Positions 1-64,000 of a stretch of DNA of 64,000 bases are shown here, piece after piece (positions within the stretch are counted from its first letter, which is position 1; each line of letters starts with the position of its first letter). The DNA is from Candidatus Xianfuyuplasma coldseepsis (GTDB lineage: Bacteria; Bacillota_I; Bacilli_A; Izemoplasmatales; Izemoplasmataceae). The DNA lies in contig NZ_CP048914.1 in the NCBI RefSeq assembly GCF_014023125.1, forward strand, positions 1,454,698 to 1,518,697, given 5' to 3'. The notes beneath the pieces were generated by a model, which did no database searches, was not told the origin of the DNA, and saw only the letters and a list, made by a program, of their open reading frames with translations. Position numbers and translations under genes: made by a program.

Positions 1-1
1 G

Positions 2-301
2 ATTGAACAGTCCTTTAAGTACTTAAAACGTGGTGGCGGATTAAGTATGCTCGGGATTCCATCAAAAGATATTGATGTTGATGTGGCGAATGATATCGTC
101 TTTAAAGGAATTCAAATATATGGTGTTGTCGGTCGGCGAATTTATGAGACTTGGCATCAAGTGAAAGAGTTAATCGACAACGACATGCTCGATCTCGATA
201 CCTTGATTACACATACGTATCCGATGAGTAAAATCGAAGAAGCGATGGAGATTATGGGTAGTGGAAACTGCGGCAAAATAATTGTCGATCCAAGGAAGTG
301 A
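2..301 (+). CDS. tdh: L-threonine 3-dehydrogenase, C-terminal part (5' end outside window)
   Basis: The reading frame is open from the first bases of the window and ends at a TGA at 299-301, giving the last 99 residues. The stretch [11 protein letters not shown] followed by a Tyr-Pro-Met segment and a C-terminal CGKIIV matches the end of zinc-dependent threonine dehydrogenases of the medium-chain dehydrogenase family. The enzyme oxidises L-threonine to 2-amino-3-ketobutyrate with NAD+. The next gene is kbl, which uses that unstable product, so the pair forms the usual tdh-kbl threonine-to-glycine operon. The NAD-binding and zinc-binding parts lie upstream and cannot be checked. Confidence 0.88.
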
Positions 302-305
302 TACG

Positions 306-1490
306 ATGAACAAACATGAGTTAACATATTTAAAAGAGAAAATTGAACAACTGAAAAATGATGGAGTATATCGCGAATTACCAGTTAATTACGGACCGTG
401 TGATAATGTGATTAACCTAAATGGACATGAGGTTGTAAACCTCTCAAGTAACAACTATTTGGGACTCGCAAATCATCCACGTGTAAAACAAGCAGCGATT
501 GATGCGGTACAAAAATACGGTGCGGGAGCAGGGGCTGTTCGAACCATTGTCGGTAATTATGATTTAATTGAACAACTAGAAGATTTGTTGGCAGAGTTCA
601 AACACGAAGATGCTGTAATGTGTTTTCAATCCGGCTTAAATTGTAATATTGGTGTGATTCAAGCGATTGTAGATCGTGGTGACTTGATTATTAGTGATGA
701 GTTGAATCATGCATCGATTATTGATGGTGTACGGTTAAGTAAAGCAGATAAAGCGATATTTAAACATAGTGATATGAACGATTTACGTCGCGTTTTGGAG
801 GAAAAACGACATAATTATAAGAACGTGTTAATTATTACCGATGGTGTCTTCAGTATGGACGGTGATTTGGCAAAACTACCAGACATTGTTGCACTTGCCG
901 AAGAGTTCGATGCAATGACATATGTCGACGATGCTCATGGTAGTGGTGTTTTAGGTGAAAGTGGGCGAGGTAGTGTTGATCACTTTGGTTTGCATGGTCG
1001 CGTTGATTTCATTATCGGAACATTGAGTAAGGCGATTGGTGTTGTTGGTGGTTATGTAGCGTCCAAAAAAGAAACCAAAACATGGCTCAGTCATCGTGCG
1101 CGACCATTACTATTCAGTACTGCTCTTCCACCGGCTGCAACTGCTGCTGCTATCGAGAGTGTCAAGATGCTAATGGAAAGTGATGAATACACAACTAAAC
1201 TGTGGGATAATGCAACATACTTCAAAGAAAAGCTTGGTACTCTAGGGTTTGATACAGGTCATAGTGAAACACCGATTACACCTGTAATCATAGGCAATGA
1301 AGCAAAAACAATGGCGTTCTCAAAAGCCTTGCTTGAAGCAGGTGTTTATGTATCAGGAATTGTGTTCCCAACAGTTCCGAAAGGTACGGGTCGATTACGT
1401 GTTATGATCAGTGCCTCCCATACAAAAGACAATTTAGACTTTGCGATTGCGCAGTTTGAACGAGTTGGAAAAGAACTGAACATCATTTAA
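306..1490 (+). CDS. kbl: Glycine C-acetyltransferase (2-amino-3-ketobutyrate CoA ligase)
   Basis: A 394-residue PLP enzyme of the alpha-oxoamine synthase family. It cleaves 2-amino-3-ketobutyrate with CoA to glycine and acetyl-CoA, completing threonine degradation started by Tdh. Visible marks are the N-terminal [12 protein letters not shown] segment, [11 protein letters not shown] (PLP-ring aspartate), and [12 protein letters not shown], whose Lys at about residue 242 should bind PLP. An upstream in-frame ATG at 282 lies inside tdh; the ATG at 306, four bases after the tdh stop and preceded by AAGGAAGTGAT, is the better start. Length fits the family. Its end runs into a strong terminator. 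Confidence 0.95.
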
Positions 1491-1519
1491 AAAAAGAGAA
1501 CAATTTTGTTCTCTTTTTT
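1491..1519. terminator. Bidirectional terminator between kbl and the repeat-protein gene
   Basis: AAAAAGAGAACAA pairs perfectly with TTGTTCTCTTTTT, with A and T tracts on either side, so it can end kbl rightwards and the convergent gene leftwards. Confidence 0.8.
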
Positions 1520-1534
1520 GTTGAATTGTTGATA

Positions 1535-2218
1535 TTATTCTTCGTCAAACATTCGATGACGATGCCACGGACGTTGCATGTGTTGGAATCGATCTTGAAA
1601 TGTTGGAAGCTCGAATCCGTATTCATCAGCGACAGCTTGCAGCTCTTCATGAACTGTTTGTAATGCAGTTTCAATTTCTTCATCCGTCATGGTTGCCCAA
1701 TCATAGGTGGCATTTGCTGTATCAATAACGGTTGTGAGAGCAGTTTGTTGTTCCTCGGTAAGGGTGTCCAAAAAGGCTTCACGAGGGTACTGAATTCCAT
1801 TTTCTCGAACATTTTCTGTTCGGCGATGTTGGATTGCTTCACGAATGCGTTCACGGAGTGTAGGACCTTCAATGCCTAGTTCTTCGTAGAGTGCTTGCAT
1901 CTCGTCACGAATGGCGTGTAAGGCATCAATGATTTCTTCTTCACTCATGTTCGCCCAATCGTACTCCGCATTGATTTTATCAATCGTTGTTAAAACTGCT
2001 GTTTGCTGTTCTTCCGTAAGGTTTTCCAAATAGGATTCTGGGGGATATGGAAATCCGGATTCCTGAACGGTATCAACCAGTCGCCCTTGGAAACGACGAA
2101 CGACGTGATAACGAGCACGTTGATATAATTTACCTGCTTCTTCTTGAACGGTTTCATTCTGCATTGCAACTGCAGTACCGCTGGATAATAATAATGAACC
2201 TAATACGAGTAATCTCAT
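1535..2218 (-). CDS. Secreted protein with two tandem LTEEQQ repeats, function unknown
   Basis: A 227-residue protein with a signal peptide (hydrophobic core LLVLGSLLLSSGTAVA, likely cleavage after AVA-M near residue 19). The mature part holds two copies of a block of about 70-75 residues, each with a Tyr-Pro-rich lead (FPYPPESYL / IQYPREAFL), then LTEEQQTA, then YDWA-M-EEI and an acidic helix. The C-terminus is His/Met/Arg-rich (PWHRHRM). The LTxxQ-like motif and His/Met tail recall CpxP/Spy/ZraP envelope proteins, but that is only a resemblance. The start has a strong AAAGGAGGA. It is a single gene, convergent with kbl. Confidence 0.75.
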   Translation of the reverse strand: MRLLVLGSLLLSSGTAVAMQNETVQEEAGKLYQRARYHVVRRFQGRLVDTVQESGFPYPPESYLENLTEEQQTAVLTTIDKINAEYDWANMSEEEIIDALHAIRDEMQALYEELGIEGPTLRERIREAIQHRRTENVRENGIQYPREAFLDTLTEEQQTALTTVIDTANATYDWATMTDEEIETALQTVHEELQAVADEYGFELPTFQDRFQHMQRPWHRHRMFDEE

Positions 2219-2393
2219 GGATGGTGTCCTCCTTTATTTGATTTCACCTATATAACAGTATACCATGGATTTTTATTGGAAAAGAATTGAAATTTATGTA
2301 CTTATGCAGAATTTATCTAATTTATATTCGTGTTATCGGGTTGATTTGTTATATAATAAAGATAGATAGTACAATGATATTTGGGGTGACAAT

Positions 2394-3356
2394 ATGGAAT
2401 ACGTACAAAAGTTTATCAAGGTGATAGAATCGATTGAACATGATAATACCTACAAGTTGGCTTTTGCTCGGGCGATACTAGAGTGTATTGAAGCAAAAGA
2501 AATAGAAGAAGTCGAAGATGGTATTGCTATATATCAATACAATATCGTTCAAAAAGTCATGAAGTATTATTGGAATTTACTTGATTTTTTCGGATTGTCA
2601 CAAGGTCCTAGTAGCGTACTTGAAGCGCGTATTCAAGAAATTCATGATGAGTTTTATGGACACACAAACGTAACCTATAAAGTATGGTATGATAAAGTCG
2701 AATCGTTCTTAAAACGGAATCCCGTTCGATTTGAGCGACAAGTGAAAAAATTTATTACGATATTTACCAAAGGTGTTGCGGCAAAATTTAGAGTTCATCG
2801 TAAAGAAAAACTGGAGCTATTTGAATTGGACTTGCAATTGAAACGATTGGTGTTTGCCCCAGAAGCAATCGCGTCCTTGCAACAACACGATGGTCTCGTC
2901 CATCAATTGATTGACTATCGTTGGGCATTGTTAATTGAAGAGTATAATAAAGCGCCCAATGTTATTCGCAAAGTGATTGGATCAAAAGAGGATAAAATCC
3001 GCCGACAAAATCTGATTAAATATCGGAATTTATTGTTACAATATGATCATTTGCATGGTGCAACTGATTTCTTTACCAATGAACATCTTGATCTTGATGA
3101 CATCTCTTTGGAACACTTAATTCCGTTTCATTTTATCTATGGTTGTGACATTTGGAATTTAATCATCGTCTCCAAAGAAACAGCGAAAGAGCGAAGAGGG
3201 ATTACCCCTACAGAAGCGGATATTACTCGTCTGGAAGAACGGAATCAACGGTTGTTTGATGCGATAAAACAAACGAAATTACAAGCGCGTTTTGATTTGG
3301 AAAATGCGATTGAGAATCATTTATTAAAACGATATTATATTGATTTAAAAGGATAA
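2394..3356 (+). CDS. HNH-nuclease-like protein, possibly degenerate
   Basis: A 320-residue, mostly helical, basic protein. Around residues 240-265 the segment LEHLIPFHFIYGCDIWNLII resembles the H and N parts of the beta-beta-metal HNH fold of phage and restriction-associated nucleases, where (D/E)H-IPWSF-(x)n-WNL-(x)n-N-xxK is typical. The His and the WN Asn are present. The usual final Asn/His is not clear (SKETAKERRG instead) and there are no flanking CxxC zinc knuckles. I infer a nuclease-like fold with uncertain activity. No methylase or other restriction gene lies nearby. The ATG follows GGGGTGACAAT; a TATAAT lies at 2352-2357 without a convincing -35. Confidence 0.5.
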   Translation: MEYVQKFIKVIESIEHDNTYKLAFARAILECIEAKEIEEVEDGIAIYQYNIVQKVMKYYWNLLDFFGLSQGPSSVLEARIQEIHDEFYGHTNVTYKVWYDKVESFLKRNPVRFERQVKKFITIFTKGVAAKFRVHRKEKLELFELDLQLKRLVFAPEAIASLQQHDGLVHQLIDYRWALLIEEYNKAPNVIRKVIGSKEDKIRRQNLIKYRNLLLQYDHLHGATDFFTNEHLDLDDISLEHLIPFHFIYGCDIWNLIIVSKETAKERRGITPTEADITRLEERNQRLFDAIKQTKLQARFDLENAIENHLLKRYYIDLKG

Positions 3357-3385
3357 TTGACATTCAAGACAAAACCCATCATAAT
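3357..3385 (+). promoter_or_regulatory. Sigma-A-type promoter for the 145-residue membrane protein
   Basis: TTGACA (3357-3362), 17 bases, CATAAT (3380-3385). It starts right after the stop of the previous gene. Confidence 0.6.
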
Positions 3386-3421
3386 AATAGTTGAATAGAT
3401 GGATAACTTTAGGAGGAAATC

Positions 3422-3859
3422 ATGGAATTACAATTAAATGAAAAAACACTTGTCGAAGTAAGTGCGAAAATATCGGTATTTAAAACGATTGATAAAACCG
3501 GAGCGATTGCCCGGCAAGTAACAGTGCGTAATGATAAAATATTTGCAGCCGAAGTGGCAACGCATCGCTTTACGAACTATCGCTTGTTATTGTGGATGGT
3601 TGTCGCTGCCATTTTTGGAGGATTTGCCCATTATGCATACGACACAATGTTTCTAGGATATAATCCAAATCCACCGATTATTTTTGCAATCTTTTTTGTG
3701 ATTCTTATCATCGGATTGATCATATCTGTTGGTAAGAAAAAGGAATTGCGATTCGTCGTTCAAAGCGGTAGTGCTCAACCAGAGATGCTGCGCTTTGATG
3801 TTGGAAAAGACGTCCCCGAAAAGAAATTAATTGATTTGATGGATGTATTGGTAAATTAG
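3422..3859 (+). CDS. Small membrane protein, function unknown
   Basis: A 145-residue protein I do not recognise. Residues 1-55 are soluble and look like beta strands (VTVRNDKIFAAEV). Two membrane helices follow, about residues 57-73 (LLLWMVVAAIFGGFAHY) and 86-103 (PPIIFAIFFVILIIGLII). A short basic-start tail (KKKELRFVVQSG to the end) probably faces the cytoplasm with the N-terminus. The start is set by AGGAGGAAATC. It has its own promoter and terminator, so it is transcribed alone. The shape (soluble strand-rich domain plus helical hairpin) suggests a lipid-side or envelope sensor, but nothing in it fixes a role. Confidence 0.65.
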   Translation: MELQLNEKTLVEVSAKISVFKTIDKTGAIARQVTVRNDKIFAAEVATHRFTNYRLLLWMVVAAIFGGFAHYAYDTMFLGYNPNPPIIFAIFFVILIIGLIISVGKKKELRFVVQSGSAQPEMLRFDVGKDVPEKKLIDLMDVLVN

Positions 3860-3880
3860 AGGAGAATATCCTCTTTTTTA
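3858..3880 (+). terminator. Terminator after the small membrane protein
   Basis: GAGGA pairs with TCCTC around a five-base loop, followed by a run of T. Confidence 0.7.
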
Positions 3881-3895
3881 TTGCTTGAATTTATA

Positions 3896-3924
3896 TTGCA
3901 TATTACCCGGATTTTTTGTATAAT
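3896..3924 (+). promoter_or_regulatory. Promoter for the YwaF-like gene and HAD phosphatase
   Basis: TTGCAT (3896-3901), 17 bases, TATAAT (3919-3924), just after the preceding terminator. Confidence 0.65.
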
Positions 3925-3951
3925 GATGTGGTATGTGAAGGAGTGATTTAG

Positions 3952-4680
3952 ATGATGATATTGACCGCACCAATATTTGGTGCTAAGCACATTGAGGGAT
4001 TGATTTTTGTTGCCATACTGAATGTTGTCTTATACTTTGTATTTAAGAAATATGTCAAAGATGAGCGACGATTCATGATTATTGCATTGATTTTGTTTTA
4101 CGTATTTGAAGTGTTGAAATTAGGGTATTTGATTATTCGAGACGGATCGTTTCCAATGAATCATATTCCGCTTCATTTATGTAGTTTACCACTATATGCA
4201 TTTCCGATAATTGTTTTTGTTAAAAAAGACTATTGGTTACATCACTGGGCAAAAGCAGCTGGGTTTGGTGTCGTACTGATTGCTGGAATTACTGCGCTTG
4301 TGATGCCGGTAAATATCATTGGAAGTAATGAAACATGGTTTAGCTTAGAGGATAACTATCTGCCATTTATCAGTTTTATTTACCATGGGTTAATGATTTT
4401 TATCCCCTGGTATATGGTGAAAGCGGGATATGTGTCGATCTCGAGAAAATCGATGCTTCAGGCGATGTATTTTACAACCATCATTATGGTGATTGCATTA
4501 ATTGTGAATCTTATTTGGGATAAAGATTATATGCTCTTAAACACAGGTAATGGAAGTCCATTGGTGTTCTTGCGTGATATTCATCAGGTTGTTTACACGA
4601 TGTCGATGATTGCACTTGGCTATATTATGATTGCAATCACGTTCGGTGTAACAATGGCGATTGTATCACGAAAGAAGTGA
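3952..4680 (+). CDS. YwaF-like integral membrane protein
   Basis: A 242-residue protein with about six to seven hydrophobic helices. The motif IPLHLCSLPLYAFP (about residue 68-81) and the later YHGLMIFIP resemble the YwaF/TIGR02206 family of uncharacterised membrane proteins, which carry a conserved H-x-C pair in the same place. Two in-frame ATGs (3952, 3955) follow AAGGAGTGA; the choice changes only one residue. The next gene begins five bases after the stop, so they are probably co-transcribed. No transport substrate can be inferred. Confidence 0.6.
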   Translation: MMILTAPIFGAKHIEGLIFVAILNVVLYFVFKKYVKDERRFMIIALILFYVFEVLKLGYLIIRDGSFPMNHIPLHLCSLPLYAFPIIVFVKKDYWLHHWAKAAGFGVVLIAGITALVMPVNIIGSNETWFSLEDNYLPFISFIYHGLMIFIPWYMVKAGYVSISRKSMLQAMYFTTIIMVIALIVNLIWDKDYMLLNTGNGSPLVFLRDIHQVVYTMSMIALGYIMIAITFGVTMAIVSRKK

Positions 4681-4684
4681 TTCG

Positions 4685-5392
4685 ATGAATACGATTTTGT
4701 TTGACCTTGATGGGACATTGCTCCCCATGGATATCAATCATTTTTTAGATTTGTATTTCCATAATATGGGAAAACATTTTTACAATTGGACCGATCCCAA
4801 ACTATTAGCTAAGAAAGTCTTACAAGCGACCGAAGTCATGATTCAAACCAATGATGGCCGGACGAACGAAGATATTTTTATGGAACATTTTGATACTCTA
4901 ATTGAAGGCGACATTGACGCGTATAAAGAGCATTTTACAACGTACTATGAAACCTTGTTTGCTAATGTACAAGCATCCACGAATCAATCAAAAGAAATGA
5001 TTGAAGCCGTCCAAATATTGAAAGAAAAGGGCTATACACTAGTTATAGCGACCAATCCATTGTTTCCATATCGCGCGAATATTCATCGGATTAACTGGGC
5101 TGGATTAAACCCCGAGTGGTTTACCCACATTACATCATTTGAGGAAAATCGATACAGTAAACCATACCCCGAGTTTTTCCAAGAAGTACTGGATAAAATT
5201 GGGAAACAACCAGAAGAATGTATGATGGTTGGTAATGATGTCTTTGATGATTTACCAGCTGCGAAGCTAGGAATCTCTACCTATCTCTTGACCGATTGTT
5301 TGATTAACACGCATGACTTGGATAATACAGCAGACTACACGGGCTCTTATAAAGACTTTTTGGCCTTTGTAAAACAATTACCACACGTATAA
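4685..5392 (+). CDS. HAD-superfamily phosphatase
   Basis: A 235-residue haloacid dehalogenase-type hydrolase. Motif I is FDLDGTLLP (nucleophile Asp about residue 6, acid Asp about 8), motif II is VIATNP, motif III has the Lys in SKPYPEFF, and motif IV is GNDVFDDLPAA, so all four catalytic motifs are intact. A helical cap sits between motifs I and II. The substrate is probably a small phosphorylated metabolite but cannot be read from sequence. An earlier in-frame ATG at 4661 lies inside the upstream gene; the ATG at 4685 follows its stop and a GAAGTGATTC ribosome site. Confidence 0.85.
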   Translation: MNTILFDLDGTLLPMDINHFLDLYFHNMGKHFYNWTDPKLLAKKVLQATEVMIQTNDGRTNEDIFMEHFDTLIEGDIDAYKEHFTTYYETLFANVQASTNQSKEMIEAVQILKEKGYTLVIATNPLFPYRANIHRINWAGLNPEWFTHITSFEENRYSKPYPEFFQEVLDKIGKQPEECMMVGNDVFDDLPAAKLGISTYLLTDCLINTHDLDNTADYTGSYKDFLAFVKQLPHV

Positions 5393-5415
5393 ACGACGCA
5401 AGTCGTTTTTCTTTT
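5391..5415 (+). terminator. Terminator after HAD phosphatase gene
   Basis: AAACGAC-GCAA-GTCGTTT hairpin beginning at the stop codon, followed by T-rich sequence. Confidence 0.75.
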
Positions 5416-5418
5416 TTA

Positions 5419-5447
5419 TTGGGGAAATCATGGTTCTTTGTTATAAT
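5419..5447 (+). promoter_or_regulatory. Candidate promoter for the Ca2+-type P-ATPase
   Basis: TATAAT at 5442-5447 with a weak TTGGGG 17 bases upstream (5419-5424). The implied leader is very short. Confidence 0.4.
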
Positions 5448-5464
5448 AATAAAAGGTGATGAAT

Positions 5465-8113
5465 ATGAAACAGTATGTAAAAACAAGAGATCAATTACGA
5501 GATGAACTACAAGTCGATCCAGAACAAGGATTAACTGCGAGTGCCGTTATAACATCACGGGATACGCATGGATCGAATAAGTTGGAAGAAAAACAACAAG
5601 AAGGTATTGTCCATATGATCATTGGTGAGTTAACGGGATTTTTAAATATCTTACTAATGTTGGCGGCGATTGTCAGTATTATTGCGAGTCATCATATCGC
5701 CGATGGAGCCTTTATTTTTGCGATAGTTATTCTCAACACAGGACTCAGTGTATTCCAAGAACGAAAGGCAAGCAATGCCGTGAGTGCACTCAAAAGCATC
5801 AGTGCACCCCATGCAAAAGTACTCCGAGATGGGTCGTGGCAACAACTCGATTCAACGCTTCTTGTTGTTGGGGATATCGTCTTACTTGAAGCAGGGGACT
5901 ATGTCCCGGCTGATATGCGATTATTGGAGACGACTAATTTAAAGATTGATGAAAGTGCACTAACAGGAGAGAGTGTTCCGGTTGATAAAGATGCGGAAGT
6001 AAAACTTTCTGATCCGACACCAATCGGGGATCGGATTAATATGGCCTACATGTCAACCATCGTTACCTATGGTCGTGGTCTTGGTCTTGTCACGGAAGTG
6101 GGAATGAAAACCGAGATTGGAAACATTGCCGATTTACTAAATGAAGTCGAAGATGAAATGACACCATTACAGCGTAAAATTGATCACCTAGGGAAATTGC
6201 TAGGTACGGTTAGTATTGTCGTTGTTATCTTAATTTTTGCCGTTGGTTTGCTATACAATGCTATTGGATTTACGGATTTTGCTATTCTTGATTTGTTTAT
6301 GGTAAGTGTCAGTTTAGCTGTTGCTGCAATACCAGAGGGATTGCCTACGGTCATTACCGTAGTTCTTAGCCTAGGAATGCGCAAAATGGCAACGAAAAAA
6401 GCGATTGTTAAAGAGTTGAATGCAGTTGAAACACTGGGAAGCACGACCGTTATTTCATCGGATAAAACCGGTACATTAACGCAAAATAAAATGGTTGTTC
6501 AGCGCTTATTTGATAATAATAAAGTTCTTGAAGTCACGGGACAAGGGTATGACTTTGCTGGTGAAATCAAAGGATCAAACGAGAATGTGGATTTGATTAG
6601 TCGGATTGGATTACTATGTAACGATGCAAAAATTGAAGGTGACACATTAATTGGTGATCCTACGGAATTGGCATTGATTCCATTGGCTGCGAAAAATAAG
6701 TTAAACCAAGAAGAGACCAACAAACGATATCCCCGTGTAGATGAGTTTCCGTTTGACAGTGATCGCAAACGAATGAGTACATTGCATCAAGTGGATTCAT
6801 CCTATCATGTCTATACCAAAGGTGCGCCGGATCAATTGCTTAAAGTCTGTAATCGATATCTATTAAATGGTGAGATTCATGATATCGATGAAACGTTTGT
6901 TCAAGTCGTTAATCTAGCCAATCAAGGCATGGCACACAATGCCCTTCGGGTACTAGGGTTTGCCTATAAAGAATTATCGGACAAAAAGTCTGTTAAAGAC
7001 GAAGAAAAGGATCTAATTTTTGTCGGATTGGTCGGAATCATCGATCCTCCTCGTGAAGAAGTGAAGGATGCGATAAAAATATGTCATAAAGCTGGAATTC
7101 GCGTGGTCATGATTACAGGGGACCATAAATTGACAGCCAGTGCTATTGGTAAAGAACTGGGCATTATCACCAGCGATAAACAAGCGATGAGCGGTGAAGA
7201 AATTGATGCATTGAGCTATCCGGAGTTTCTCGATTTGGTGCGAACGACCAATGTGTTTGCGCGGGTATCACCAAATCATAAAGTAATGATTGTCAAGGCA
7301 TTGCAGGAAACCGGTGAAATCTCAAGTATGACAGGAGATGGTGTCAACGACGCACCAGCTCTAAAACAAGCCAATATCGGTGTGGCTATGGGGATTACCG
7401 GAACCGACGTATCCAAAGAAGCGGCCGATATGGTGTTGATGGATGACAATTTTACAACGATTGTTGATGCGGTCGAAGAAGGTCGCGTTATTTATGCGAA
7501 CATACGAAAGTTCGTTGCCTATCTTGTCAGTTGTAATGTGGGTGAAGTTCTGTTGATCTTTGTTGCGATGTTACTGGGATGGGGAAGTCCGCTGTTGCCG
7601 ATCCAAATTTTATGGATTAATCTGGTAACCGATTCATTCCCAGCATTCGCGCTTGGTTTAGAGAAAAAAGAGTATGGAGTTATGGATCATGATCCGATTG
7701 ACCCACAAGCTAGCATTGTGGATAGAAGAATGGGTATTGCCGTATTATTCCAAGCCGTATTCTTAACGACTGCGGTATTAATTTCCTATTATATTGGGGC
7801 TCATGTCATCGCGACGGACGTGAACTTAGGTAGTACGCTTGCATTTATTACCATCATCACGGGTGAATTATTACGAACGTATTCAGCTCGTAGTGAAACG
7901 ACAACTATCTTCAAGATGAATCCGTTTGATAACAAACTGATCAACTACGCCGCATTATTTGGAATGGTATTGTTATTGATTGTGCTGTTTGTACCAGGAA
8001 TCAATACCTTATTCAGAACCAATGTACATCTAACAGTTGGACAATTCTTCACTGCATTTGCTCTTGGATTTATTCCGCTATTTGGTGGCGAGTTAGCAAA
8101 ACTATTCAAATAA
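5465..8113 (+). CDS. Calcium-type P-type ATPase (P2A)
   Basis: An 882-residue cation pump. It has an N-terminal actuator region with LTGES, the phosphorylation motif SSDKTGTLT (Asp about 333), ATP-site MITGDHKLTA, and the hinge TGDGVNDAPALK. In the membrane part PEGLP (Glu about 291) and NLVTD (Asn about 719, Asp about 723) match the site II Ca2+ ligands of SERCA and bacterial LMCA1-like pumps, so Ca2+ export is the best guess; Mn2+ is possible. Upstream GTG (5456) and ATG (5459) overlap the AAAGGTGAT ribosome site, so ATG 5465 is preferred. About ten membrane helices, full length. Confidence 0.9.
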   Translation: MKQYVKTRDQLRDELQVDPEQGLTASAVITSRDTHGSNKLEEKQQEGIVHMIIGELTGFLNILLMLAAIVSIIASHHIADGAFIFAIVILNTGLSVFQERKASNAVSALKSISAPHAKVLRDGSWQQLDSTLLVVGDIVLLEAGDYVPADMRLLETTNLKIDESALTGESVPVDKDAEVKLSDPTPIGDRINMAYMSTIVTYGRGLGLVTEVGMKTEIGNIADLLNEVEDEMTPLQRKIDHLGKLLGTVSIVVVILIFAVGLLYNAIGFTDFAILDLFMVSVSLAVAAIPEGLPTVITVVLSLGMRKMATKKAIVKELNAVETLGSTTVISSDKTGTLTQNKMVVQRLFDNNKVLEVTGQGYDFAGEIKGSNENVDLISRIGLLCNDAKIEGDTLIGDPTELALIPLAAKNKLNQEETNKRYPRVDEFPFDSDRKRMSTLHQVDSSYHVYTKGAPDQLLKVCNRYLLNGEIHDIDETFVQVVNLANQGMAHNALRVLGFAYKELSDKKSVKDEEKDLIFVGLVGIIDPPREEVKDAIKICHKAGIRVVMITGDHKLTASAIGKELGIITSDKQAMSGEEIDALSYPEFLDLVRTTNVFARVSPNHKVMIVKALQETGEISSMTGDGVNDAPALKQANIGVAMGITGTDVSKEAADMVLMDDNFTTIVDAVEEGRVIYANIRKFVAYLVSCNVGEVLLIFVAMLLGWGSPLLPIQILWINLVTDSFPAFALGLEKKEYGVMDHDPIDPQASIVDRRMGIAVLFQAVFLTTAVLISYYIGAHVIATDVNLGSTLAFITIITGELLRTYSARSETTTIFKMNPFDNKLINYAALFGMVLLLIVLFVPGINTLFRTNVHLTVGQFFTAFALGFIPLFGGELAKLFK

Positions 8114-8138
8114 AAAAAGTGCCTTATTGGCACTTTTT
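8112..8138. terminator. Bidirectional terminator between the Ca2+ ATPase and tetR genes
   Basis: AAAAAGTGCC pairs with GGCACTTTTT; the stem includes the stop of the convergent TetR gene. Confidence 0.8.
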
Positions 8139-8705
8139 CATTGCTTGCAGTAAGATGTTTTTCCATTGTAACTGTTCTTCTTCAGATAATGATAACATTT
8201 GTTTTTGCTGGGAAATCCATCCGTGAACAATGGCTTGATAATAAGACTCTAGTACTTTATCGGACAATTCATCACAAATGAATTCTTCCATCCGACCTTG
8301 GTGGAACAACTTTTGCCGTAATTTACGCATACGTGTTTTGTGTTTGCGAATCGCTTTGGTGCAGTCTAAAGAGAGTATGATCGATTCATCCAAATTGGGA
8401 CGGTTCGTATCATAGTAACTTTCGACCTCATATTCAAACAATTGATCCACTTTATCCAGGTAAGGAATCAAATCGGTAACCAGGTCTTTCAAGTGGTTGT
8501 AGGCCTTATCCTGATTTAACTGGATGATGTGTTCGTATAGCATTTGTTTGTCATTGAAATACTTATAGAGGGTAACTTTCGATACATTGGCATATTGGGC
8601 AATGCTTTCCATGGTAACTTTGTGATACCCATTACGGACAAACAAACGCGATGCTTGTTCAATGATGCTGTTGATTTTTCGTTGTGAGCGAGCTGATAAT
8701 GTCAT
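8124..8705 (-). CDS. TetR-family transcriptional regulator
   Basis: A 193-residue regulator. The N-terminal helix-turn-helix is clear: IIEQASRLFVRNGYHKVTMESIAQYANVSKVTLYKYF spans about residues 11-47 and follows the TetR pattern. The rest is a helical ligand and dimer domain without a recognisable effector site. The start ATG at 8705 follows AAAGGAGTGATAT; a longer reading to 8726 begins inside that ribosome site. It is divergent from the ACR3/SBF-like carrier gene, with a 29-base inverted repeat (8768-8796) over its own -35, so self-regulation and control of the carrier are likely. Confidence 0.88.
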   Translation of the reverse strand: MTLSARSQRKINSIIEQASRLFVRNGYHKVTMESIAQYANVSKVTLYKYFNDKQMLYEHIIQLNQDKAYNHLKDLVTDLIPYLDKVDQLFEYEVESYYDTNRPNLDESIILSLDCTKAIRKHKTRMRKLRQKLFHQGRMEEFICDELSDKVLESYYQAIVHGWISQQKQMLSLSEEEQLQWKNILLQAMKKCQ

Positions 8706-8746
8706 GTATATCACTCCTTTGTACAACGGGATCTATTCTTAATTTT

Positions 8747-8775
8747 ATTATACATCAAAATATCTGGTTTATGAA
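8747..8775 (-). promoter_or_regulatory. Promoter for tetR-family gene
   Basis: On the minus strand, TTCATA (8770-8775), 17 bases, TATAAT (8747-8752). Confidence 0.5.
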
Positions 8776-8796
8776 GGAATGTCATAAATTCATAAA
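8768..8796. promoter_or_regulatory. Inverted repeat, candidate TetR operator
   Basis: TTTATGAA (8768-8775) and TTCATAAA (8789-8796) form an 8-13-8 inverted repeat in the divergent intergenic region, covering the -35 of the TetR gene. Assignment to this regulator is inference from position. Confidence 0.45.
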
Positions 8797-8876
8797 AAGT
8801 TAGTGTGCAAACAAATTGTGTTTCATTAATTTTTTTGATACTATATTTTCAGTGTTTATGTGATATGGAGGACGTT

Positions 8877-9827
8877 ATGGAGATATTACGATGGATCAAA
8901 AAGAATTTAATCATCAGTATTGCAATATCAATCTTCTTAGCAGTAGTGCTAGGTACTTACTTTGATTTATCATGGATGAAATCGTTGGTGTTACCACTAA
9001 CGTTCTTGTTGGTATACCCGATGATGGTTACATTGCAGTTCCATACATTGATTGAAAAGGGGAACTGGAAATTACAAGTGACGACACAACTGATAAATTT
9101 TATTGTTTACCCTACAATTGCCTATGTTCTTGGCATCCTCTTTTTTGAGGATCAAGCCTATTTTCGATTGGGATTGTTGTTGATTACCTTACTGCCAACT
9201 TCTGGTATGACAATCAGTTGGACGGTGATGGCAAAGGGCAATGTCCATGAAGCAATACGGATGATTGTCATCGGACTACTTCTGGGTGCGGTTTTATCTC
9301 CCCTATACATATCTTTATTATTGGGGACTGCAATACAAGTTTCATTCTGGACGATTTTTACTCATATAATGCTGGTTGTGTTTATCCCTCTATTTACAGC
9401 ATATATAACACAGAGAATAATCATTTATAAGGCAGGTAGCGATACGTTTCATACAAAGATTAAACCGATCTTTCCGTTGTTCTCCACGCTCGGTGTAGTC
9501 TTGATGATCTTTGTTGCTATTGCAGTAAAGGCAAATGTGATTGTTCAAAATCCAGGAATCCTACTACAGATATTACCAGTACTGATAATATTATATGCGT
9601 TATTCCTGTTGATCAGTGTTCTTGTTGGCCGCTTTTTGTTCAAACGCGAGGATGCGATTGCGCTTGTGAATGGAACTGTGATACGGAATTTAAGTCTCTC
9701 TTTAGCAATTACTTTATCAGCCTTTGAAGGTGCGGGAATTGCGGCTTTGCTCATAGCAATTGCCTTTGCGTTGCAAGTTCAAATTGCTGCCTGGACAGTG
9801 AAATTAAGTCAGTTGATTTTTCGGTAA
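8877..9827 (+). CDS. ACR3/bile-acid-symporter-family (SBF) membrane transporter
   Basis: A 316-residue protein with about ten membrane helices of the BART superfamily. Segments PMMVTLQF, NFIVYPTIAYVLG and LLPTSGMTISWTVMAKGN resemble ACR3-type arsenite efflux proteins and related sodium symporters. No arsR or arsC gene is adjacent, so the substrate is unknown: arsenite, another oxyanion or an organic anion are all possible. The frame is open from a GTG at 8805, but ATG 8877 is chosen because TATGGAGGACGTT precedes it and the extra 24 residues do not look conserved. It is divergent from the TetR gene that probably controls it. Confidence 0.72.
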   Translation: MEILRWIKKNLIISIAISIFLAVVLGTYFDLSWMKSLVLPLTFLLVYPMMVTLQFHTLIEKGNWKLQVTTQLINFIVYPTIAYVLGILFFEDQAYFRLGLLLITLLPTSGMTISWTVMAKGNVHEAIRMIVIGLLLGAVLSPLYISLLLGTAIQVSFWTIFTHIMLVVFIPLFTAYITQRIIIYKAGSDTFHTKIKPIFPLFSTLGVVLMIFVAIAVKANVIVQNPGILLQILPVLIILYALFLLISVLVGRFLFKREDAIALVNGTVIRNLSLSLAITLSAFEGAGIAALLIAIAFALQVQIAAWTVKLSQLIFR

Positions 9828-9844
9828 TAAGTGAAATAAATAAA

Positions 9845-9878
9845 AATGAAAGCTTGAAGAGAACTTTCTTTTTTATAG
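9845..9878 (+). terminator. Probable terminator after the carrier gene
   Basis: GAAAG and CTTTC form a short stem around an 11-base loop, followed by seven T. Weak stem. Confidence 0.4.
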
Positions 9879-9887
9879 GCATATTCC

Positions 9888-9916
9888 TTGAAAAAGACTG
9901 AAAATGATATTATAAT
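9888..9916 (+). promoter_or_regulatory. Promoter of dps-perR
   Basis: TTGAAA (9888-9893), 17 bases, TATAAT (9911-9916). The Fur-family box begins four bases after the -10, over the expected transcription start. Confidence 0.75.
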
Positions 9917-9920
9917 ATAA

Positions 9921-9935
9921 TTGTAATCATTACAA
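9921..9935. promoter_or_regulatory. PerR/Fur-family box upstream of dps
   Basis: TTGTAATCATTACAA is a perfect 7-1-7 inverted repeat. It matches the PerR box pattern (TTATAATNATTATAA) at 13 of 15 positions. It sits at the start site of dps-perR, so bound repressor would block transcription. Confidence 0.8.
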
Positions 9936-9965
9936 TAATAAAAGAATAACAAAGGAGAGTATCGA

Positions 9966-10400
9966 ATGAAACAAACAGAGTTAATGAACAAATATGTAGC
10001 AGATTTAGCTGTATTGAATGTGAAATTTCACAACTTACATTGGAATGTTGTCGGAGAAAATTTCGAAACAGTACACGTGTATATTGAAAAATTATATGAT
10101 GATTTATTCTTGAAATTTGATGAAGTAGCTGAGAGAATTAAGATGTTAGGAGAGTTTCCGAAAGCATCGCTAGCATCTTATTTGGAATTGACGACTATCG
10201 AAGAGTTGGACAATAAAGATTATGCGATTGAAGAAACTTTTAAAATTCTACAAGTGGAACTAAAAACATTGAAACAAATGGCTCATGATATACGCTTATT
10301 AGCTGATGATAATGATGATTTCGTAACCGTTGCATTGATGGAAGATCATATTGGTGCATACGATAAGGAAATCTGGTTTATCAAACAAACATTAAAATAA
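9966..10400 (+). CDS. dps: Dps-family ferritin-like DNA-protection protein
   Basis: A 144-residue Dps protein forming (by family) a 12-subunit shell that oxidises and stores iron using H2O2. The N-terminal ferroxidase signature VKFHNLHWNVVGENFETVH is present, with FHNLHWN giving the His ligand, and LYDDLFLKFDEVAERI giving the acidic ligands from the neighbouring subunit (about residues 44-60). The start follows AAGGAGAGTATCG. It is first in an operon with a Fur-family regulator 19 bases on and is headed by a Fur/PerR box, so induction by peroxide or iron change is the expected control. Confidence 0.93.
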   Translation: MKQTELMNKYVADLAVLNVKFHNLHWNVVGENFETVHVYIEKLYDDLFLKFDEVAERIKMLGEFPKASLASYLELTTIEELDNKDYAIEETFKILQVELKTLKQMAHDIRLLADDNDDFVTVALMEDHIGAYDKEIWFIKQTLK

Positions 10401-10419
10401 TACGTTAGGAATGATGAAT

Positions 10420-10827
10420 ATGACAGGTAATGTGAGAGAGATATTACGTGATAAAGGAATAAGTCCCTCGGTTACAAGAACGACGATTTATTCGTATTTA
10501 GACATGGCAAACAATCATCCGACTGTGGATGAAATCTACACATCACTAGTCGAGGAGTTGCCAACATTATCGAAAACAACAGTGTACAATGTGTTGAAGT
10601 TGTTTTGTGCACATGATCTTGTGAAACCTGTCAATATGAGCTCGTCCGAAATGCGATATGAGTTAAATCATACACCACATTCACATTTCCGTTGTACAGT
10701 GTGTGGAACCATTTATGATATACCATTTATTAAACCAACCTATACCAACGAACACTTGCAAGGATTCCTCATCAATGAAGAAGAAGTGAATCTTAGTGGT
10801 GTGTGTCCGGTTTGTCAACAAAAGTAA
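10420..10827 (+). CDS. perR: Fur-family regulator, PerR-like
   Basis: A 135-residue winged-helix metalloregulator. It has the Fur-family helix SKTTVYNVLKLF, structural zinc cysteines CTVCG and CPVC, and regulatory-site residues in the PerR order: His in NHPTVDEIY, HSH, and Asp in GTIYDIPF. That last Asp corresponds to D104 of Bacillus PerR, the residue linked to peroxide sensing. RYEL has Glu where PerR usually has Asp, so a Fur-like role is not excluded. ATG 10420 sits 9 bases after TTAGGA; the earlier ATGs at 10411 and 10414 are too close. Being downstream of dps under one box gives autoregulation. Confidence 0.85.
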   Translation: MTGNVREILRDKGISPSVTRTTIYSYLDMANNHPTVDEIYTSLVEELPTLSKTTVYNVLKLFCAHDLVKPVNMSSSEMRYELNHTPHSHFRCTVCGTIYDIPFIKPTYTNEHLQGFLINEEEVNLSGVCPVCQQK

Positions 10828-10831
10828 AACA

Positions 10832-10863
10832 AAAAAATAGACTTCAATTGAAGTCTATTTTTT
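10832..10863. terminator. Bidirectional terminator between perR and tal
   Basis: A 14-bp stem from AAAAAATAGACTTC and its complement around AATT, with the tal stop codon inside the right arm. Confidence 0.85.
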
Positions 10864-11505
10864 ATTGAATACGGCATTCCAGTCATCCATGAATGCTTTA
10901 ATTCCTTTGTCTGTTAGTGGATGAGTAATGGCTTTTCTTAGTACCTCATAAGGTACGGTTGCAATATGAGCACCAACTAGGGCACTGTCGGCCATTTGTT
11001 TCGGTGTGCGAATCGATGCACTGATGATTTCCGTTTTAAAATTATATTGATCAAAGATGCGTCTGATATCTGCAACCACTTCAATTCCATCATGCAAGGT
11101 ATCTTCCAATCGTCCAACAAATGGACTGACATAGGTTGCACCAGCAGTAGCGGCAAGCAATGCTTGGTTGGCAGAGAACACTAAGGTAACATTGGTTTTA
11201 ATACCAAGTTTTGATAATTCTTTTGTTGCCTTGAGTCCTTCAGAGGTTAAAGGGATCTTGACAACCATATTCGGGTGTATCTTACTAATTTCAATACCCT
11301 CTTTGACCATGCCTTCGGCTTCTAAACTGATGACTTCACCACTGATTGGTCCATCGACAATTTCCGTTATTTCCTTGATGACTTCAAGAAAATCACGACC
11401 TTCTTTGGCAATGAGTGTTGGGTTGGTTGTGACACCGGATAAGATTCCGATATCAGCCATTTCACGAATGTGGTCGACATTTGCAGTATCAATAAAAATT
11501 TTCAT
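10855..11505 (-). CDS. tal: Transaldolase, small TalC type
   Basis: A 216-residue class I aldolase of the TalC/fructose-6-phosphate-aldolase-like subfamily. Residues near the start ([23 protein letters not shown]) and VVKIPLT, whose Lys at about residue 83 forms the Schiff base, are intact, as is SPFVGRLED. It moves dihydroxyacetone units in the non-oxidative pentose phosphate pathway. TalC transaldolases and F6P aldolases are hard to tell apart by eye; Phe follows IF in the active-site region here and I call it transaldolase. Its ATG directly abuts the def stop (TAAATG), so it is translationally linked to deformylase. Confidence 0.9.
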
Positions 11506-12090
11506 TTACTCCATCTCCTCTTCTTCAACTTCCGGGAAGACGACAGGTTCTACTCCGGGAAGCATTTCTTCTAATTTATCGACGAATAATACGCCGTTTA
11601 AATGATCAATTTCATGTTGGATAACGATGCCTACATACCCTTGAACTTTAATAACGACTTTCCGTAGTTCATCAGTATCTGGTAGGTATTGGTATGCGCG
11701 AACGCGGATTTTTTTGTAGCGTGGAACCAATCCAGTCACTTCGCGATCAACACTTAAGCAACCTTCACCACCAGGGAGATATGTTAAGGCTTCAGAGTGG
11801 GAGATTATCGTAGGATTCACCAACAATAATTTATACAGTTTTTCATTCATTTCATCGGTTGTAAGAATGGCAATCATTCGTTTCTTTATATTGATTTGAG
11901 GGGCTGCTAATCCAACACCAGCACGTAAACCAAGTTCTTCACCAATTTCTGGATCTTGAGAGTTTTCTAAGAATTCCATCATCTCTTTTAAGGTTGTTTT
12001 GGTTGTATCGTCCAGCGGAATCGAAACATCCTCGCTACGCTGTGCTAATGTTGGGTGACCTTCACGAATTATATCTTTCATTAATAACAT
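11506..12090 (-). CDS. def: Peptide deformylase, type 2
   Basis: A 194-residue metalloenzyme that removes the formyl group from nascent proteins. All three motifs are present: GVGLAAPQ, EGCLSV (metal Cys) and QHEIDHLNG (two metal His and the catalytic Glu). The insertion between helix 1 and motif 1 (PEIGEELGLRAG) is that of the Gram-positive type 2 class. ATG 12090 follows GAGGTGATTTG; a second ATG nine bases later is possible. It is not paired with fmt as in many bacteria but with transaldolase. Confidence 0.95.
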   Translation of the reverse strand: MLLMKDIIREGHPTLAQRSEDVSIPLDDTTKTTLKEMMEFLENSQDPEIGEELGLRAGVGLAAPQINIKKRMIAILTTDEMNEKLYKLLLVNPTIISHSEALTYLPGGEGCLSVDREVTGLVPRYKKIRVRAYQYLPDTDELRKVVIKVQGYVGIVIQHEIDHLNGVLFVDKLEEMLPGVEPVVFPEVEEEEME

Positions 12091-12178
12091 CAAATCACCT
12101 CGAACATATTATAACAAAATATCAATTCAAAACAAACATAACCACTATAATAATTTGGAAATGTGGACAATAATTGTA

Positions 12179-12192
12179 TTAAAACGTTTTCT
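12179..12192. promoter_or_regulatory. cre-like site upstream of pfkA
   Basis: TTAAAACGTTTTCT matches the CcpA-binding pattern TGAAAACGTTTTCA at 12 of 14 bases. It lies 15 bases before the pfkA -35, and a CcpA gene is in this window. Confidence 0.5.
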
Positions 12193-12206
12193 TTTTATCA
12201 ATTCGG

Positions 12207-12235
12207 TTTACTATGAGTAGTAAAAACTGTATAAT
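12207..12235 (+). promoter_or_regulatory. pfkA promoter
   Basis: TTTACT (12207-12212), 17 bases, TATAAT (12230-12235). Confidence 0.65.
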
Positions 12236-12259
12236 AAAATTGAAATTTAGGAGGTATTT

Positions 12260-13417
12260 ATGAGTAAAAAAATTAGAAAAATCAGGATTATCACCGGTGG
12301 TGGAGACTGTAGTGGGTTAAATGCTGTCATCAACGGTATTACCAAAACTGCAGTGAACAAATACGGTCTTGAAGTTGTAGGATTTACCCGTGGTTTCGCG
12401 GGATTATACAAAAATGATTATCGCCCGCTTGGATTACGTAGTGTATCGGGTATTATGCATGAGGGTGGAACAATATTAAAATCGTCCAATAAGGACAATT
12501 TGTTTAATTACCCTTATCGGAATGCCGATGGTACGATTGTGTATAAAGATGTTTCCGATGAAGCGGTTCAAAATTTGAAATATCTTGGAATTGACGCGTT
12601 AATTGTTATCGGTGGTGATGGGACATTAACCAGTGCTCGTGACTTTGCACGAAAAGGAATCCCTGTTGTTGGTGTACCTAAAACAATCGATAATGATCTC
12701 CCGGCAACGGACGTTACTTTCGGGTACAATACGTCATTAGAAACGATTACCGATGCCCTTGATAAGATTCACACAACGGCCTATTCTCACGACCGGGTAA
12801 TGGTTGTTGAAGTCATGGGACGTCATAGTGGATGGCTTGCCCTAGAAGGTGGGCTTGCAGGTAGTGCAGATGTAATATTAATACCGGAAATTCCCTATGA
12901 TTTAAGCAGTGTCGTTGAAAAGATACGTCAACGTGATGCTTTTGGACGAAATTTCAGTATTATCGTTGTCAGTGAAGGTGCAAAACCAAAAGATGGTGAA
13001 GTGCATGTTCGTGAAATCGTTGAAGATAGTGCCGATAGTGTTCGTCTTGGTGGAATTGGACAAGTGATTACCGATCAATTAGCGAAACTAGTACCAGAAC
13101 ACGAAGTACGCTATACCAACTTAGCCTATATTCAACGTGGTGGAATCACATCACAATTTGACCGTGCACTAGGATTATTATTTGGTGTCAATGCCGTTGA
13201 TTTGCTAATGAATGGCGGTAGTGGACGCATGGTTCAATTAAAATCACGAAAAATCACGTCAATTCCATTAACAGAAGTCGTTGGTGATGGTCCAGTTGGT
13301 GAAACCTCTCGAGGTGGCGGTAAAACCGTTGATCCAGATGGACAATATGTGCAAGCTGCAAAATCGATTGGTATCTGTTTTGGTGATCGTTACCGTTTTG
13401 AAGAAGCCGACGAGTAA
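12260..13417 (+). CDS. pfkA: 6-phosphofructokinase, group III (G104/K124 type)
   Basis: A 385-residue phosphofructokinase, longer than the 320-residue Bacillus type. The phosphoryl-donor motif is GGDGT, with Gly at the position that is Asp in pyrophosphate enzymes, while the fructose-phosphate motif is PKTIDND, with the Lys typical of group III. That Gly/Lys pair is found in ATP-dependent Streptomyces-type enzymes, so ATP use is the best prediction. MGRHSGW and the Arg-rich RGGITSQFDR substrate loop are present. The first loop reads GGGDCSGLN, with Ser where Pro is usual. TTAGGAGGTATTT fixes the start. The following gene overlaps its stop by one base. Confidence 0.93.
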   Translation: MSKKIRKIRIITGGGDCSGLNAVINGITKTAVNKYGLEVVGFTRGFAGLYKNDYRPLGLRSVSGIMHEGGTILKSSNKDNLFNYPYRNADGTIVYKDVSDEAVQNLKYLGIDALIVIGGDGTLTSARDFARKGIPVVGVPKTIDNDLPATDVTFGYNTSLETITDALDKIHTTAYSHDRVMVVEVMGRHSGWLALEGGLAGSADVILIPEIPYDLSSVVEKIRQRDAFGRNFSIIVVSEGAKPKDGEVHVREIVEDSADSVRLGGIGQVITDQLAKLVPEHEVRYTNLAYIQRGGITSQFDRALGLLFGVNAVDLLMNGGSGRMVQLKSRKITSIPLTEVVGDGPVGETSRGGGKTVDPDGQYVQAAKSIGICFGDRYRFEEADE

Positions 13418-13656
13418 TGTATACATATCCCATTGATTACGATCAGTTTACCACCGACGAAATCATCGCCATCGTGGAGTTTTTAGCTTTGGTAGAAGAA
13501 GCGAATACGACGAAGATTGATCCACATGTACTCAGTGCAAAGCATGAACAATTTCGTCGCATCGTCAATTCGATTTCGTTGGAAAAACAAATTGATCGTG
13601 CCTTTGAAAAAGTATCCGGCTTTTCGATATTTAAAACGATTAAAAAGTATAAATGA
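13417..13656 (+). CDS. UPF0223 family protein (YktA-like)
   Basis: A 79-residue protein matching the UPF0223 pattern: an N-terminal Y-YP-DY-FTTDEIIAIVEFLALVE segment, a middle KHEQFRRIVNS, and a conserved end EKQIDRAFEKVSGFSI. No function is established for the family. The ATG uses the last base of the pfkA TAA, so it is translated by coupling with phosphofructokinase. It ends in a strong terminator. Likely helical and cytosolic. Confidence 0.8.
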   Translation: MYTYPIDYDQFTTDEIIAIVEFLALVEEANTTKIDPHVLSAKHEQFRRIVNSISLEKQIDRAFEKVSGFSIFKTIKKYK

Positions 13657-13680
13657 CAAACAATGTTTGTCATTTTTTTT
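13651..13680 (+). terminator. Terminator of pfkA operon
   Basis: AAATGACAAAC-AAT-GTTTGTCATTT hairpin followed by T run. Confidence 0.85.
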
Positions 13681-13709
13681 GTTACATTGTAACGATTTAC
13701 AAACAAACG

Positions 13710-13738
13710 TTCATTTATAAATCAAAAAATGATATAAT
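13710..13738 (+). promoter_or_regulatory. Candidate promoter of zinc-ribbon gene
   Basis: TTCATT (13710-13715), 17 bases, TATAAT (13733-13738). A small palindrome GTTACATTGTAAC lies at 13681-13693. Confidence 0.45.
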
Positions 13739-13772
13739 AAACTAAAATAAAAAAAACTTACGAGGTGATTGG

Positions 13773-14402
13773 GTGTTTTGTAAAAAATGTGGGAATCAAT
13801 TAGAAAACGATGCGAAGTTTTGTCCTTCTTGTGGGGAAAAGGTGCAACAAAATTATTCGGCACCACGACCATTTGAACAACATAGTATCGATGAGAGTCA
13901 AAACTATCAATATCAAAAATCAGCATTTAAAGGAAAACAAGTATCAACAGGTACAAGCGGTAGTATTAGTTTTGGAAATAAGACGAAAAAGAAAGGGTTA
14001 CTCGGGCGAATCATTAAATTGGCCGTTGTTGCTGCCGTAATCGTTGTGATTGCTAGTTTCTTCTTCGGTGGAAGTCCGATTACATATGTAGAGTCTGGAA
14101 CCGGATTTGATGCTGCTAATAGTGAGTTGACAGGCAAAACGGAAACGTTCACCACAACTACACCAGAAATTTATATACTATTTGATTATGAGGATTTAGA
14201 AGTTGGTAAGACATTGTATTTAAATCTGTTTTATGAAGACGAAACCGAAACCGATGCATCGTACACGATGAATGTTGAAGATAGTGTTGGATGGGGGTAT
14301 GTCTCCTTCGTACCCACCACGACCTGGGCGGTAGGAGATTATACGCTCGAATTTGTCATTGATGAAGAACTGATTGATACCTACGAATTCAGTGTGGAAT
14401 AA
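13773..14402 (+). CDS. Zinc-ribbon membrane protein with extracytoplasmic domain
   Basis: A 209-residue protein. Residues 1-24 form a zinc ribbon (CKKCG and CPSCG pairs). A polar linker follows, then one membrane helix at about residues 73-94 (IIKLAVVAAVIVVIASFFF) and an outer domain of about 110 residues rich in Thr, Glu and beta-strand-like stretches. This zinc-ribbon/TM/outer-domain layout is common in Firmicutes proteins of unknown role. The start is GTG after GAGGTGATTGG. The gene stands alone between two terminators. The outer domain has no motif I recognise. Confidence 0.75.
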   Translation: MFCKKCGNQLENDAKFCPSCGEKVQQNYSAPRPFEQHSIDESQNYQYQKSAFKGKQVSTGTSGSISFGNKTKKKGLLGRIIKLAVVAAVIVVIASFFFGGSPITYVESGTGFDAANSELTGKTETFTTTTPEIYILFDYEDLEVGKTLYLNLFYEDETETDASYTMNVEDSVGWGYVSFVPTTTWAVGDYTLEFVIDEELIDTYEFSVE

Positions 14403-14427
14403 AAGAGAGTCTTTGGACTCTTTTTTT
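14401..14427 (+). terminator. Terminator after zinc-ribbon gene
   Basis: AGAGTC-TTTG-GACTCT core extended by A/T pairs, then T run. Confidence 0.8.
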
Positions 14428-14454
14428 GTGGTACAATAAAGTCGAGGTGATTGA

Positions 14455-15129
14455 ATGAGACTGGATCGATTTGTGGCGATGCGTAAGTTTGGATCTCGCA
14501 AAGATGTATCTGAGCTTATAAAAAAAGGATTAGTGAGCGTGAATGATCAAATCATTACTACACCATCCAAACATATTGATGAAACGAAGGATGTTGTCGT
14601 TGTTGATGGTGTAGTTGCACCACAAGAGAAAACGATTGTCCTGATGATGAATAAACCCCAAGGAGTCGTGTGTGCTAATACAGATGAACGTCACAAAACC
14701 GTACTGGATTTATTGGAAGAACCGTATTCGCGTTATGATTTGAACATTGCTGGTCGTCTTGATATCGATACGGAAGGATTGGTACTTCTTACCAATGATG
14801 GCCAATTGATTCATCAATTAATTACGCCGAATAAAAGCGTGTTTAAACGGTATTATGTGGAAGTGAACCAGCCGTTTATAAATCCCGACATATTACACTC
14901 CACCTATCAAATAAAGGATGGGAAAGGAGAACTGTATCAACCGCAAAAAGCTGTGGTAGAGGTGGTTGATGATACGCATTTTTATTTGTCGATTATCGAA
15001 GGAAAATTTCATCAAATCAAGCGTATGGTGGAACATTTTGGGTATCAAGTAACCTATTTAAAACGGATATCCATCGGCGATATTACATTGGATGATGCGC
15101 TGGATCCAGGCATGTATAAAGAGTTATAA
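14455..15129 (+). CDS. rsuA: 16S rRNA pseudouridine synthase, RsuA type
   Basis: A 224-residue pseudouridine synthase. An N-terminal S4 RNA-binding domain (RLDRFVAMRKFGSRKDVSEL) is followed by the catalytic domain with AGRLDIDTEGLVLLTNDG (catalytic Asp in RLD) and the RsuA-type end IIEGKFHQIKRM. By family it would make pseudouridine 516 of 16S rRNA. GAGGTGATTGA precedes the ATG; a TACAAT at 14432-14437 may be the -10. It ends at a UUCG-loop terminator shared with the convergent nifS-like gene. Confidence 0.9.
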   Translation: MRLDRFVAMRKFGSRKDVSELIKKGLVSVNDQIITTPSKHIDETKDVVVVDGVVAPQEKTIVLMMNKPQGVVCANTDERHKTVLDLLEEPYSRYDLNIAGRLDIDTEGLVLLTNDGQLIHQLITPNKSVFKRYYVEVNQPFINPDILHSTYQIKDGKGELYQPQKAVVEVVDDTHFYLSIIEGKFHQIKRMVEHFGYQVTYLKRISIGDITLDDALDPGMYKEL

Positions 15130-15131
15130 AA

Positions 15132-15155
15132 AAAAGAAGACTTCGGTCTTCTTTT
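15132..15155. terminator. Bidirectional UUCG terminator
   Basis: AAAAGAAGAC-TTCG-GTCTTCTTTT, a very stable tetraloop hairpin between two convergent genes. Confidence 0.88.
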
Positions 15156-16290
15156 ATTGTAATTCTGATAGAATTTGTAGCAGGGTAGATATTGTATACT
15201 CAAGTTCTTCTTTTGTGGTGTACTCTCCGATGGAGAAACGAATACTACCATTGATGTACTTTAAAGGGACGCGAATGGCTTGGAGGACATGGGAAGGTTC
15301 GATTGATGTCGAATCACATGCACTTCCTGTGGAAACATAAATCCCCGCTTTGTTCAGATAAAACGTGATATCACTTGCCTCATATCCATGAAAGGATATG
15401 TTGAGATTGCCGGAAAGACGAGATGGCCCAATAGGGGGACCGTTTAAACGATAATTTATGTTCGCATCATCGAGACGCTGTAAAAAGTATGTTGCATAAT
15501 GATTTAAGCGTTCTTGATAGTCTTTGTATTTATCAATTCCATGTTGTAGTGCCGTAGTGAATCCAATAATATAAGGTACGTTTTCGGTACCGCTGCGAAG
15601 ATTGTTTTCTTGCTGTCCACCATGGATAAGATTAACGATTTTTGTACCTTCTTTGATGTATAACAATCCAATTCCCTTGGGGGCATGGAATTTATGACCA
15701 CTGACACTCATCAAATCAACTTGTAGTTCACTCAAATTGAGTGGCATGTGGGTGACGGCTTGAACGGCATCGACGTGAAGATACGTCGAGTGTTGTTGGC
15801 AAATAGTTGAGATTGCTTGGATGTTTTGGATGGTTCCAATTTCATTATTAGCTAAGACGATGGATACCACAAGTGTGTTATCACTAATTATTTGTTGTAA
15901 CTGAAGCAAATCAACGAATCCCTGATCATCGACATCAAGATAATGAACAATGAATCCAAGTGTTTCTAAAAATTCACAGGCATGTAAGGTGGCGTGATGT
16001 TCAATTTTAGTTGTAATGATTTCACCTTTGGTATGATTGGCAAATGCGAGACCTTTTAAGGCCCAATTGGTTGCCTCGGTACCACAACTCGTAAAGAACA
16101 CTTCCGTGTGGCTGCAACCCAATAATGAGGCAACGGTTTTCCGCGATGTATTAAGAATTTTTCGAACTCGGATTCCTTTGTCGTGTAAACTGGATGGATT
16201 ACCGAAGTCTTTAATAAAGAACGGTTTCATCGCTTCAAATACCTCTGGACTAACTTGTGTTGTGGACGCATTGTCTAAATAGACATCCAT
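15154..16290 (-). CDS. Cysteine desulfurase, NifS/IscS-like
   Basis: A 378-residue class V PLP aminotransferase that takes sulfur from cysteine for Fe-S clusters or thio-modification. Visible: YLDNASTT at the start, EHHATLHACEFL, SGHKFHAPKG with the PLP Lys, and STGSACDS with the persulfide Cys. The active-site loop around that Cys is of the longer group I type used by NifS/IscS. No iscU, sufU or mnmA is adjacent, so the sulfur acceptor is unknown. It is the last gene of a three-gene leftward operon whose first gene is a CxxC/CcdA-like membrane protein. GGAGGGATAACT precedes the ATG. Confidence 0.9.
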   Translation of the reverse strand: MDVYLDNASTTQVSPEVFEAMKPFFIKDFGNPSSLHDKGIRVRKILNTSRKTVASLLGCSHTEVFFTSCGTEATNWALKGLAFANHTKGEIITTKIEHHATLHACEFLETLGFIVHYLDVDDQGFVDLLQLQQIISDNTLVVSIVLANNEIGTIQNIQAISTICQQHSTYLHVDAVQAVTHMPLNLSELQVDLMSVSGHKFHAPKGIGLLYIKEGTKIVNLIHGGQQENNLRSGTENVPYIIGFTTALQHGIDKYKDYQERLNHYATYFLQRLDDANINYRLNGPPIGPSRLSGNLNISFHGYEASDITFYLNKAGIYVSTGSACDSTSIEPSHVLQAIRVPLKYINGSIRFSIGEYTTKEELEYTISTLLQILSELQ

Positions 16291-16292
16291 AG

Positions 16293-16577
16293 TTATCCCT
16301 CCAAGTAGATGGTGCAGAATTGCGGTTGTTGTAATGATAGAAATGATAGGTCATCCAGATGATTATTGACATCTAGGGGATTGTGATCGTGTAATAAACG
16401 CAATACGATATCGACGTATTCTTTAATGACATAGGATTGGTGAATGATACAGGGATCATCGTCATTAAATAATTCAATACTTTTGGCGATAATCGCCGAT
16501 TCTTTGATCGGAATATCGGAGATGCGACCTTCGTAAATAATTGAATTTTGTTCTTTGATTAGAATTTTTTGTTTCAT
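16293..16577 (-). CDS. Small protein of unknown function in the desulfurase operon
   Basis: A 94-residue protein I do not recognise. It starts with a basic KQKILIKEQNSIIYEG segment that looks like two strands, then has an Asp/His-rich helical part and ends QFCTIYLEG. The start ATG 16577 follows GTAGGTGATACGT; a GTG at 16586 lies inside that ribosome site. Two bases separate its stop from the desulfurase ATG, so the genes are coupled. Its position suggests a link with sulfur handling, but the single Cys near the end and one in the middle (DPCIIH) are not a known motif. Confidence 0.6.
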   Translation of the reverse strand: MKQKILIKEQNSIIYEGRISDIPIKESAIIAKSIELFNDDDPCIIHQSYVIKEYVDIVLRLLHDHNPLDVNNHLDDLSFLSLQQPQFCTIYLEG

Positions 16578-16590
16578 ACGTATCACCTAC

Positions 16591-17829
16591 TTATATGATA
16601 ACACGATAGAGGAAGAATAAGAAGATTACAAAGAATAATAATGCGTTCAACAACTTGATGGTTGCCATGTGTTCCCGTACCCAGTTACTAATCGATACAA
16701 CACTTTTAAGTTTTACTGCCGTAATAGCAATGACGATAAGTGGCATCACAAACATCACGTTATAAAAGAGTAATAAAATATACGCATATCCACCGGTATC
16801 CATCGAATGAATACCATAGAGAATTCCGAAGTAAATTTGTCCAGTACAAACGAGCTCGGTTACACTGAGGGTAATACCGAGAAGGAACGTAATCACTAAA
16901 ACGGTTACCAATCCTTGTTTGTTATCCGTGTTCATTGCACCGGTAAACAGTTTGACTATTTTTTTGTTATATCGTTGTAACCACTTTGGAAGTTGGTTTT
17001 TAATTTTTCCATATTCTTCGTTTCGAGCTTGGAAGTAATCGTATAAATTAAATAGAAATAAGAACAAACACAAGAATAGGACAAAATAATTAATAATCGT
17101 ACCGATAACGCTAATCTCTGATGCGTATTGTTCAAGGACATTAAGAAAGAACGTACCAATCAGGAAGTACGATAGGAATAAGGCAAATATGTAGACAACA
17201 CTCACCAATATTAAAACGCGTTTATCATCGGTAAATCCAAGTAAGCTAATGAAAAGTAATAGTAAGGCAATTGCACAAGGATTAAATCCATCGAGAAGTC
17301 CTGCCCCTAAAACTAGTAAGAAACCGAGAAAACCAGTTAATTCTTCATAAGCTTGTCCTTCTTCGACTGTAATATCCAATATCGGATCACTGCTCAGTGC
17401 GAGAATTGCACCACTGTCATACGCTGCTTTGATGTCGTCGGCATCTTCAAAATAGGTATCGCCAACAAAGACAACTGGAACGGTTCCTGAACTTCGATCA
17501 TAGGCATCGTTAAATGCGGCAAATACATCAATGGCAGTGACGTTAACGAGTTCACCTTCGGTATCGATATAGGAATATTCGTCGATGACTGGATTGGCTT
17601 CAATATCATAAATGATGACGGTTATACCAGCATTTTCCATTATGGTAATGTAATCCTCACTTGCAGTGTAATCACCGCTAAGACCATTCATATACCCTTG
17701 TAATTCAGCACAGTTTCGACAACTGGTTTCCTTGAAGTAAATGACTGTTTGGCTCTCTGCTTGGACAGAAGTTGTAACCTGCAATACCATCAGAATAAAT
17801 GCGATAAGGAGTAATTTTAGTGATTTCAT
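16591..17829 (-). CDS. CcdA/DsbD-like membrane protein with N-terminal thioredoxin-like domain
   Basis: A 412-residue protein in three parts. There is a signal peptide (LLLIAFILMVLQVTTSVQA), then an outer domain of about 140 residues with a redox motif SCRNC near residue 35 and TVPVVFVGD typical of a thioredoxin/glutaredoxin cis-Pro loop. About six membrane helices follow. Helix 1 has DGFNPCAIALLLLFISLLG and a later helix has ELVCTGQIYFG, matching the paired cysteines of CcdA and the DsbD core, which pass electrons across the membrane. The likely role is reducing extracytoplasmic thiols. ATG 17829 is preferred over GTG 17838, which lies in the ribosome site. It heads the desulfurase operon. 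Confidence 0.8.
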   Translation of the reverse strand: MKSLKLLLIAFILMVLQVTTSVQAESQTVIYFKETSCRNCAELQGYMNGLSGDYTASEDYITIMENAGITVIIYDIEANPVIDEYSYIDTEGELVNVTAIDVFAAFNDAYDRSSGTVPVVFVGDTYFEDADDIKAAYDSGAILALSSDPILDITVEEGQAYEELTGFLGFLLVLGAGLLDGFNPCAIALLLLFISLLGFTDDKRVLILVSVVYIFALFLSYFLIGTFFLNVLEQYASEISVIGTIINYFVLFLCLFLFLFNLYDYFQARNEEYGKIKNQLPKWLQRYNKKIVKLFTGAMNTDNKQGLVTVLVITFLLGITLSVTELVCTGQIYFGILYGIHSMDTGGYAYILLLFYNVMFVMPLIVIAITAVKLKSVVSISNWVREHMATIKLLNALLFFVIFLFFLYRVII

Positions 17830-17868
17830 GATGGGCACTTCTTTCGTTTAGTTTTATATTCTAACCTT

Positions 17869-17897
17869 ATTATATAGATGGAGGGGTGCTTAGTCAA
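17869..17897 (-). promoter_or_regulatory. Promoter of the CcdA-like/desulfurase operon
   Basis: On the minus strand TTGACT (17892-17897), 17 bases, TATAAT (17869-17874). Confidence 0.7.
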
Positions 17898-17917
17898 TGA
17901 ATGTAACAATATATTAC

Positions 17918-17946
17918 TTGCAACAAGTTTCTGAAACCTTTATACT
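17918..17946 (+). promoter_or_regulatory. Promoter of ylbF-ylbG
   Basis: TTGCAA (17918-17923), 17 bases, TATACT (17941-17946). Confidence 0.65.
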
Positions 17947-17964
17947 AGTACTGTGGTGATTTAA

Positions 17965-18345
17965 ATGGAACAACAAATCATAGAAAATGTATATGAACTC
18001 ATCGATGAATTAAAACAATCGTTGCGTTACAAACGACTCCTAGTATTGAAACAACAAATTGAAGAATCGAGTGTGATTCAAGAAAAAGTCGCTGCGTTCC
18101 AACAATGGAATGATGCGTATAACGACGTCAAGAAGTATGGACAGTATCATCCCGATTTGCAACATACTAGAACTCAGTTTCGTAAGGTGAAACAAGCATT
18201 GTATGAAGATTCGATCGTTGCGGAATACAAACGATTAGAACAAGAGATCCAACAACGATTGGATTCCATCTCTGCTCAGATAGCACAGGCAATATCCACT
18301 AAAATAAAACATCCCAATGAATTGGGAATACTCAACAGACATTAG
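17965..18345 (+). CDS. ylbF: YlbF/YmcA-family protein
   Basis: A 126-residue helical protein of the YlbF/YmcA family. In Bacillus YlbF, YmcA and YaaT form the Y-complex that directs RNase Y in mRNA processing and affects competence and biofilm. Helices with VYELIDELKQSLRYKRLLVLKQQIEES and a DAYNDVKKYGQ turn fit the family; no catalytic residues are expected. YlbG follows directly, as in Bacillus, which supports the call over its paralogue YmcA. GTGGTGATTTAA precedes the ATG. Confidence 0.78.
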   Translation: MEQQIIENVYELIDELKQSLRYKRLLVLKQQIEESSVIQEKVAAFQQWNDAYNDVKKYGQYHPDLQHTRTQFRKVKQALYEDSIVAEYKRLEQEIQQRLDSISAQIAQAISTKIKHPNELGILNRH

Positions 18346-18354
18346 GTGAAGAAA

Positions 18355-18591
18355 ATGGTAAAACGCAAAAGCCTTATTGTCCATTTCCGCAGTCCGAAAG
18401 TTGTCAAACAAATCGAACGTTTTGCGAGTGTCAGTTATTATCACAAAAAACGACGCTATGCGGTTTGTTATGTAAATGAAGCCGATATGGAAATGGTGAT
18501 GGCAAAACTAAAGAAATTAAAACTGGTTAAAAAAGTCGAAGAAAGTCTATTCGAAACCGACGAATATACCATCGATTTTAATGTCAAGTAA
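18355..18591 (+). CDS. ylbG: YlbG (UPF0298/DUF2129) family protein
   Basis: A 78-residue basic protein of the UPF0298 family, function unknown. Recognisable are RKSLIVHFRSPKVVKQIERFASVSYYHKK and the end KLVKKVEESLFETDEY. The ATG at 18355 stands five bases after AGGTGA, which itself overlaps the ylbF stop; the GTG at 18346 inside that site is not used. In Bacillus ylbFG is followed by rsmD and coaD; here the next gene is rpsP with its own promoter. Confidence 0.82.
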   Translation: MVKRKSLIVHFRSPKVVKQIERFASVSYYHKKRRYAVCYVNEADMEMVMAKLKKLKLVKKVEESLFETDEYTIDFNVK

Positions 18592-18597
18592 AAATAC

Positions 18598-18626
18598 TTG
18601 ACATGCAGCAAAGTTGATGATATACT
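18598..18626 (+). promoter_or_regulatory. Strong promoter of rpsP
   Basis: TTGACA (18598-18603), 17 bases, TATACT (18621-18626). Confidence 0.8.
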
Positions 18627-18661
18627 TGTCACGGTTATGAATACATAAGGAGGAAACAATC

Positions 18662-18916
18662 ATGGCAGTTAAAATTAGATTACAACGATTTGGAGCAAAA
18701 AAACGTCCTTTCTATAGAATAGTTGCAGCCGATTCACACAGCAAACGTGATGGTCGCTATTTGGAAATTATTGGTACATACAATCCATTAACAAACCCAG
18801 CAACTGTTAAAATTGATGAAGAAAAAGCACAGAAATGGTTACATGAGGGAGCACAAGTCACCGATACTGTAAAGAATTTGTTTACCAAGCACGGCATCAA
18901 AAAATCGAGCAAATAA
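18662..18916 (+). CDS. rpsP: 30S ribosomal protein S16
   Basis: An 84-residue ribosomal protein S16, recognised by [19 protein letters not shown] at the start and [12 protein letters not shown]. It binds 16S rRNA in the lower body of the 30S subunit. AAGGAGGAAACAATC precedes the ATG and a near-consensus promoter drives it, fitting high expression. It heads the conserved rpsP-khpA-rimM-trmD-rplS neighbourhood, although ffh is absent upstream. Confidence 0.97.
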
Positions 18917-18928
18917 TAGGTGATGAAG

Positions 18929-19177
18929 TTGGCAGTTAATTACGAAAAACTGATACATAACTTAATTCATCCCTTAGTGATTCATCCCGAGGATTTAATG
19001 GTGAAGAAATTTTCGGAAGATGAACATATGCTTACAATTCAAGTGATCGTTCATCAGGACGACCTTGGACGTGTCATTGGAAAGAACGGACGAATCGCAA
19101 ATGCGATTAGAACGATTTGCTACGCGAGCGCATCACGCGAAGGCAAAAAAATAACGATCAATATTGATTCGTTTTAG
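18929..19177 (+). CDS. khpA: KH-domain RNA-binding protein KhpA
   Basis: An 82-residue single-KH protein (YlqC/KhpA). The KH signature is VIGKNGRIANAIRTI at about residues 49-63. By family it partners with KhpB/Jag in RNA binding and control of cell division and small RNAs. Start choice: GTG 18920 and ATG 18923 overlap the AGGTGAT ribosome site, whereas TTG 18929 has the spacing used by neighbouring genes, so TTG is preferred. A terminator follows, separating rpsP-khpA from rimM. Confidence 0.88.
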   Translation: MAVNYEKLIHNLIHPLVIHPEDLMVKKFSEDEHMLTIQVIVHQDDLGRVIGKNGRIANAIRTICYASASREGKKITINIDSF

Positions 19178-19203
19178 ACCTATGGTATAATAGGTCTTTT
19201 TTA
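19176..19203 (+). terminator. Terminator after khpA
   Basis: AGACCTAT and ATAGGTCT arms followed by TTTTTT; the stop codon is at the 5' arm. Confidence 0.78.
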
Positions 19204-19234
19204 TTTATATGACAATTATCCGTGAGATTATACA

Positions 19235-19263
19235 TTGAAATATCGAACCATCTCTCGTATAAT
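19235..19263 (+). promoter_or_regulatory. Promoter of the GNAT-natAB-rimM-trmD operon
   Basis: TTGAAA (19235-19240), 17 bases, TATAAT (19258-19263). Confidence 0.7.
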
Positions 19264-19284
19264 TTTAATAGGCGAGGTGAAACC

Positions 19285-19824
19285 ATGAAAACAGTTCTAA
19301 AAAACGGTACAGAAATTGTCATTCGTCAAGCCGAACCCGAGGATGCAAAAGCAATTGTTGAGACGATGGCATTGATTATTTCTCAAACGAAAAATCTCGG
19401 ACGAGAGCCCGATGAATGGAATAAAACCGTGGAAGAAGAAACGGCTATTTTGAATCGTTTTAAGGATAGTGTGGATGATTATATGGCCGTAGCCGATGAT
19501 GATGGTCACATTGTCGCCGTAGCCAGTTTTCACGGTCGTCCCTTAAAACGACTACGCCATCGAGTGAATCTTGGAATTAGCATTCTCAAAGCGTACCATC
19601 ATCAAGGCTTGGGAACTGCCTTGATGAAGCACCTTTTACAACAAGCGAAACGGATGGGGAAACATACGGTTGAATTAGAAGTGCGTGCGGATAACGTGCA
19701 TGCAATTGAACTATATAAAAAAGTAGGATTTGTCATCGAAGGTGTGAAGAAACAAGGGTTTTATGTTGATGGAGACTATATCGATGAACTCATGATGGCA
19801 TATTATATGGAGGACAATCTATGA
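19285..19824 (+). CDS. GNAT-family N-acetyltransferase
   Basis: A 179-residue acetyl-CoA-dependent transferase. The acetyl-CoA loop is AYHHQGLGTALMKHLL (Q-x-x-G-x-G/A form) at about residues 110-125, followed by VELEVRADNVHAIELYKKVGF, the usual motif B. The layout is close to L-amino-acid and ribosomal-protein acetyltransferases, but the substrate is unknown. An earlier in-frame ATG at 19222 precedes the -10; ATG 19285 follows GGCGAGGTGAAACC. The stop overlaps the natA-like ATG by four bases, so it is coupled to an ABC exporter. Confidence 0.85.
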   Translation: MKTVLKNGTEIVIRQAEPEDAKAIVETMALIISQTKNLGREPDEWNKTVEEETAILNRFKDSVDDYMAVADDDGHIVAVASFHGRPLKRLRHRVNLGISILKAYHHQGLGTALMKHLLQQAKRMGKHTVELEVRADNVHAIELYKKVGFVIEGVKKQGFYVDGDYIDELMMAYYMEDNL

Positions 19825-20612
19825 ATACATTAGAGGTACAACAAGTAACAAAGACATTTAAATTATCAAAAAAACAACAAAAACTAGAACGGACAAATGC
19901 GACGCAAAAGATTGCTTGCAATCAGTTGTCGTTTACCGCTTATCCAGGTGAAATCTACGGATTGCTTGGTCCCAATGGAGCAGGGAAAACGACGGCATTA
20001 CGAATGATTTCGACACTGATCAAACCCGATAGTGGCGATGTGTTTGTCGGCGACAGTAGTGTTGTCAAAGAAGCGACGGAAGTTCGTGGTAAAATTGGCT
20101 TCTTAACCAGTGAGTTAAAACTGGAAGATCATTTTACACCAAACTACTTGTTTACATATTTTTCACGACTGCATGGTGTTGAAGATGAGGTCAGTGACAA
20201 ACGTAAAAACGAGATGTTTACACGGTTTGGAATTGATGAGTTTATGGAAGTTAAAGTCGGTGAACTATCAACAGGGATGAAACAAAAATTAAGTATTGCC
20301 ATCAGTTTGGTGCATGATCCTGATTTTATCATCTTTGATGAACCGACAAACGGACTCGATGTCTTAACTGCAAGGGTTGTGACGGATTACTTGTTGGAGT
20401 TAAAAGAGAAGGGAAAAACCGTTATTTTAAGTACGCATATTTTATCTGTTGTTGAGAAGTTATGTGATCGAGTGGGCATTATCATCAATGGTAAAATGAA
20501 AATCACTGATACACTCGATGCGATAAAATCGGCCTACCCTGATAAAAGCTTAGAGGACATCTTCTTTGATTTTGTTGCTGAAGAAGCCCTTGAAGGGGGA
20601 ATGGAACAATGA
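19821..20612 (+). CDS. natA: ABC transporter ATP-binding protein, NatA type
   Basis: A 263-residue ABC ATPase. Walker A is GPNGAGKTT, the signature is [12 protein letters not shown] (a variant of LSGGQ common in NatA), Walker B is [13 protein letters not shown], and the switch His is in LSTHILSV. NatA-NatB pairs export Na+ (or other small cations or drugs) in Bacillus. The next gene encodes a matching permease and overlaps by four bases. It lies inside the ribosomal-gene neighbourhood. Substrate specificity is inferred from family only. Confidence 0.88.
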
Positions 20613-21802
20613 AAAATGCAATGACGATATTTAAAAAAGAATTCTACCGCGTGATGAGTGATCGTCGCTTAATATTTACGGCAATTTTATTACCAGGGTT
20701 AGCCATCTATGTGATGTATAGCTTTATGGGGAATGCGATTGGAAATGAAGTTGAAGATATTCAAGAACATACCATCATTCTCTATCAAGAGAATATGCCG
20801 GATGACATTACAACATTAGTCAACAATAGTGAATACGATATTGAAATTCATGATTTTAATGAAATGTCATTTGATGACATTAAAGATCGAATTTTACAAG
20901 GTCAGATTGATTTATTGGTTCGTTTCCCTGCTGATTTTGAAACCAGTATTGAGAACTATGAAACCAGTGAAGTACCGGAAGTCTATACGTACTATAATCC
21001 GGGTGAAAAATACAGCTCCAATGCCTATGGTGTGTTTGGTGGAATATTAAGAACGTATCGAAACAGTGTTAGTTTGGACCGTTTTGGTGATGATGTCTAT
21101 GTGTTTTATACCGATCTCACCAATGAAGACCATGTAATTATGGACGAAGAAAAGGCAACCGGACAAGGATTTGCATCGCTAATGCCAATGCTGATTATCA
21201 TGTTTTTATTCAGTGGAGCAATGAGTATTGGTCCTGACAGTATTGCTGGTGAAAAAGAACGGGGAACGATAGCAACGCTGCTCGTGACACCAATCAAACG
21301 TAGTGAATTAGCGATTGGTAAGGTCATAAGTTTAAGTTTGATTGCTCTCATGAGTGCGGCGTCCTCCTTTGTCGGAATCATGTTGAGTCTACCACGATTG
21401 ATGCAGGGTCAAGAACTGGATACAAACATTTATGGATTATCTGAATACTTGATGTTGTTTGGTGTATTGCTGGCAACCGTACTCGTGATTGTTGGATTGG
21501 TGTCAATGATCAGTGCGTACGCAAAATCAATCAAAGAAGCTTCGATGTTGATTTTACCCCTATACTTTGTTAGTATCATTGTAGGTGTCAGTACCATGTT
21601 TAGTGGGGAAGCATCGGCAAATCTATGGGTCTATTTGGTTCCAATATATAGTAGTGTCAATATGTTGATCAGCGTCTTAACATTTGAAGTCGTACCACTA
21701 CATTTCTTGTTGATGGTAGTCTCTAGTGTTTTATATGTAGGAATCTTAATCTATATTATCAATAAATTGTTCCAATCCGAAAAAGTCATGTTTAGTAAGT
21801 AG
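20609..21802 (+). CDS. natB: ABC transporter permease, NatB type
   Basis: A 397-residue permease. An N-terminal membrane helix (LIFTAILLPGLAIYVMYSF) is followed by a large extracytoplasmic domain of about 150 residues and then five C-terminal helices, the NatB/ABC-2 layout. The cytoplasmic loop IAGEKERGTIATLLVTPIKRSELAIGK is the conserved ABC-2 coupling motif. It pairs with the overlapping NatA-type ATPase. rimM begins seven bases after its stop, so the exporter is transcribed with translation genes. Confidence 0.87.
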   Translation: MKNAMTIFKKEFYRVMSDRRLIFTAILLPGLAIYVMYSFMGNAIGNEVEDIQEHTIILYQENMPDDITTLVNNSEYDIEIHDFNEMSFDDIKDRILQGQIDLLVRFPADFETSIENYETSEVPEVYTYYNPGEKYSSNAYGVFGGILRTYRNSVSLDRFGDDVYVFYTDLTNEDHVIMDEEKATGQGFASLMPMLIIMFLFSGAMSIGPDSIAGEKERGTIATLLVTPIKRSELAIGKVISLSLIALMSAASSFVGIMLSLPRLMQGQELDTNIYGLSEYLMLFGVLLATVLVIVGLVSMISAYAKSIKEASMLILPLYFVSIIVGVSTMFSGEASANLWVYLVPIYSSVNMLISVLTFEVVPLHFLLMVVSSVLYVGILIYIINKLFQSEKVMFSK

Positions 21803-21809
21803 GTGTTTT

Positions 21810-22307
21810 ATGAACGATGTCATTGTCGGTGTAATTGTCAATACACACGGACTAAAAGGAACTTTGAAAGTCAAATCCTTCACGGACTTTAAAACGATAC
21901 GATATCAACAAGGAGCAACGTTGTATATTGTTTTTCGTGATGAAAAAATACCGGTTACGGTGGATTCATTTCGAACGGTAAAAGGATTGGACTATCTGGA
22001 TTTTAATGAGTTTAATGACATCAATCAATGTGAACAATACAAAGGATGCAATTTGGTGATTTCCGAAGACCAACTACATGAACTGGATGACGATGAATAT
22101 TATTTCGATGAGTTGATCGGAATGGATGTTGTCTGTGACAGTTTTACGGGAACGGTCACAGATGTTCGTGAAGTTCCTCGAGGAGAACTCCTCGTTGTCC
22201 AAGCAAATGGAAAACAGCATTTGATACCGTTTCAAAAAGAGTTTGTCAAACATGTTGATAAAGACAAGGGCATTATTACGCTCATTGCATGGGAGGGGTT
22301 ATTATGA
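21810..22307 (+). CDS. rimM: Ribosome maturation factor RimM
   Basis: A 165-residue 16S-processing protein. It has an N-terminal beta-barrel (VGVIVNTHGLKGTLKVKSFTDF) and a C-terminal PRC barrel (YFDELIGMDV, PRGELLVVQ, LIPFQKEFVK). It binds S19 and assists 30S head assembly. AAGTAGGTGTTTT precedes the ATG. Its TGA overlaps the trmD ATG by four bases, the usual coupling. Confidence 0.95.
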   Translation: MNDVIVGVIVNTHGLKGTLKVKSFTDFKTIRYQQGATLYIVFRDEKIPVTVDSFRTVKGLDYLDFNEFNDINQCEQYKGCNLVISEDQLHELDDDEYYFDELIGMDVVCDSFTGTVTDVREVPRGELLVVQANGKQHLIPFQKEFVKHVDKDKGIITLIAWEGLL

Positions 22308-23005
22308 GAATTGATATCTTAACGTTATTCCCCAACATGTTTTCTGGGTTCTTAGAAGAAAGTATAATGAAACGTGCCATCGACGCAAAATTAGTGGACA
22401 TTCACATCATTGATTTTCGTGAGTTCAGTACGTCGAAACATAAAAAAGTGGATGATTATCCCTATGGTGGTGGTGCGGGGATGGTACTTCAAGTGCAACC
22501 GGTATACGATGCTTTACGAAGTATAAAAGGATATCGTGAAGCCTTGAAAATTATTGTATCGCCACAAGGGGTTCCCTTCACACAACCAATAGCCTATGAA
22601 TATTCATCTCATGATCACATTATTATATTGTGTGGTCATTACGAAGGATATGACGAACGGATCCGTTCGTATTTTGACGTTGAACTATCCATTGGTGATT
22701 ATGTGTTAACTGGAGGAGAACTCGCTGCGATGGTATTGGTTGATGCGATTACACGTGTGGTCCCAGATGTCATCAATAACGATGAATCACATATTCATGA
22801 TTCGTTTAATAATCATTTGTTAGAGCATCCGCATTACACCCGTCCACGTGAATTTGACGGCCAAGAAGTACCTGAAGTCTTGGTTAATGGACACCATCAA
22901 AAAATCGAAGAATGGCGATTGCAACAATCGCTTGCAAAAACAAAGAAACGTCGCCCTGATTTATATAAGAAGTATCTGGAGGACAAGAACGATGAAACGA
23001 CCTGA
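22304..23005 (+). CDS. trmD: tRNA (guanine37-N1)-methyltransferase
   Basis: A 233-residue SPOUT methyltransferase that makes m1G37 in tRNAs, preventing frameshifts. The start MRIDILTLFPNMF, the knot elements ILCGHYEGYDERI and SIGDYVLTGGELAAMVLVDA, and the late NDESHIHDSF are all diagnostic. ATG 22304 is preceded by GGGAGGGGTTATT; an ATG at 22289 lies within rimM. The last 14 bases overlap the arylsulfotransferase gene, which is not normally the neighbour of trmD. Confidence 0.96.
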   Translation: MRIDILTLFPNMFSGFLEESIMKRAIDAKLVDIHIIDFREFSTSKHKKVDDYPYGGGAGMVLQVQPVYDALRSIKGYREALKIIVSPQGVPFTQPIAYEYSSHDHIIILCGHYEGYDERIRSYFDVELSIGDYVLTGGELAAMVLVDAITRVVPDVINNDESHIHDSFNNHLLEHPHYTRPREFDGQEVPEVLVNGHHQKIEEWRLQQSLAKTKKRRPDLYKKYLEDKNDETT

Positions 23006-24989
23006 GTGGATTCCAAAATGGGTTAATGAAACCTTTTTATTGGTTGTTATGCCGGCGATTGTAGTCGTCCTTTTAATCACGGGATTTATGATTTATGGGT
23101 TTCAAAAACCTGCATGGACATCGATTGAATCAAAGACCGTGCTTCTCGATACACAACAAGAGACCAATGCTATGTTGATTGATGTTGCAATGAGTGAAAC
23201 ATATAGCGTTGATCAACCATATTTCATCATAGATCCCTATAAAATGTCACCCCTAAGTGGGTTGTTTATATTTAAAACGGATGAGTTGGATTCCTTTATT
23301 ATTGAAGTGGAAGGGAAAACACCAGAAGCAACCGTTCAATACGTCAGTGAAGTTGCATCGGTTCATTACATTCCGGTGATTGGGCTCTATCCGGATTATG
23401 AAAATGTTGTTCATATCTATGATAATGATGATGGTGTAGCGGGAGCGTTACGATTCACTCGAACCATATGGACTGAGCCTGTTGATGAATACGTATTTGC
23501 ACCGGATGAGGTAACAACAACGACGGATTATTTTGGTCAAGATTGGATGCTGTTAATGCCATCGGATCAAGAGACGTTACCAGTAGCAATCGATGCCTTT
23601 GGCGATGTTCGGTGGTATTATTCTACACCCTTAGGATTTTCTATGAAACAACTGGAGAACGGATATTTCATGGTTGGATCCAGTCGAATGATTGGATCAC
23701 CCTATTACCGTGATGGATTATACGAAATTGATTTATTAGGTAAGGTCATTAGTCACTATTATATCCCTGGTGGGTATCATCATGATTTTGTCGAGATGCC
23801 CAGTGGTAATATTTTAGCATTGAGTAATGATTTTGATGAAACCGTAGAAGATATTGTAGTGGAAATAGATCGATCTACCGGAATGATTGTCAATCAATGG
23901 GACATGAGTGATTATGTTTCACCGACGATGGGACAACGTAGCAACAATAGCGAAGTGGATTGGTTCCATGCAACATCGATCGATTATGATCCAGTAGCGA
24001 ATCGTTTGTTAGTCGCCGGTCGAAATCAAGATATCGTACTATGTATTGATTTGACAAGTGATGAATTGGTGTATATTATTGGCGACCCGACAAACTGGGA
24101 TGAGGATGTTGTCACAGACGATTTCTTAACACCGATTGGCGCGTCCTTTGAATGGTCCTATGCAATCCATAGTGCTTTATTTTTACCAGATGGCCAAGTG
24201 ATGTTATTTGATAATGGTTTACATCATTCGAAAGATCTATTAATCGATCCCCTAACATATGGTAATTACAGTCGTGGTGTCGTGTATGCTATTGATGAAA
24301 CAACTCGAGAAATCACCCAAGTGTTCAGTTATGGTTCCGAACGATTAAGTACGTTTTACAGCCCATTCAACTCGAATGTAGCCTATTATGGTGAAAATCA
24401 CTATTTGGTTCATAGTGGTGGAATATCCCAAACATCACAAGGATATCTAAACATACCACCTAGTGAATATGATGGTGAGTTATCCTTCACAAAGTCCTCA
24501 ATCACAGTGGAAGTACAAGATGATGTCGTCGTGTATGAACTACAAATGCCGGCGCATTACGATCAAGCGTTGCGAATCCAACCATATGACAATATCCAAC
24601 ATCAATCTCGGTTGGTGAAGTTTTATGGGGAACAACAAGTATCTTTCTTATATGAACAGGATATTGATCGTCGAATCACGATTCTACAGACATTACCACC
24701 GACATACGAATTATTAATATACAAGGAATTTGATCGATTTGTTGTATCGGGTGTTTTTGAAGACAATCAAGAAGTGTACCTCGAACTTCAACAAGGAGAA
24801 CAATCCTATTATTACGCGATGCCATTATCTCAATCGATACGTTATCCACTGTATCATCAAGAGGTTGATGGTGAAAACTTACGGACAATTGTCACTGTAA
24901 ATGAGATTGATGTATCTGGTCGATTTGACGTGTTTGTAATCATCGATGGCCATCGCTATCATACATACAAACAAGTTACATTTAAGTGA
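22992..24989 (+). CDS. Membrane-anchored arylsulfotransferase-family (AssT-like) protein
   Basis: A 665-residue protein with a short cytosolic N-terminus and one membrane helix at about residues 14-36, leaving the rest outside. The middle is a six-bladed-propeller-like ASST domain: HHDFVEMPSGNILAL (His 263/264), DWFHATSIDYDP (His 326) and AIHSALFLPDGQVMLFDNG (His 393). These resemble the active-site histidines of E. coli AssT, where the catalytic one is His 436. AssT moves sulfate between phenolic sulfate esters and phenols. A C-terminal region of about 150 residues is unassigned. GGAGGACAAGAACG precedes ATG 22992, which overlaps the trmD end. The longer reading from 22848 is inside trmD and rejected. 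Confidence 0.78.
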   Translation: MKRPEWIPKWVNETFLLVVMPAIVVVLLITGFMIYGFQKPAWTSIESKTVLLDTQQETNAMLIDVAMSETYSVDQPYFIIDPYKMSPLSGLFIFKTDELDSFIIEVEGKTPEATVQYVSEVASVHYIPVIGLYPDYENVVHIYDNDDGVAGALRFTRTIWTEPVDEYVFAPDEVTTTTDYFGQDWMLLMPSDQETLPVAIDAFGDVRWYYSTPLGFSMKQLENGYFMVGSSRMIGSPYYRDGLYEIDLLGKVISHYYIPGGYHHDFVEMPSGNILALSNDFDETVEDIVVEIDRSTGMIVNQWDMSDYVSPTMGQRSNNSEVDWFHATSIDYDPVANRLLVAGRNQDIVLCIDLTSDELVYIIGDPTNWDEDVVTDDFLTPIGASFEWSYAIHSALFLPDGQVMLFDNGLHHSKDLLIDPLTYGNYSRGVVYAIDETTREITQVFSYGSERLSTFYSPFNSNVAYYGENHYLVHSGGISQTSQGYLNIPPSEYDGELSFTKSSITVEVQDDVVVYELQMPAHYDQALRIQPYDNIQHQSRLVKFYGEQQVSFLYEQDIDRRITILQTLPPTYELLIYKEFDRFVVSGVFEDNQEVYLELQQGEQSYYYAMPLSQSIRYPLYHQEVDGENLRTIVTVNEIDVSGRFDVFVIIDGHRYHTYKQVTFK

Positions 24990-24998
24990 TTTTTATCC

Positions 24999-25027
24999 TT
25001 GCAATTCAAATAGTGCTATGCTATAAT
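24999..25027 (+). promoter_or_regulatory. rplS promoter
   Basis: TTGCAA (24999-25004), 17 bases, TATAAT (25022-25027). Confidence 0.75.
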
Positions 25028-25033
25028 AATTAC

Positions 25034-25110
25034 CGCTGTTAAATCTATATACAATTGCTCCGCTTTGGAAAATCCTTATGAGCAAGTGTTCAATCAAAAG
25101 GAGTGATATC
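25034..25110 (+). promoter_or_regulatory. Candidate L19 autoregulatory leader
   Basis: The rplS leader of about 75 bases contains TTGCTC (25055-25060) pairing with GAGCAA (25080-25085), enclosing a small GGA/TCC hairpin, then a conserved-looking TGTTCAAT just before AAAGGAGTGAT. A structured leader of this size before rplS fits the L19 leader known in Firmicutes. Identity is inferred without a covariance model. Confidence 0.45.
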
Positions 25111-25458
25111 ATGTCTCAGCAATTATTACGAGAAATTACAAGTGACTATCAAAAGACTGATGTACCAGATTTCCAAGCCGGAGATACTGTCAAAGTATCG
25201 GTTAAAATTCGTGAAGGAAATCGCGAACGGATTCAGATTTTTGAAGGATTGGTTATCAAACGTCAAGGTGGCGGCATTGGTGAAACTTTTACTGTTCGTA
25301 AAGTATCATACGGTGTTGGTATTGAGCGTACATTCCCAATTCATTCGCCACTTGTAGACGACATCAAAGTTGTCCGTCGTGGTAAAGTCCGTAGAGCACG
25401 TTTGTTCTATATCCGCGGTCTTTCAGCAAAACGTTCTCGAATCAAAGAAAAACGATAA
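25111..25458 (+). CDS. rplS: 50S ribosomal protein L19
   Basis: A 115-residue ribosomal protein L19, seen from [43 protein letters not shown] split over its core, and [22 protein letters not shown]. It sits at the 30S-50S interface. ATG 25111 follows AAAAGGAGTGATATC; the earlier ATG at 25078 has no ribosome site and lies in the leader. It has its own promoter and a terminator, so it is separate from the trmD operon. Confidence 0.96.
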
Positions 25459-25462
25459 GGAT

Positions 25463-25490
25463 AAAAGCCACATGGATTGTGGCTTTTTCT
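25463..25490 (+). terminator. rplS terminator
   Basis: AAAAGCCACA and TGTGGCTTTT around a five-base loop, then T-rich. Confidence 0.85.
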
Positions 25491-25516
25491 TTTAATTGGC
25501 ACTTTGCACAAATCAA

Positions 25517-25529
25517 TGAAAAGTTTTCA
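25517..25529. promoter_or_regulatory. cre-like palindrome 1 upstream of ccpA
   Basis: TGAAAAGTTTTCA is a perfect palindrome made of cre half-sites but with one base fewer at the centre than the standard 14-base cre. Confidence 0.4.
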
Positions 25530-25547
25530 TTTTTGTGTTCTTATTAG

Positions 25548-25575
25548 TTGAAAACATTTTCACTTGTGATATAAT
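25548..25575 (+). promoter_or_regulatory. ccpA promoter with overlapping cre site (25549-25562)
   Basis: TTGAAA (25548-25553), 16 bases, TATAAT (25570-25575). TGAAAACATTTTCA at 25549-25562 matches the cre consensus TGAAAACGTTTTCA at 13 of 14 positions and lies directly on the -35, so CcpA binding should repress its own gene. Confidence 0.7.
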
Positions 25576-25601
25576 CATAGTGATGAAAGAAGGTGCTTAT
25601 T

Positions 25602-26603
25602 ATGAGTAAAGCAACAATCTATGATGTTGCTGGAGCTGCTCGAGTCAGCTTAGCTACTGTTTCAAGAGCCATTAATAATCCGGAAAAAGTAAAACCTGAA
25701 ACCCGTGAGCGTGTGTTGCGTGTTATTGAGGAATTGGGATACAAACCAAATGCCTTTGCCAAGGGGCTTGCAAGTCGTAAAAGTACAACCGTTGCTGTTG
25801 TTGTACCAGATATGAGTCGGGCATCGATTGCCGAAATGATGAATGGTATCGCCGATATTGCTCGGGTGTATAAGTATTCGATTTTGCTGTATGTTTTAGA
25901 GAGTGAAGACGCTAGTGAAGAAGATATTTTGCGAGAAATTATTGCTGCCCAAGTCGATGGGATATTGTACTTGAATGATGAAATTACATCACCACAATAT
26001 GAATTTCTTCGCACGATCAAAAATACCTATCAGATTCCTGTCGTGTTAACCAATACGTTCTACCCAGAAGATGATGAAATTCCATCTGTTTCGATTGATT
26101 ACGAACGCGCTGGATATGAAATTACCAAGAAGTTATTAGACGAAGGTCGGAAACACATCTACATGGTTTCAACCGTACGTAAATACATGGTAAATGATTT
26201 GAAGGAAGCAGGTTATTTACGCGCTATGAATGAATCTGGATTAGAGCCAAAAGTGATGCGAACAAGTGGGCGTATTTCCATTAACACCGAACACTTTAAC
26301 GAGTACTTCAAAGACAATAAAGTCGATGGTGTCATTGCGGTTCGCGATTCGATTGCGATTAGCTTTATGAATGTGGCATTTGAAAATGATGTACGGATTC
26401 CAGAAGACATTGGTGTATGCGGATTCCAAAATACAAAATATGCTCGATTAGCACGACCTCAATTATCTTGTGTCGATTTACCAATTTACGACATGGGTGC
26501 AGTGGGAATGCGTTTATTAACAAAATTAATGAACAAAGAAGAAGTAACTGATCGTGTAATTAAATTACCACACAGTATCGTACTTCGTAAAACAACCTTA
26601 TAA
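25602..26603 (+). CDS. ccpA: Catabolite control protein A (LacI/GalR family)
   Basis: A 333-residue LacI-type regulator. The N-terminal helix-turn-helix is TIYDVAGAARVSLATVSRAIN and the hinge helix is PNAFAKGLASRKS; a periplasmic-binding-like core follows. The late segment RPQLSCVDLPIYDMGAVGMRLLTKLMNKE closely tracks Bacillus CcpA, as does TVAVVVPDMSRASIAEMMNGI. CcpA with HPr-Ser-P binds cre sites to control carbon metabolism. ATG 25602 is preferred over a GTG at 25593 that lies in the GAAGGTG ribosome site. cre-like sites lie at its own promoter and before pfkA. Confidence 0.88.
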   Translation: MSKATIYDVAGAARVSLATVSRAINNPEKVKPETRERVLRVIEELGYKPNAFAKGLASRKSTTVAVVVPDMSRASIAEMMNGIADIARVYKYSILLYVLESEDASEEDILREIIAAQVDGILYLNDEITSPQYEFLRTIKNTYQIPVVLTNTFYPEDDEIPSVSIDYERAGYEITKKLLDEGRKHIYMVSTVRKYMVNDLKEAGYLRAMNESGLEPKVMRTSGRISINTEHFNEYFKDNKVDGVIAVRDSIAISFMNVAFENDVRIPEDIGVCGFQNTKYARLARPQLSCVDLPIYDMGAVGMRLLTKLMNKEEVTDRVIKLPHSIVLRKTTL

Positions 26604-26607
26604 CAAA

Positions 26608-26815
26608 ACGACGACAAAGACGAGAATATCAAGTGTTTATTTGTAGAGACTTAGTGGCTGGTGAAAACTAAGATAAACCGATATGTATACCCTTTGGAGT
26701 GCCTTGTGAAAAGCACGGCCGGTAATTCCGTTATCATGAATGAGTGCTAGAGAAATCTAGAAATAAGGTGGTACCACGGACTTACAAGTTCGTCCTTTTC
26801 CGAGGACGAACTTTT
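26608..26815 (+). promoter_or_regulatory. T-box riboswitch, tyrosine (specifier UAC)
   Basis: The T-box bulge AAGGTGGTACCACGG is at 26765-26779. The terminator is a 10-bp stem (26786-26795 with 26804-26813) followed by T run; the T-box sequence can compete for it as the antiterminator. In stem I, ATATC/GATAT pairs below the terminal loop, and three bases after it comes TAC at 26688-26690, a Tyr codon, as expected before tyrS. Uncharged tRNA-Tyr should turn on transcription. No separate promoter is obvious between ccpA and the leader. Confidence 0.93.
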
Positions 26816-26846
26816 TTATTTTTTATTATATATGGAGGACAAAACA

Positions 26847-28094
26847 ATGACTTTATTAGAAGAGTTAAAATGGCGCGAGTTACTGTTTGATGTAACCGAT
26901 CCTGAATTAGAAGACAAATTAGAACAAGGAGCTATGACGTTTTATGTTGGTGCAGATCCAACCGCAGACAGTCTCCACGTTGGCCACTTAATATCCTATC
27001 TCGTATCGAAACGATTGCAAGATCGGGGACATCATCCTATTTTAGTGATTGGTGGCGGAACTGGTCTAATTGGTGATCCAAGTGGACGTAGTACAGAGCG
27101 ACAACTACTGACCCTCGAAACATCACTCACGAATGCAGAAGCCATCACAAAACAGGTAATAAACATTTTACCAACAGCAGAAGTTGTAAATAACTATGAT
27201 TGGATTAGTACCTATGATATCATTACGTTTTTACGAGATATTGGTAAACATTTCAATATTGGGTACATGATGGCAAAAGATTCGGTGAAGAGTCGATTGG
27301 AACAAGGAATTAGTTTCACCGAATTTAGCTACCAAATTATTCAGTCTTTAGATTTTATGCATTTATACAAAGAGCATAATTGTGAATTACAAATTGGTGG
27401 TCAAGACCAATGGGGAAATATCACAGCGGGATTGGAACTAATTCGTAAAATGCTTGGTTCGGAAGAAAAAGCCTATGGATTCACATGGCCATTATTAACC
27501 AAAACTGATGGATCTAAGTTTGGAAAAACAGCAGGTGGAGCCGTATGGTTGGATAAGGATCGAACAAGTGTTTATGAGTTTTTTCAATATTGGATTAATA
27601 CCCCAGATAAAGATGCAGTTAGTTTCCTTAAAAAGTTTACATTCTTTAGCGTTGATGAGACAAAACGTATCATAGATGAATTTGAAAAGGCTCCACATAA
27701 ACGTTTGGCACAACACAAAATTGCAGAAGAGTTGACTGTATTGGTGCACGGTAGAGATGCATATGAAAGTGCGTTGCGGATTTCAAGTGCTCTGTTTAGT
27801 GGTGATGTCCAGTCGTTGTCCGCGGATGAAATTCGTGAAGGATTTAAAGATGTGCCTTCAATCGTATTACATGAAGAATTGGATCTGGTTGATGTATTAA
27901 TTGAATCTGGATTGGCATCTAGCAAACGACAATCTCGGGAATTTATTTCCAATAATGCAATCAGTGTGAATGGTGAAAAAATCCAAGACTTAAATTTTGT
28001 GGTCAGTAAAACTAACGCCATCAATAATGAGTTTACTGTACTGCGTAGAGGAAAGAAAAAATACGCCTTAATTAAACATGGAAGAGATGCATAA
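26847..28094 (+). CDS. tyrS: Tyrosyl-tRNA synthetase
   Basis: A 415-residue class I synthetase. The HIGH-type motif is PTADSLHVGHLISYL, the anticodon-distal binding motif is GGQDQWGNITAG, and the KMSKS-type loop is KFGKTAGG. A C-terminal S4 domain (SKRQSREFISNNAISVNG) binds the tRNA long arm. This is the standard TyrS (not TyrZ) layout. TATGGAGGACAAAACA precedes ATG 26847. It is controlled by the T-box leader directly upstream and ends in a hairpin that begins in its last codons. Confidence 0.96.
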   Translation: MTLLEELKWRELLFDVTDPELEDKLEQGAMTFYVGADPTADSLHVGHLISYLVSKRLQDRGHHPILVIGGGTGLIGDPSGRSTERQLLTLETSLTNAEAITKQVINILPTAEVVNNYDWISTYDIITFLRDIGKHFNIGYMMAKDSVKSRLEQGISFTEFSYQIIQSLDFMHLYKEHNCELQIGGQDQWGNITAGLELIRKMLGSEEKAYGFTWPLLTKTDGSKFGKTAGGAVWLDKDRTSVYEFFQYWINTPDKDAVSFLKKFTFFSVDETKRIIDEFEKAPHKRLAQHKIAEELTVLVHGRDAYESALRISSALFSGDVQSLSADEIREGFKDVPSIVLHEELDLVDVLIESGLASSKRQSREFISNNAISVNGEKIQDLNFVVSKTNAINNEFTVLRRGKKKYALIKHGRDA

Positions 28095-28109
28095 GCATCT
28101 CTTTTTTTG
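28083..28109 (+). terminator. tyrS terminator
   Basis: AGAGATGC-ATAA-GCATCTCT with the tyrS stop in the loop, then seven T. Confidence 0.85.
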
Positions 28110-28111
28110 TT

Positions 28112-28141
28112 AAAAAAAAGAGGCACATCACTGTGCCTCTT
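28112..28141 (-). terminator. Terminator of the zinc operon
   Basis: AAGAGGCACA/TGTGCCTCTT stem; read leftwards it is followed by eight U. The repressor stop is inside the stem. Confidence 0.85.
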
Positions 28142-28442
28142 GGTCATTACATTCGGTAACATGGGAATATGCCATAATGAAAATCTCTTTGATATGATTA
28201 TCTTGTAAACTGTAAAAAACTTGTTTTCCTTGTTTTCTTGCTTTGACGACATGCAAATCACGTAAGAGTTTTAACTGGTGACTAATCGCCGACTGACTTG
28301 TATCAAGCTCATTCGCAATGTCTTGAACACAAATTTCGTTGTCCAATAATAATTCGATAATGCGTAGTCGTGTAAAGTCACTATAGATTTTAAATAATTG
28401 TACTGCCTCGGTTATGTTTCTAATCTTGTCATCATCACACAT
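28128..28442 (-). CDS. ArsR/SmtB-family metal repressor with alpha-5 zinc site
   Basis: A 104-residue winged-helix repressor (TSQSAISHQLKLLRDLHVV recognition region). The last helix carries D-x-H-x10-H-x2-E (DNH...HVTE), the exact spacing of the SmtB/CzrA alpha-5 Zn2+ site. At the alpha-3 site only one Cys remains (EICVQDIA against ELCVCD in CadC), so Cd/Pb sensing of the CadC kind is unlikely and Zn2+ (or Co2+) sensing is predicted. Its start overlaps the end of the ATPase gene by eight bases, making it the second gene of the operon it probably represses. Confidence 0.88.
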   Translation of the reverse strand: MCDDDKIRNITEAVQLFKIYSDFTRLRIIELLLDNEICVQDIANELDTSQSAISHQLKLLRDLHVVKARKQGKQVFYSLQDNHIKEIFIMAYSHVTECNDQEAQ

Positions 28443-30501
28443 TCTTGTTCCCCCTTGTATAAATTAATCGTAAACTATTTACTACGGCAATTAATGTAAT
28501 ACCTACATCAGCGAAAATTGCCATTAACATCGTTGTCATATCAAATCCTGCAAGCACTAAGAATAAAAACTTAATCGATAGGCTGAATATAATGTTTTGA
28601 TACACGATATTCTTTGTCTTATGGGCAATATTAAGCGCTTGTTCAAGGAGCGTTAATTCTTTTCCCATAATAACAACATCGGCGACATCTATTGCGATTT
28701 CGCTTCCATCACCCATCGCAACGCCGATGTCAGCATTTTTTAATAATGGTGCATCGTTGATTCCGTCACCAACAAACATTTTATTCTTTTTCGATTTCAA
28801 TTGATTGAAGGCATCTACTTTTTGATCCGGTAGCAAGCTGCTGACAAAATTGATATTACCCAAGTCATCGGCTACAGTTGTAGCAATGGCTTTGTTGTCT
28901 CCGGTTAACATCGTGATATGGTATTTTTGGGATAATCGTCGAATGACATTTCGTGAAGAATCCTTAATCGTATCGGAGATGATAACGCGACCGATATATC
29001 TTCCATATTTACTAATAAATACGTTACTTCCAACAACATTTTTCTTATCGGAAACTTTAACTTTGTGCTTTGTGAGGAGTTTACGATTTCCAGCAAGAAT
29101 TGTACCTTCCTCTGTAGTTACCACAAGTCCATATCCAGGAACTTCCTCGACGTTTTCGAAGTCGTAATAATCGCCTTCGTAATAGTTAACAATCGACTGT
29201 GCGATTGGATGATTGCTATATCGTTCGATACTTGCAGCCAACTTCAAAGTTTCTTGATCACTAAAGTCAGTCACTTCGAAATTGCCGTGTGTTAATGTAC
29301 CTGTTTTATCAATTCCTATCACGTCAACATTGGTTGCCATATGAAGGAATGAACTACCTTTGAATAAGATCCCCTTGCGTGCTGCAGACCCAATTCCTGC
29401 GAAGTACGATAATGGTACGGAAAGCACTAGAGCACATGGACAACTGACAACGAGAAAGATTGCTGCACTATAGATATAACGCTGGAAGTTGTTTGGGTCG
29501 AATAGAGTTGGAATCAAGAACATCAAGAATGCTGCGACGGTAACGGTTGGTGTATAATACCGTGCAAATTTGGTAATAAAGTTTTCTGGACGGGCTTTAT
29601 GGTTTGTTGAGTTCTCGATTAAATCAATCATTTTAGCGATGGTTGATTCGGTGTATTCTTTCTTTGCTTCAATTTCAATAACACTACCGACATTAATGTT
29701 TCCTGAAAGAACATAATCGCCTAGTTTAACCGTGGAGAGTTTTGCTTCCCCAGTTAGAGCACTAGTGTTTAACGATGTTGTTCCCTTCACGATTGTACCA
29801 TCAACAGGGATTTTCTCACCGTTTTTAACTACAAGACGATCTCCTTTTACAATCGATAAGGGATCCACAATGATGACTTTATCACCTTCGATTTTATTGG
29901 CGTATTCAATCTTTAAGTCGATCAATGTCGATACTTCCTGTTTACTTCGATGAACCGCTTGATGTTGCAAATACTCACCAACGGTATAGAAGATAATAAC
30001 CAATGCGGCTTCATAATAGTGGTTTAATGCCATAGCGGCAATCGTTGCGATAAACATCAGGGTGTTTTCATCAAATACTTGTCCACGCCGAATACCTTTG
30101 TATGTTTTTCGTGCGATTTTATAGGCGATAAATACATATCCTAGCCAATACAAGGACAAGTATCCTATCGTAATATCAAAGTATTCAAAAATGTAACCAA
30201 TGAGATAAATCGCAACACCAATGAAGAAGGTATAGTATGTTTCAATTTCCTTTTTGGTTTCCATGAAATGTCGCTTATCGTAGGAATAGGTGTCTACACC
30301 ATCTTCAATACTATCCACAATTGTGCGGATTTCAGGGATCGCATTTTCTTCATCGTATTCATCGGTCGCGTCAATTAGCATTACTTGGTTAGGGAAGTTA
30401 AAACTTGCTGAATTAATATATGGGAGTTCCGTTAGTGCTTTTTCAATACGTCCAGCACAGTTGGAACAGATTAGGTTTCGCATAATCACTTTTTTAATCA
30501 T
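28435..30501 (-). CDS. zntA: Zn2+/Cd2+-type P-type ATPase (P1B-2, ZntA/CadA-like)
   Basis: A 688-residue metal exporter. One N-terminal HMA domain has the CSNC pair (Cys 12, 15). The membrane CPC motif (VSCPCALVLSVP), phosphorylation motif IDKTGTLTHG (Asp about 398), MLTGDNKAIA and VGDGINDAPLLKNADIG are all intact. The Asp in the last membrane region (IFADVGITLIAVVNSLRL) is the P1B-2 signature for Zn/Cd/Pb. GAGGTGATACATT precedes the ATG. The adjacent SmtB-type repressor argues for Zn2+ as the main signal. Confidence 0.92.
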   Translation of the reverse strand: MIKKVIMRNLICSNCAGRIEKALTELPYINSASFNFPNQVMLIDATDEYDEENAIPEIRTIVDSIEDGVDTYSYDKRHFMETKKEIETYYTFFIGVAIYLIGYIFEYFDITIGYLSLYWLGYVFIAYKIARKTYKGIRRGQVFDENTLMFIATIAAMALNHYYEAALVIIFYTVGEYLQHQAVHRSKQEVSTLIDLKIEYANKIEGDKVIIVDPLSIVKGDRLVVKNGEKIPVDGTIVKGTTSLNTSALTGEAKLSTVKLGDYVLSGNINVGSVIEIEAKKEYTESTIAKMIDLIENSTNHKARPENFITKFARYYTPTVTVAAFLMFLIPTLFDPNNFQRYIYSAAIFLVVSCPCALVLSVPLSYFAGIGSAARKGILFKGSSFLHMATNVDVIGIDKTGTLTHGNFEVTDFSDQETLKLAASIERYSNHPIAQSIVNYYEGDYYDFENVEEVPGYGLVVTTEEGTILAGNRKLLTKHKVKVSDKKNVVGSNVFISKYGRYIGRVIISDTIKDSSRNVIRRLSQKYHITMLTGDNKAIATTVADDLGNINFVSSLLPDQKVDAFNQLKSKKNKMFVGDGINDAPLLKNADIGVAMGDGSEIAIDVADVVIMGKELTLLEQALNIAHKTKNIVYQNIIFSLSIKFLFLVLAGFDMTTMLMAIFADVGITLIAVVNSLRLIYTRGNKNV

Positions 30502-30562
30502 AATGTATCACCTCGAATGATGATCCCTTACATAGGATTGCTCGTGTGATAAATACTCATAG

Positions 30563-30592
30563 ATTATATATGAATGTATACTCATATGTCAA
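30563..30592 (-). promoter_or_regulatory. Promoter of the zinc efflux operon
   Basis: On the minus strand a consensus TTGACA (30587-30592), 18 bases, and consensus TATAAT (30563-30568). The spacer is filled by the metal-repressor operator. Confidence 0.8.
30568..30587. promoter_or_regulatory. SmtB/CzrA-type operator
   Basis: ATATGAATGTATACTCATAT is a near-perfect 20-base inverted repeat with ATATGA/TCATAT arms, like ArsR/SmtB operators. It occupies the -35/-10 spacer of the zinc operon. Confidence 0.7.
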
Positions 30593-30677
30593 GTTTAATA
30601 ATAAGTTTTCCTAATTTGTATTATATCGCAGTTTTTTTTGAAATACAAACAATCTCATAATGACTGGTTTAATATCG

Positions 30678-30706
30678 TTGAAAAATACCATTATTAATGG
30701 TATATT
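30678..30706 (+). promoter_or_regulatory. pepV promoter
   Basis: TTGAAA (30678-30683), 17 bases, TATATT (30701-30706). Confidence 0.7.
30685..30703. promoter_or_regulatory. Perfect palindrome in the pepV promoter
   Basis: ATACCATTATTAATGGTAT, 9-1-9 with no mismatch, lies in the spacer and runs into the -10. It is upstream of the start site, so it acts as DNA rather than an RNA hairpin. The regulator is unknown. Confidence 0.65.
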
Positions 30707-30726
30707 ATTTTAGAAAGGGTGATATT

Positions 30727-32073
30727 ATGGATTTTTATCAATACGTGTTAGATCATCAAGATGAGCTTCTTAAAAAAGCCAAAGAATTACTTCAAATACC
30801 AAGTGTATTGGATAAATTCAATCCGGAGAGTGATACACCGTTTGGACAATCAATCAATGATGCCTTACATTACATGCTTGGCATGGCACAAGCAGATGGA
30901 TTTATTACGAAAAACATCAATAATTATGCCGCTCACATCGAGTATGGAAGTGGGAAGGAAATTGTCGGGGTATTATGCCATTTGGATGTGGTGCCTACGG
31001 GAGATGGATGGAGCAATCCACCATTTGATCCGATCATCAAGGATGGGAAATTATTTGCTCGCGGAGCGGGAGATGATAAGGGACCAACCATGGCGGCGTA
31101 TTTTGCCCTGAAGTTCTTGAAAGAGATGGACGTCGAATTGCACAAACGAGTTCGGATTATTCTTGGGACGGATGAGGAAACAGAGTGGCGTGGTATTAAA
31201 GAGTACTTTAAAACCGAAGAAATGCCCGATATTGGGTTTGCACCGGATGCAAGCTTTCCGTTGATTTATGGTGAAAAAGGGATTTTGACATTTGACATCA
31301 CCGGTAAAACCGACGATCAATCCTTGGTAACGTTTACTGCTGGCGATCGCTATAATGTCGTACCTGATTATGCAGAATGTACATTGCGTGTAGATTTGCA
31401 GGATGAGTTCGATAAATATTTATCGTTCAATGGGTTGCATGGAGCATATGAAGAAGGAACCTACAAAGTATACGGAAAACGTGCTCATGCGATGCAACCG
31501 AATTTGGGAATTAATGCCGCATTCATTTTAGCTCAGTTTTTACATGAACACATTGATAATCCATTTATCACGTTTATTAATGAATATTTAACATTTGATC
31601 ATTTAGGTGAGAAGTTGCGAATTGATCATTTTGATGACGAAATGAAAGAATTCACAATGAATCCTGCGGTCTATCAATACAAAGACAATGAGTTTAAGAT
31701 TGGAATTAATTGTCGTTTCCCCAAAGGATGGGATAAAGACAATGCCTTTTTAAATATCAAAGCAGCAGTAAAACACGTTAACTTTAAATATAAAATCATT
31801 ACCGATTTGCCAGTCCACTATGTATCGAAGGACGATCCTCTAGTATTGACATTGCATCAGGCGTATCAGAAATACACTGATGATGTTGATAGTGAACTCC
31901 TCACCATTGGTGGAGGAACCTATGCCCGTAGTTTGAAAAAAGCAGTCGCATTTGGCCCCAATATGCCAGGACGAAAAGATGTAGCACATCAAGTTGATGA
32001 ATACATTTATGTCGAAGACTTACTGAAAGCAACCGCTATCTATATGGAAGCAATTTATCAGTTATCAAAATAA
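30727..32073 (+). CDS. pepV: Dipeptidase PepV (M20 family)
   Basis: A 448-residue di-zinc peptidase that cuts dipeptides. Metal and catalytic motifs are clear: LCHLDVVPTGDGW (His and Asp), GAGDDKGPT (bridging Asp) and LGTDEETEW (Glu-Glu), with a late TIGGGTYARS and the last His in DVAHQVDEY. The central lid/dimer domain of PepV is present. ATG 30727 follows AGAAAGGGTGATATT; the reading from 30697 would start upstream of the -10. Control by an unknown palindrome-binding regulator is likely. Confidence 0.93.
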   Translation: MDFYQYVLDHQDELLKKAKELLQIPSVLDKFNPESDTPFGQSINDALHYMLGMAQADGFITKNINNYAAHIEYGSGKEIVGVLCHLDVVPTGDGWSNPPFDPIIKDGKLFARGAGDDKGPTMAAYFALKFLKEMDVELHKRVRIILGTDEETEWRGIKEYFKTEEMPDIGFAPDASFPLIYGEKGILTFDITGKTDDQSLVTFTAGDRYNVVPDYAECTLRVDLQDEFDKYLSFNGLHGAYEEGTYKVYGKRAHAMQPNLGINAAFILAQFLHEHIDNPFITFINEYLTFDHLGEKLRIDHFDDEMKEFTMNPAVYQYKDNEFKIGINCRFPKGWDKDNAFLNIKAAVKHVNFKYKIITDLPVHYVSKDDPLVLTLHQAYQKYTDDVDSELLTIGGGTYARSLKKAVAFGPNMPGRKDVAHQVDEYIYVEDLLKATAIYMEAIYQLSK

Positions 32074-32093
32074 CTTTTACTCGAGGTGATTCC

Positions 32094-34235
32094 ATGGATG
32101 AATCCTACCACAAAGAATTGCTTGATTTCGTTGATTTTTCCATTGCTGATCACGAGCTAGTGTACGATGAACGCGGTAATCCAATTGATTATCGCTATTT
32201 GTATGTCAATAAAATGTTTTGTGATTTGATGGGCATAAAACAAGAGGAAATCATGGGTAAACTAGCATACGAAATCTTTCCCAAGATCGAAAAGACGTGG
32301 TTGAATATTTATCATGAAGTCGTTCAAAGCGGAATCCCAAAACACTTTACAAATTACACTGAAGAAGTGGATCGATACTTTAATATTTATGCGGTTAAAA
32401 CCGGTGAGAATCGTTTTCTAACGAGTTTTCGTGATTTAACGTCGTATGTTAAGAGCGTGGACCCAAGTATGCAAGAGAATCTCGTTTCGACGATGTTTGT
32501 GTCGACCGAAACAGCGTATTTTGAGTTTGACTTACGAAACAAACAATTTGATTATAGTGATCGTCTCCCAGAACTAGTTGGTTTGGAATCGATTACGTAC
32601 CAAGATTATGTCGATTTGTTTACCATCCATATTCATCCCCTTGATCAAGCGCGATTCCAAAAGCAAATGGATCAGCTATTTGATGGTACGATCGATCAAA
32701 TGGCGTCCCAAGTTCGTTTTCAAAACCAAGCCACAAAAGAATACGTATGGATTAGTTACTTTGCCTTTGTTGAGGAGCGCTACCGTAATTTCCCGATTCG
32801 GATACGGGGATTGGTGAAAGACATTGATCAAGAAAAACATCAAGAAATGCAGCGCGAACAAGCGGATCGTTTATTCCAGGAAACACGGAAAATTGCAAAT
32901 ATTGCAACATTTTATTTTCATATGCAAGAACAGCAATTTGAACCCTCTAGAGAGTTGGATGAGTTTTTTGGGTTGGAGAGTGTGATTGATTTGCAACAAG
33001 TTCGTGATATCATTCATCCAGATGATTTAGAAGATTATGATTATTCGACCAACCATATTCGCAATAACCCGTCTGGGATGACAACGAATTATCGAATCAT
33101 TAAGAATGGTGACTTTCGATATGTGCAATCCAGCATATTTGCTCAAAAGGATGAATATGGTGAAGTCTCTGAGGTCTTTGGAATATTACGTGACCGTACC
33201 AACGAAGAACTCGCCCAACAAGAAATATCATTTATGGCAACTCATGACTTATTAACAAAATTATACAATCGAAATCAATTTGAGAAGTATTCACATCAAC
33301 AAGAGATTGATATGGACGCTGCGTTAATGATTATTGATGTGGATGGATTAAAACTGATTAATGATGCCTTTGGTCATCTTGAAGGAGATAAACTGCTCAT
33401 CAGTTTGGCCGATATCTTGCGTGATATATTTCATGAGGAAGATGTATATCGCATTGGTGGGGACGAATTTGTGATTCGGATCCCACAAGCAACCACAGAA
33501 CGCGTACACGCGCTAGAAAAAGAACTGAAAGTACGTGTCAGTAATTTCCGGATATATGGGGTCGGATTTGATATTAGTAGTGGATATAGTTACTTCCGCG
33601 AACACGATTCATTTGATGAAACGTTCCGTCAAGCGGAAAACATCATGTACCGACGTAAGTTAACCAATCGAAAATCACGGAAGAGTACGGCGTTAGCAAC
33701 CATATTGGAAACCCTTCATGAACGAACCGAAGAAACCGAGGCGCATTGTCAGCGCGTCAGTAATCTAGCAGAGGATCTATTGCGCTCCACGGGACGAAAA
33801 CGGGATTACGAGATTGAAGAGATTCGCTTAGTAGCCGACTTGCATGATATTGGTAAAATATCAATCAGTGAACAATTACTAAGCAAACCAGGACGATTAA
33901 CTGAAGAGGAATACGAGGCAATTAAGTATCATAGTGAGAGTGGATATAAAATCATTTCCAACATTATCGACAATGAGGATATTGGGATTGCGATTTTATA
34001 TCATCATGAACGCTATGATGGACGAGGATATCCGCATGGATTACGTGGTGATGAGATACCTCTATATTCTCGCATCATCAGTATATGTGATGCCTACGAT
34101 GCAATGACCACAGATCGTGTGTATCATAAAGCACGAAGCAAGAAACAAGCATTAAAAGAAATTAAGGACAATGCTGGAACACAATTTGATCCAGACCTTG
34201 TCAATCAATTTTTAACCATTATTAAGAAGCGGTGA
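32094..34235 (+). CDS. PAS-GGDEF-HD-GYP signalling protein (c-di-GMP synthesis/breakdown)
   Basis: A 713-residue soluble protein. The N-terminal part has about three PAS-like domains (roughly residues 10-120, 135-240, 260-365). A diguanylate cyclase domain follows with intact GGDEF at about 455-459; the inhibitory RxxD site before it reads HEED, so product inhibition is probably lost. The last 180 residues are an HD-GYP phosphodiesterase: HDIGK (about 584) and HHERYDGRGYP (about 637). No membrane helix is seen, so sensing is cytosolic. CGAGGTGATTCC precedes the ATG. Confidence 0.9.
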   Translation: MDESYHKELLDFVDFSIADHELVYDERGNPIDYRYLYVNKMFCDLMGIKQEEIMGKLAYEIFPKIEKTWLNIYHEVVQSGIPKHFTNYTEEVDRYFNIYAVKTGENRFLTSFRDLTSYVKSVDPSMQENLVSTMFVSTETAYFEFDLRNKQFDYSDRLPELVGLESITYQDYVDLFTIHIHPLDQARFQKQMDQLFDGTIDQMASQVRFQNQATKEYVWISYFAFVEERYRNFPIRIRGLVKDIDQEKHQEMQREQADRLFQETRKIANIATFYFHMQEQQFEPSRELDEFFGLESVIDLQQVRDIIHPDDLEDYDYSTNHIRNNPSGMTTNYRIIKNGDFRYVQSSIFAQKDEYGEVSEVFGILRDRTNEELAQQEISFMATHDLLTKLYNRNQFEKYSHQQEIDMDAALMIIDVDGLKLINDAFGHLEGDKLLISLADILRDIFHEEDVYRIGGDEFVIRIPQATTERVHALEKELKVRVSNFRIYGVGFDISSGYSYFREHDSFDETFRQAENIMYRRKLTNRKSRKSTALATILETLHERTEETEAHCQRVSNLAEDLLRSTGRKRDYEIEEIRLVADLHDIGKISISEQLLSKPGRLTEEEYEAIKYHSESGYKIISNIIDNEDIGIAILYHHERYDGRGYPHGLRGDEIPLYSRIISICDAYDAMTTDRVYHKARSKKQALKEIKDNAGTQFDPDLVNQFLTIIKKR

Positions 34236-34239
34236 TACA

Positions 34240-34893
34240 ATGCGATTACGATATGTAAAAGGAGCTCGTGAGTTGATTGAAGGTCATCCTGAGTTCATCT
34301 ATGACGACATCGAGCACGATCCGATTTATTTGGACAATTTCTTTGTCAAACAACAACCTTTGTCGGTGGAAATCGGGATGGGTAAAGGACAATTTATATA
34401 TCAGATGGCACAACAATATCCCCATCGGAATTTCATCGGTATTGAAAAATTTGATTCTGCGATTGTCAAAGCACTCCAGAAATTGATTGATCAGCCGTTG
34501 GACAACTGTCGTTTAATCCGGATGGATGCCCAGTTTATATTGGATTTATTTCAACCGCAATCGATTGAACGAATCTACTTAAATTTTAGTGATCCTTGGC
34601 CCAAAGCTCGCCACGAGAAACGGCGATTAACGAATCCACGGTTCTTACGACTCTATCAAGAATTACTGATTCCACAGGGAGAGATTCACTTCAAGACAGA
34701 CAATGATGATTTGTTTGCCTATAGTCTCGAAACAATGAAACAGTTTGGAATGGAAATTCTGTCGGTGGAATATGATTTACATACAAGCCCAAAACATGCT
34801 ATTATAAGTACGGAGTTTGAAGATAAGTTTGTGGAACAAGGCGTTCCAATCAAACAGTTGATTGCACGATTCAAGGAGGATAATGATGGATAA
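34240..34893 (+). CDS. trmB: tRNA (guanine46-N7)-methyltransferase
   Basis: A 217-residue class I methyltransferase making m7G46 in tRNA. SAM-binding VEIGMGKGQFIYQMA, the NFIGIEKFDSAIVKAL region, and the TrmB signature NFSDPWPKARHEKRRLTNPRFL are all present. AAGCGGTGATACA precedes the ATG, four bases after the signalling gene. Its last eight bases overlap the M42 peptidase gene. Confidence 0.95.
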   Translation: MRLRYVKGARELIEGHPEFIYDDIEHDPIYLDNFFVKQQPLSVEIGMGKGQFIYQMAQQYPHRNFIGIEKFDSAIVKALQKLIDQPLDNCRLIRMDAQFILDLFQPQSIERIYLNFSDPWPKARHEKRRLTNPRFLRLYQELLIPQGEIHFKTDNDDLFAYSLETMKQFGMEILSVEYDLHTSPKHAIISTEFEDKFVEQGVPIKQLIARFKEDNDG

Positions 34894-35953
34894 ACTATAT
34901 CGGGATTTGGTCGATTTACCGGGAGCACCTAGTTTTGAAAAACCGATACGAGACTACATGCGAACACAGTTAGAACCTCATGTAGAAGAGATTATTGAAG
35001 GTCGTCTAGGTAGTATTTTTGGGGTGATTAACAAAGATTTTGACGGACCCAAAGTTATGATTGCTGGTCATATGGATGAAGTGGGTGGAATCGTCACGGG
35101 AATCAATAAAAACGGATTGATTAAAATGACGAATCTAGGGGGGATGCATGGAAATGTATTTCTCAGTCAACATGTTGATATTATCACCGATGATCTCGAA
35201 AAAATTCCTGGTGTTACCGCTAGTAAACCACCGCATTTATTACGGGGAACAGATGAAAAACCAACCGATATAAAATTTAATGATTTACTTGTTGATATCG
35301 GTGCAAACAACGACGATCATGCCAAAGAACTTGGGGTACGTGTAGGACAACAAGTCGTTGCCCGTAACCATTACACCGTCAGTAAAGATGGCGAAAAAAT
35401 CTTCAGTAAAGCATGGGATGATCGCTTTGGTTGTGGGATGGCACTAGAAATTGCTCGCGATACCAAAAAGGAAGACTTAAAATGCCAGCTTTATACTGGT
35501 GCAACAGTCCAAGAAGAAGTGGGACTACGGGGTGCAAAAACCGCAGCTGGTTTAATTAAACCGGATGTCTTTATCGCGATTGATTGTAGCCCGTGTGCCG
35601 ATTCATTTGATGGCGATGACGTCAGTGGCAAAATCGGAGAAGGATTTTTACTTCGATTCTACGATCCCAGTGCAATTATGCATCAAGGAATGAAACAGTT
35701 TATCATCAATGCTGCCGAAGAAGATGGCATCAAATATCAATATTATAAATCGATGGGTGGAACCGATGCAGCACGTGTTCAACTTGCCAATGGAGGGACA
35801 CTTGTCGCGACGATTGGGATGCCTGCACGTTACATCCATTCAACCACCTCGATGATCAGTACGAAAGACTATCAAGAAGTGAAGAAAATCGTCTATAAAA
35901 TCATTCGTATGTTCGATGCAAAAACAGTTGATCAGATTAAACAAAACGTTTAA
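34886..35953 (+). CDS. M42-family metallo-aminopeptidase
   Basis: A 355-residue co-catalytic metallopeptidase of the PepA (glutamyl)/YsdC/FrvX group. AGHMDEVGGIV gives the first metal His, WDDRFGCG the bridging Asp, VQEEVGLRGAKTAA the catalytic Glu and a metal Glu, and DCSPCAD and MPARYIHS the remaining ligands. These enzymes form large tetrahedral shells that trim peptides. AAGGAGGATAATG precedes ATG 34886; an ATG at 34883 is also possible. It overlaps trmB. With pepV nearby it points to peptide use. Confidence 0.9.
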   Translation: MDKLYRDLVDLPGAPSFEKPIRDYMRTQLEPHVEEIIEGRLGSIFGVINKDFDGPKVMIAGHMDEVGGIVTGINKNGLIKMTNLGGMHGNVFLSQHVDIITDDLEKIPGVTASKPPHLLRGTDEKPTDIKFNDLLVDIGANNDDHAKELGVRVGQQVVARNHYTVSKDGEKIFSKAWDDRFGCGMALEIARDTKKEDLKCQLYTGATVQEEVGLRGAKTAAGLIKPDVFIAIDCSPCADSFDGDDVSGKIGEGFLLRFYDPSAIMHQGMKQFIINAAEEDGIKYQYYKSMGGTDAARVQLANGGTLVATIGMPARYIHSTTSMISTKDYQEVKKIVYKIIRMFDAKTVDQIKQNV

Positions 35954-36004
35954 TTTTATCATATAAAACTTATGGGACCCTTGTGGCCTAAAAAGGAGAA
36001 AAAA

Positions 36005-36685
36005 ATGAATATGAAAACAAGAGAACTAACCTTGACAGCGGTTCTTTCAGCAATCGTTCTTGTCATGGCATTGGTTCCGAATTTTGGCTTTATTAATGTC
36101 AATGCATTTGTAGGTTTCACCATAATTCACATTCCGATTTTAGTCGGTGCATATTATGGTGGCCGTAAAGTAGGCGGGTTTTTAGGAGCCCTGTTTGGAA
36201 TCACCTCATTATTTGTGGCGTTTACCCGACCAACTTCACTACTCGATCCGGTTTTTACCAATCCGATCGTGAGTGTGTTACCGCGTTTCCTCATCGGATT
36301 TTTCGCGTATGACGTCCTCAAATTTTTCCGGAAATTGGTCTCCAATGAATTTCTTCAAAACGGATTATTCTTTGGTGTAATGACGCTATTTCATTCGTTA
36401 TTGGTCATTCCTTTGATGTATATCGTGGCGAAAAACAACTGGTTTTTCGATGTCTATGATGTCTTAAATCGTGTGTTAGAAACCGAAGTTGGTGCTGAAC
36501 TAACACAGGCAGACACCATTGGGACAATCGATTTTATTGCGAGCTATTTTCTAAGTAGTGGAACGATCTTTGGATTTATCGCAACAATCTTTATTTTTAA
36601 CTCGCTACTTGAAATTGCTGTTGCAATTGTCGTTGGTGTACCCGTCGCCAATCGTTTGAATGTCGTCTTAAACAATCAGGAGTGA
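36005..36685 (+). CDS. ECF transporter S component, probably for pantothenate
   Basis: A 226-residue membrane protein with about six helices. TLTAVLSAIVLVMALVP and GFTIIHIPILVGAYYGGRKVGGFLGALFGITS match the S components of energy-coupling-factor vitamin transporters; the HIPxLVGA form is seen in pantothenate-type proteins. The substrate call rests on the next gene being pantothenate kinase coaX, six bases on. The shared EcfA/EcfT parts must be elsewhere. AAAAAGGAGAAAAAA precedes ATG 36005. Confidence 0.75.
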   Translation: MNMKTRELTLTAVLSAIVLVMALVPNFGFINVNAFVGFTIIHIPILVGAYYGGRKVGGFLGALFGITSLFVAFTRPTSLLDPVFTNPIVSVLPRFLIGFFAYDVLKFFRKLVSNEFLQNGLFFGVMTLFHSLLVIPLMYIVAKNNWFFDVYDVLNRVLETEVGAELTQADTIGTIDFIASYFLSSGTIFGFIATIFIFNSLLEIAVAIVVGVPVANRLNVVLNNQE

Positions 36686-36691
36686 TGCGCC

Positions 36692-37432
36692 ATGTTAGTT
36701 GTAATTGATATCGGAAACTCCAATATTGTACTTGCCCAATATACCAATCAACTGGGCCCGACTTATCGGTTTACGACCGACAAAACGAAAAGCGTTGATG
36801 AGTACTATGTGTTATTGCGCGATGTACTGAATGGTGCCGACGATATCATTGTCTCTAGCGTTGTCCCAGAACTCAATATCATCATTAAGAACTTAGCGAT
36901 TAAATATTACGATATAACGCCAATATTTGTCGGACCAGGGATTAAAACCGGAATCAAAATTATCGTGGATAATCCCAAAGAAGTGGGTTCGGATTTGGTT
37001 GCGAGTGCCGCCGCAGTATTGGATGAATATACCGACAATGCAATTGTCGTCGACATGGGGACTGCTACAACCTTTACTTATATTGAACACAAGATTATTA
37101 AAGGAGTGGCAATCATGGCTGGATTGGTGACGCAACGGGATGCCTTGGTACACAACGCATCACAATTGTCCCAATTTGAATTTACAACCCCGAAAAAAGT
37201 ACTCGGAACCAATACGATTGATTGTTTGAACTCTGGATTACTCTATGGTCATGCGCTGATGATTGAAGCCATGGCACGGAAAATTCAAGACGAGTATAAA
37301 ACATCCCCCACATTGATTGTTACAGGTGGTGCGTCACGGTTTGTGAAAGACTTGTTATCGTATGACACAATCGTTGATGAACTATTACTTCTAAAAGGGT
37401 TGGTTGTCATTTATCAAAAGAATCAAAAATAA
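36692..37432 (+). CDS. coaX: Type III pantothenate kinase
   Basis: A 246-residue ASKHA-fold kinase doing the first step of CoA synthesis. It has DIGNSNIVLA (phosphate-1), PGIKTGIKI followed by NPKEVGSDLVASAAA (pantothenate site, with G-x-D), and VVDMGTATTFTYI (phosphate-2). Type III enzymes need a monovalent cation and are not inhibited by CoA. AGGAGTGATGCGCC precedes the ATG. It is paired with a probable pantothenate importer; coaE is also in this window. Confidence 0.94.
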   Translation: MLVVIDIGNSNIVLAQYTNQLGPTYRFTTDKTKSVDEYYVLLRDVLNGADDIIVSSVVPELNIIIKNLAIKYYDITPIFVGPGIKTGIKIIVDNPKEVGSDLVASAAAVLDEYTDNAIVVDMGTATTFTYIEHKIIKGVAIMAGLVTQRDALVHNASQLSQFEFTTPKKVLGTNTIDCLNSGLLYGHALMIEAMARKIQDEYKTSPTLIVTGGASRFVKDLLSYDTIVDELLLLKGLVVIYQKNQK

Positions 37433-37457
37433 GAGGATTGTCCTCTTATTTTTTTGT
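37425..37457 (+). terminator. coaX terminator
   Basis: A perfect 13-bp stem (AAAAATAAGAGGA and complement) with a TTG loop, then T run. Confidence 0.88.
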
Positions 37458-37503
37458 TTTACAAGAAAAAACAACGGGATTCTGAGAAAACCCCTAGTGT
37501 ACA

Positions 37504-37532
37504 TTGACAAATGGTCATTTATTATCTATAAT
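37504..37532 (+). promoter_or_regulatory. Consensus promoter of acpP
   Basis: TTGACA (37504-37509), 17 bases, TATAAT (37527-37532). The spacer begins with the inverted repeat AAATGGTCATTT (37509-37520). Confidence 0.85.
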
Positions 37533-37562
37533 TATTAGTAATTATACTTGAGGAGAGAAATG

Positions 37563-37793
37563 ATGATTTTTGAAAAAGTGAAAGAGCTTATTGCAGAAGA
37601 ATTAGGTATTGAAGAAGACACCATTACATTAGAATCCGATTTAACGGAGGATCTTGGTGCCGACTCCTTAGATGCAATTGAATTAATCATGGAAATTGAG
37701 TCTCAATTTGATGTCGAGATTGCCGACAGCGAAGCAACCAAAATCAAATTGGTTTCCGATATCGTAAAATATTTGGAAAACCAAGGAAAATAA
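37563..37793 (+). CDS. acpP: Acyl carrier protein
   Basis: A 76-residue acyl carrier protein. The phosphopantetheine site is [15 protein letters not shown] (Ser about 35), and the acidic four-helix pattern is typical. Start choice: ATG 37563 stands seven bases after AGGAG; ATG 37560 is only four away and TTG 37548 overlaps it. It has its own consensus promoter and terminator and is not next to fatty acid or phospholipid genes here. Confidence 0.95.
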
Positions 37794-37818
37794 TACTCAG
37801 ATTACTGAGTATTTTTTT
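37793..37818 (+). terminator. acpP terminator
   Basis: AATACTCAG-ATTA-CTGAGTATT, then T run. Confidence 0.85.
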
Positions 37819-37862
37819 TATTCTATGGTACAATGAACATAGACAATAACGAGGTGAATACG

Positions 37863-40481
37863 ATGAAAAAACTGATTTTAATGGACGGATCAAATGTGAT
37901 GTTTCGGGCCTATTATGGAACCGCATATTCCGGAAATTTAATGCAAAACTCCAAAGGCCAATACACCAATGCAGTGTTTGGCTTTGTCAATATGATGAAC
38001 TCGGTACTAAATGAAGATTTTACCCATATATTAGTCGCCTTTGATAAATCTGGAAAGACCTTTCGCCACGAATCATTTCCCGATTATAAAGGGGGACGCA
38101 AACCGATGCCGGATGAGTTTCGATCACAGATTGATTTAATTAAGAAAAGTCTCGATGTTCTCGGGGTAAAACAACGTGAAATTGAGCTGATAGAAGCCGA
38201 CGATATCATCGGTACCTATGCAACTAAATACTATGATCAATTCGATGAAATTGAAATCATCAGCAACGACAAAGATTTGCTCCAACTTGTCAATGACAAG
38301 GTTCATCTGCGTTCGAGCAAAAAAGGGATGCAAAACTATGTCTCGTATACGCCGGAGTATATGGCCGAAACTATGGGAGTTACTCCCGATTTGATTCCGG
38401 ACCTAAAAGGATTGATGGGGGATGCTTCGGATAATCTACCTGGAATACCTGGAGTCGGGGAGAAAACCGCAGTCAAGCTCCTAAAACAATATGGTAGTTT
38501 GCAGGGTGTTATTGATCACATGGATGAGATTAAAGGAAAACTTGGGGAACGGATTCGGGCGCATTACCAAGATGCGATTTTATGTAAACAAATCGCAACG
38601 ATCAAGACCGATGTATCGTTCCACTTCTCACTGGATGAAATCGAGTACGATGGTGTCGTGGAAGAGGAAATGTTGGAATTTTACAAAGAACTGGAATTGC
38701 ACTCCTTAATTAAACGGTTTAATCGCGTTCAACCACAACCGAAAAAGACCTTTGAGTATACCCTTGTCGATACTGTGTTGGACATCAAGGATATATTAGA
38801 ACCAGACAGTTGTATTGTCTTAGAAACCTATGGTACCAACTATCATCAAGCACAAGCGCTTGGATTTGGAGTTGTCAATGACAAAGGATCGTATTATATC
38901 CCCTATGAGATGATTCATCAATCCATGGATTTACAATTGTTTTTACGGGATGAATCCATTCCAAAAAGTGTGTTCGATTGGAAGATGATGCGTGTTGTCT
39001 TATTAAATGATCAGTACGATATTCAAGGTGTTACTTTTGATTTATTATTAGCAGCATACATCTTAAATCCAAACAATACCAAAGAAGATTTCCGAGTGAT
39101 TGTCAGTAACTTTGAATATCTGGATGTATCGTACAAAGAAGAAGTGTATGGTAAAGGAGCGAAATACGCGATTCCTACGGAAGAAGCGTATCAAATGTAT
39201 GCGGTCAAAAAAGCCGTAGCCATCCATGAACTGAAACAACCATTGTTGGATCAGTTAAAGGACAACGAACAACTTGATTTGTTCACCGATATTGAACTAC
39301 CATTATCTCGTATTTTAGCAAAAATGGAACATACAGGAATACGTGTTGATCGTGATAAATTACAACAATTAAATTCGGAGTTAAAAGCAAAAATAGATCA
39401 GATCACCGAGGAAATCTATGCCGATGCGGGAGAGGAATTTAATATTTCATCACCGAAGCAACTCGGTGTGATTTTGTTTGAGAAACTGGAGTTGCCCTTT
39501 GCCAAACGAACAAAATCAGGCTATTCAACTAAGGTTGATATCTTAGAAAAATTAGTCGATCATCACCCGATTATTGAAAAAATAATGACCTATCGAACCT
39601 TAACAAAACTACACAGTACCTATATCATTGGGTTGGATGCTGCGATTATGGATGATGGACGAATTCATACCATCTATCGTCAGGCATTTACCTCGACAGG
39701 ACGACTAAGTAGCGTTGAGCCTAATTTGCAAAATATTCCGATTCGTTACGAAGAAGGAAGAGAAATACGAAAAGTATTTATTCCTGAACAACAACATCAA
39801 TTGCTCGCCTGCGATTATTCACAAATAGAGCTCCGTGTATTAGCTCATATGGCCAATGAGAAAGTCATGATTGATGCGTTTAAACACAATGAGGACATTC
39901 ATACCAAAACCGCGAAACAGATCTTCGATAAAGAGGACATTACATCCCTTGAACGACGTCAAGCAAAAGCGGTAAACTTTGGAATTATATACGGTCAAAG
40001 TGCATGGGGATTGAGTGAAGGAATTCATATTAATAAAAAAGAAGCCCAACTGTTTATTGATAAATACTACCAGCAATTTCCGGGTATTAAACAATTTATG
40101 GATGGCGTTGTTGAAGGAGCGACATCCAATGGATATGCGGAAACCATTTATCATCGACGTCGCTATATTCCCGAACTGAACAGTAGTGTCTACATGCAAC
40201 GTGAAAGTGGAAAACGCAATGCGATGAATGCACCGATTCAAGGAAGTGCAGCAGATATTATTAAGATTGCTATGATTGAATTGGATCGTGTGATGAAAGA
40301 ACAAAAAGTACAATCGAAGATGTTGCTACAAATACATGACGAATTAATCTTTGATGTAGCACCGGATGAGATTGATTTAATGAATGATCTCGTTACTACA
40401 ACGATGGAACAATGCGTCTCGTTACAAGTACCGCTGAAAGTCGAAGCGGTATTGGGAGACAATTTATACGAAACCAAATAG
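37863..40481 (+). CDS. polA: DNA polymerase I, proofreading domain degenerate
   Basis: An 872-residue polymerase. The N-terminal 5' nuclease (residues about 1-290) has MDGSNVMFRAYYG, EADDIIGTYA, SNDKDLLQLV and GDASDNLPGIPGVGEKTA. The middle 3'-5' exonuclease-like domain lacks the DxE pair (IVLETYG at that place), as in Bacillus PolA, so no proofreading is expected. The polymerase domain has motif A CDYSQIELRVLAHM, motif B RRQAKAVNFGIIYG (Phe at the ddNTP-discrimination site) and motif C QIHDELIFD. CGAGGTGAATACG precedes ATG 37863. It heads a repair and replication gene run. Confidence 0.96.
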   Translation: MKKLILMDGSNVMFRAYYGTAYSGNLMQNSKGQYTNAVFGFVNMMNSVLNEDFTHILVAFDKSGKTFRHESFPDYKGGRKPMPDEFRSQIDLIKKSLDVLGVKQREIELIEADDIIGTYATKYYDQFDEIEIISNDKDLLQLVNDKVHLRSSKKGMQNYVSYTPEYMAETMGVTPDLIPDLKGLMGDASDNLPGIPGVGEKTAVKLLKQYGSLQGVIDHMDEIKGKLGERIRAHYQDAILCKQIATIKTDVSFHFSLDEIEYDGVVEEEMLEFYKELELHSLIKRFNRVQPQPKKTFEYTLVDTVLDIKDILEPDSCIVLETYGTNYHQAQALGFGVVNDKGSYYIPYEMIHQSMDLQLFLRDESIPKSVFDWKMMRVVLLNDQYDIQGVTFDLLLAAYILNPNNTKEDFRVIVSNFEYLDVSYKEEVYGKGAKYAIPTEEAYQMYAVKKAVAIHELKQPLLDQLKDNEQLDLFTDIELPLSRILAKMEHTGIRVDRDKLQQLNSELKAKIDQITEEIYADAGEEFNISSPKQLGVILFEKLELPFAKRTKSGYSTKVDILEKLVDHHPIIEKIMTYRTLTKLHSTYIIGLDAAIMDDGRIHTIYRQAFTSTGRLSSVEPNLQNIPIRYEEGREIRKVFIPEQQHQLLACDYSQIELRVLAHMANEKVMIDAFKHNEDIHTKTAKQIFDKEDITSLERRQAKAVNFGIIYGQSAWGLSEGIHINKKEAQLFIDKYYQQFPGIKQFMDGVVEGATSNGYAETIYHRRRYIPELNSSVYMQRESGKRNAMNAPIQGSAADIIKIAMIELDRVMKEQKVQSKMLLQIHDELIFDVAPDEIDLMNDLVTTTMEQCVSLQVPLKVEAVLGDNLYETK

Positions 40482-40491
40482 AGGTGATTCG

Positions 40492-41364
40492 ATGAACCAT
40501 GAACATATTATGCGAAAAAGCCTGTATGTCAACGTATTCTTGGTCTTTATGAAAATTGTAAGTGGCTTTTTCTTTAATAGTGTTGCCTTGATTGCCGATG
40601 GTGTTCACAGCATTAGTGATTTACTAAGTGACATTTTTGTAGTGCTTGGGATTCGCCACAGCATCAAACCAGCGGATGAGGATCATCCTTTTGGTCATGG
40701 GAAGTTTGAATATGTATTAAGTCTGTTGCTTGGATTATCGATTATCACGATTGCTTATAATCTCGGGAAAAACGTGATTACAAATTGGTCCAACGCGATT
40801 GAGGTGCCGAATGGATTAACCATGGTTATCATTGTCGTTGTTATTGGTTTGAAGCTAATACTTGCCCGTTATTTGATTCGAAAAGGACAAGAAACCGGTA
40901 GTGAAATCATTCAAGCATCAGGTCAAGAATCGTTTAGCGATGTCATCAGTAGTGCCGTTGTGTTTATCGGTGTAGGCGGTGTCCTGCTTGGACACCAGTT
41001 GGATATCGATTGGTTACTGTACGGTGACAAAGTCGCCTCATTTATCATCGCCCTCTTTATTATTCGTATTGGGATTATTATCGTGTTAGAAGCCATAAAA
41101 AGTATCCAAGGCAAAACGGTTGGGGAAGAGATCTGTCAGGAATACAAAGAAAGCATTGCAAAAATTGACGGAGTCCATGCGGTTGATCAGTTGGATATGA
41201 TTGCCTATGGTCCGTATTATCAAGCTATTGTAGAAATTAAAGTTGATGGAACAAAAACGGTTAAAGAAGGACATGATATCGCTCATCTTGTGCATGAGAC
41301 GTTACTAAAAAATGAGAAAATATGTCATGTGAGTGTTCATGTAAATCCGGGAGGTAAATTATGA
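40492..41364 (+). CDS. Cation diffusion facilitator (CDF) transporter
   Basis: A 290-residue CDF exporter with about six membrane helices and a C-terminal ferredoxin-like metal domain (about 205-288, ending CHVSVHVNPG). Helix 2 has ADGVHSISD (HxxxD) and the loop DEDHPFGHGKFEY is typical. In helix 5 the usual HxxxD/DxxxD is QESFSD (ExxxD), an uncommon transport-site set that makes the metal hard to predict (Zn2+, Mn2+ or Fe2+). GAGGTGATTCG precedes the ATG, ten bases after polA. Its stop overlaps the next gene by four bases. Confidence 0.88.
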   Translation: MNHEHIMRKSLYVNVFLVFMKIVSGFFFNSVALIADGVHSISDLLSDIFVVLGIRHSIKPADEDHPFGHGKFEYVLSLLLGLSIITIAYNLGKNVITNWSNAIEVPNGLTMVIIVVVIGLKLILARYLIRKGQETGSEIIQASGQESFSDVISSAVVFIGVGGVLLGHQLDIDWLLYGDKVASFIIALFIIRIGIIIVLEAIKSIQGKTVGEEICQEYKESIAKIDGVHAVDQLDMIAYGPYYQAIVEIKVDGTKTVKEGHDIAHLVHETLLKNEKICHVSVHVNPGGKL

Positions 41365-41858
41365 GTTTGTTAATGAAACGACAAAGTGTTCGTCACTATA
41401 CCAAAGAGACTGTTTCTGAAGTGGCTATTACCACCATGCTTGAAGCGGCAATGCAAGCTCCAAGTGCAAACAATCAACAACCGTGGGAATTTATTATTGT
41501 TGACGATCGCACAATACTGGATCAATTATCCAAAGCATCGCGAGGAGCATGGATGTTAGCCGATGCCCCACTCGCCATTATCGTGGTGATGAAAGAGGGG
41601 GGGAAATCACCCCGCATGCGACCACAAGATTGTGCGGCAGCGGTTGAGAATATATTGCTCTCTGCCGTGGAACAACAACTGGGAGCGGTGTGGATTGGTG
41701 TGTATCCTCTAGAAGAACGAATGACGTATATCAACGAAATTCTGCACATTACCAAAGGAACCGCCTTTGCCCAGATTGCGATTGGCCATCCTGACACAAC
41801 AAAATCGGTCACGAAACGCTATGACGCATCTCGCGTCTATCGTAATACCATGGAGTAA
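41361..41858 (+). CDS. Nitroreductase-family FMN protein
   Basis: A 165-residue flavin oxidoreductase. RQSVRHYTKETVSE at the start (FMN-phosphate Arg) and AAMQAPSANNQQPWEFIIV are diagnostic; the later ENILLSAVEQQLGAVWIGVYP and IAIGHP complete the fold. Members reduce nitro compounds, quinones or modified amino acids with NAD(P)H. The natural substrate is not known. The ATG overlaps the CDF stop (ATGA) and mutM begins two bases after its own stop. Confidence 0.88.
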   Translation: MSLLMKRQSVRHYTKETVSEVAITTMLEAAMQAPSANNQQPWEFIIVDDRTILDQLSKASRGAWMLADAPLAIIVVMKEGGKSPRMRPQDCAAAVENILLSAVEQQLGAVWIGVYPLEERMTYINEILHITKGTAFAQIAIGHPDTTKSVTKRYDASRVYRNTME

Positions 41859-41860
41859 TC

Positions 41861-42694
41861 ATGCCAGAAATGCCCGAAGTCGAAACCGTTCGACGTATAC
41901 TTCAAGAAGTTATTGTTGGTAAAACCATACGCGATATCGATGTGTTTTATCCGAAGATGATTCGCAATGTGGATGAAGCAACCTTCATCCACATGTTAGA
42001 AGGACAAACCATCAAGCGGATGGATCGCTATGGAAAACATCTTCAATTTATCACCGAAGATTGGGTTGTTTTTTCACATCTTCGGATGGAAGGAAAGTAT
42101 TTTATTAAACCACTCGATGAACCCAAGGAAAAACACGAACACATGATTATTTATTTTACCGACGGAACATCCTTACGTTATCATGACACACGTAAGTTCG
42201 GTACATTTGATGTAATTCATCCAGCTGAAATCAAACAGAATAGTCCATTGGTTGGATTGGGCCCAGAACCAACATCATCCGAATTAACACCGACATACTT
42301 GACAAAAAAACTGCGCCATAAAACACGTGCCATCAAACCGACATTGTTAGATCAAACGGTGATATGTGGGTTGGGGAACATCTACGTGGATGAGGTTTTA
42401 TTTCGAAGTAAAATCCATCCGGAAACACCAGCTGGGTTACTGACGAAAAAGCAAATTAAATTCATCATTCAGTCGTGTAAACAGGTGATTGAAAAAGCGA
42501 TCGAACTCGGTGGTACAACAGTTCGCTCGTATACCGCAAGTCTCGGTGTGACGGGACGGTTTCAAAACGAACTCAACGTTCATACAAAAGTGGATCAACC
42601 ATGTCCTGTTTGTGGGACGACAATTAGTAAAACAAAAGTTGGAGGACGTGGAACCTATCTCTGTACAACTTGTCAAAAACAACGACACAAATAA
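41861..42694 (+). CDS. mutM: Formamidopyrimidine-DNA glycosylase
   Basis: A 277-residue Fpg/MutM that removes 8-oxoguanine and formamidopyrimidines and cleaves abasic sites. The mature start PEMPEVETVRRIL supplies the catalytic Pro and Glu. The Lys of GKHLQF, the helix-two-turn-helix QTVICGLGNIYVDEVLF and the zinc finger CPVCGTTI...CTTCQ are intact. The polA-mutM-coaE-dnaB-dnaI-thrS order is close to that in Bacillus. It needs removal of Met1 to be active, which ties it to deformylase and aminopeptidase. Confidence 0.96.
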   Translation: MPEMPEVETVRRILQEVIVGKTIRDIDVFYPKMIRNVDEATFIHMLEGQTIKRMDRYGKHLQFITEDWVVFSHLRMEGKYFIKPLDEPKEKHEHMIIYFTDGTSLRYHDTRKFGTFDVIHPAEIKQNSPLVGLGPEPTSSELTPTYLTKKLRHKTRAIKPTLLDQTVICGLGNIYVDEVLFRSKIHPETPAGLLTKKQIKFIIQSCKQVIEKAIELGGTTVRSYTASLGVTGRFQNELNVHTKVDQPCPVCGTTISKTKVGGRGTYLCTTCQKQRHK

Positions 42695-42759
42695 CAACAA
42701 ACCTATATTTTATAGTGGCTTTATGATATAATAATTTTTAGACGTTAGGGGTGATGTAT

Positions 42760-43359
42760 ATGACACGTATCATCGGATTGACAGGTGGGATTGCATCGGG
42801 AAAATCAACGGTATCAACCATGTTTAAAGAAGCGGGGATACCAGTGATCGATACCGATCAAATCGCCCATGATTTGTATCAAAAAGGAACCACGGTTTAC
42901 GATGCCATCGTCAATCATTTCACATCGGATATCCTTCTTACTGATCAATCGATTAATCGCAAGAAACTCGGTCAAATCATTTTTGCGAACAAAACCAAAC
43001 GCGATGAGTTAAATCAGATTGTACATCCAGAAGTATACCATGTCGTCGATGCCGAAATTGAACGGTACAAAGAGTTGGATGAACCCATCGTTGTTGTTGA
43101 TATTCCGTTGTTATTTGAAACCGGATACGACAAAGAGTGCGATGCGACTGTTGTCGTATACACAAACTATGAAAATCAGATCGAGCGGTTAATTAGTCGC
43201 GATCAGATTGATCGAGATTATGCCGCCATGAAAATAGATGCACAACTATCATTAGACGCCAAAAAAGAACAAGCCACATATGTCATTGACAACTCGTTCT
43301 CAATATTAGATACCAAACGTGATTTCAATCATGTATTGGAACAACTAGAGGTGAAGTAA
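42760..43359 (+). CDS. coaE: Dephospho-CoA kinase
   Basis: A 199-residue kinase for the last step of CoA synthesis. P-loop GLTGGIASGKST, VIDTDQIAHDLY, the HPEVYHV motif and VVDIPLLFETG are clear. ATG 42760 follows GGGGTGATGTAT; GTG 42751 and ATG 42754 are within the ribosome site. TATAAT at 42727-42732 may serve as its -10. The following gene starts directly at its stop. Confidence 0.95.
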   Translation: MTRIIGLTGGIASGKSTVSTMFKEAGIPVIDTDQIAHDLYQKGTTVYDAIVNHFTSDILLTDQSINRKKLGQIIFANKTKRDELNQIVHPEVYHVVDAEIERYKELDEPIVVVDIPLLFETGYDKECDATVVVYTNYENQIERLISRDQIDRDYAAMKIDAQLSLDAKKEQATYVIDNSFSILDTKRDFNHVLEQLEVK

Positions 43360-43716
43360 ATGGGATTTTTAAGTCCGTTAGCAGAATCAAAAGAACTCCA
43401 TTCGGAAGTGGGATTACGCTCACATTACTACAAAACAAACTATCAAAAAGCCAAGGCAGTGATTATGGAGTACGCACAGAAAAACAAGATTGAAGTACGC
43501 CATATCGACGATGAGCACAAAGAACTCTTTTTGCAGGCATCAAAGTATCACATTATTGTATCCTTTGTCCAAGTGACACCTTATGAAACATCGGTGGACT
43601 TTAAGGTGGAAATGTATACAATGTTGGGATTTAATCGCCCGAAAAAGAAAATCATGGCCCTGTATGAATACTTGGATAAACAACTTCCTTATAAAGGAGT
43701 AGGATTACATCCGTAG
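43360..43716 (+). CDS. Conserved-looking small protein between coaE and dnaB, unknown
   Basis: A 118-residue protein I do not recognise. It starts MGFLSPLAESKELHSEVG, has a Lys-rich helix (NYQKAKAVIMEYAQKN), then alternating strands (IIVSFVQVTPYETSVDFKVEM) and ends with a helix and LPYKGVGLHP. This looks like a small alpha/beta protein without membrane helices. Its ATG directly follows the coaE TAA, with AGAGGTGAAGTAA as ribosome site. In Bacillus the gene in this position before dnaB is nrdR, but this protein has no zinc ribbon or ATP cone and is not NrdR. Confidence 0.65.
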   Translation: MGFLSPLAESKELHSEVGLRSHYYKTNYQKAKAVIMEYAQKNKIEVRHIDDEHKELFLQASKYHIIVSFVQVTPYETSVDFKVEMYTMLGFNRPKKKIMALYEYLDKQLPYKGVGLHP

Positions 43717-43725
43717 GAGGATTTC

Positions 43726-44913
43726 ATGGATATCAATGGACTCGACACGTTTCGTCTGATTACGTACCACACGTTGGATCGAGACGAACGCAACGTATTG
43801 ACATTACTATATCAACCAATCCTTGGGGGTGACGCGTTCACCCTGTATTTGACGTTGTGGAGTCTCATCGACCGCAGTACAAAAAAACAAACCGAGTTCC
43901 ATCATAAATTACTCTATGATGCGATGCGATTGTCACCGCGTCAATTTGAACAAGTTCGTCAGAAGTTAGAAGCCATTGGGTTGCTGGTAACGTATCATAA
44001 TGAAGATATCTATCTCTATGAGTTGAAAGCGCCATTAACCGCCGAAGAGTTCATCAAAGATGGATCGTTAGGAGCGTATTTATTTAGTCGTTTAGGGAAA
44101 GATTTATTTGACGAAATCAGTGGGTTGTTTAAAGTTACAACCACCGAAAAAGATGGATTTACAAACATCTCCAGTACCTTTGATAAAGTGTTTGATTCCT
44201 TACCTAAACCGATTGAAACAAAAGCGAATTACACATCCAAAAGCAAAGCAAAGATCCACATCAATCACGCGTTTGATTTTGAACTTTTTTTGGAAGGGCT
44301 ATCCAAGAACTTCGTCGATCGTCGCAAAATTACAAACAAGGTAAAAGAAAAAATCTACAACCTATCCTATGTCTATAACCTCGATGAGTTCACGATGCAA
44401 AAAGTGTTCATGGATACTGTTGATAAAGATCGAAACATCGATTTAGGAGAACTCAGTAAGAATGCTCGCAAGTGGTATGAGTTTGATCGGGATACGATTC
44501 ATCATGAGGACGTCCAACCGTCACAGGATGTCGTATCACACTTGGATATGTTGCAAAAATGCAAAACCGTTACACCGGCTGTTATCCTTGGAATCTTGTC
44601 GAACGGGAAACCCTCACTTCAAGAACTCAATGTGGTTGAACGACTAATCGATAACTACAATTTGTCACAAGAAGTGATTAACTTCTTATTGGTGTATGTG
44701 GTTGGCCAATTGGGTGAGTTCCCATCCTATAACTATTTTGATAAAGTAGCTGTTGAATGGCAACGCCACCATGTATCAACAATCGACGATGCGATTGTTG
44801 TGATTAAGAATCGTACAAAACGGATGCAATCCTCCAAATCAAGCAAACAAAAAAATACCATTCCCAATGATATCGAATCCGATTGGTTCGATGAGTATTG
44901 GAATAACCGATAG
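43726..44913 (+). CDS. dnaB: Replication initiation/primosome protein DnaB (Bacillus type)
   Basis: A 395-residue DnaB/DnaD-superfamily protein (not the helicase). The N-terminal winged-helix part (LDRDERNVLTLLYQPILGGDAFTLYLTLWSL) and the C-terminal DnaB/D domains (ELNVVERLIDNYNLSQEVINFLLVYV) fit Bacillus DnaB, which loads the replicative helicase at oriC and at stalled forks. GTAGGAGGATTTC precedes the ATG. DnaI, its helicase-loader partner, follows nine bases on. Confidence 0.88.
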   Translation: MDINGLDTFRLITYHTLDRDERNVLTLLYQPILGGDAFTLYLTLWSLIDRSTKKQTEFHHKLLYDAMRLSPRQFEQVRQKLEAIGLLVTYHNEDIYLYELKAPLTAEEFIKDGSLGAYLFSRLGKDLFDEISGLFKVTTTEKDGFTNISSTFDKVFDSLPKPIETKANYTSKSKAKIHINHAFDFELFLEGLSKNFVDRRKITNKVKEKIYNLSYVYNLDEFTMQKVFMDTVDKDRNIDLGELSKNARKWYEFDRDTIHHEDVQPSQDVVSHLDMLQKCKTVTPAVILGILSNGKPSLQELNVVERLIDNYNLSQEVINFLLVYVVGQLGEFPSYNYFDKVAVEWQRHHVSTIDDAIVVIKNRTKRMQSSKSSKQKNTIPNDIESDWFDEYWNNR

Positions 44914-44921
44914 GTGATACT

Positions 44922-45803
44922 ATGGAAAAATTACGGTTTCAAGAACTCGCGATTGATAAGGATCAACTGATTGATGATCTCGCAGAAGATGTCGTCCTGC
45001 GTGATTTTTTCATTGATCACGATGTCGATACCGATTTTATCGAACGTCATTTAGGAACCTTCCTCAACTTTAAAATTGAGAAAGACAAATGTCAAGATTG
45101 TGAAGGGATTCATACGTGCAAACAAGACACTCTTGGACTCGAACCCGTGTTACGCATGGAAGAAGGACAAGTGAAATCCTATTACCAAGAATGTCCGTTC
45201 AATCAAAACCGGCAACAATTACTGAATCAAAAAGCCAACATCGATGCACTTTATATGCCGAAAATGATCTATGAAGCATCGATGGATGATTATGATTTCA
45301 CCCGCGGTGAAAACCGAACGAAGATCTATAATCGATTGACGAATTTCGTCCATAAATATATGCAAGGAGAACACCCGAAAGGACTGTATTTATACGGAGC
45401 ATACCAACAAGGAAAAACTTATAGTTTAGGTGCGCTCGCCAATGAACTATCGAAACGCGGTGTGCAAGTCATCATTGCGTATTATCCCGATCTAGTACGT
45501 GAATTTAAAAGCCGCATTAACGATAATACGGTGGAAACAATGATTGGTAAATTGAAACAAATTGACGTACTAATGTTGGATGATATCGGTGGGGAAAGTC
45601 AAAGCGCATGGATTCGTGATGAAATATTGGGTCCAATCTTACAACACCGTTTATTGGATGAAAAACCAACATTCTTCACCAGTAATGTCAGTCAAAAAGA
45701 CTTGACGTACTTATTGGTTTTAAACAATCAGATGGCCGAGAAAATGAAGGCTGCACGAATTGAAGCCCGTATCAAATCACTTAGTGAAGAATTCAAAATG
45801 TAA
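44922..45803 (+). CDS. dnaI: Helicase loader DnaI
   Basis: A 293-residue AAA+ loader. The N-terminal part has a zinc-binding cluster (CQDCEGIHTC and a later CPF) that in Bacillus contacts the helicase. Walker A is YGAYQQGKTYSLG, unusual in having Gln-Gln before GKT, Walker B is DVLMLDDIG, and sensor 1 is FFTSN. AGGTGATACT precedes the ATG. It ends just before the thrS promoter. Confidence 0.92.
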   Translation: MEKLRFQELAIDKDQLIDDLAEDVVLRDFFIDHDVDTDFIERHLGTFLNFKIEKDKCQDCEGIHTCKQDTLGLEPVLRMEEGQVKSYYQECPFNQNRQQLLNQKANIDALYMPKMIYEASMDDYDFTRGENRTKIYNRLTNFVHKYMQGEHPKGLYLYGAYQQGKTYSLGALANELSKRGVQVIIAYYPDLVREFKSRINDNTVETMIGKLKQIDVLMLDDIGGESQSAWIRDEILGPILQHRLLDEKPTFFTSNVSQKDLTYLLVLNNQMAEKMKAARIEARIKSLSEEFKM

Positions 45804-45809
45804 AATGAT

Positions 45810-45837
45810 TTGACAAAATCACAGCGTGCGTTATAAT
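45810..45837 (+). promoter_or_regulatory. thrS promoter
   Basis: TTGACA (45810-45815), 16 bases, TATAAT (45832-45837). Confidence 0.78.
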
Positions 45838-45844
45838 GAAAATG

Positions 45845-46060
45845 AAATACGTTGACGAGGATACGATGATTGATGACGTTGCTTTAGCGAGGTAGAAATG
45901 GTGCAAGCTACCACAACAATTCAATGATTACTCCCTCTGAGTTGGACTCGAAAGAGATTCCCGTTGCTGACGTTACCAGATTTAAGTGCCCGATACGTCG
46001 GGAATCAAGGTGGTACCACGGAATTTATTCGTCCTTACAATTGTGTAAGGACGATTTTTA
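45845..46060 (+). promoter_or_regulatory. T-box riboswitch, threonine (specifier ACU)
   Basis: AAGGTGGTACCACGG is at 46007-46021. The terminator is an 11-bp stem (46029-46039 with 46044-46054) followed by T-rich sequence. Stem I pairs ATTGA with TCAAT, then GATT precedes ACT at 45930-45932, a Thr codon, at nearly the same place as in the tyrosine leader. It should raise thrS transcription when tRNA-Thr is uncharged. Confidence 0.92.
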
Positions 46061-46085
46061 TTTATAATAGAAAGAAGGAATGATT

Positions 46086-47993
46086 ATGAAGATTCAATTA
46101 CCCGATGGAAGTTCAATGAACTACGACCACGCAATATCACTGTTTGATGTTGCCAAAGACATCTCGTCCTCATTGAAGAAGCGTTGTATCGTTGCCGAAG
46201 TGGATGGTAAGATGGTGGATATGAATACCGTTATCAACAACGATGCATCGGTTCGTTTTATTACAGATAGCGACCCCGAAGCCTTAGAAGTATTACGACA
46301 CTCTACGGCTCATCTTTTAGCAGAAACAATTAAAGAAATGTATCCCCATGCGAAGTTTGGTGTCGGACCTGTGATTGAAGATGGATTCTACTATGATATG
46401 GATTTAGGAGACGACATCATCAGTGATAAAGATTTTCCCGCAATCGAAAAAGCGATGGCGCGTAAAGTCAAACAAGGATCGAAAATTGAGCGCGGTGTTT
46501 TATCCAAAGAAGAAGCACTCGATTTCTTTAAAGATGACGAGTATAAGATTGAGCTGATTACCGATTTACCAGCTGAAGAGGAGATTAGTATCTATGCCCA
46601 ATCGAATTTCACCGATTTATGTCGAGGACCCCATTTACCAGCAACCAAATGGATCAAACACTTTAAATTGTTGAGTGTTGCTGGAGCTTACTGGCGTGGA
46701 GATTCCGATAATAAACAACTGACTCGTATCTACGGTACGGTATTTTTCACCAAGGAAGAATTGGATGAGTATTTATATCTTCTTGAAGAACGTAAAAAAC
46801 GCGATCACCGCAAACTCGGTAAAGAACTCGACTTATTTATGTTGAGTGAATATGGACCAGGATTTCCATTTTGGTTACCAAATGGAATGATTTTACGTCG
46901 CGAACTTGAAAACTTCTGGTATGACGTTCACTTACAAGAAGGATATCAACTGATCCAAACACCAATCATGTTAAACCGTGATTTATGGGAAGTGTCGGGA
47001 CACTGGGAAAATTATCGTGAAAATATGTACACTTCCAGCATTGATGATCATGAATTTGCGATCAAACCAATGAACTGCCCCGGGGGAATGTTGGTCTATA
47101 AACGCGATCTCCATTCCTACAAGGATTTCCCTCTCAAAGTTGGGGAGTTGGGCTTGGTCCATCGCCATGAAGCAAGTGGAGCACTAGCAGGATTGTTCCG
47201 CGTTCGAAACTTCACCCAAGATGACGCTCATATTTTCATGACAGAAGAACAGATTGTCCATGAAATTCAAGAACTGGTACGATTGTTTGATTACATGTAC
47301 TCCGTATTTGATTTGGAGTATCACATTGAATTATCAACGCGACCAGAAGATAAATACATCGGCGAAATCGCCGTCTGGGACCGCTCCGAAAAAGCCCTGG
47401 CCGACGCCCTCGACGCGATGGGTAAAGAGTATAAATTGAACCCTGGTGATGGGGCATTCTATGGACCGAAACTGGACTTTAAATTAAAAGACTCGATGAA
47501 ACGCATCTGGCAATGTGGTACGATTCAATTGGATATGAACCTACCGGAACGATTTGACTTAACCTATATCGACTCCGATGGGGAAAAGAAACGTCCTGTC
47601 ATGTTGCATCGCGCCCTTTATGGATCGGTTGAACGATTTATTGGAATCTTAATCGAACATTATGCTGGTGCATTCCCCACATGGATGGCACCGGTTCAAG
47701 TGAAAGTAATTCCCGTTAACTTAGGATTGCATGCGGACTATGCAAACAAACTGAACGAAAAGTTACTAGCACATCACCTGCGAAGTGAGATTGATCTTCG
47801 TGATGAAAAACTTGGCTATAAAATTCGCCATGCACAAACCCATAAAATCCCCTATCAAATCGTGATTGGGGATCAAGAAATTGAGCACGATCAAGTCACC
47901 TATCGACGCTATGGTGAAAAAGAACAAACAACGGTCTCAACACAAGCGTTTATTGAGATGATTCAAGCAGAAATAAACAACAAGGGTCATTAA
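46086..47993 (+). CDS. thrS: Threonyl-tRNA synthetase
   Basis: A 635-residue class II synthetase. Residues 1-60 are a TGS domain. The editing domain follows, with RHSTAHLLAETI (HxxxH) and DLCRGPHLP (Cys and His). The catalytic core has MNCPGGM, FRVRNFTQDDAHIF and the late MLHRALYGSVERFIGILIEH, and an anticodon-binding domain ends the protein. ATG 46086 stands six bases after AAAGAAGGA; ATG 46080 is too close. Controlled by the T-box upstream. Confidence 0.96.
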   Translation: MKIQLPDGSSMNYDHAISLFDVAKDISSSLKKRCIVAEVDGKMVDMNTVINNDASVRFITDSDPEALEVLRHSTAHLLAETIKEMYPHAKFGVGPVIEDGFYYDMDLGDDIISDKDFPAIEKAMARKVKQGSKIERGVLSKEEALDFFKDDEYKIELITDLPAEEEISIYAQSNFTDLCRGPHLPATKWIKHFKLLSVAGAYWRGDSDNKQLTRIYGTVFFTKEELDEYLYLLEERKKRDHRKLGKELDLFMLSEYGPGFPFWLPNGMILRRELENFWYDVHLQEGYQLIQTPIMLNRDLWEVSGHWENYRENMYTSSIDDHEFAIKPMNCPGGMLVYKRDLHSYKDFPLKVGELGLVHRHEASGALAGLFRVRNFTQDDAHIFMTEEQIVHEIQELVRLFDYMYSVFDLEYHIELSTRPEDKYIGEIAVWDRSEKALADALDAMGKEYKLNPGDGAFYGPKLDFKLKDSMKRIWQCGTIQLDMNLPERFDLTYIDSDGEKKRPVMLHRALYGSVERFIGILIEHYAGAFPTWMAPVQVKVIPVNLGLHADYANKLNEKLLAHHLRSEIDLRDEKLGYKIRHAQTHKIPYQIVIGDQEIEHDQVTYRRYGEKEQTTVSTQAFIEMIQAEINNKGH

Positions 47994-47994
47994 A

Positions 47995-48020
47995 AAAAAG
48001 GCATGGTTTCATGCCTTTTT
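47995..48020. terminator. Bidirectional terminator between thrS and rqcH
   Basis: AAAAAGGCATG-GTTT-CATGCCTTTTT; the rqcH stop is in the loop region. Confidence 0.87.
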
Positions 48021-49673
48021 GAGTGCTAAAATTAATTGTTCATCGGGATCGATGTAGATTGTTTTTTGATTTTTGTAGGTGACAAAATTCGCTGTTTTAC
48101 CAGGGATTTTCTTGATGTTGCGAACTTCTGTGTAATCGACGGCGACACTACTGGATTGACGCATTTTGGAATAGTATGCAGCCAAATTGGCAGCGGTGCG
48201 GATTGTGCCTTCTTCAAGAGGTAACGATTGCCTAACAATCACGTGAGATCCAGGAGCGTTTTGTACATGGAACCATACGTCATTGTGCTTTGCGAGTTTA
48301 TGTGTGATGAGCGCATTCTGAAGATTGTTTTTCCCAACAATGATCTCGATACCCGAAGCATCGATGTATGTATCGAAATTCGGTTTATTTCGTTTCTGCT
48401 TTGATCGATGACCGCGCAGATACTTTTTATCAATCAACTCATCTTTTATTTCCGCGATATCACGCAAGGATGCATAGTCAAATTGACTTTCTAGTTCCAT
48501 GAAGTACTCCAGTTCTTTATGAGCACTTGCAATTTGACGTTTGATATAAGGAATCGATGTTTTCATCTTCTTGTATTTTTTGAAGTATTGAGCACTATTT
48601 TGAACCGGTGTTTTTGTTGGATCTAAAGGGATGACGACAATCTCATTCGTATAGTAATTGAGACATTCAATATGGTCCTCACCTTTTTGTAAATGATGTA
48701 AGTTCGCCTGAATTAACTCCCCTTTGATGCGGTATTCATCCATTGTTTTGGTTTGTTCCAAATCAATCGCCAACTTATCAATTTTGTGTTGAAGTCGATG
48801 GATCGAATTTTTTACGAATGTAGTTAGTTCTTTAGCGTATTGTTTTACCATGTCGACTTTATCGCGATCAACATAAAAGTCATCGAGCAATTCATTGACA
48901 CTATTGTAATGAGTTCTTATTCCTTTTACATGATGCAAATCGATATGGTAGAATTGATCTTTTTTTGCAGTAATCATCGTTGGATTTGATGTTGTTAGAA
49001 TCGTTTGAAAAATATCGTGAAGGGATTGTTGTTCTGTTTCGAACCGATACAATACCTCATGAATCGCCAAGGGGCTAAATCCCATAATATTTTGCAGCAA
49101 TGTGCGATAATTGATATTCTCTGGATTCGATAGAAACTTGTGAAGTTTCTCCGAATCGTAGGGATTGATTTTCGTTGACGATGGTGTTTCGTAAATAGCA
49201 CCGGGGAAGATGGTTCTGTTTTCTGTATCAAACGGTAAGGAATGTTTGATGGCTTCGAGGATCTTGCCATCTTCATTTGTTACAATGATATTGGAATAAC
49301 GACCCATCATCTCCAAAATCATTTGTTTGGTTGTTAAATCGCCTAGTTCATTTCGTTTTTCAATCGAAAAAACGATGACGCGATCGTGCTCGAATTGTTG
49401 AATATCACGAATGATTCCTCCAATTAGTTGTTTACGGAGAAACATGCAAAACGTTGGTGGGGATTCCGGTTTGTCGTAGTTTCGTGTACTGATATAGCTT
49501 CGAGCATACCGCGGAGAGCTGCTAATTAAGAATTGATGTTTTTTTCGATTTTGGTGTATGATAAAAAGCAGGTCAAATCGGGAAATCTGATAGATTTTCT
49601 GAACTCGACCTTCTAATAGCACTTGTTTCCATTCATCGACTAAATGTCGGATAATGTTTCCATCAAAACTCAT
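48009..49673 (-). CDS. rqcH: Ribosome quality-control protein RqcH (NFACT family)
   Basis: A 554-residue Rqc2 homologue, once called fibronectin-binding protein FbpA/YloA. The N-terminal NFACT-N domain includes FEHDRVIVF, with the Asp-Arg pair needed for tRNA recruitment. A long coiled coil follows (about 260-420), then the NFACT-R domain SGIEIIVGKNNLQNALITHKLAK split over its core, and NDVWFHVQNAPGSHVIV. By family it adds alanine tails to stalled chains on 50S subunits. ATG 49673 follows CCGGTGATACT; ATG 49688 has no ribosome site. A TATAAT (minus) lies at 49689-49694. Confidence 0.93.
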   Translation of the reverse strand: MSFDGNIIRHLVDEWKQVLLEGRVQKIYQISRFDLLFIIHQNRKKHQFLISSSPRYARSYISTRNYDKPESPPTFCMFLRKQLIGGIIRDIQQFEHDRVIVFSIEKRNELGDLTTKQMILEMMGRYSNIIVTNEDGKILEAIKHSLPFDTENRTIFPGAIYETPSSTKINPYDSEKLHKFLSNPENINYRTLLQNIMGFSPLAIHEVLYRFETEQQSLHDIFQTILTTSNPTMITAKKDQFYHIDLHHVKGIRTHYNSVNELLDDFYVDRDKVDMVKQYAKELTTFVKNSIHRLQHKIDKLAIDLEQTKTMDEYRIKGELIQANLHHLQKGEDHIECLNYYTNEIVVIPLDPTKTPVQNSAQYFKKYKKMKTSIPYIKRQIASAHKELEYFMELESQFDYASLRDIAEIKDELIDKKYLRGHRSKQKRNKPNFDTYIDASGIEIIVGKNNLQNALITHKLAKHNDVWFHVQNAPGSHVIVRQSLPLEEGTIRTAANLAAYYSKMRQSSSVAVDYTEVRNIKKIPGKTANFVTYKNQKTIYIDPDEQLILALKKA

Positions 49674-49809
49674 AGTATCACCGGTCATATTATAGCATAG
49701 TCCTAAAAAAAAATGTAAAAAGTCTATCGAAATCCTTACATTTTATAGTAATTAGTGGTATCATATATAATAATTATCATATCTACCGTATAGCTGGAGG
49801 GGCAATTCC

Positions 49810-50430
49810 ATGAAACTCAATGAACGAGGATTATTGATTGTTATTAGCGGTCCCTCAGGGGTCGGTAAAGGAACGGTTCGTAAAGCGTTGTTTGAACTCG
49901 AGGGGCACGATTTGGTCTATTCCATTTCAATGACAACAAGAGCACCACGTGAAGGCGAAATTGATGGGGAAGATTACTATTTTGTGACTCGTGATGAGTT
50001 CCAAGAACGAATAAAAAACGACCAATTTTTAGAGTATGCGGAATTTGTGGGTAATTACTATGGTACACCGCGTGATAAGGTAGACGAGCAACTTGAACTC
50101 GGAAAAGAAGTGGTCCTTGAAATTGAAGTACAAGGTGCTTTGCAAGTACGAGAAAAAGCACCGGACGGTGTCTTTATCTTTATTGCACCCCCGACGAAAG
50201 AAGCATTGTATCGACGCTTGTTACGTCGTGGAACCGAAAACCCCAATATGATTCAACAACGAATGGACAAAGCTGAACGGGAGTTTCCTCTTGCTCACAA
50301 GTATGATTATATCGTTGTTAACGACGAAGTTACCAATGCTGCGGATCGAATCTTAGCAATCATCCGTGCTGAGCATGCGAAGACAGAACGCGCTATATAC
50401 AAATACAAAGAAATGCTGGAGGTTGAATAA
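49810..50430 (+). CDS. gmk: Guanylate kinase
   Basis: A 206-residue kinase converting GMP to GDP. P-loop SGPSGVGKGT, GMP-site TTRAPREGEIDGEDYYFV, EYAEFVGNYYGTP and LEIEVQGALQV are intact. CTGGAGGGGCAATTCC precedes the ATG, and TATAAT at 49766-49771 is the likely -10. The TAA overlaps the rpoZ ATG by one base. Confidence 0.95.
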   Translation: MKLNERGLLIVISGPSGVGKGTVRKALFELEGHDLVYSISMTTRAPREGEIDGEDYYFVTRDEFQERIKNDQFLEYAEFVGNYYGTPRDKVDEQLELGKEVVLEIEVQGALQVREKAPDGVFIFIAPPTKEALYRRLLRRGTENPNMIQQRMDKAEREFPLAHKYDYIVVNDEVTNAADRILAIIRAEHAKTERAIYKYKEMLEVE

Positions 50431-50648
50431 TGAGAAACAAAGAAGGATTACGGTATCCATCGATTGACAATTTGTTAACGAAGATAGATTCCAAATACAA
50501 ATTGGCCTATGCTAGTGCCAAACGGGCAAAGAAAATCAAAGAAGATGATTACACATCTGTGGACCCCTATTGCAGTAAACCTGTGGGAATTGCATTAGAA
50601 GAAATTTTACAAGATAAGATCGATATTGAATTCGAAGAAAAAAAGTAG
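50430..50648 (+). CDS. rpoZ: RNA polymerase omega subunit
   Basis: A 72-residue omega subunit. RYPSIDNLLTKIDSKYKLAYASAKRAKKI is the conserved N-terminal helix pair and KPVGIALEEI the second conserved element. It helps fold and hold the beta-prime subunit. It overlaps gmk by one base in the usual gmk-rpoZ pair. In Bacillus coaBC and priA follow; here a terminator does. Confidence 0.93.
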   Translation: MRNKEGLRYPSIDNLLTKIDSKYKLAYASAKRAKKIKEDDYTSVDPYCSKPVGIALEEILQDKIDIEFEEKK

Positions 50649-50671
50649 AGAAAATCTCTACTTTTTTTTGT
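50641..50671 (+). terminator. gmk-rpoZ terminator
   Basis: AAAAGTAGAGA-AAA-TCTCTACTTTT with the rpoZ stop inside, then T run. Confidence 0.87.
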
Positions 50672-50739
50672 TTCATACCGTTTTCATCGGGGAATTGTGA
50701 TATAATATGAAGTGGAATTTTTAGTTTGGAGTGAACAGC

Positions 50740-53700
50740 ATGAATGACAATTTTAAGAACCTCTTAGAACAGCTATCGTTAATTGAGGAAGCTGAAAAAT
50801 ACGATGGTGATTTAACCGAAATTGTTGTCGATGATGAAGATCATCGGTGGCTTTTTAAGGTGGAGTTCAATCATCCACTTCCGATTGAGGACTTCGAACG
50901 ATTTCACAAACGAATTACGTTACTACCACAAAAAATAACATCGATTACCAAAGCGGATTTGAATGTGACCTATCACGCCAATGATTTTTCGATGTTAGAG
51001 GAATACTATAATTTTGTATTACATAAATTGGCACTCCAAAAACCCCGATTCAACGCTATTATTGAATTTGATATTGAACAGGACCGCAATCGAATTGAGG
51101 TGGTCTGTCCGAAGGATGGAACATTTGTTACCGATATGTTGTATGAAGTAAAATCCGAGTTGCTGCGAATGGGCTTTGATGTTTTGCTGGCTACTCGTAT
51201 TTGTACCGAACAGCCATTGATTCAAGATCGTATTGTTCAACAAGAATCAACCTTTATGAATGAAGTATTGCAGAAAAATGAACAAACAACAGAAGAACTG
51301 CGATTTGTCAGTCATAATAACAATATTCTCCGGAAAGTCGTCAATACCATATCGGATATTCCCGTTGATGAAATTGCTCTAATCGAATATAAAAGCATGA
51401 ACAATTCAACCTTGTTCAGTTTTGAAGGAGAAATTACCAAAATCGATTATCGTTTATTAAATTCGGGTAGTCACTTATACTCCTTTATTATCAGTGATGA
51501 ACAAGATAGTATCTATGTAAAGAAATTTGTCAAAGATGCGGATGAAAAAAAATACATGGATGGGGCCCAAGTCGGTATGCTAGCTCGAGTGAAAGGGAAC
51601 GCATCGCATGATTCATTCAGTGATGAAGTTACCGTTACGGCTATTGTTTTTCAACGGACAAACATTGTCAATCCAAATGACCCCAGACATGATTTGGAAG
51701 ACGAAAAGCGCGTCGAATTACATCTTCATTCAAAAATGTCGACATTGGATGGAATTACGTCGATTGATGAATATGTCAGTACGGCGAAACGATGGGGTCA
51801 TAGTGCGATTGCCTTGACCGATCATGGAAATGTTCAAGCATTTCCGGATTTCTTCAAAGCGACAAAAGATCGTAGTATCAAACCGATTTATGGTGCCGAG
51901 TTTACATTTGTCGATGAGCGCACGTTAGACATTGTCAAGAATCCGGTAGATGTTCCTTTAAACAAGGCCGTTTATACGGTGTTTGATATCGAAACGACAG
52001 GACTCAGTGCAACGGCGGATAAGATTATTGAAATCTCAGCGATTAAACTGCAGAACAACCAAGTTATTGAACGCTTCAATACATTTGTAAATCCAAAGCA
52101 GCCGTTGTCATTATTAACAACAAAATTAACATCGATCACCAATGCAGATGTTTCACTTGCACCAACCATTGATTCGGTGATTGTTGATTTTAAAGCATTC
52201 TTCAAGGATACGATTATGGTTGCCCACAATGCGCACTTTGATATGGGCTTTATCTATCATGTGTTGAAACAACATGATTTATATGATGGACCACTACCAA
52301 CTATCGATACGTTGGCCATCGCTCGCAGTGTTTATGGTGATGAACTGAAACGCTTCAACTTAAAAGCTGTTGCAAAGTTTTTTAAAGTGGATCTTGTCCA
52401 GCACCACCGTGCTACCTACGATACCGAGGCAACAAGTGAAGTCTTCTTGCATATGATTCGCAAGGCAAGACGAAGTGGTATCACTAGTGTCAATGAACTC
52501 AATATGCTTAGTGATAAGAGTGGTGCATACCGTCATGCCATCAGCAAGAATATTAATCTGCTTGTGAAAAATCAAGTGGGATTGAAGAATCTATATAAAA
52601 TTGTCAGTGATGCGAATACAACCCATTACTACCGGGCTGCCCGTTTACTAAAAAGCGTCCTCGATAAACATAGAGAAGGACTCTTGGTTGGAAGTGGCTG
52701 CCTCAATAGTCATTTCTTTGAAGTTGCCTTGAACAAAGATGAGGATGAATTGCGGGAACTTGCGTCATACTATGACTATCTGGAAATTCAACCTCTTAGC
52801 GATTTTGTCCACTTGGAAGAAGATATGGACAATGCCATGGATCGCATCAAAACCACTATGAACACAATCATTCGTATTGGAAAGGAGCTCGACATACCGG
52901 TCGTTGCCTCTGGGGATGTATATCATCTACTAGATAGTGACAAGAAATATCGTGATATCTATGTCCAGACCCCTGTTGTCGGCGGTGGACTTCATCCCTT
53001 GTCACGTTATGATAGTATCCCATCACAGTATTTCCGTACGACCAAAGAGATGCTTCAAACCTTTCAATTCTTAGGAGAAGACCTAGCTTATGAAGTTGTC
53101 GTGACCAACCCCAACAAAATCGCTAATCAAATTGATTTTGTCAAGGCTTTTACACCCGAGTTATATGCACCAACGGATGATTTTCTTGCGTTGGATGGAA
53201 CACCATCAATCGAAAATACGTTGATTAAAATGGTCAATGATCAAAGCAAAGAACTCTATGGTACTCATATTCCGCAAATCGTCGAGGAACGGATCAATAA
53301 AGAAATCAAAAGTATTACCGAAAATCAATTTTCAACGGTCTATTACATTTCTCACTTGCTCGTTAAAAAATCACTTGATGAAGGATATTTGGTTGGATCC
53401 CGAGGAAGTGTTGGTAGTAGTTTAGTAGCGACATTAATGAACATTACCGAAGTAAACCCACTACCACCACACTATGTATGTCCAAAATGTCATTTTTCCA
53501 GTTTTAAAATGACCAAGGCTGAGAAGCAAAAATATGGCTTACAAGATAACGAGATGAGATTGCAGTCGATTCTCGATAAGTACGAAACCGGATTTGATCT
53601 TCCAGATGAGGTGTGTCCAGAATGTGGGGAAGAACTTCACAAAGATGGGCACAATATCCCCTTTGAAACCTTCTTAGGATTCAAGGGCGATAAAGTACCG

Positions 53701-55182
53701 GATATTGATTTGAACTTTTCCGGTGATTATCAACCGATTGTTCATGAGTATATTCGTTCGATTTTTGGGAATGAACGAACGTTCCGCGCTGGGACGATAT
53801 CAACCGTTGCTGAAAAAACCGCATTTGGATATGTGAAAGGATACTTGGAAAAGAAACGACGGACGATGCGAAATGCTGAAATCGAGCGTATGGCCAGTAA
53901 TATTACGGGTGTAAAACGATCCACCGGGCAACACCCTGGAGGGATTGTCGTTGTTCCAAGTTACAAAGAAATTACCGACGTCACCCCGGTTCAATACCCC
54001 GCAGATGACATCACGTCAAACTGGCGAACGACGCATTTTGATTACCACAGCTTTGAAGATAATTTATTTAAACTCGATGTTTTAGGACATGATGATCCGA
54101 CGATGATTCGGTATTTAATGGACTATGTCCGAAAACACCCCCTTGATTTTCCGTTTGTCGATGCTCGTGATATCCCGCTCGATGATAAAAACGTGTATAG
54201 TTTACTCAACAGCACCGACTCCATTGGGTTGACACCACAAGATATTAATAGTGAAGTTGCTAGCTTTGGGGTCCCGGAAATGGGAACGAGTTTCGTGCGC
54301 GACATGTTAAAAGATTCTCGCCCCAAAACATTCGCCGATATCGTAAAAATATCTGGGTTATCACATGGGACGGACGTATGGTTGAACAACTCCAAGGATT
54401 TGGTTACTGGAAAAACAAACTTTGGTAAAATTCCATTTAATCAAGTGATTGGTTGTCGTGATGACATCATGGTGTATCTCATCCAGAACAAAATGAAGGA
54501 AGACATTGCTTTTGAAATATCGGAGTTTATCCGCCGCGGTAAAGCCGCATCAAACCCCGATAAATGGGAAGGCTATAAACTAATCATGAAAGATCATAAT
54601 ATTCCACCGTGGTATATTTGGTCTTGTGGGAAAATTAAATACATGTTCCCTAAAGCGCATGCGACCGCCTACGTTATGATGGCTCTTCGCATCGCTTGGT
54701 TTAAATACTATCATCCGATTGTGTTCTATAGTGCGTACTTCAGTAAGCGTGCCTCGGACTTCGATGTCTATGCCTTAAAAGGTGGCGAATACGAAATTAC
54801 GAAGAAAATGAATGAGATTGATGCGAAAGGAAACCGTGCAACTGATACTGATAGACGCTTATATACGGTATTAGAAGTCGCCTTAGAAATGGTGAAACGA
54901 GGATTCCATTTTGCCAATATCGATCTTGAGAAATCACAAGCACGTGACTTTGTCATCGGTGACGATCGTAAAAGTTTGATTATGCCATTCATTACCATCG
55001 ATGGTCTTGGTTACAAAGTCGCAGAATCGATTATCAACGCTCGTGATGATGGACCATTTAAATCAAAAGACGATGTCAAAGAACGAACATCGTTATCTAA
55101 AACACTATTTACCAAATTGGAGATGCTCGATGTATTCGACAGTCTCCCGGATAATTCGCAAATGAATCTATTTGATATGTAA
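50740..55182 (+). CDS. polC: DNA polymerase III alpha subunit, PolC type
   Basis: A 1480-residue replicative polymerase. In order: an N-terminal domain and OB fold, a PHP domain (VELHLHSKMSTLDG, His about 328), an inserted proofreading exonuclease (VFDIETTGL, Asp 416 and Glu 418; later AHNAHFDMGF), a zinc finger (CPKC, CPECGEE), and the C-family core with PDIDLNFSGDYQ (catalytic Asp 988 and 990) and GTISTVAEKTAFGYVKGYL over two segments. PolC is the low-GC Gram-positive leading-strand enzyme. TTTGGAGTGAACAGC precedes ATG 50740; TATAAT at 50701-50706 is the likely -10. Confidence 0.96.
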   Translation: MNDNFKNLLEQLSLIEEAEKYDGDLTEIVVDDEDHRWLFKVEFNHPLPIEDFERFHKRITLLPQKITSITKADLNVTYHANDFSMLEEYYNFVLHKLALQKPRFNAIIEFDIEQDRNRIEVVCPKDGTFVTDMLYEVKSELLRMGFDVLLATRICTEQPLIQDRIVQQESTFMNEVLQKNEQTTEELRFVSHNNNILRKVVNTISDIPVDEIALIEYKSMNNSTLFSFEGEITKIDYRLLNSGSHLYSFIISDEQDSIYVKKFVKDADEKKYMDGAQVGMLARVKGNASHDSFSDEVTVTAIVFQRTNIVNPNDPRHDLEDEKRVELHLHSKMSTLDGITSIDEYVSTAKRWGHSAIALTDHGNVQAFPDFFKATKDRSIKPIYGAEFTFVDERTLDIVKNPVDVPLNKAVYTVFDIETTGLSATADKIIEISAIKLQNNQVIERFNTFVNPKQPLSLLTTKLTSITNADVSLAPTIDSVIVDFKAFFKDTIMVAHNAHFDMGFIYHVLKQHDLYDGPLPTIDTLAIARSVYGDELKRFNLKAVAKFFKVDLVQHHRATYDTEATSEVFLHMIRKARRSGITSVNELNMLSDKSGAYRHAISKNINLLVKNQVGLKNLYKIVSDANTTHYYRAARLLKSVLDKHREGLLVGSGCLNSHFFEVALNKDEDELRELASYYDYLEIQPLSDFVHLEEDMDNAMDRIKTTMNTIIRIGKELDIPVVASGDVYHLLDSDKKYRDIYVQTPVVGGGLHPLSRYDSIPSQYFRTTKEMLQTFQFLGEDLAYEVVVTNPNKIANQIDFVKAFTPELYAPTDDFLALDGTPSIENTLIKMVNDQSKELYGTHIPQIVEERINKEIKSITENQFSTVYYISHLLVKKSLDEGYLVGSRGSVGSSLVATLMNITEVNPLPPHYVCPKCHFSSFKMTKAEKQKYGLQDNEMRLQSILDKYETGFDLPDEVCPECGEELHKDGHNIPFETFLGFKGDKVPDIDLNFSGDYQPIVHEYIRSIFGNERTFRAGTISTVAEKTAFGYVKGYLEKKRRTMRNAEIERMASNITGVKRSTGQHPGGIVVVPSYKEITDVTPVQYPADDITSNWRTTHFDYHSFEDNLFKLDVLGHDDPTMIRYLMDYVRKHPLDFPFVDARDIPLDDKNVYSLLNSTDSIGLTPQDINSEVASFGVPEMGTSFVRDMLKDSRPKTFADIVKISGLSHGTDVWLNNSKDLVTGKTNFGKIPFNQVIGCRDDIMVYLIQNKMKEDIAFEISEFIRRGKAASNPDKWEGYKLIMKDHNIPPWYIWSCGKIKYMFPKAHATAYVMMALRIAWFKYYHPIVFYSAYFSKRASDFDVYALKGGEYEITKKMNEIDAKGNRATDTDRRLYTVLEVALEMVKRGFHFANIDLEKSQARDFVIGDDRKSLIMPFITIDGLGYKVAESIINARDDGPFKSKDDVKERTSLSKTLFTKLEMLDVFDSLPDNSQMNLFDM

Positions 55183-55195
55183 AGGAGGAAAACCA

Positions 55196-55939
55196 ATGCG
55201 TTTTCGACGAATGAATCCCGTATATCGCTATGCAGATTACGGAAATGCAACTGTGTATGATGGTGATGCTGCTAGTTACTCTGGTGTGGTCACAAAAACG
55301 TCTATTTTGTTAGGTATTATTGCGGTTGTGGCGTTTTACGCCAACATCCGCCTCCAGGCTTTTGGATTTAATAATGGATTAATCATTACCTTAATCTTGG
55401 CCCCTATTATCGCAATTATCGCGGTAATTGTTGCCCATCGACGACCGGAAGTGGCGATGTTTGCCAGTATTGTTTATGCGTTGATGGAAGGTCTATTTAT
55501 CGGTGTTATTAGTACCATATATGCAATCTACTTTGGTGATCAGATTGTTCAGATGGCGGTACTAAGTACCTTTGGTGTCTTGTTTGGGATGTTGTTCTTG
55601 TATTCCACAGGAATCATCCGAGTTGGTGCGTTTTTCCGACGATTGATGTTCAGTTTATTAATTGGATTGCTGTTTACCAGCATCATTATGATGATCGTAT
55701 TCCTATTTGCTGGATCGTTTGTCGGTGGCTTTGAAAACATCTATTTTGCTGTGGTTGTCATTAGTGTAGTCGTGAGTAGTTTATACTTGCTGATTGACTT
55801 TGATAACATTACGAAATTTGTCGAAGCTGGTGCTCCGAAAAATATGGAGTGGAGCCTTGCATTAGGGCTCGTTGTGACAATCGTATGGCTTTATATTGAA
55901 CTCTTACGATTATTTGCCATTATCATGGATCGCCGATAA
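55196..55939 (+). CDS. Bax inhibitor-1/YccA-like membrane protein
   Basis: A 247-residue protein with a polar N-terminus of about 30 residues and seven membrane helices. FASIVYALMEGLFIGVIST, IRVGAFFRRLMFSLLIG and the end with LLIDFDNITKFVEAGAPKNMEWSLALGL follow the BaxI_1 branch of the Bax inhibitor/YccA family, some members of which leak Ca2+ in a pH-dependent way. The Asp pair in the last helices of that family is present (IDFD). ATG 55196 follows AAAGGAGGAAAACCA; it is 13 bases after polC and may share its transcript. Confidence 0.82.
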   Translation: MRFRRMNPVYRYADYGNATVYDGDAASYSGVVTKTSILLGIIAVVAFYANIRLQAFGFNNGLIITLILAPIIAIIAVIVAHRRPEVAMFASIVYALMEGLFIGVISTIYAIYFGDQIVQMAVLSTFGVLFGMLFLYSTGIIRVGAFFRRLMFSLLIGLLFTSIIMMIVFLFAGSFVGGFENIYFAVVVISVVVSSLYLLIDFDNITKFVEAGAPKNMEWSLALGLVVTIVWLYIELLRLFAIIMDRR

Positions 55940-55968
55940 AAAAAACCGCCATCGGCGGTTTTATTTTT
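55938..55968. terminator. Bidirectional terminator
   Basis: AAAACCGCC-ATC-GGCGGTTTT followed by T-rich sequence, between convergent genes. Confidence 0.85.
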
Positions 55969-57433
55969 ATTCTGTCATCGGGACAACATTGTTTCCATCT
56001 TCGACGTAATCGTATTCTAATGGAATGATTTCATTGCCATTGCTGTCAATGTAGCCCCATTTGTCATTTTGGGCAACACTAAATAGGCCGAGTTGCCATA
56101 TTAATGATGAATTCGAATAGGTGTGATTGTTAATTGGTGTACCCGTTTGTGTGATAATCCGATGTTCTCCTTGATTGATAACGGTGTATAACGTCTCACC
56201 AAATCCTCCTCCATTAATGGAATAAATCATGTCCTGATCCGCGATAACAATATCCCCATTCGTGGATGTAAGGCTGTATGTATTACTGTCTGATTCACTT
56301 ACTAAATAACCATCCGAATAGTTTCGTATGTATTGATCTTGAGTAATGATTTTGTCTCCATCAATGTTGTATAAATGATAGGTTCGTTCCTCGTTAGAAT
56401 CGTCAATAACGACATAATAATGCCCATCAGTACTGGCGCGATTGATGATGATTCCAGCAGTTTCAAATACGATATTTCCGTCTTTATCAATGAGACCAAC
56501 GTTTCCATCATAACTAAAGCTACTGTAGCCTAAAGTTGTAAAGAAATACATCGGATAATTGTCCGGAAATTCGTCGATTCTGTTAAAACTGAAGTCGTAT
56601 ACAATGGATTCGGCGTTCGTGGTTCTAGTACTAATGCGTTTGATTTCGGGAAAGATTAATATCGAGTAATACTCAGCTTGGAGTACAAGGTTTCCATTCG
56701 TGTCAATAACGCCAAGGTCATTATCGATTTCAACAACAGAATATCCCCCTTTAAAATCTCGAACTTCTTCGTATTGAATATCAATAACAAGTTCACCATC
56801 TGTATTGTAAAAGCCATAGGTGTAGTCGATTCGAATATTGGATAGTTGTTTTCCTACCTGTATCATTCCTTCAACGGGTTTGCCTAATTTAATATTGTCA
56901 AACGGTATGACTTCGGTGTTGTCAATACCGATATAACCTCTTGTGTAGTCTTCTTTTACTGCATATATAATTCCATATTCTTCCATGAATGATTCGGCGA
57001 GAACATAGATTGGTTGAATGATAACATCACCGTTCATATCCGCAAATCCATATCGATCATTCCGAATAAATGGAATCAACGATGAGGTGGATAAATCGAT
57101 GTTGTCTAGTAGGTACCGACGGGATACATCATCGATGTCGTCGGGTACTGTAGCATTATCAAGGGTAAACAATTGTTTACCTTCCTTGTCAAACAAGTAG
57201 AGGGTACTATCTTTTTCACCGAGATAATGGGTTCCCAGTCGAACAAGGGTGTCGTATTCCAATGGGACAATAACATCGTTTTCTTGATTGATAAGACCAT
57301 AGGTATCATCACTCCCAACAATGAGTAATACCCAAGACAGGTCAAGTGGTTTGTTTGAATCGTCTGGTTTACATCCAGTTAATAGAAAGATGCTTAGTGA
57401 AGTTAAAATCATGAGTAGTACTATTTTTCGCAT
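55967..57433 (-). CDS. WG-repeat lipoprotein
   Basis: A 488-residue lipoprotein. The signal peptide MRKIVLLMILTSLSIFLLTGC ends in a lipobox (LTGC, lipid on Cys 21). The rest consists of about nine WG-type beta repeats, each near 40-50 residues with the pattern (W/Y)G-(x)2-(D/N)-(x)-(D/N)G-(x)-(I/V)(I/V)-(x)2-(x)YD, for example YGLINQENDVIVPLEYD and WGYIDSNGNEIIPLEYDYV. WG-repeat proteins are surface or KWG proteins of unknown role, probably protein binding. CGGGGAGGAACC precedes the ATG. Its promoter carries a perfect 18-base palindrome. Confidence 0.85.
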   Translation of the reverse strand: MRKIVLLMILTSLSIFLLTGCKPDDSNKPLDLSWVLLIVGSDDTYGLINQENDVIVPLEYDTLVRLGTHYLGEKDSTLYLFDKEGKQLFTLDNATVPDDIDDVSRRYLLDNIDLSTSSLIPFIRNDRYGFADMNGDVIIQPIYVLAESFMEEYGIIYAVKEDYTRGYIGIDNTEVIPFDNIKLGKPVEGMIQVGKQLSNIRIDYTYGFYNTDGELVIDIQYEEVRDFKGGYSVVEIDNDLGVIDTNGNLVLQAEYYSILIFPEIKRISTRTTNAESIVYDFSFNRIDEFPDNYPMYFFTTLGYSSFSYDGNVGLIDKDGNIVFETAGIIINRASTDGHYYVVIDDSNEERTYHLYNIDGDKIITQDQYIRNYSDGYLVSESDSNTYSLTSTNGDIVIADQDMIYSINGGGFGETLYTVINQGEHRIITQTGTPINNHTYSNSSLIWQLGLFSVAQNDKWGYIDSNGNEIIPLEYDYVEDGNNVVPMTE

Positions 57434-57503
57434 GGTTCCTCCCCGAGATATTGTTTATTTTTTTTGGTAGAGATTTGAATCGCATCTCCATTCCTTAGGA
57501 ATG

Positions 57504-57532
57504 ATTATACCATATGGTATAAAACGTTTCAA
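57504..57532 (-). promoter_or_regulatory. Promoter of the WG-repeat lipoprotein
   Basis: On the minus strand TTGAAA (57527-57532), 17 bases, TATAAT (57504-57509). Confidence 0.7.
57505..57522. promoter_or_regulatory. Perfect palindrome over the lipoprotein -10
   Basis: TTATACCATATGGTATAA, an 18-base perfect palindrome covering the -10 and most of the spacer. Its ATACCAT half-site also occurs in the pepV palindrome. Confidence 0.6.
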
Positions 57533-57588
57533 TTTAGAGTTAAATATAACAAATTCACCTTGGATAAAGAGAAAAATGTGGTTTTCGG

Positions 57589-57617
57589 TTGAAATTGACG
57601 TCTATGTGCTATATAAT
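57589..57617 (+). promoter_or_regulatory. pheS promoter
   Basis: TTGAAA (57589-57594), 17 bases, TATAAT (57612-57617). A 10-base inverted repeat, ACGTCTATGT/ACATAGACGT (57598-57607 and 57635-57644), flanks the -10. Confidence 0.7.
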
Positions 57618-57625
57618 AGAACTCG

Positions 57626-57846
57626 AAATTGACGACATAGACGTAGTACTAATAAATGGATTGTTGAAAGAGAACAACACAATATGGTGTGAGTGTTGGA
57701 ACAATGCGATTAGGAATTCATCTATCGAGAGATGCTAATCCCATCCGTCGCCGGCGTTAACGGATTCGAGTGCCTAGTGATAGCTAGGAACGAAGGTGGT
57801 ACCACGGACTGTTTGGTTCGTCCTTGTTTTAGGACGGACTTTTTTT
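57626..57846 (+). promoter_or_regulatory. T-box riboswitch, phenylalanine (specifier UUC)
   Basis: AAGGTGGTACCACGG is at 57793-57807. The terminator is an 8-bp stem with one G-T pair (57816-57823 with 57832-57839) and a T run. In stem I CTAAT pairs with ATTAG, and three bases later comes TTC at 57717-57719, a Phe codon, the same spacing as in the tyrosine leader. It controls the pheS-hydrolase-pheT operon. Confidence 0.93.
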
Positions 57847-57868
57847 ATAGTAAAAAGGAGTGAGAAAT

Positions 57869-58906
57869 ATGGATGTTAAAGCAACATTGGATGCATTGAA
57901 ACGAGAAGCAAAAGAAGCGATTACTGCGATTGAAAAAATGCATGAATTAAATGATGTCAAAGCAAAATACCTGGGGAAAAAAGGACCGTTTGCTGACATT
58001 ATGAAGTTGATGAGAGATGTACCGAATGACGAAAAACCCTTGTTTGGAAAAACAGTTAATGAGGCCAAACAAGTTATTTTACAGTGGCTTGATGAAGCTA
58101 GAGAGCGTTTGGTTCAAGCACAGATTCAAGCACAGCTAGATAAGGAAACCATCGATGTCACCTTACCTGGTAAGAAATTTGAACTTGGGACAACGCATTT
58201 ACTAACCCAAATGGTGGAAGATGTCGAAGATTTATTGATCGGTATGGGGTATCAAGTGATGGAAGGTCCAGAAGTGGAACAAGAAGAGTATAATTTTGAA
58301 AAACTGAATCTTCCACAAGATCATCCTGCACGGGATATGCAAGATAGTTTCTATATTTCCGACAGTACGTTGTTGCGGACGCATACGAGTCCGGTGCAAG
58401 TTCGAACGATGCTGCAATATGGTGGGACAAAACCCGTTAAAATCATTTGTCCGGGGAAAGTGTATCGTCGCGATGATGACGATGCAACCCATAGTCATCA
58501 GTTTATGCAAATCGAAGGATTGGTTGTGGATGAGCACACCTCGATGGCAGACTTAAAAGGAACCTTGTTGGAAATAGCTAACACCTTGTTTGGTGAAGGG
58601 CGAGATATTCGATTACGTCCATCTTACTTCCCGTTCACTGAACCAAGTGTTGAAGTGGATGTTAGTTGTCACAACTGTAACGGAAAAGGGTGTCATATCT
58701 GTAAAGGAACTGGTTGGATTGAAATTCTAGGTGCTGGGATGGTGCACAATAATGTGCTGGAAGCCAGTGGCTATGATAGTACAAAATATCGTGGATTTGC
58801 CTTTGGTATCGGTGTCGAACGACTAGCGATGTTGAAATACGGTATTAATGACATCCGGATGTTTTATACCAACGATATTCGATTTAATCGGCAGTTCAAA
58901 AAATAA
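57869..58906 (+). CDS. pheS: Phenylalanyl-tRNA synthetase alpha subunit
   Basis: A 345-residue class II catalytic subunit. The N-terminal coiled coil (about 1-90) is followed by the core with [20 protein letters not shown] over two parts, [27 protein letters not shown], and the late [18 protein letters not shown] CxxC-type insertion ([14 protein letters not shown]) is present, as in many Gram-positive PheS. AAAAGGAGTGAGAAAT precedes ATG 57869; GTG 57860 is inside that site. The stop overlaps an alpha/beta hydrolase gene, not pheT. Confidence 0.96.
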
Positions 58907-59616
58907 TGGAAAAAGATCTTGTCTTGATTATAAACGGAGCCGGTACCAACGGCTCCGAATTAAAATCCTTGTACAAGGAACTCGTTAAAAATGAACAGTA
59001 TTTTGTTTTCTATCCTGGAATTATGCCTGGAGCGTTTATTGGAAAACATTTCCCCAAATCCACAACAACGGATTTTATTGAATTTATCGATTCCTTACAA
59101 GAACTAATCAATCAACCAGAATTTCGCCATGTGTATTTAATTGGATATAGTTTAGGAGCATCGACGGCTGCCATTATTGCGGCACGTAATCCACGTGTGT
59201 CAAAACTGATATTGGTGGCACCAATTGTCAAGAACCCGAACTATCGCAAATTTTTAACTGGATTATCAGAAAGTTTGGCTGTGCCAAAGTTATTAACACG
59301 AGTCCAGCAAATTTTTTACAAAGAGTTTATAAAGCGGTTTATTCGTGTGCCAAAAATCCACGTGTGGCATTTACAAATGTATTTGCATTACACCAAACGG
59401 TACTTGAAAATGATTGATAAACCAACGATGATCATTGAAACCTTGAATGACGAACTCGTTAAAAAGAAATCCATTGATCAAATTGAGCGTACGATGCAAC
59501 ATGAGGTATTCCGTCGAGTACCGGTGGCGTCAAGCCACTTCTTATTCTTTGATCGCAAAGTACGTGATGATGTGACGGCCATCATCAAAGAATTTTTAGA
59601 GGAGGAATTATCGTGA
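58906..59616 (+). CDS. Alpha/beta hydrolase inserted between pheS and pheT
   Basis: A 236-residue serine hydrolase. The nucleophile elbow is GYSLGAS (Ser about residue 83), the acid is probably Asp in LNDELV and the base His in VASSHFLFF. NGAGTNGSELKSLY at the start may form the oxyanion hole. There is no signal peptide, so it is cytosolic. The substrate is unknown: an ester, thioester or aminoacyl ester are all possible. It overlaps pheS by one base and pheT by four (GTGA), so it is fully part of the T-box-controlled operon, an unusual place for a hydrolase. Confidence 0.82.
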   Translation: MEKDLVLIINGAGTNGSELKSLYKELVKNEQYFVFYPGIMPGAFIGKHFPKSTTTDFIEFIDSLQELINQPEFRHVYLIGYSLGASTAAIIAARNPRVSKLILVAPIVKNPNYRKFLTGLSESLAVPKLLTRVQQIFYKEFIKRFIRVPKIHVWHLQMYLHYTKRYLKMIDKPTMIIETLNDELVKKKSIDQIERTMQHEVFRRVPVASSHFLFFDRKVRDDVTAIIKEFLEEELS

Positions 59617-61973
59617 AAGTATCGATGAACCATTTAAAGGAATGGGTGGATGTAACCATTTCTGTTCAAGAACTAAGTGCATTATTCAACACCCATAGTG
59701 CGGAAGTGGAAGAAGCGTATCGTCTTGTAGATGCATCTCATTTGGTTGTTGGATACGTGCAAGAGAAAACATCGCACCCCGATGCCGATAAATTAAGTGT
59801 ATGTCAAGTGGATATTGGTGGTGAAATCAGCCAAATTGTTTGTGGTGCTCCAAATGTTGATCAAGGACAGTATGTTATCGTATCAAAACCGGGAGCTGTA
59901 TTGCCAGGTGATTTTAAAATCAAAAAATCAACGATTCGTGGCGTCGAGTCCAACGGAATGATTTGTAGTTTGGCTGAACTCGGTATCGATAAGAAATTTG
60001 TTAATGCCGATGGGATTCACGTAATCAAAGAACACTGTAAGCCAGGAGATAATCCGATTGATATTTTAGAACTTGACGATGAAGTCATGGCCTTGGATTT
60101 AACGCCAAATCGAATGGACTTACTTAGTGTGATGGGCGTAGCGTATGATACTGCAGCCATTCTAAATCTACCCCTCAAAGATCGTACATTTACTGTACAA
60201 GAGATGGATGAACCAATTCCCGTATCGATTCGTTTGGACACGCCAAACTGTATGTCGTATTATGCACGCATGTTAAAGGATGTCGAAATTAAACCATCAC
60301 CACGTTGGATGCAATCGCGCTTAATTGCGGCGGGAATGCGGCCAATTAATAACGTTGTCGATATCACAAACTATGTACTACTTGAAACGGGACAACCACT
60401 TCATGCGTTTGATTATGACTTGCTGAATAGTGATACAATTAGTGTTCGGATGGCCAATAGTGGAGAAACCCTGAAAACACTCGATGAGCAAGTACGCACG
60501 CTAACGACTGATGATATCGTGATCACCAATGACAAAAAAAGCGTTGCTCTTGGTGGAGTGATGGGTGGTGCGGAAACGGAAATCGGAGCTGCAACAAAAC
60601 GGATATTACTAGAGAGCGCAGTTTTTAACCCTGTTCATATTCGAAAAACATCCAATCGTTTGGATTTACGCAGTGAAGCATCCTTGCGTTTTGAGCGTAA
60701 AGTGGATCCGAAACGCACAATTCTAGCTCTTGAAATGGCGACTTCCTTGTTCCAACAATACGCGTCTGGACAAGTATATAAAGGCATTGCAAAAGTGGAC
60801 AATGTGGATTATACCGAACCGATCATTGAAATGACTCTAGATACGATTAATGGTAACCTTGGAACCAATTTATCATCTGAGGAAGTATCAGAAATCTTAC
60901 ATCGTTTACAGTTTAAAACAACTACGACGAACAATACATTCCACGTAACAATTCCATCGAGACGTCAAGATATGGAAACCTATCAAGATATTATTGAAGA
61001 AATTGGACGTATCTACGGGTATGATAAATTGCCATTAACATTACCACAAACCGTTTCAAAAGGATCGTTAACCGACCTTCAAAAATTTAAACGTCAGCTG
61101 AAAAAACAGTGTACTGCACTTGGGTTAAACGAAGTGATTACATACAGTTTGGTTCCTGAAGAACGCGTTAACGAATTCAGTAAAGAGCCCACCAAACACA
61201 CCAGCGTTTTGTCGCCGATGAGTCAGGATAAGTCGACGTTGACAATGTCGCCGCTTGTCGGTATGATTGATGTCTTAGAATACAATATCGCCCGAAAAAA
61301 TACGGACTTGTTCTTGTTTGAACTCGGGAAACAATACAATCATGAAGAGACGGAAGTTCTCTGTGGTACACTTACGGGTACCCTGTCGTCTACAAGGTGG
61401 AATCAAGAGGTTGAAACGGTTAACTTCTATACGGTAAAAGGGTTACTAAATGCGATGTTTGAATCTATGTACCTCGGACATTTAGAATTTGTACCGATGG
61501 GAGATTATGCCAATTTACATCCTGGTCAGAGTGCATACATTAGAGATTATCATGGTGTTGTCGGATTCATCGGAAAACTTCACCCAGAATATGAGAAACA
61601 GCACAACCTCAGTAACACCTATGTCTTCCAACTGGATGTTCAAGAACTATTTACACGTCAGCGCAAGGTGAAACGATTACAAGATATCAATAAATTCCCA
61701 GATGTCGAACGAGATATCGCCGTCGTTGTTGATGAAAACGTCTTAGCAAGTGAACTGCTTCAAGTTGTCAACAAAGCTGGGAAACGAATGCTGATTCAAA
61801 GTGAAATCTTTGATGTATATCGCGGAAAACCCCTAGAAGATTATCAAAAATCGGTTGCGATTCGATTGGTGTTCAGTGATCCCAAACGGACGCTTGAAAC
61901 CAAAGAGGTTGACACACGAGTTCATGAAATTTTAGGTGTTTTGAAAGCAAAACTAAAAGCAGAATTACGATAA
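59613..61973 (+). CDS. pheT: Phenylalanyl-tRNA synthetase beta subunit
   Basis: A 786-residue subunit. An N-terminal tRNA-binding (EMAP-like) domain (VVGYVQEKTSHPDADKLSVC) is followed by the B3/B4 editing region, the B5 domain, a class II-like core and a C-terminal anticodon-binding FDX-ACB domain (about 690-786: FPDVERDIAVVVDENV). The start is GTG after GAGGAGGAATTATC; an ATG five codons on is possible. It overlaps the hydrolase gene by four bases. Confidence 0.95.
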   Translation: MKVSMNHLKEWVDVTISVQELSALFNTHSAEVEEAYRLVDASHLVVGYVQEKTSHPDADKLSVCQVDIGGEISQIVCGAPNVDQGQYVIVSKPGAVLPGDFKIKKSTIRGVESNGMICSLAELGIDKKFVNADGIHVIKEHCKPGDNPIDILELDDEVMALDLTPNRMDLLSVMGVAYDTAAILNLPLKDRTFTVQEMDEPIPVSIRLDTPNCMSYYARMLKDVEIKPSPRWMQSRLIAAGMRPINNVVDITNYVLLETGQPLHAFDYDLLNSDTISVRMANSGETLKTLDEQVRTLTTDDIVITNDKKSVALGGVMGGAETEIGAATKRILLESAVFNPVHIRKTSNRLDLRSEASLRFERKVDPKRTILALEMATSLFQQYASGQVYKGIAKVDNVDYTEPIIEMTLDTINGNLGTNLSSEEVSEILHRLQFKTTTTNNTFHVTIPSRRQDMETYQDIIEEIGRIYGYDKLPLTLPQTVSKGSLTDLQKFKRQLKKQCTALGLNEVITYSLVPEERVNEFSKEPTKHTSVLSPMSQDKSTLTMSPLVGMIDVLEYNIARKNTDLFLFELGKQYNHEETEVLCGTLTGTLSSTRWNQEVETVNFYTVKGLLNAMFESMYLGHLEFVPMGDYANLHPGQSAYIRDYHGVVGFIGKLHPEYEKQHNLSNTYVFQLDVQELFTRQRKVKRLQDINKFPDVERDIAVVVDENVLASELLQVVNKAGKRMLIQSEIFDVYRGKPLEDYQKSVAIRLVFSDPKRTLETKEVDTRVHEILGVLKAKLKAELR

Positions 61974-61977
61974 TGAT

Positions 61978-62004
61978 AAAAAATCGACTTCGGTCGATTT
62001 TTTT
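61978..62004 (+). terminator. pheT operon terminator (UUCG loop)
   Basis: AAAATCGAC-TTCG-GTCGATTTT, then T run. Confidence 0.87.
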
Positions 62005-62008
62005 ATAC

Positions 62009-62037
62009 TTGACAATAGACGAGATATTATGTAATAT
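62009..62037 (+). promoter_or_regulatory. Promoter of the PadR-DUF2812 pair
   Basis: TTGACA (62009-62014), 17 bases, TAATAT (62032-62037). Confidence 0.65.
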
Positions 62038-62049
62038 ATAGATGTACGA

Positions 62050-62068
62050 TATATCGAGAGCCGATATA
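62050..62068. promoter_or_regulatory. Inverted repeat, candidate PadR operator
   Basis: TATATCG-AGAGC-CGATATA, a perfect 7-5-7 repeat between the promoter and the ribosome site of the PadR gene. Autoregulation is inferred from position. Confidence 0.5.
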
Positions 62069-62082
62069 AAAGGAGGAATACG

Positions 62083-62409
62083 ATGACAACGAAAATCCTA
62101 AAACTTACACCACTCACAGAAGCTACTTATTATACTTTACTTGCACTAAATGAGCCATTGCACGGATATGGAATCATCAAAAAAGTGGAGGAAATGACAT
62201 CGGGTAGACTCATATTAGCTGCGGGTACGTTATATGGTGTGTTGACAAGTTTGCAGAAGTATCAGTTAATTGAATTAGATCATGAAGAAGAAGACAATAA
62301 AAAAAAGAAGGTCTATCGAATAACGCCACTCGGACGTGATTTATTAGACTATGAACTACGGCGACTTGAAGAAATGGTCGCGAATGGAAAACGAGGTGTA
62401 TCAAAATGA
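62083..62409 (+). CDS. PadR-family transcriptional regulator
   Basis: A 108-residue winged-helix regulator. TEATYYTLLALNEPLHGYGIIKKVEEMTSG is the classic PadR start, followed by AGTLYGVLTSLQKYQLI (recognition helix) and KKKVYRITPLGRDLL (wing). It belongs to the short PadR class that often represses a linked membrane protein. AAAAGGAGGAATACG precedes the ATG. Its TGA overlaps the next gene by four bases. Confidence 0.92.
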   Translation: MTTKILKLTPLTEATYYTLLALNEPLHGYGIIKKVEEMTSGRLILAAGTLYGVLTSLQKYQLIELDHEEEDNKKKKVYRITPLGRDLLDYELRRLEEMVANGKRGVSK

Positions 62410-62942
62410 AAAAAGTTGTTCGCAAATTGTATTTTGCATGGCAGATTGAGGAGGAACGAGCATTTCTTGAAGACATGGCGAAACAAGGATGGTTTTTAGA
62501 TAAGGTTCGGTTAGGGAAGTACGAGTTTTACCAGAGTGAACCCAAAGACGTAATCTATGATATGGATTTTCAAATTGTGAATAAAAAGACCATTGATGAT
62601 TATTTAAGTCTTACAGAAGACTGGGAACTAGCGGATAATTATGGCGCTTGGTTTTATTTCTATAAAGAACGAGTAGCGGGGGAATCTGAATCGCTCTATA
62701 GTGATAATGATTCTAAACGACAAATGTTTGGCCGATTACTCGCATTTTTGGGGATTGTTGGATTACCGTTATACATCAATATTTTTGTGATCTTTCCTAG
62801 TCAAGCACCAGAAGACATGCAACCTTTTACGTTTTATTATTTCTTCCGAATCATCACCGTGATATTTATCATTCTTCATGGATTATCGGTGTTACATGTA
62901 GTTCATAGTTATCGTAAGTATCGCAATCATATTTCACAATAA
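62406..62942 (+). CDS. DUF2812-type membrane protein paired with PadR
   Basis: A 178-residue protein. The N-terminal part (FLEDMAKQGWFLDKVRLGKYEFYQSEPKDVIYDMDF in parts) follows the DUF2812 pattern in which a Trp/Phe-rich strand region is repeated in many PadR-linked proteins. Two membrane helices follow at about 109-127 (LLAFLGIVGLPLYINIFVI) and 143-165. Function is not established; PadR-DUF2812 pairs are thought to respond to envelope or drug stress, which is inference. It overlaps the PadR stop and ends at a terminator. Confidence 0.75.
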   Translation: MKKVVRKLYFAWQIEEERAFLEDMAKQGWFLDKVRLGKYEFYQSEPKDVIYDMDFQIVNKKTIDDYLSLTEDWELADNYGAWFYFYKERVAGESESLYSDNDSKRQMFGRLLAFLGIVGLPLYINIFVIFPSQAPEDMQPFTFYYFFRIITVIFIILHGLSVLHVVHSYRKYRNHISQ

Positions 62943-62965
62943 AAGGCAGCTGAGCTGCCTTTTTA
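62941..62965. terminator. Bidirectional terminator
   Basis: AAAAGGCAGC-TGA-GCTGCCTTTT; the stop of the convergent MocR-type gene is at its right edge. Confidence 0.85.
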
Positions 62966-64000
62966 CATGTTATAAAAGAGGGTTTTAACCAAACGCGGGA
63001 TGTCATGGTTGCTAATCCCTGAATAAGGGAAGATGACGCTGTTTGAATGTTGAATAATCTCGTACTGTAAATGGTGACGATCACAGTTTTTTATGAAGGT
63101 GTTCATATGTTTTTTGGTGGTAAAATCTAGTACAACGTGGAGATTGCTGTCCGTACCTCGAATGCCAAATGATTTGTGGCGATTATGCTTATTAAGAGCT
63201 TGTTTCATGATTTCATTTTTCTCTTTATACAAGTTGTACAGTTTTTTGGTGTGACGTTGAAATAGTCCTTCTTTCATAAACTGTGCAAGCGATAATTGTT
63301 CGAGTTTGGATACCCCTTGACTGAAATCATTGTAGCGTTCTTTGTAGATGTTGTATAGCGAGATGGGAAGGACCATATAACTAACACGGATGGACGGGAT
63401 GATGGATTTACTAAACGAACCAATGTAGATGACCCGTTCGCCGTTATCATAACTGTGTATCGATGGAACACTGTAACTGTTATAACGGATGAAGAAATTG
63501 TAATCATCTTCGATAATGTACGAATCATTACGATGTGCCCATGTGATTATCTTGTTCCGTTCTTGGGCCTTTAATACCTCACCTGTGGGGTAGATATTGC
63601 TAGGGGAAATATATAAGAAATCAGCTTTTAAACGTGCAATTTCAGTTGTTGATTGCCGTGGTTTTAAGGTATAACCAAAACTACGGAAAATATTCATTGC
63701 TTTCTTAAACTCTGGTGCGAGATAGGTCACCGTCTTCTTATGGGTAATGCTCAGTAAGATTTGTAGTAATGACTGAATCCCTGGACCTATAATGATTTGA
63801 TTGACATCGCATTTTACATCGCGTTCTTTCAAAATATACTTCCTGATTTCTTCACGTAAAGGTTCTTCTCCGCGAGGATCAAGATTGGTGAACAGTAAAT
63901 CACTTTGATAGTTAAATACTTTGTTTACGGTGGCTTTATACGATTTGATGTCAAATAAATCAGTTGTCAGTTTGTTGTTTTCCTTTACGGGGTGTTCAAT
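62963..64000 (-). CDS. MocR/PdxR-type regulator, aminotransferase domain (5' end outside window)
   Basis: The frame stays open from the stop at 62963-62965 to the window edge (345 residues), so the apparent start at 63832 (a TTG) is not the true one. The upstream part reads LLFTNLDPRGEEPLREEI, the start of the fold I aminotransferase domain in MocR proteins. SPSNIYPTGEV, IIEDDYNFFIRY and YIGSFSKSIIPSIRVSY (Lys for PLP) follow. Such proteins carry an N-terminal GntR winged helix, here beyond the window. The target pathway (often PLP or GABA) cannot be told. Confidence 0.85.
   Translation of the reverse strand: MEHPVKENNKLTTDLFDIKSYKATVNKVFNYQSDLLFTNLDPRGEEPLREEIRKYILKERDVKCDVNQIIIGPGIQSLLQILLSITHKKTVTYLAPEFKKAMNIFRSFGYTLKPRQSTTEIARLKADFLYISPSNIYPTGEVLKAQERNKIITWAHRNDSYIIEDDYNFFIRYNSYSVPSIHSYDNGERVIYIGSFSKSIIPSIRVSYMVLPISLYNIYKERYNDFSQGVSKLEQLSLAQFMKEGLFQRHTKKLYNLYKEKNEIMKQALNKHNRHKSFGIRGTDSNLHVVLDFTTKKHMNTFIKNCDRHHLQYEIIQHSNSVIFPYSGISNHDIPRLVKTLFYNM

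Follow-up and report, generated by a model that had tools for sequence, protein, structure and literature searches.

Why should a gene for a sulfate-transferring enzyme lie between trmD and rplS, among genes for tRNA modification and a ribosomal protein? The question is raised by Xianfuyuplasma coldseepsis zrk13, a free-living bacterium that lacks a cell wall and has been cultured from a deep-sea cold seep (PMC8397711). Its genome is a single contig of 1,958,905 bp with one copy of the gene. Its close relatives, as found in the contig scan, carry the label Candidatus Izemoplasma. The gene lies in the 64,000 nt stretch of DNA analysed here (the window, to which positions refer unless another contig is given). 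A preliminary description, made from the sequence, had proposed a membrane-anchored arylsulfotransferase (ASST) that is active outside the cell and is unexpectedly translated with tRNA-modification genes.

The gene and its product

The open reading frame is real. It has 665 codons with no internal stop, is preceded by its own GGAGGA site and shares exactly 14 nt with the end of trmD, as had been described, and it is placed with rimM and trmD on its 5′ side and rplS on its 3′ side (Table 1). A chance ORF or a pseudogene was ruled out, the gene being intact in 11 genomes; chance is excluded because the frame occupies the corresponding position in ten further genomes, at 28–42 % identity. Elsewhere in the window, on the reverse strand (16591–17838), there is a gene for a membrane protein whose N-terminal part contains a thioredoxin-like CxxC segment (ETSCRNC) and which, by eye, has CcdA-like helices; it has no Pfam match at 0.001 and is retained near the ASST gene in the carriers.

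Membership of the ASST family, which had been suggested by eye, was borne out by a highly significant profile match, to Arylsulfotrans (PF05935, residues 175–524, E=5.8e-75; score 253 bits, cut-off 24.2). The Ig-like N-terminal domain of these enzymes (Arylsulfotran_N, PF17425) was matched at residues 79–148 (E=1.3e-12), and both families were matched by all 52 members of a wider alignment; an NCBIfam search gave no family for the 665-residue protein. The best PDB sequence match was Escherichia coli AssT (3ELQ), with E=7.5e-19 for the single sequence and 2.1e-51 as a profile. In an AlphaFold model built from 52 sequences, with a mean pLDDT of 90.5, residues 13–38 form a helix and strands make up most of what follows, and Foldseek placed AssT entries at the top (E~1e-28; 3ETS, E=6.5e-29, TMt 0.64), the N-terminal β-sandwich and propeller resembling 3ELQ. 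The predicted transmembrane helix agrees with the earlier view of a membrane-anchored, extracytoplasmic protein, presumably held by this one helix with the remainder outside the cell. By homology the gene product belongs to the PAPS-independent ASST family, and by predicted topology it is membrane-anchored and extracytoplasmic.

Table 1. Features of the trmD–ASST–rplS region of strain zrk13 (positions in the window)
Feature	Position	Strand	Basis
trmD, full length, PF01746, upstream neighbour of the ASST gene	22304–23005	+	ORF list, Pfam
GGAGGA ribosome-binding site of the ASST gene, inside trmD, ATG 8 nt on	22978–22983	+	Read directly
ASST-family gene, 665 aa, ATG start, first 14 nt overlap trmD	22992–24989	+	ORF, Pfam, PDB search
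N-terminal transmembrane helix, residues 13–38	23028–23105	+	AlphaFold helix and hydrophobic sequence; membrane insertion inferred
N-terminal Ig-like domain PF17425, residues 79–148	23226–23435	+	Pfam
β-propeller catalytic domain PF05935, residues 175–524	23514–24563	+	Pfam, AlphaFold, Foldseek
His264, equivalent to AssT His252, kept	23781–23783	+	
His326, equivalent to AssT His356, kept	23967–23969	+	
Thr328, replaces AssT Asn358 (Asn in 67/67 Bacilli relatives)	23973–23975	+	
Arg344, equivalent to AssT Arg374, kept	24021–24023	+	
Ile392, replaces AssT Gln435 (Gln in 67/67 relatives)	24165–24167	+	
His393, equivalent to AssT His436, nucleophile, kept	24168–24170	+	
Asn460, position of AssT Thr501 (Ile in 67/67 Bacilli relatives)	24369–24371	+	
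C-terminal β-sandwich domain, residues 530–665, without Pfam family, common to Bacilli ASSTs	24579–24986	+	
Arg617; relatives outside the trmD-linked clade all have Cys here (68/68); loop shortened in zrk13	24840–24842	+	
rplS promoter TTGCAA-17-TATAAT, extended −10 TG; present before rplS in all 30 family genomes examined	24999–25027	+	
rplS leader stem TTGCTC...GAGCAA, compensatory changes in relatives	25055–25085	+	
rplS (L19), downstream neighbour	25111–25458	+	

Gain and loss of the gene after trmD

Relatives were found by an alignment-based scan of contigs; a scan with the single sequence gave none. The synteny check that had been suggested for trmD–rplS showed the order trmD–ASST–rplS in 11 genomes of the family, zrk13 included, the other ten being spread over five genera, and wherever the contig extends far enough the order is rimM–trmD–ASST–rplS–lacI–tyrS. 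Among 30 rplS loci of the family, the ASST gene precedes rplS in nine; in 20, among them that of a same-genus genome, rplS comes directly after trmD, a short spacer apart; and one has neither gene before rplS. In a housekeeping tree built from RimM, TrmD, RplS, the LacI-type regulator and TyrS, all carriers fall within one clade of 16 genomes (support 100/100). Five changes, one gain and four losses, explain the pattern of presence and absence; the change count alone cannot decide between gain and loss, but the emptiness of the outgroups does. In the ASST tree, too, a fully supported branch separates the trmD-linked sequences from the rest, and none of 67 ASSTs of other Bacilli lies beside trmD, rimM or rplS.

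All 30 rplS genes are preceded by a promoter of the form TTGnnn-17-TATAAT (TATACT in three) with an extended −10 TG, about 101–117 nt before the start codon. The ASST gene is therefore appended to the rpsP–trmD operon and stands after one transcription unit but ahead of the promoter of the following one; in the spacer that separates it from rplS no terminator-like site was found. A leader stem (TTGCTC...GAGCAA or TGTTC...GAACA) is also present before rplS in 30 of 30 family genomes, and the segment at 24999–25110 is possibly an autoregulatory leader for L19. A search of Rfam at E<=1 gave no leader upstream of rplS, the only match being a T-box. This T-box leader lies upstream of tyrS (26602–26800, 111 bits).

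These results bear on the part of the question that concerns position. A role connected with m1G37 modification of tRNA or with ribosome assembly might have been read from the overlap with trmD, which probably couples translation, and from the conserved position. However, the gene arrived in a single gain, at the operon's 3′ end and ahead of an independent promoter for rplS, and was lost in several genomes in which trmD and rplS are still adjacent; many genomes have trmD and rplS unchanged without it, relatives elsewhere are not near trmD, and the protein is predicted to be extracytoplasmic. On presence and absence, promoter and topology the link was rejected, and we regard it as highly improbable. 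The ASST gene is thus probably translated with housekeeping genes because of its location, not its function. No description of an ASST gene in this operon position, after trmD, was found in the open-access literature searched.

Active site

The active-site residues of AssT are His252, His356, Asn358, Arg374, His436 and Thr501; the roles of His436, which is the residue sulfated in AssT, of Asn358 and of Arg374 have been described, and the residues are reviewed as conserved in all characterised ASTs (PMC13426309). These positions were mapped through HMMER alignments, with chain numbering equal to that of the literature. The three conserved histidines that had been pointed out are indeed kept in zrk13 (H264, H326 and H393, for H252, H356 and H436), and the counterpart of His436, whose loss would have spoken against the assignment, is among them.

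The further claim, that the three histidines indicate an active enzyme, was borne out in part: the histidines and Arg344 are kept, but Asn358 has become Thr and Gln435 has become Ile. Thr, like Asn, can donate a hydrogen bond. In 67 loci of other Bacilli, ranked by similarity to the window protein, positions 263, 264, 326, 328, 344, 392 and 393 are without exception H, H, H, N, R, Q and H. The patterns used to search for relatives permitted N or T at 328 and omitted 392 and 393, so the invariance at these three positions was not made by the search. Thr501 is not defining for the Bacilli branch, since position 460 is Ile in all 67.

The trmD-linked copies differ among themselves. The active site is intact in six of the 11, L016 among them, and altered in five. 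The zrk13 copy has N328T and Q392I; the others have H393N, N328T and R344S (L023/G040), H393N, H263Y, H264G, N328T and Q392P (L017/G002), H393T and R344K (L021/G027), and H393S, H263S, H264G, H326K and R344Q (L019/G012). The nucleophile is therefore gone from four of the 11 syntenic orthologues (N, N, T and S), all with complete ORFs; His to Asn is the mutation that was used to trap substrate in an AssT crystal (PDB 4P05). On the ASST tree these losses need at least three changes, the carriers without a nucleophile having intact sisters or differing replacements. To take three conserved histidines as a sign of an active enzyme is therefore too strong, because Asn358 and Gln435 are changed and four syntenic orthologues are without the nucleophile. 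With Asn358 replaced, membership of the family by homology stands, whereas membership of the catalytically proven set does not follow. Neither members of the family without the nucleophile nor ASST pseudoenzymes were found described in the open-access literature searched.

C-terminal domain

Residues from about 530 to 665 form a β-sandwich in the AlphaFold model. The earlier statement that the last 150 residues match nothing familiar holds in that no Pfam family matched the C-terminal ~140 residues, but the sandwich is also present in ASSTs of gut Bacilli and is therefore common to other Bacilli members of the family. Against PDB the fold gave zero matches under E=0.001, the best (0.006) being to parts of glycosidases, starch-binding or Ig-like sandwiches; scattered Pfam matches near E=0.001 in the C-termini of some members were judged to be due to chance.

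A cysteine in a YTALC-type loop, at position 617 of the window protein, is found in 68 of 68 relatives outside the trmD-linked clade and is the sole cysteine of several of these proteins; this loop region is modelled with low confidence. The loop is kept in all six intact trmD-linked copies and in L023, and lost in four of the five altered copies (the window copy, L017, L019 and L021). It is suggestive, from these alignments, that Cys617 and an intact active site go together.

Rates of divergence

End branches of the ASST tree were compared with those of the housekeeping tree under a fixed topology and the same model. The ASST/housekeeping ratio is 3.2–6.0 (median 4.5) for the intact copies and 4.1–10.2 (median 7.3) for the altered copies, with zrk13 the highest at 10.2. 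The difference is modest and weak (one-sided Mann–Whitney p=0.04, 11 genomes) and the comparison is post hoc, the residues having been seen first. The window protein has changed at 32 of 109 invariant propeller columns, and its active-site changes therefore match its overall divergence and are not clearly targeted.

Interpretation

We favour, with moderate confidence, an account in which the gene was gained once after trmD, activity is eroding in several lineages and the zrk13 protein is a weakened or re-specialised enzyme. An ancestor of the sub-clade of Izemoplasma relatives acquired the gene once, in a place after trmD, at the end of the rpsP–rimM–trmD transcription unit, with which it would be co-transcribed, and just upstream of the separate promoter of rplS. 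The ancestral protein and the six intact orthologues would most likely carry out ping-pong sulfuryl transfer through a sulfated histidine (His393 in zrk13), the donor being a phenolic sulfate and the sulfuryl group being passed to an acceptor outside the cell. In several lineages this sulfo-histidine chemistry would be undergoing loss or alteration. In zrk13 the sulfuryl-coordinating Asn has given way to T328 and the adjacent Gln to I392, with the Cys loop of the C-terminal domain lost, and the protein may be heading toward a non-catalytic role. Judged by its residues, it is probably weakened or re-specialised.

An ordinary active ASST of altered specificity, in which T328, I392 and the loss of the Cys loop have altered how donor or acceptor is bound, with His393 still passing through the sulfo-His state, is possible but somewhat doubtful. 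An active enzyme with changed specificity would also fit the full-length ORF, its start and Shine–Dalgarno sequence and the intact nucleophile, two other histidines (H264 and H326) and Arg344, and the fold is predicted with confidence. Elsewhere in the genome (C1:988909-989901, L150) lies a gene for a sulfatase-family protein whose CLPSR motif is typical of formylglycine sulfatases, and sulfate-ester metabolism is therefore possible; three other sulfatase-family matches have no CLPSR-type motif in the longest frame of the locus. Set against this, Asn358 and Gln435 are invariant in 67 of 67 relatives, the site is conserved in characterised ASTs (PMC13426309), and zrk13 has the fastest relative branch of the set. 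A non-catalytic surface protein, the propeller and two sandwiches serving as a scaffold for binding or adhesion on a wall-less cell while an unneeded site decays, would account for complete ORFs without the nucleophile in four of 11 syntenic orthologues, for the rapid divergence and for the repeated loss of the gene; however, all active-site residues are kept in six of the 11 and the nucleophile is present in the window copy, and this explanation appears unlikely for zrk13.

Returning to the account of a single gain with eroding activity, the trmD-linked ASSTs could tentatively be seen as a series of independent conversions from sulfo-histidine enzyme to surface pseudoenzyme, with at least three nucleophile losses in one family and zrk13 as an intermediate. 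Intact, partly altered and nucleophile-less orthologues at one genomic position are a set in which roles other than sulfuryl transfer can be probed.

A split TrmD in a same-genus genome

In the same-genus genome G002 the trmD gene before ASST is incomplete. Piece A (L017:8488-9000, reverse strand) is an ORF of 165–170 aa in which 47 of the 52 invariant N-domain residues are present but the C-terminal domain is missing (1 of 25 residues), its stop codon lying 8 nt inside the ASST reading frame. Piece B (L158:1486-2097, reverse strand; 203 aa) has 25 of 25 invariant linker and C-domain residues but, of the 52 in the N-domain, only 11. G002 has no further trmD-like match, and a pair of this kind was not encountered in the other genomes of the family or order. 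In TrmD, whose C-terminal domain is swapped, the active site lies at the subunit interface and takes residues from two monomers (E116, R154 and D169; PMC1829167); the dimer binds two SAM and one tRNA (PMC9508554). Jointly A and B hold exactly one full active site, with the E116 region in A, D169 in B and R154 in both. The complementary divergence of the two pieces makes misassembly unlikely, although the sequence comes from a metagenome assembly. Their residues suggest that the pair probably forms an obligate heterodimer that evolved from the homodimeric TrmD; no report of such a heterodimer was found in the open-access literature searched. If true, this bears on SPOUT dimers that use one of two active sites.

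Comparison with known systems

AssT of E. coli CFT073 (3ELQ, 3ETS, 4P05) has the same fold of N-terminal β-sandwich and propeller, at about 18 % identity (Foldseek). The zrk13 protein has the equivalents of His252, His356, Arg374 and His436, and differs in Asn358 to Thr, Gln435 to Ile and Thr501 to Asn. E. coli AssT is soluble and periplasmic, whereas the zrk13 protein is predicted to be membrane-anchored and has an additional C-terminal domain. AssT has a disulfide, whereas the zrk13 protein has one cysteine in all and thus no disulfide-forming pair; unlike the AssT–DsbL–DsbI arrangement, no DsbL or DsbI genes adjoin its gene.

The ASSTs of gut Bacilli (Onthousia, Coprovivens and Holdemania among them; 67 loci) have the same layout of transmembrane segment, N-sandwich, propeller and C-sandwich, at 28–38 % identity. 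Among 68 Bacilli loci (L047–L119), an XRE-HTH protein with a membrane segment is encoded upstream in 40 and a thioredoxin-like protein downstream in 17, possibly a regulator and a redox partner; no papers on Bacilli ASSTs with thioredoxin partners were found in the open-access literature searched. Unlike zrk13, the gut Bacilli keep the whole active site and the Cys of the YTALC loop, and their genes are not beside trmD. The Cluster II ASTs of Firmicutes, such as that of Desulfitobacterium hafniense, are PAPS-independent ASSTs with the same catalytic His (PMC13426309); by the description in that review, on which the comparison rests, their site is conserved, whereas two positions are altered in zrk13.
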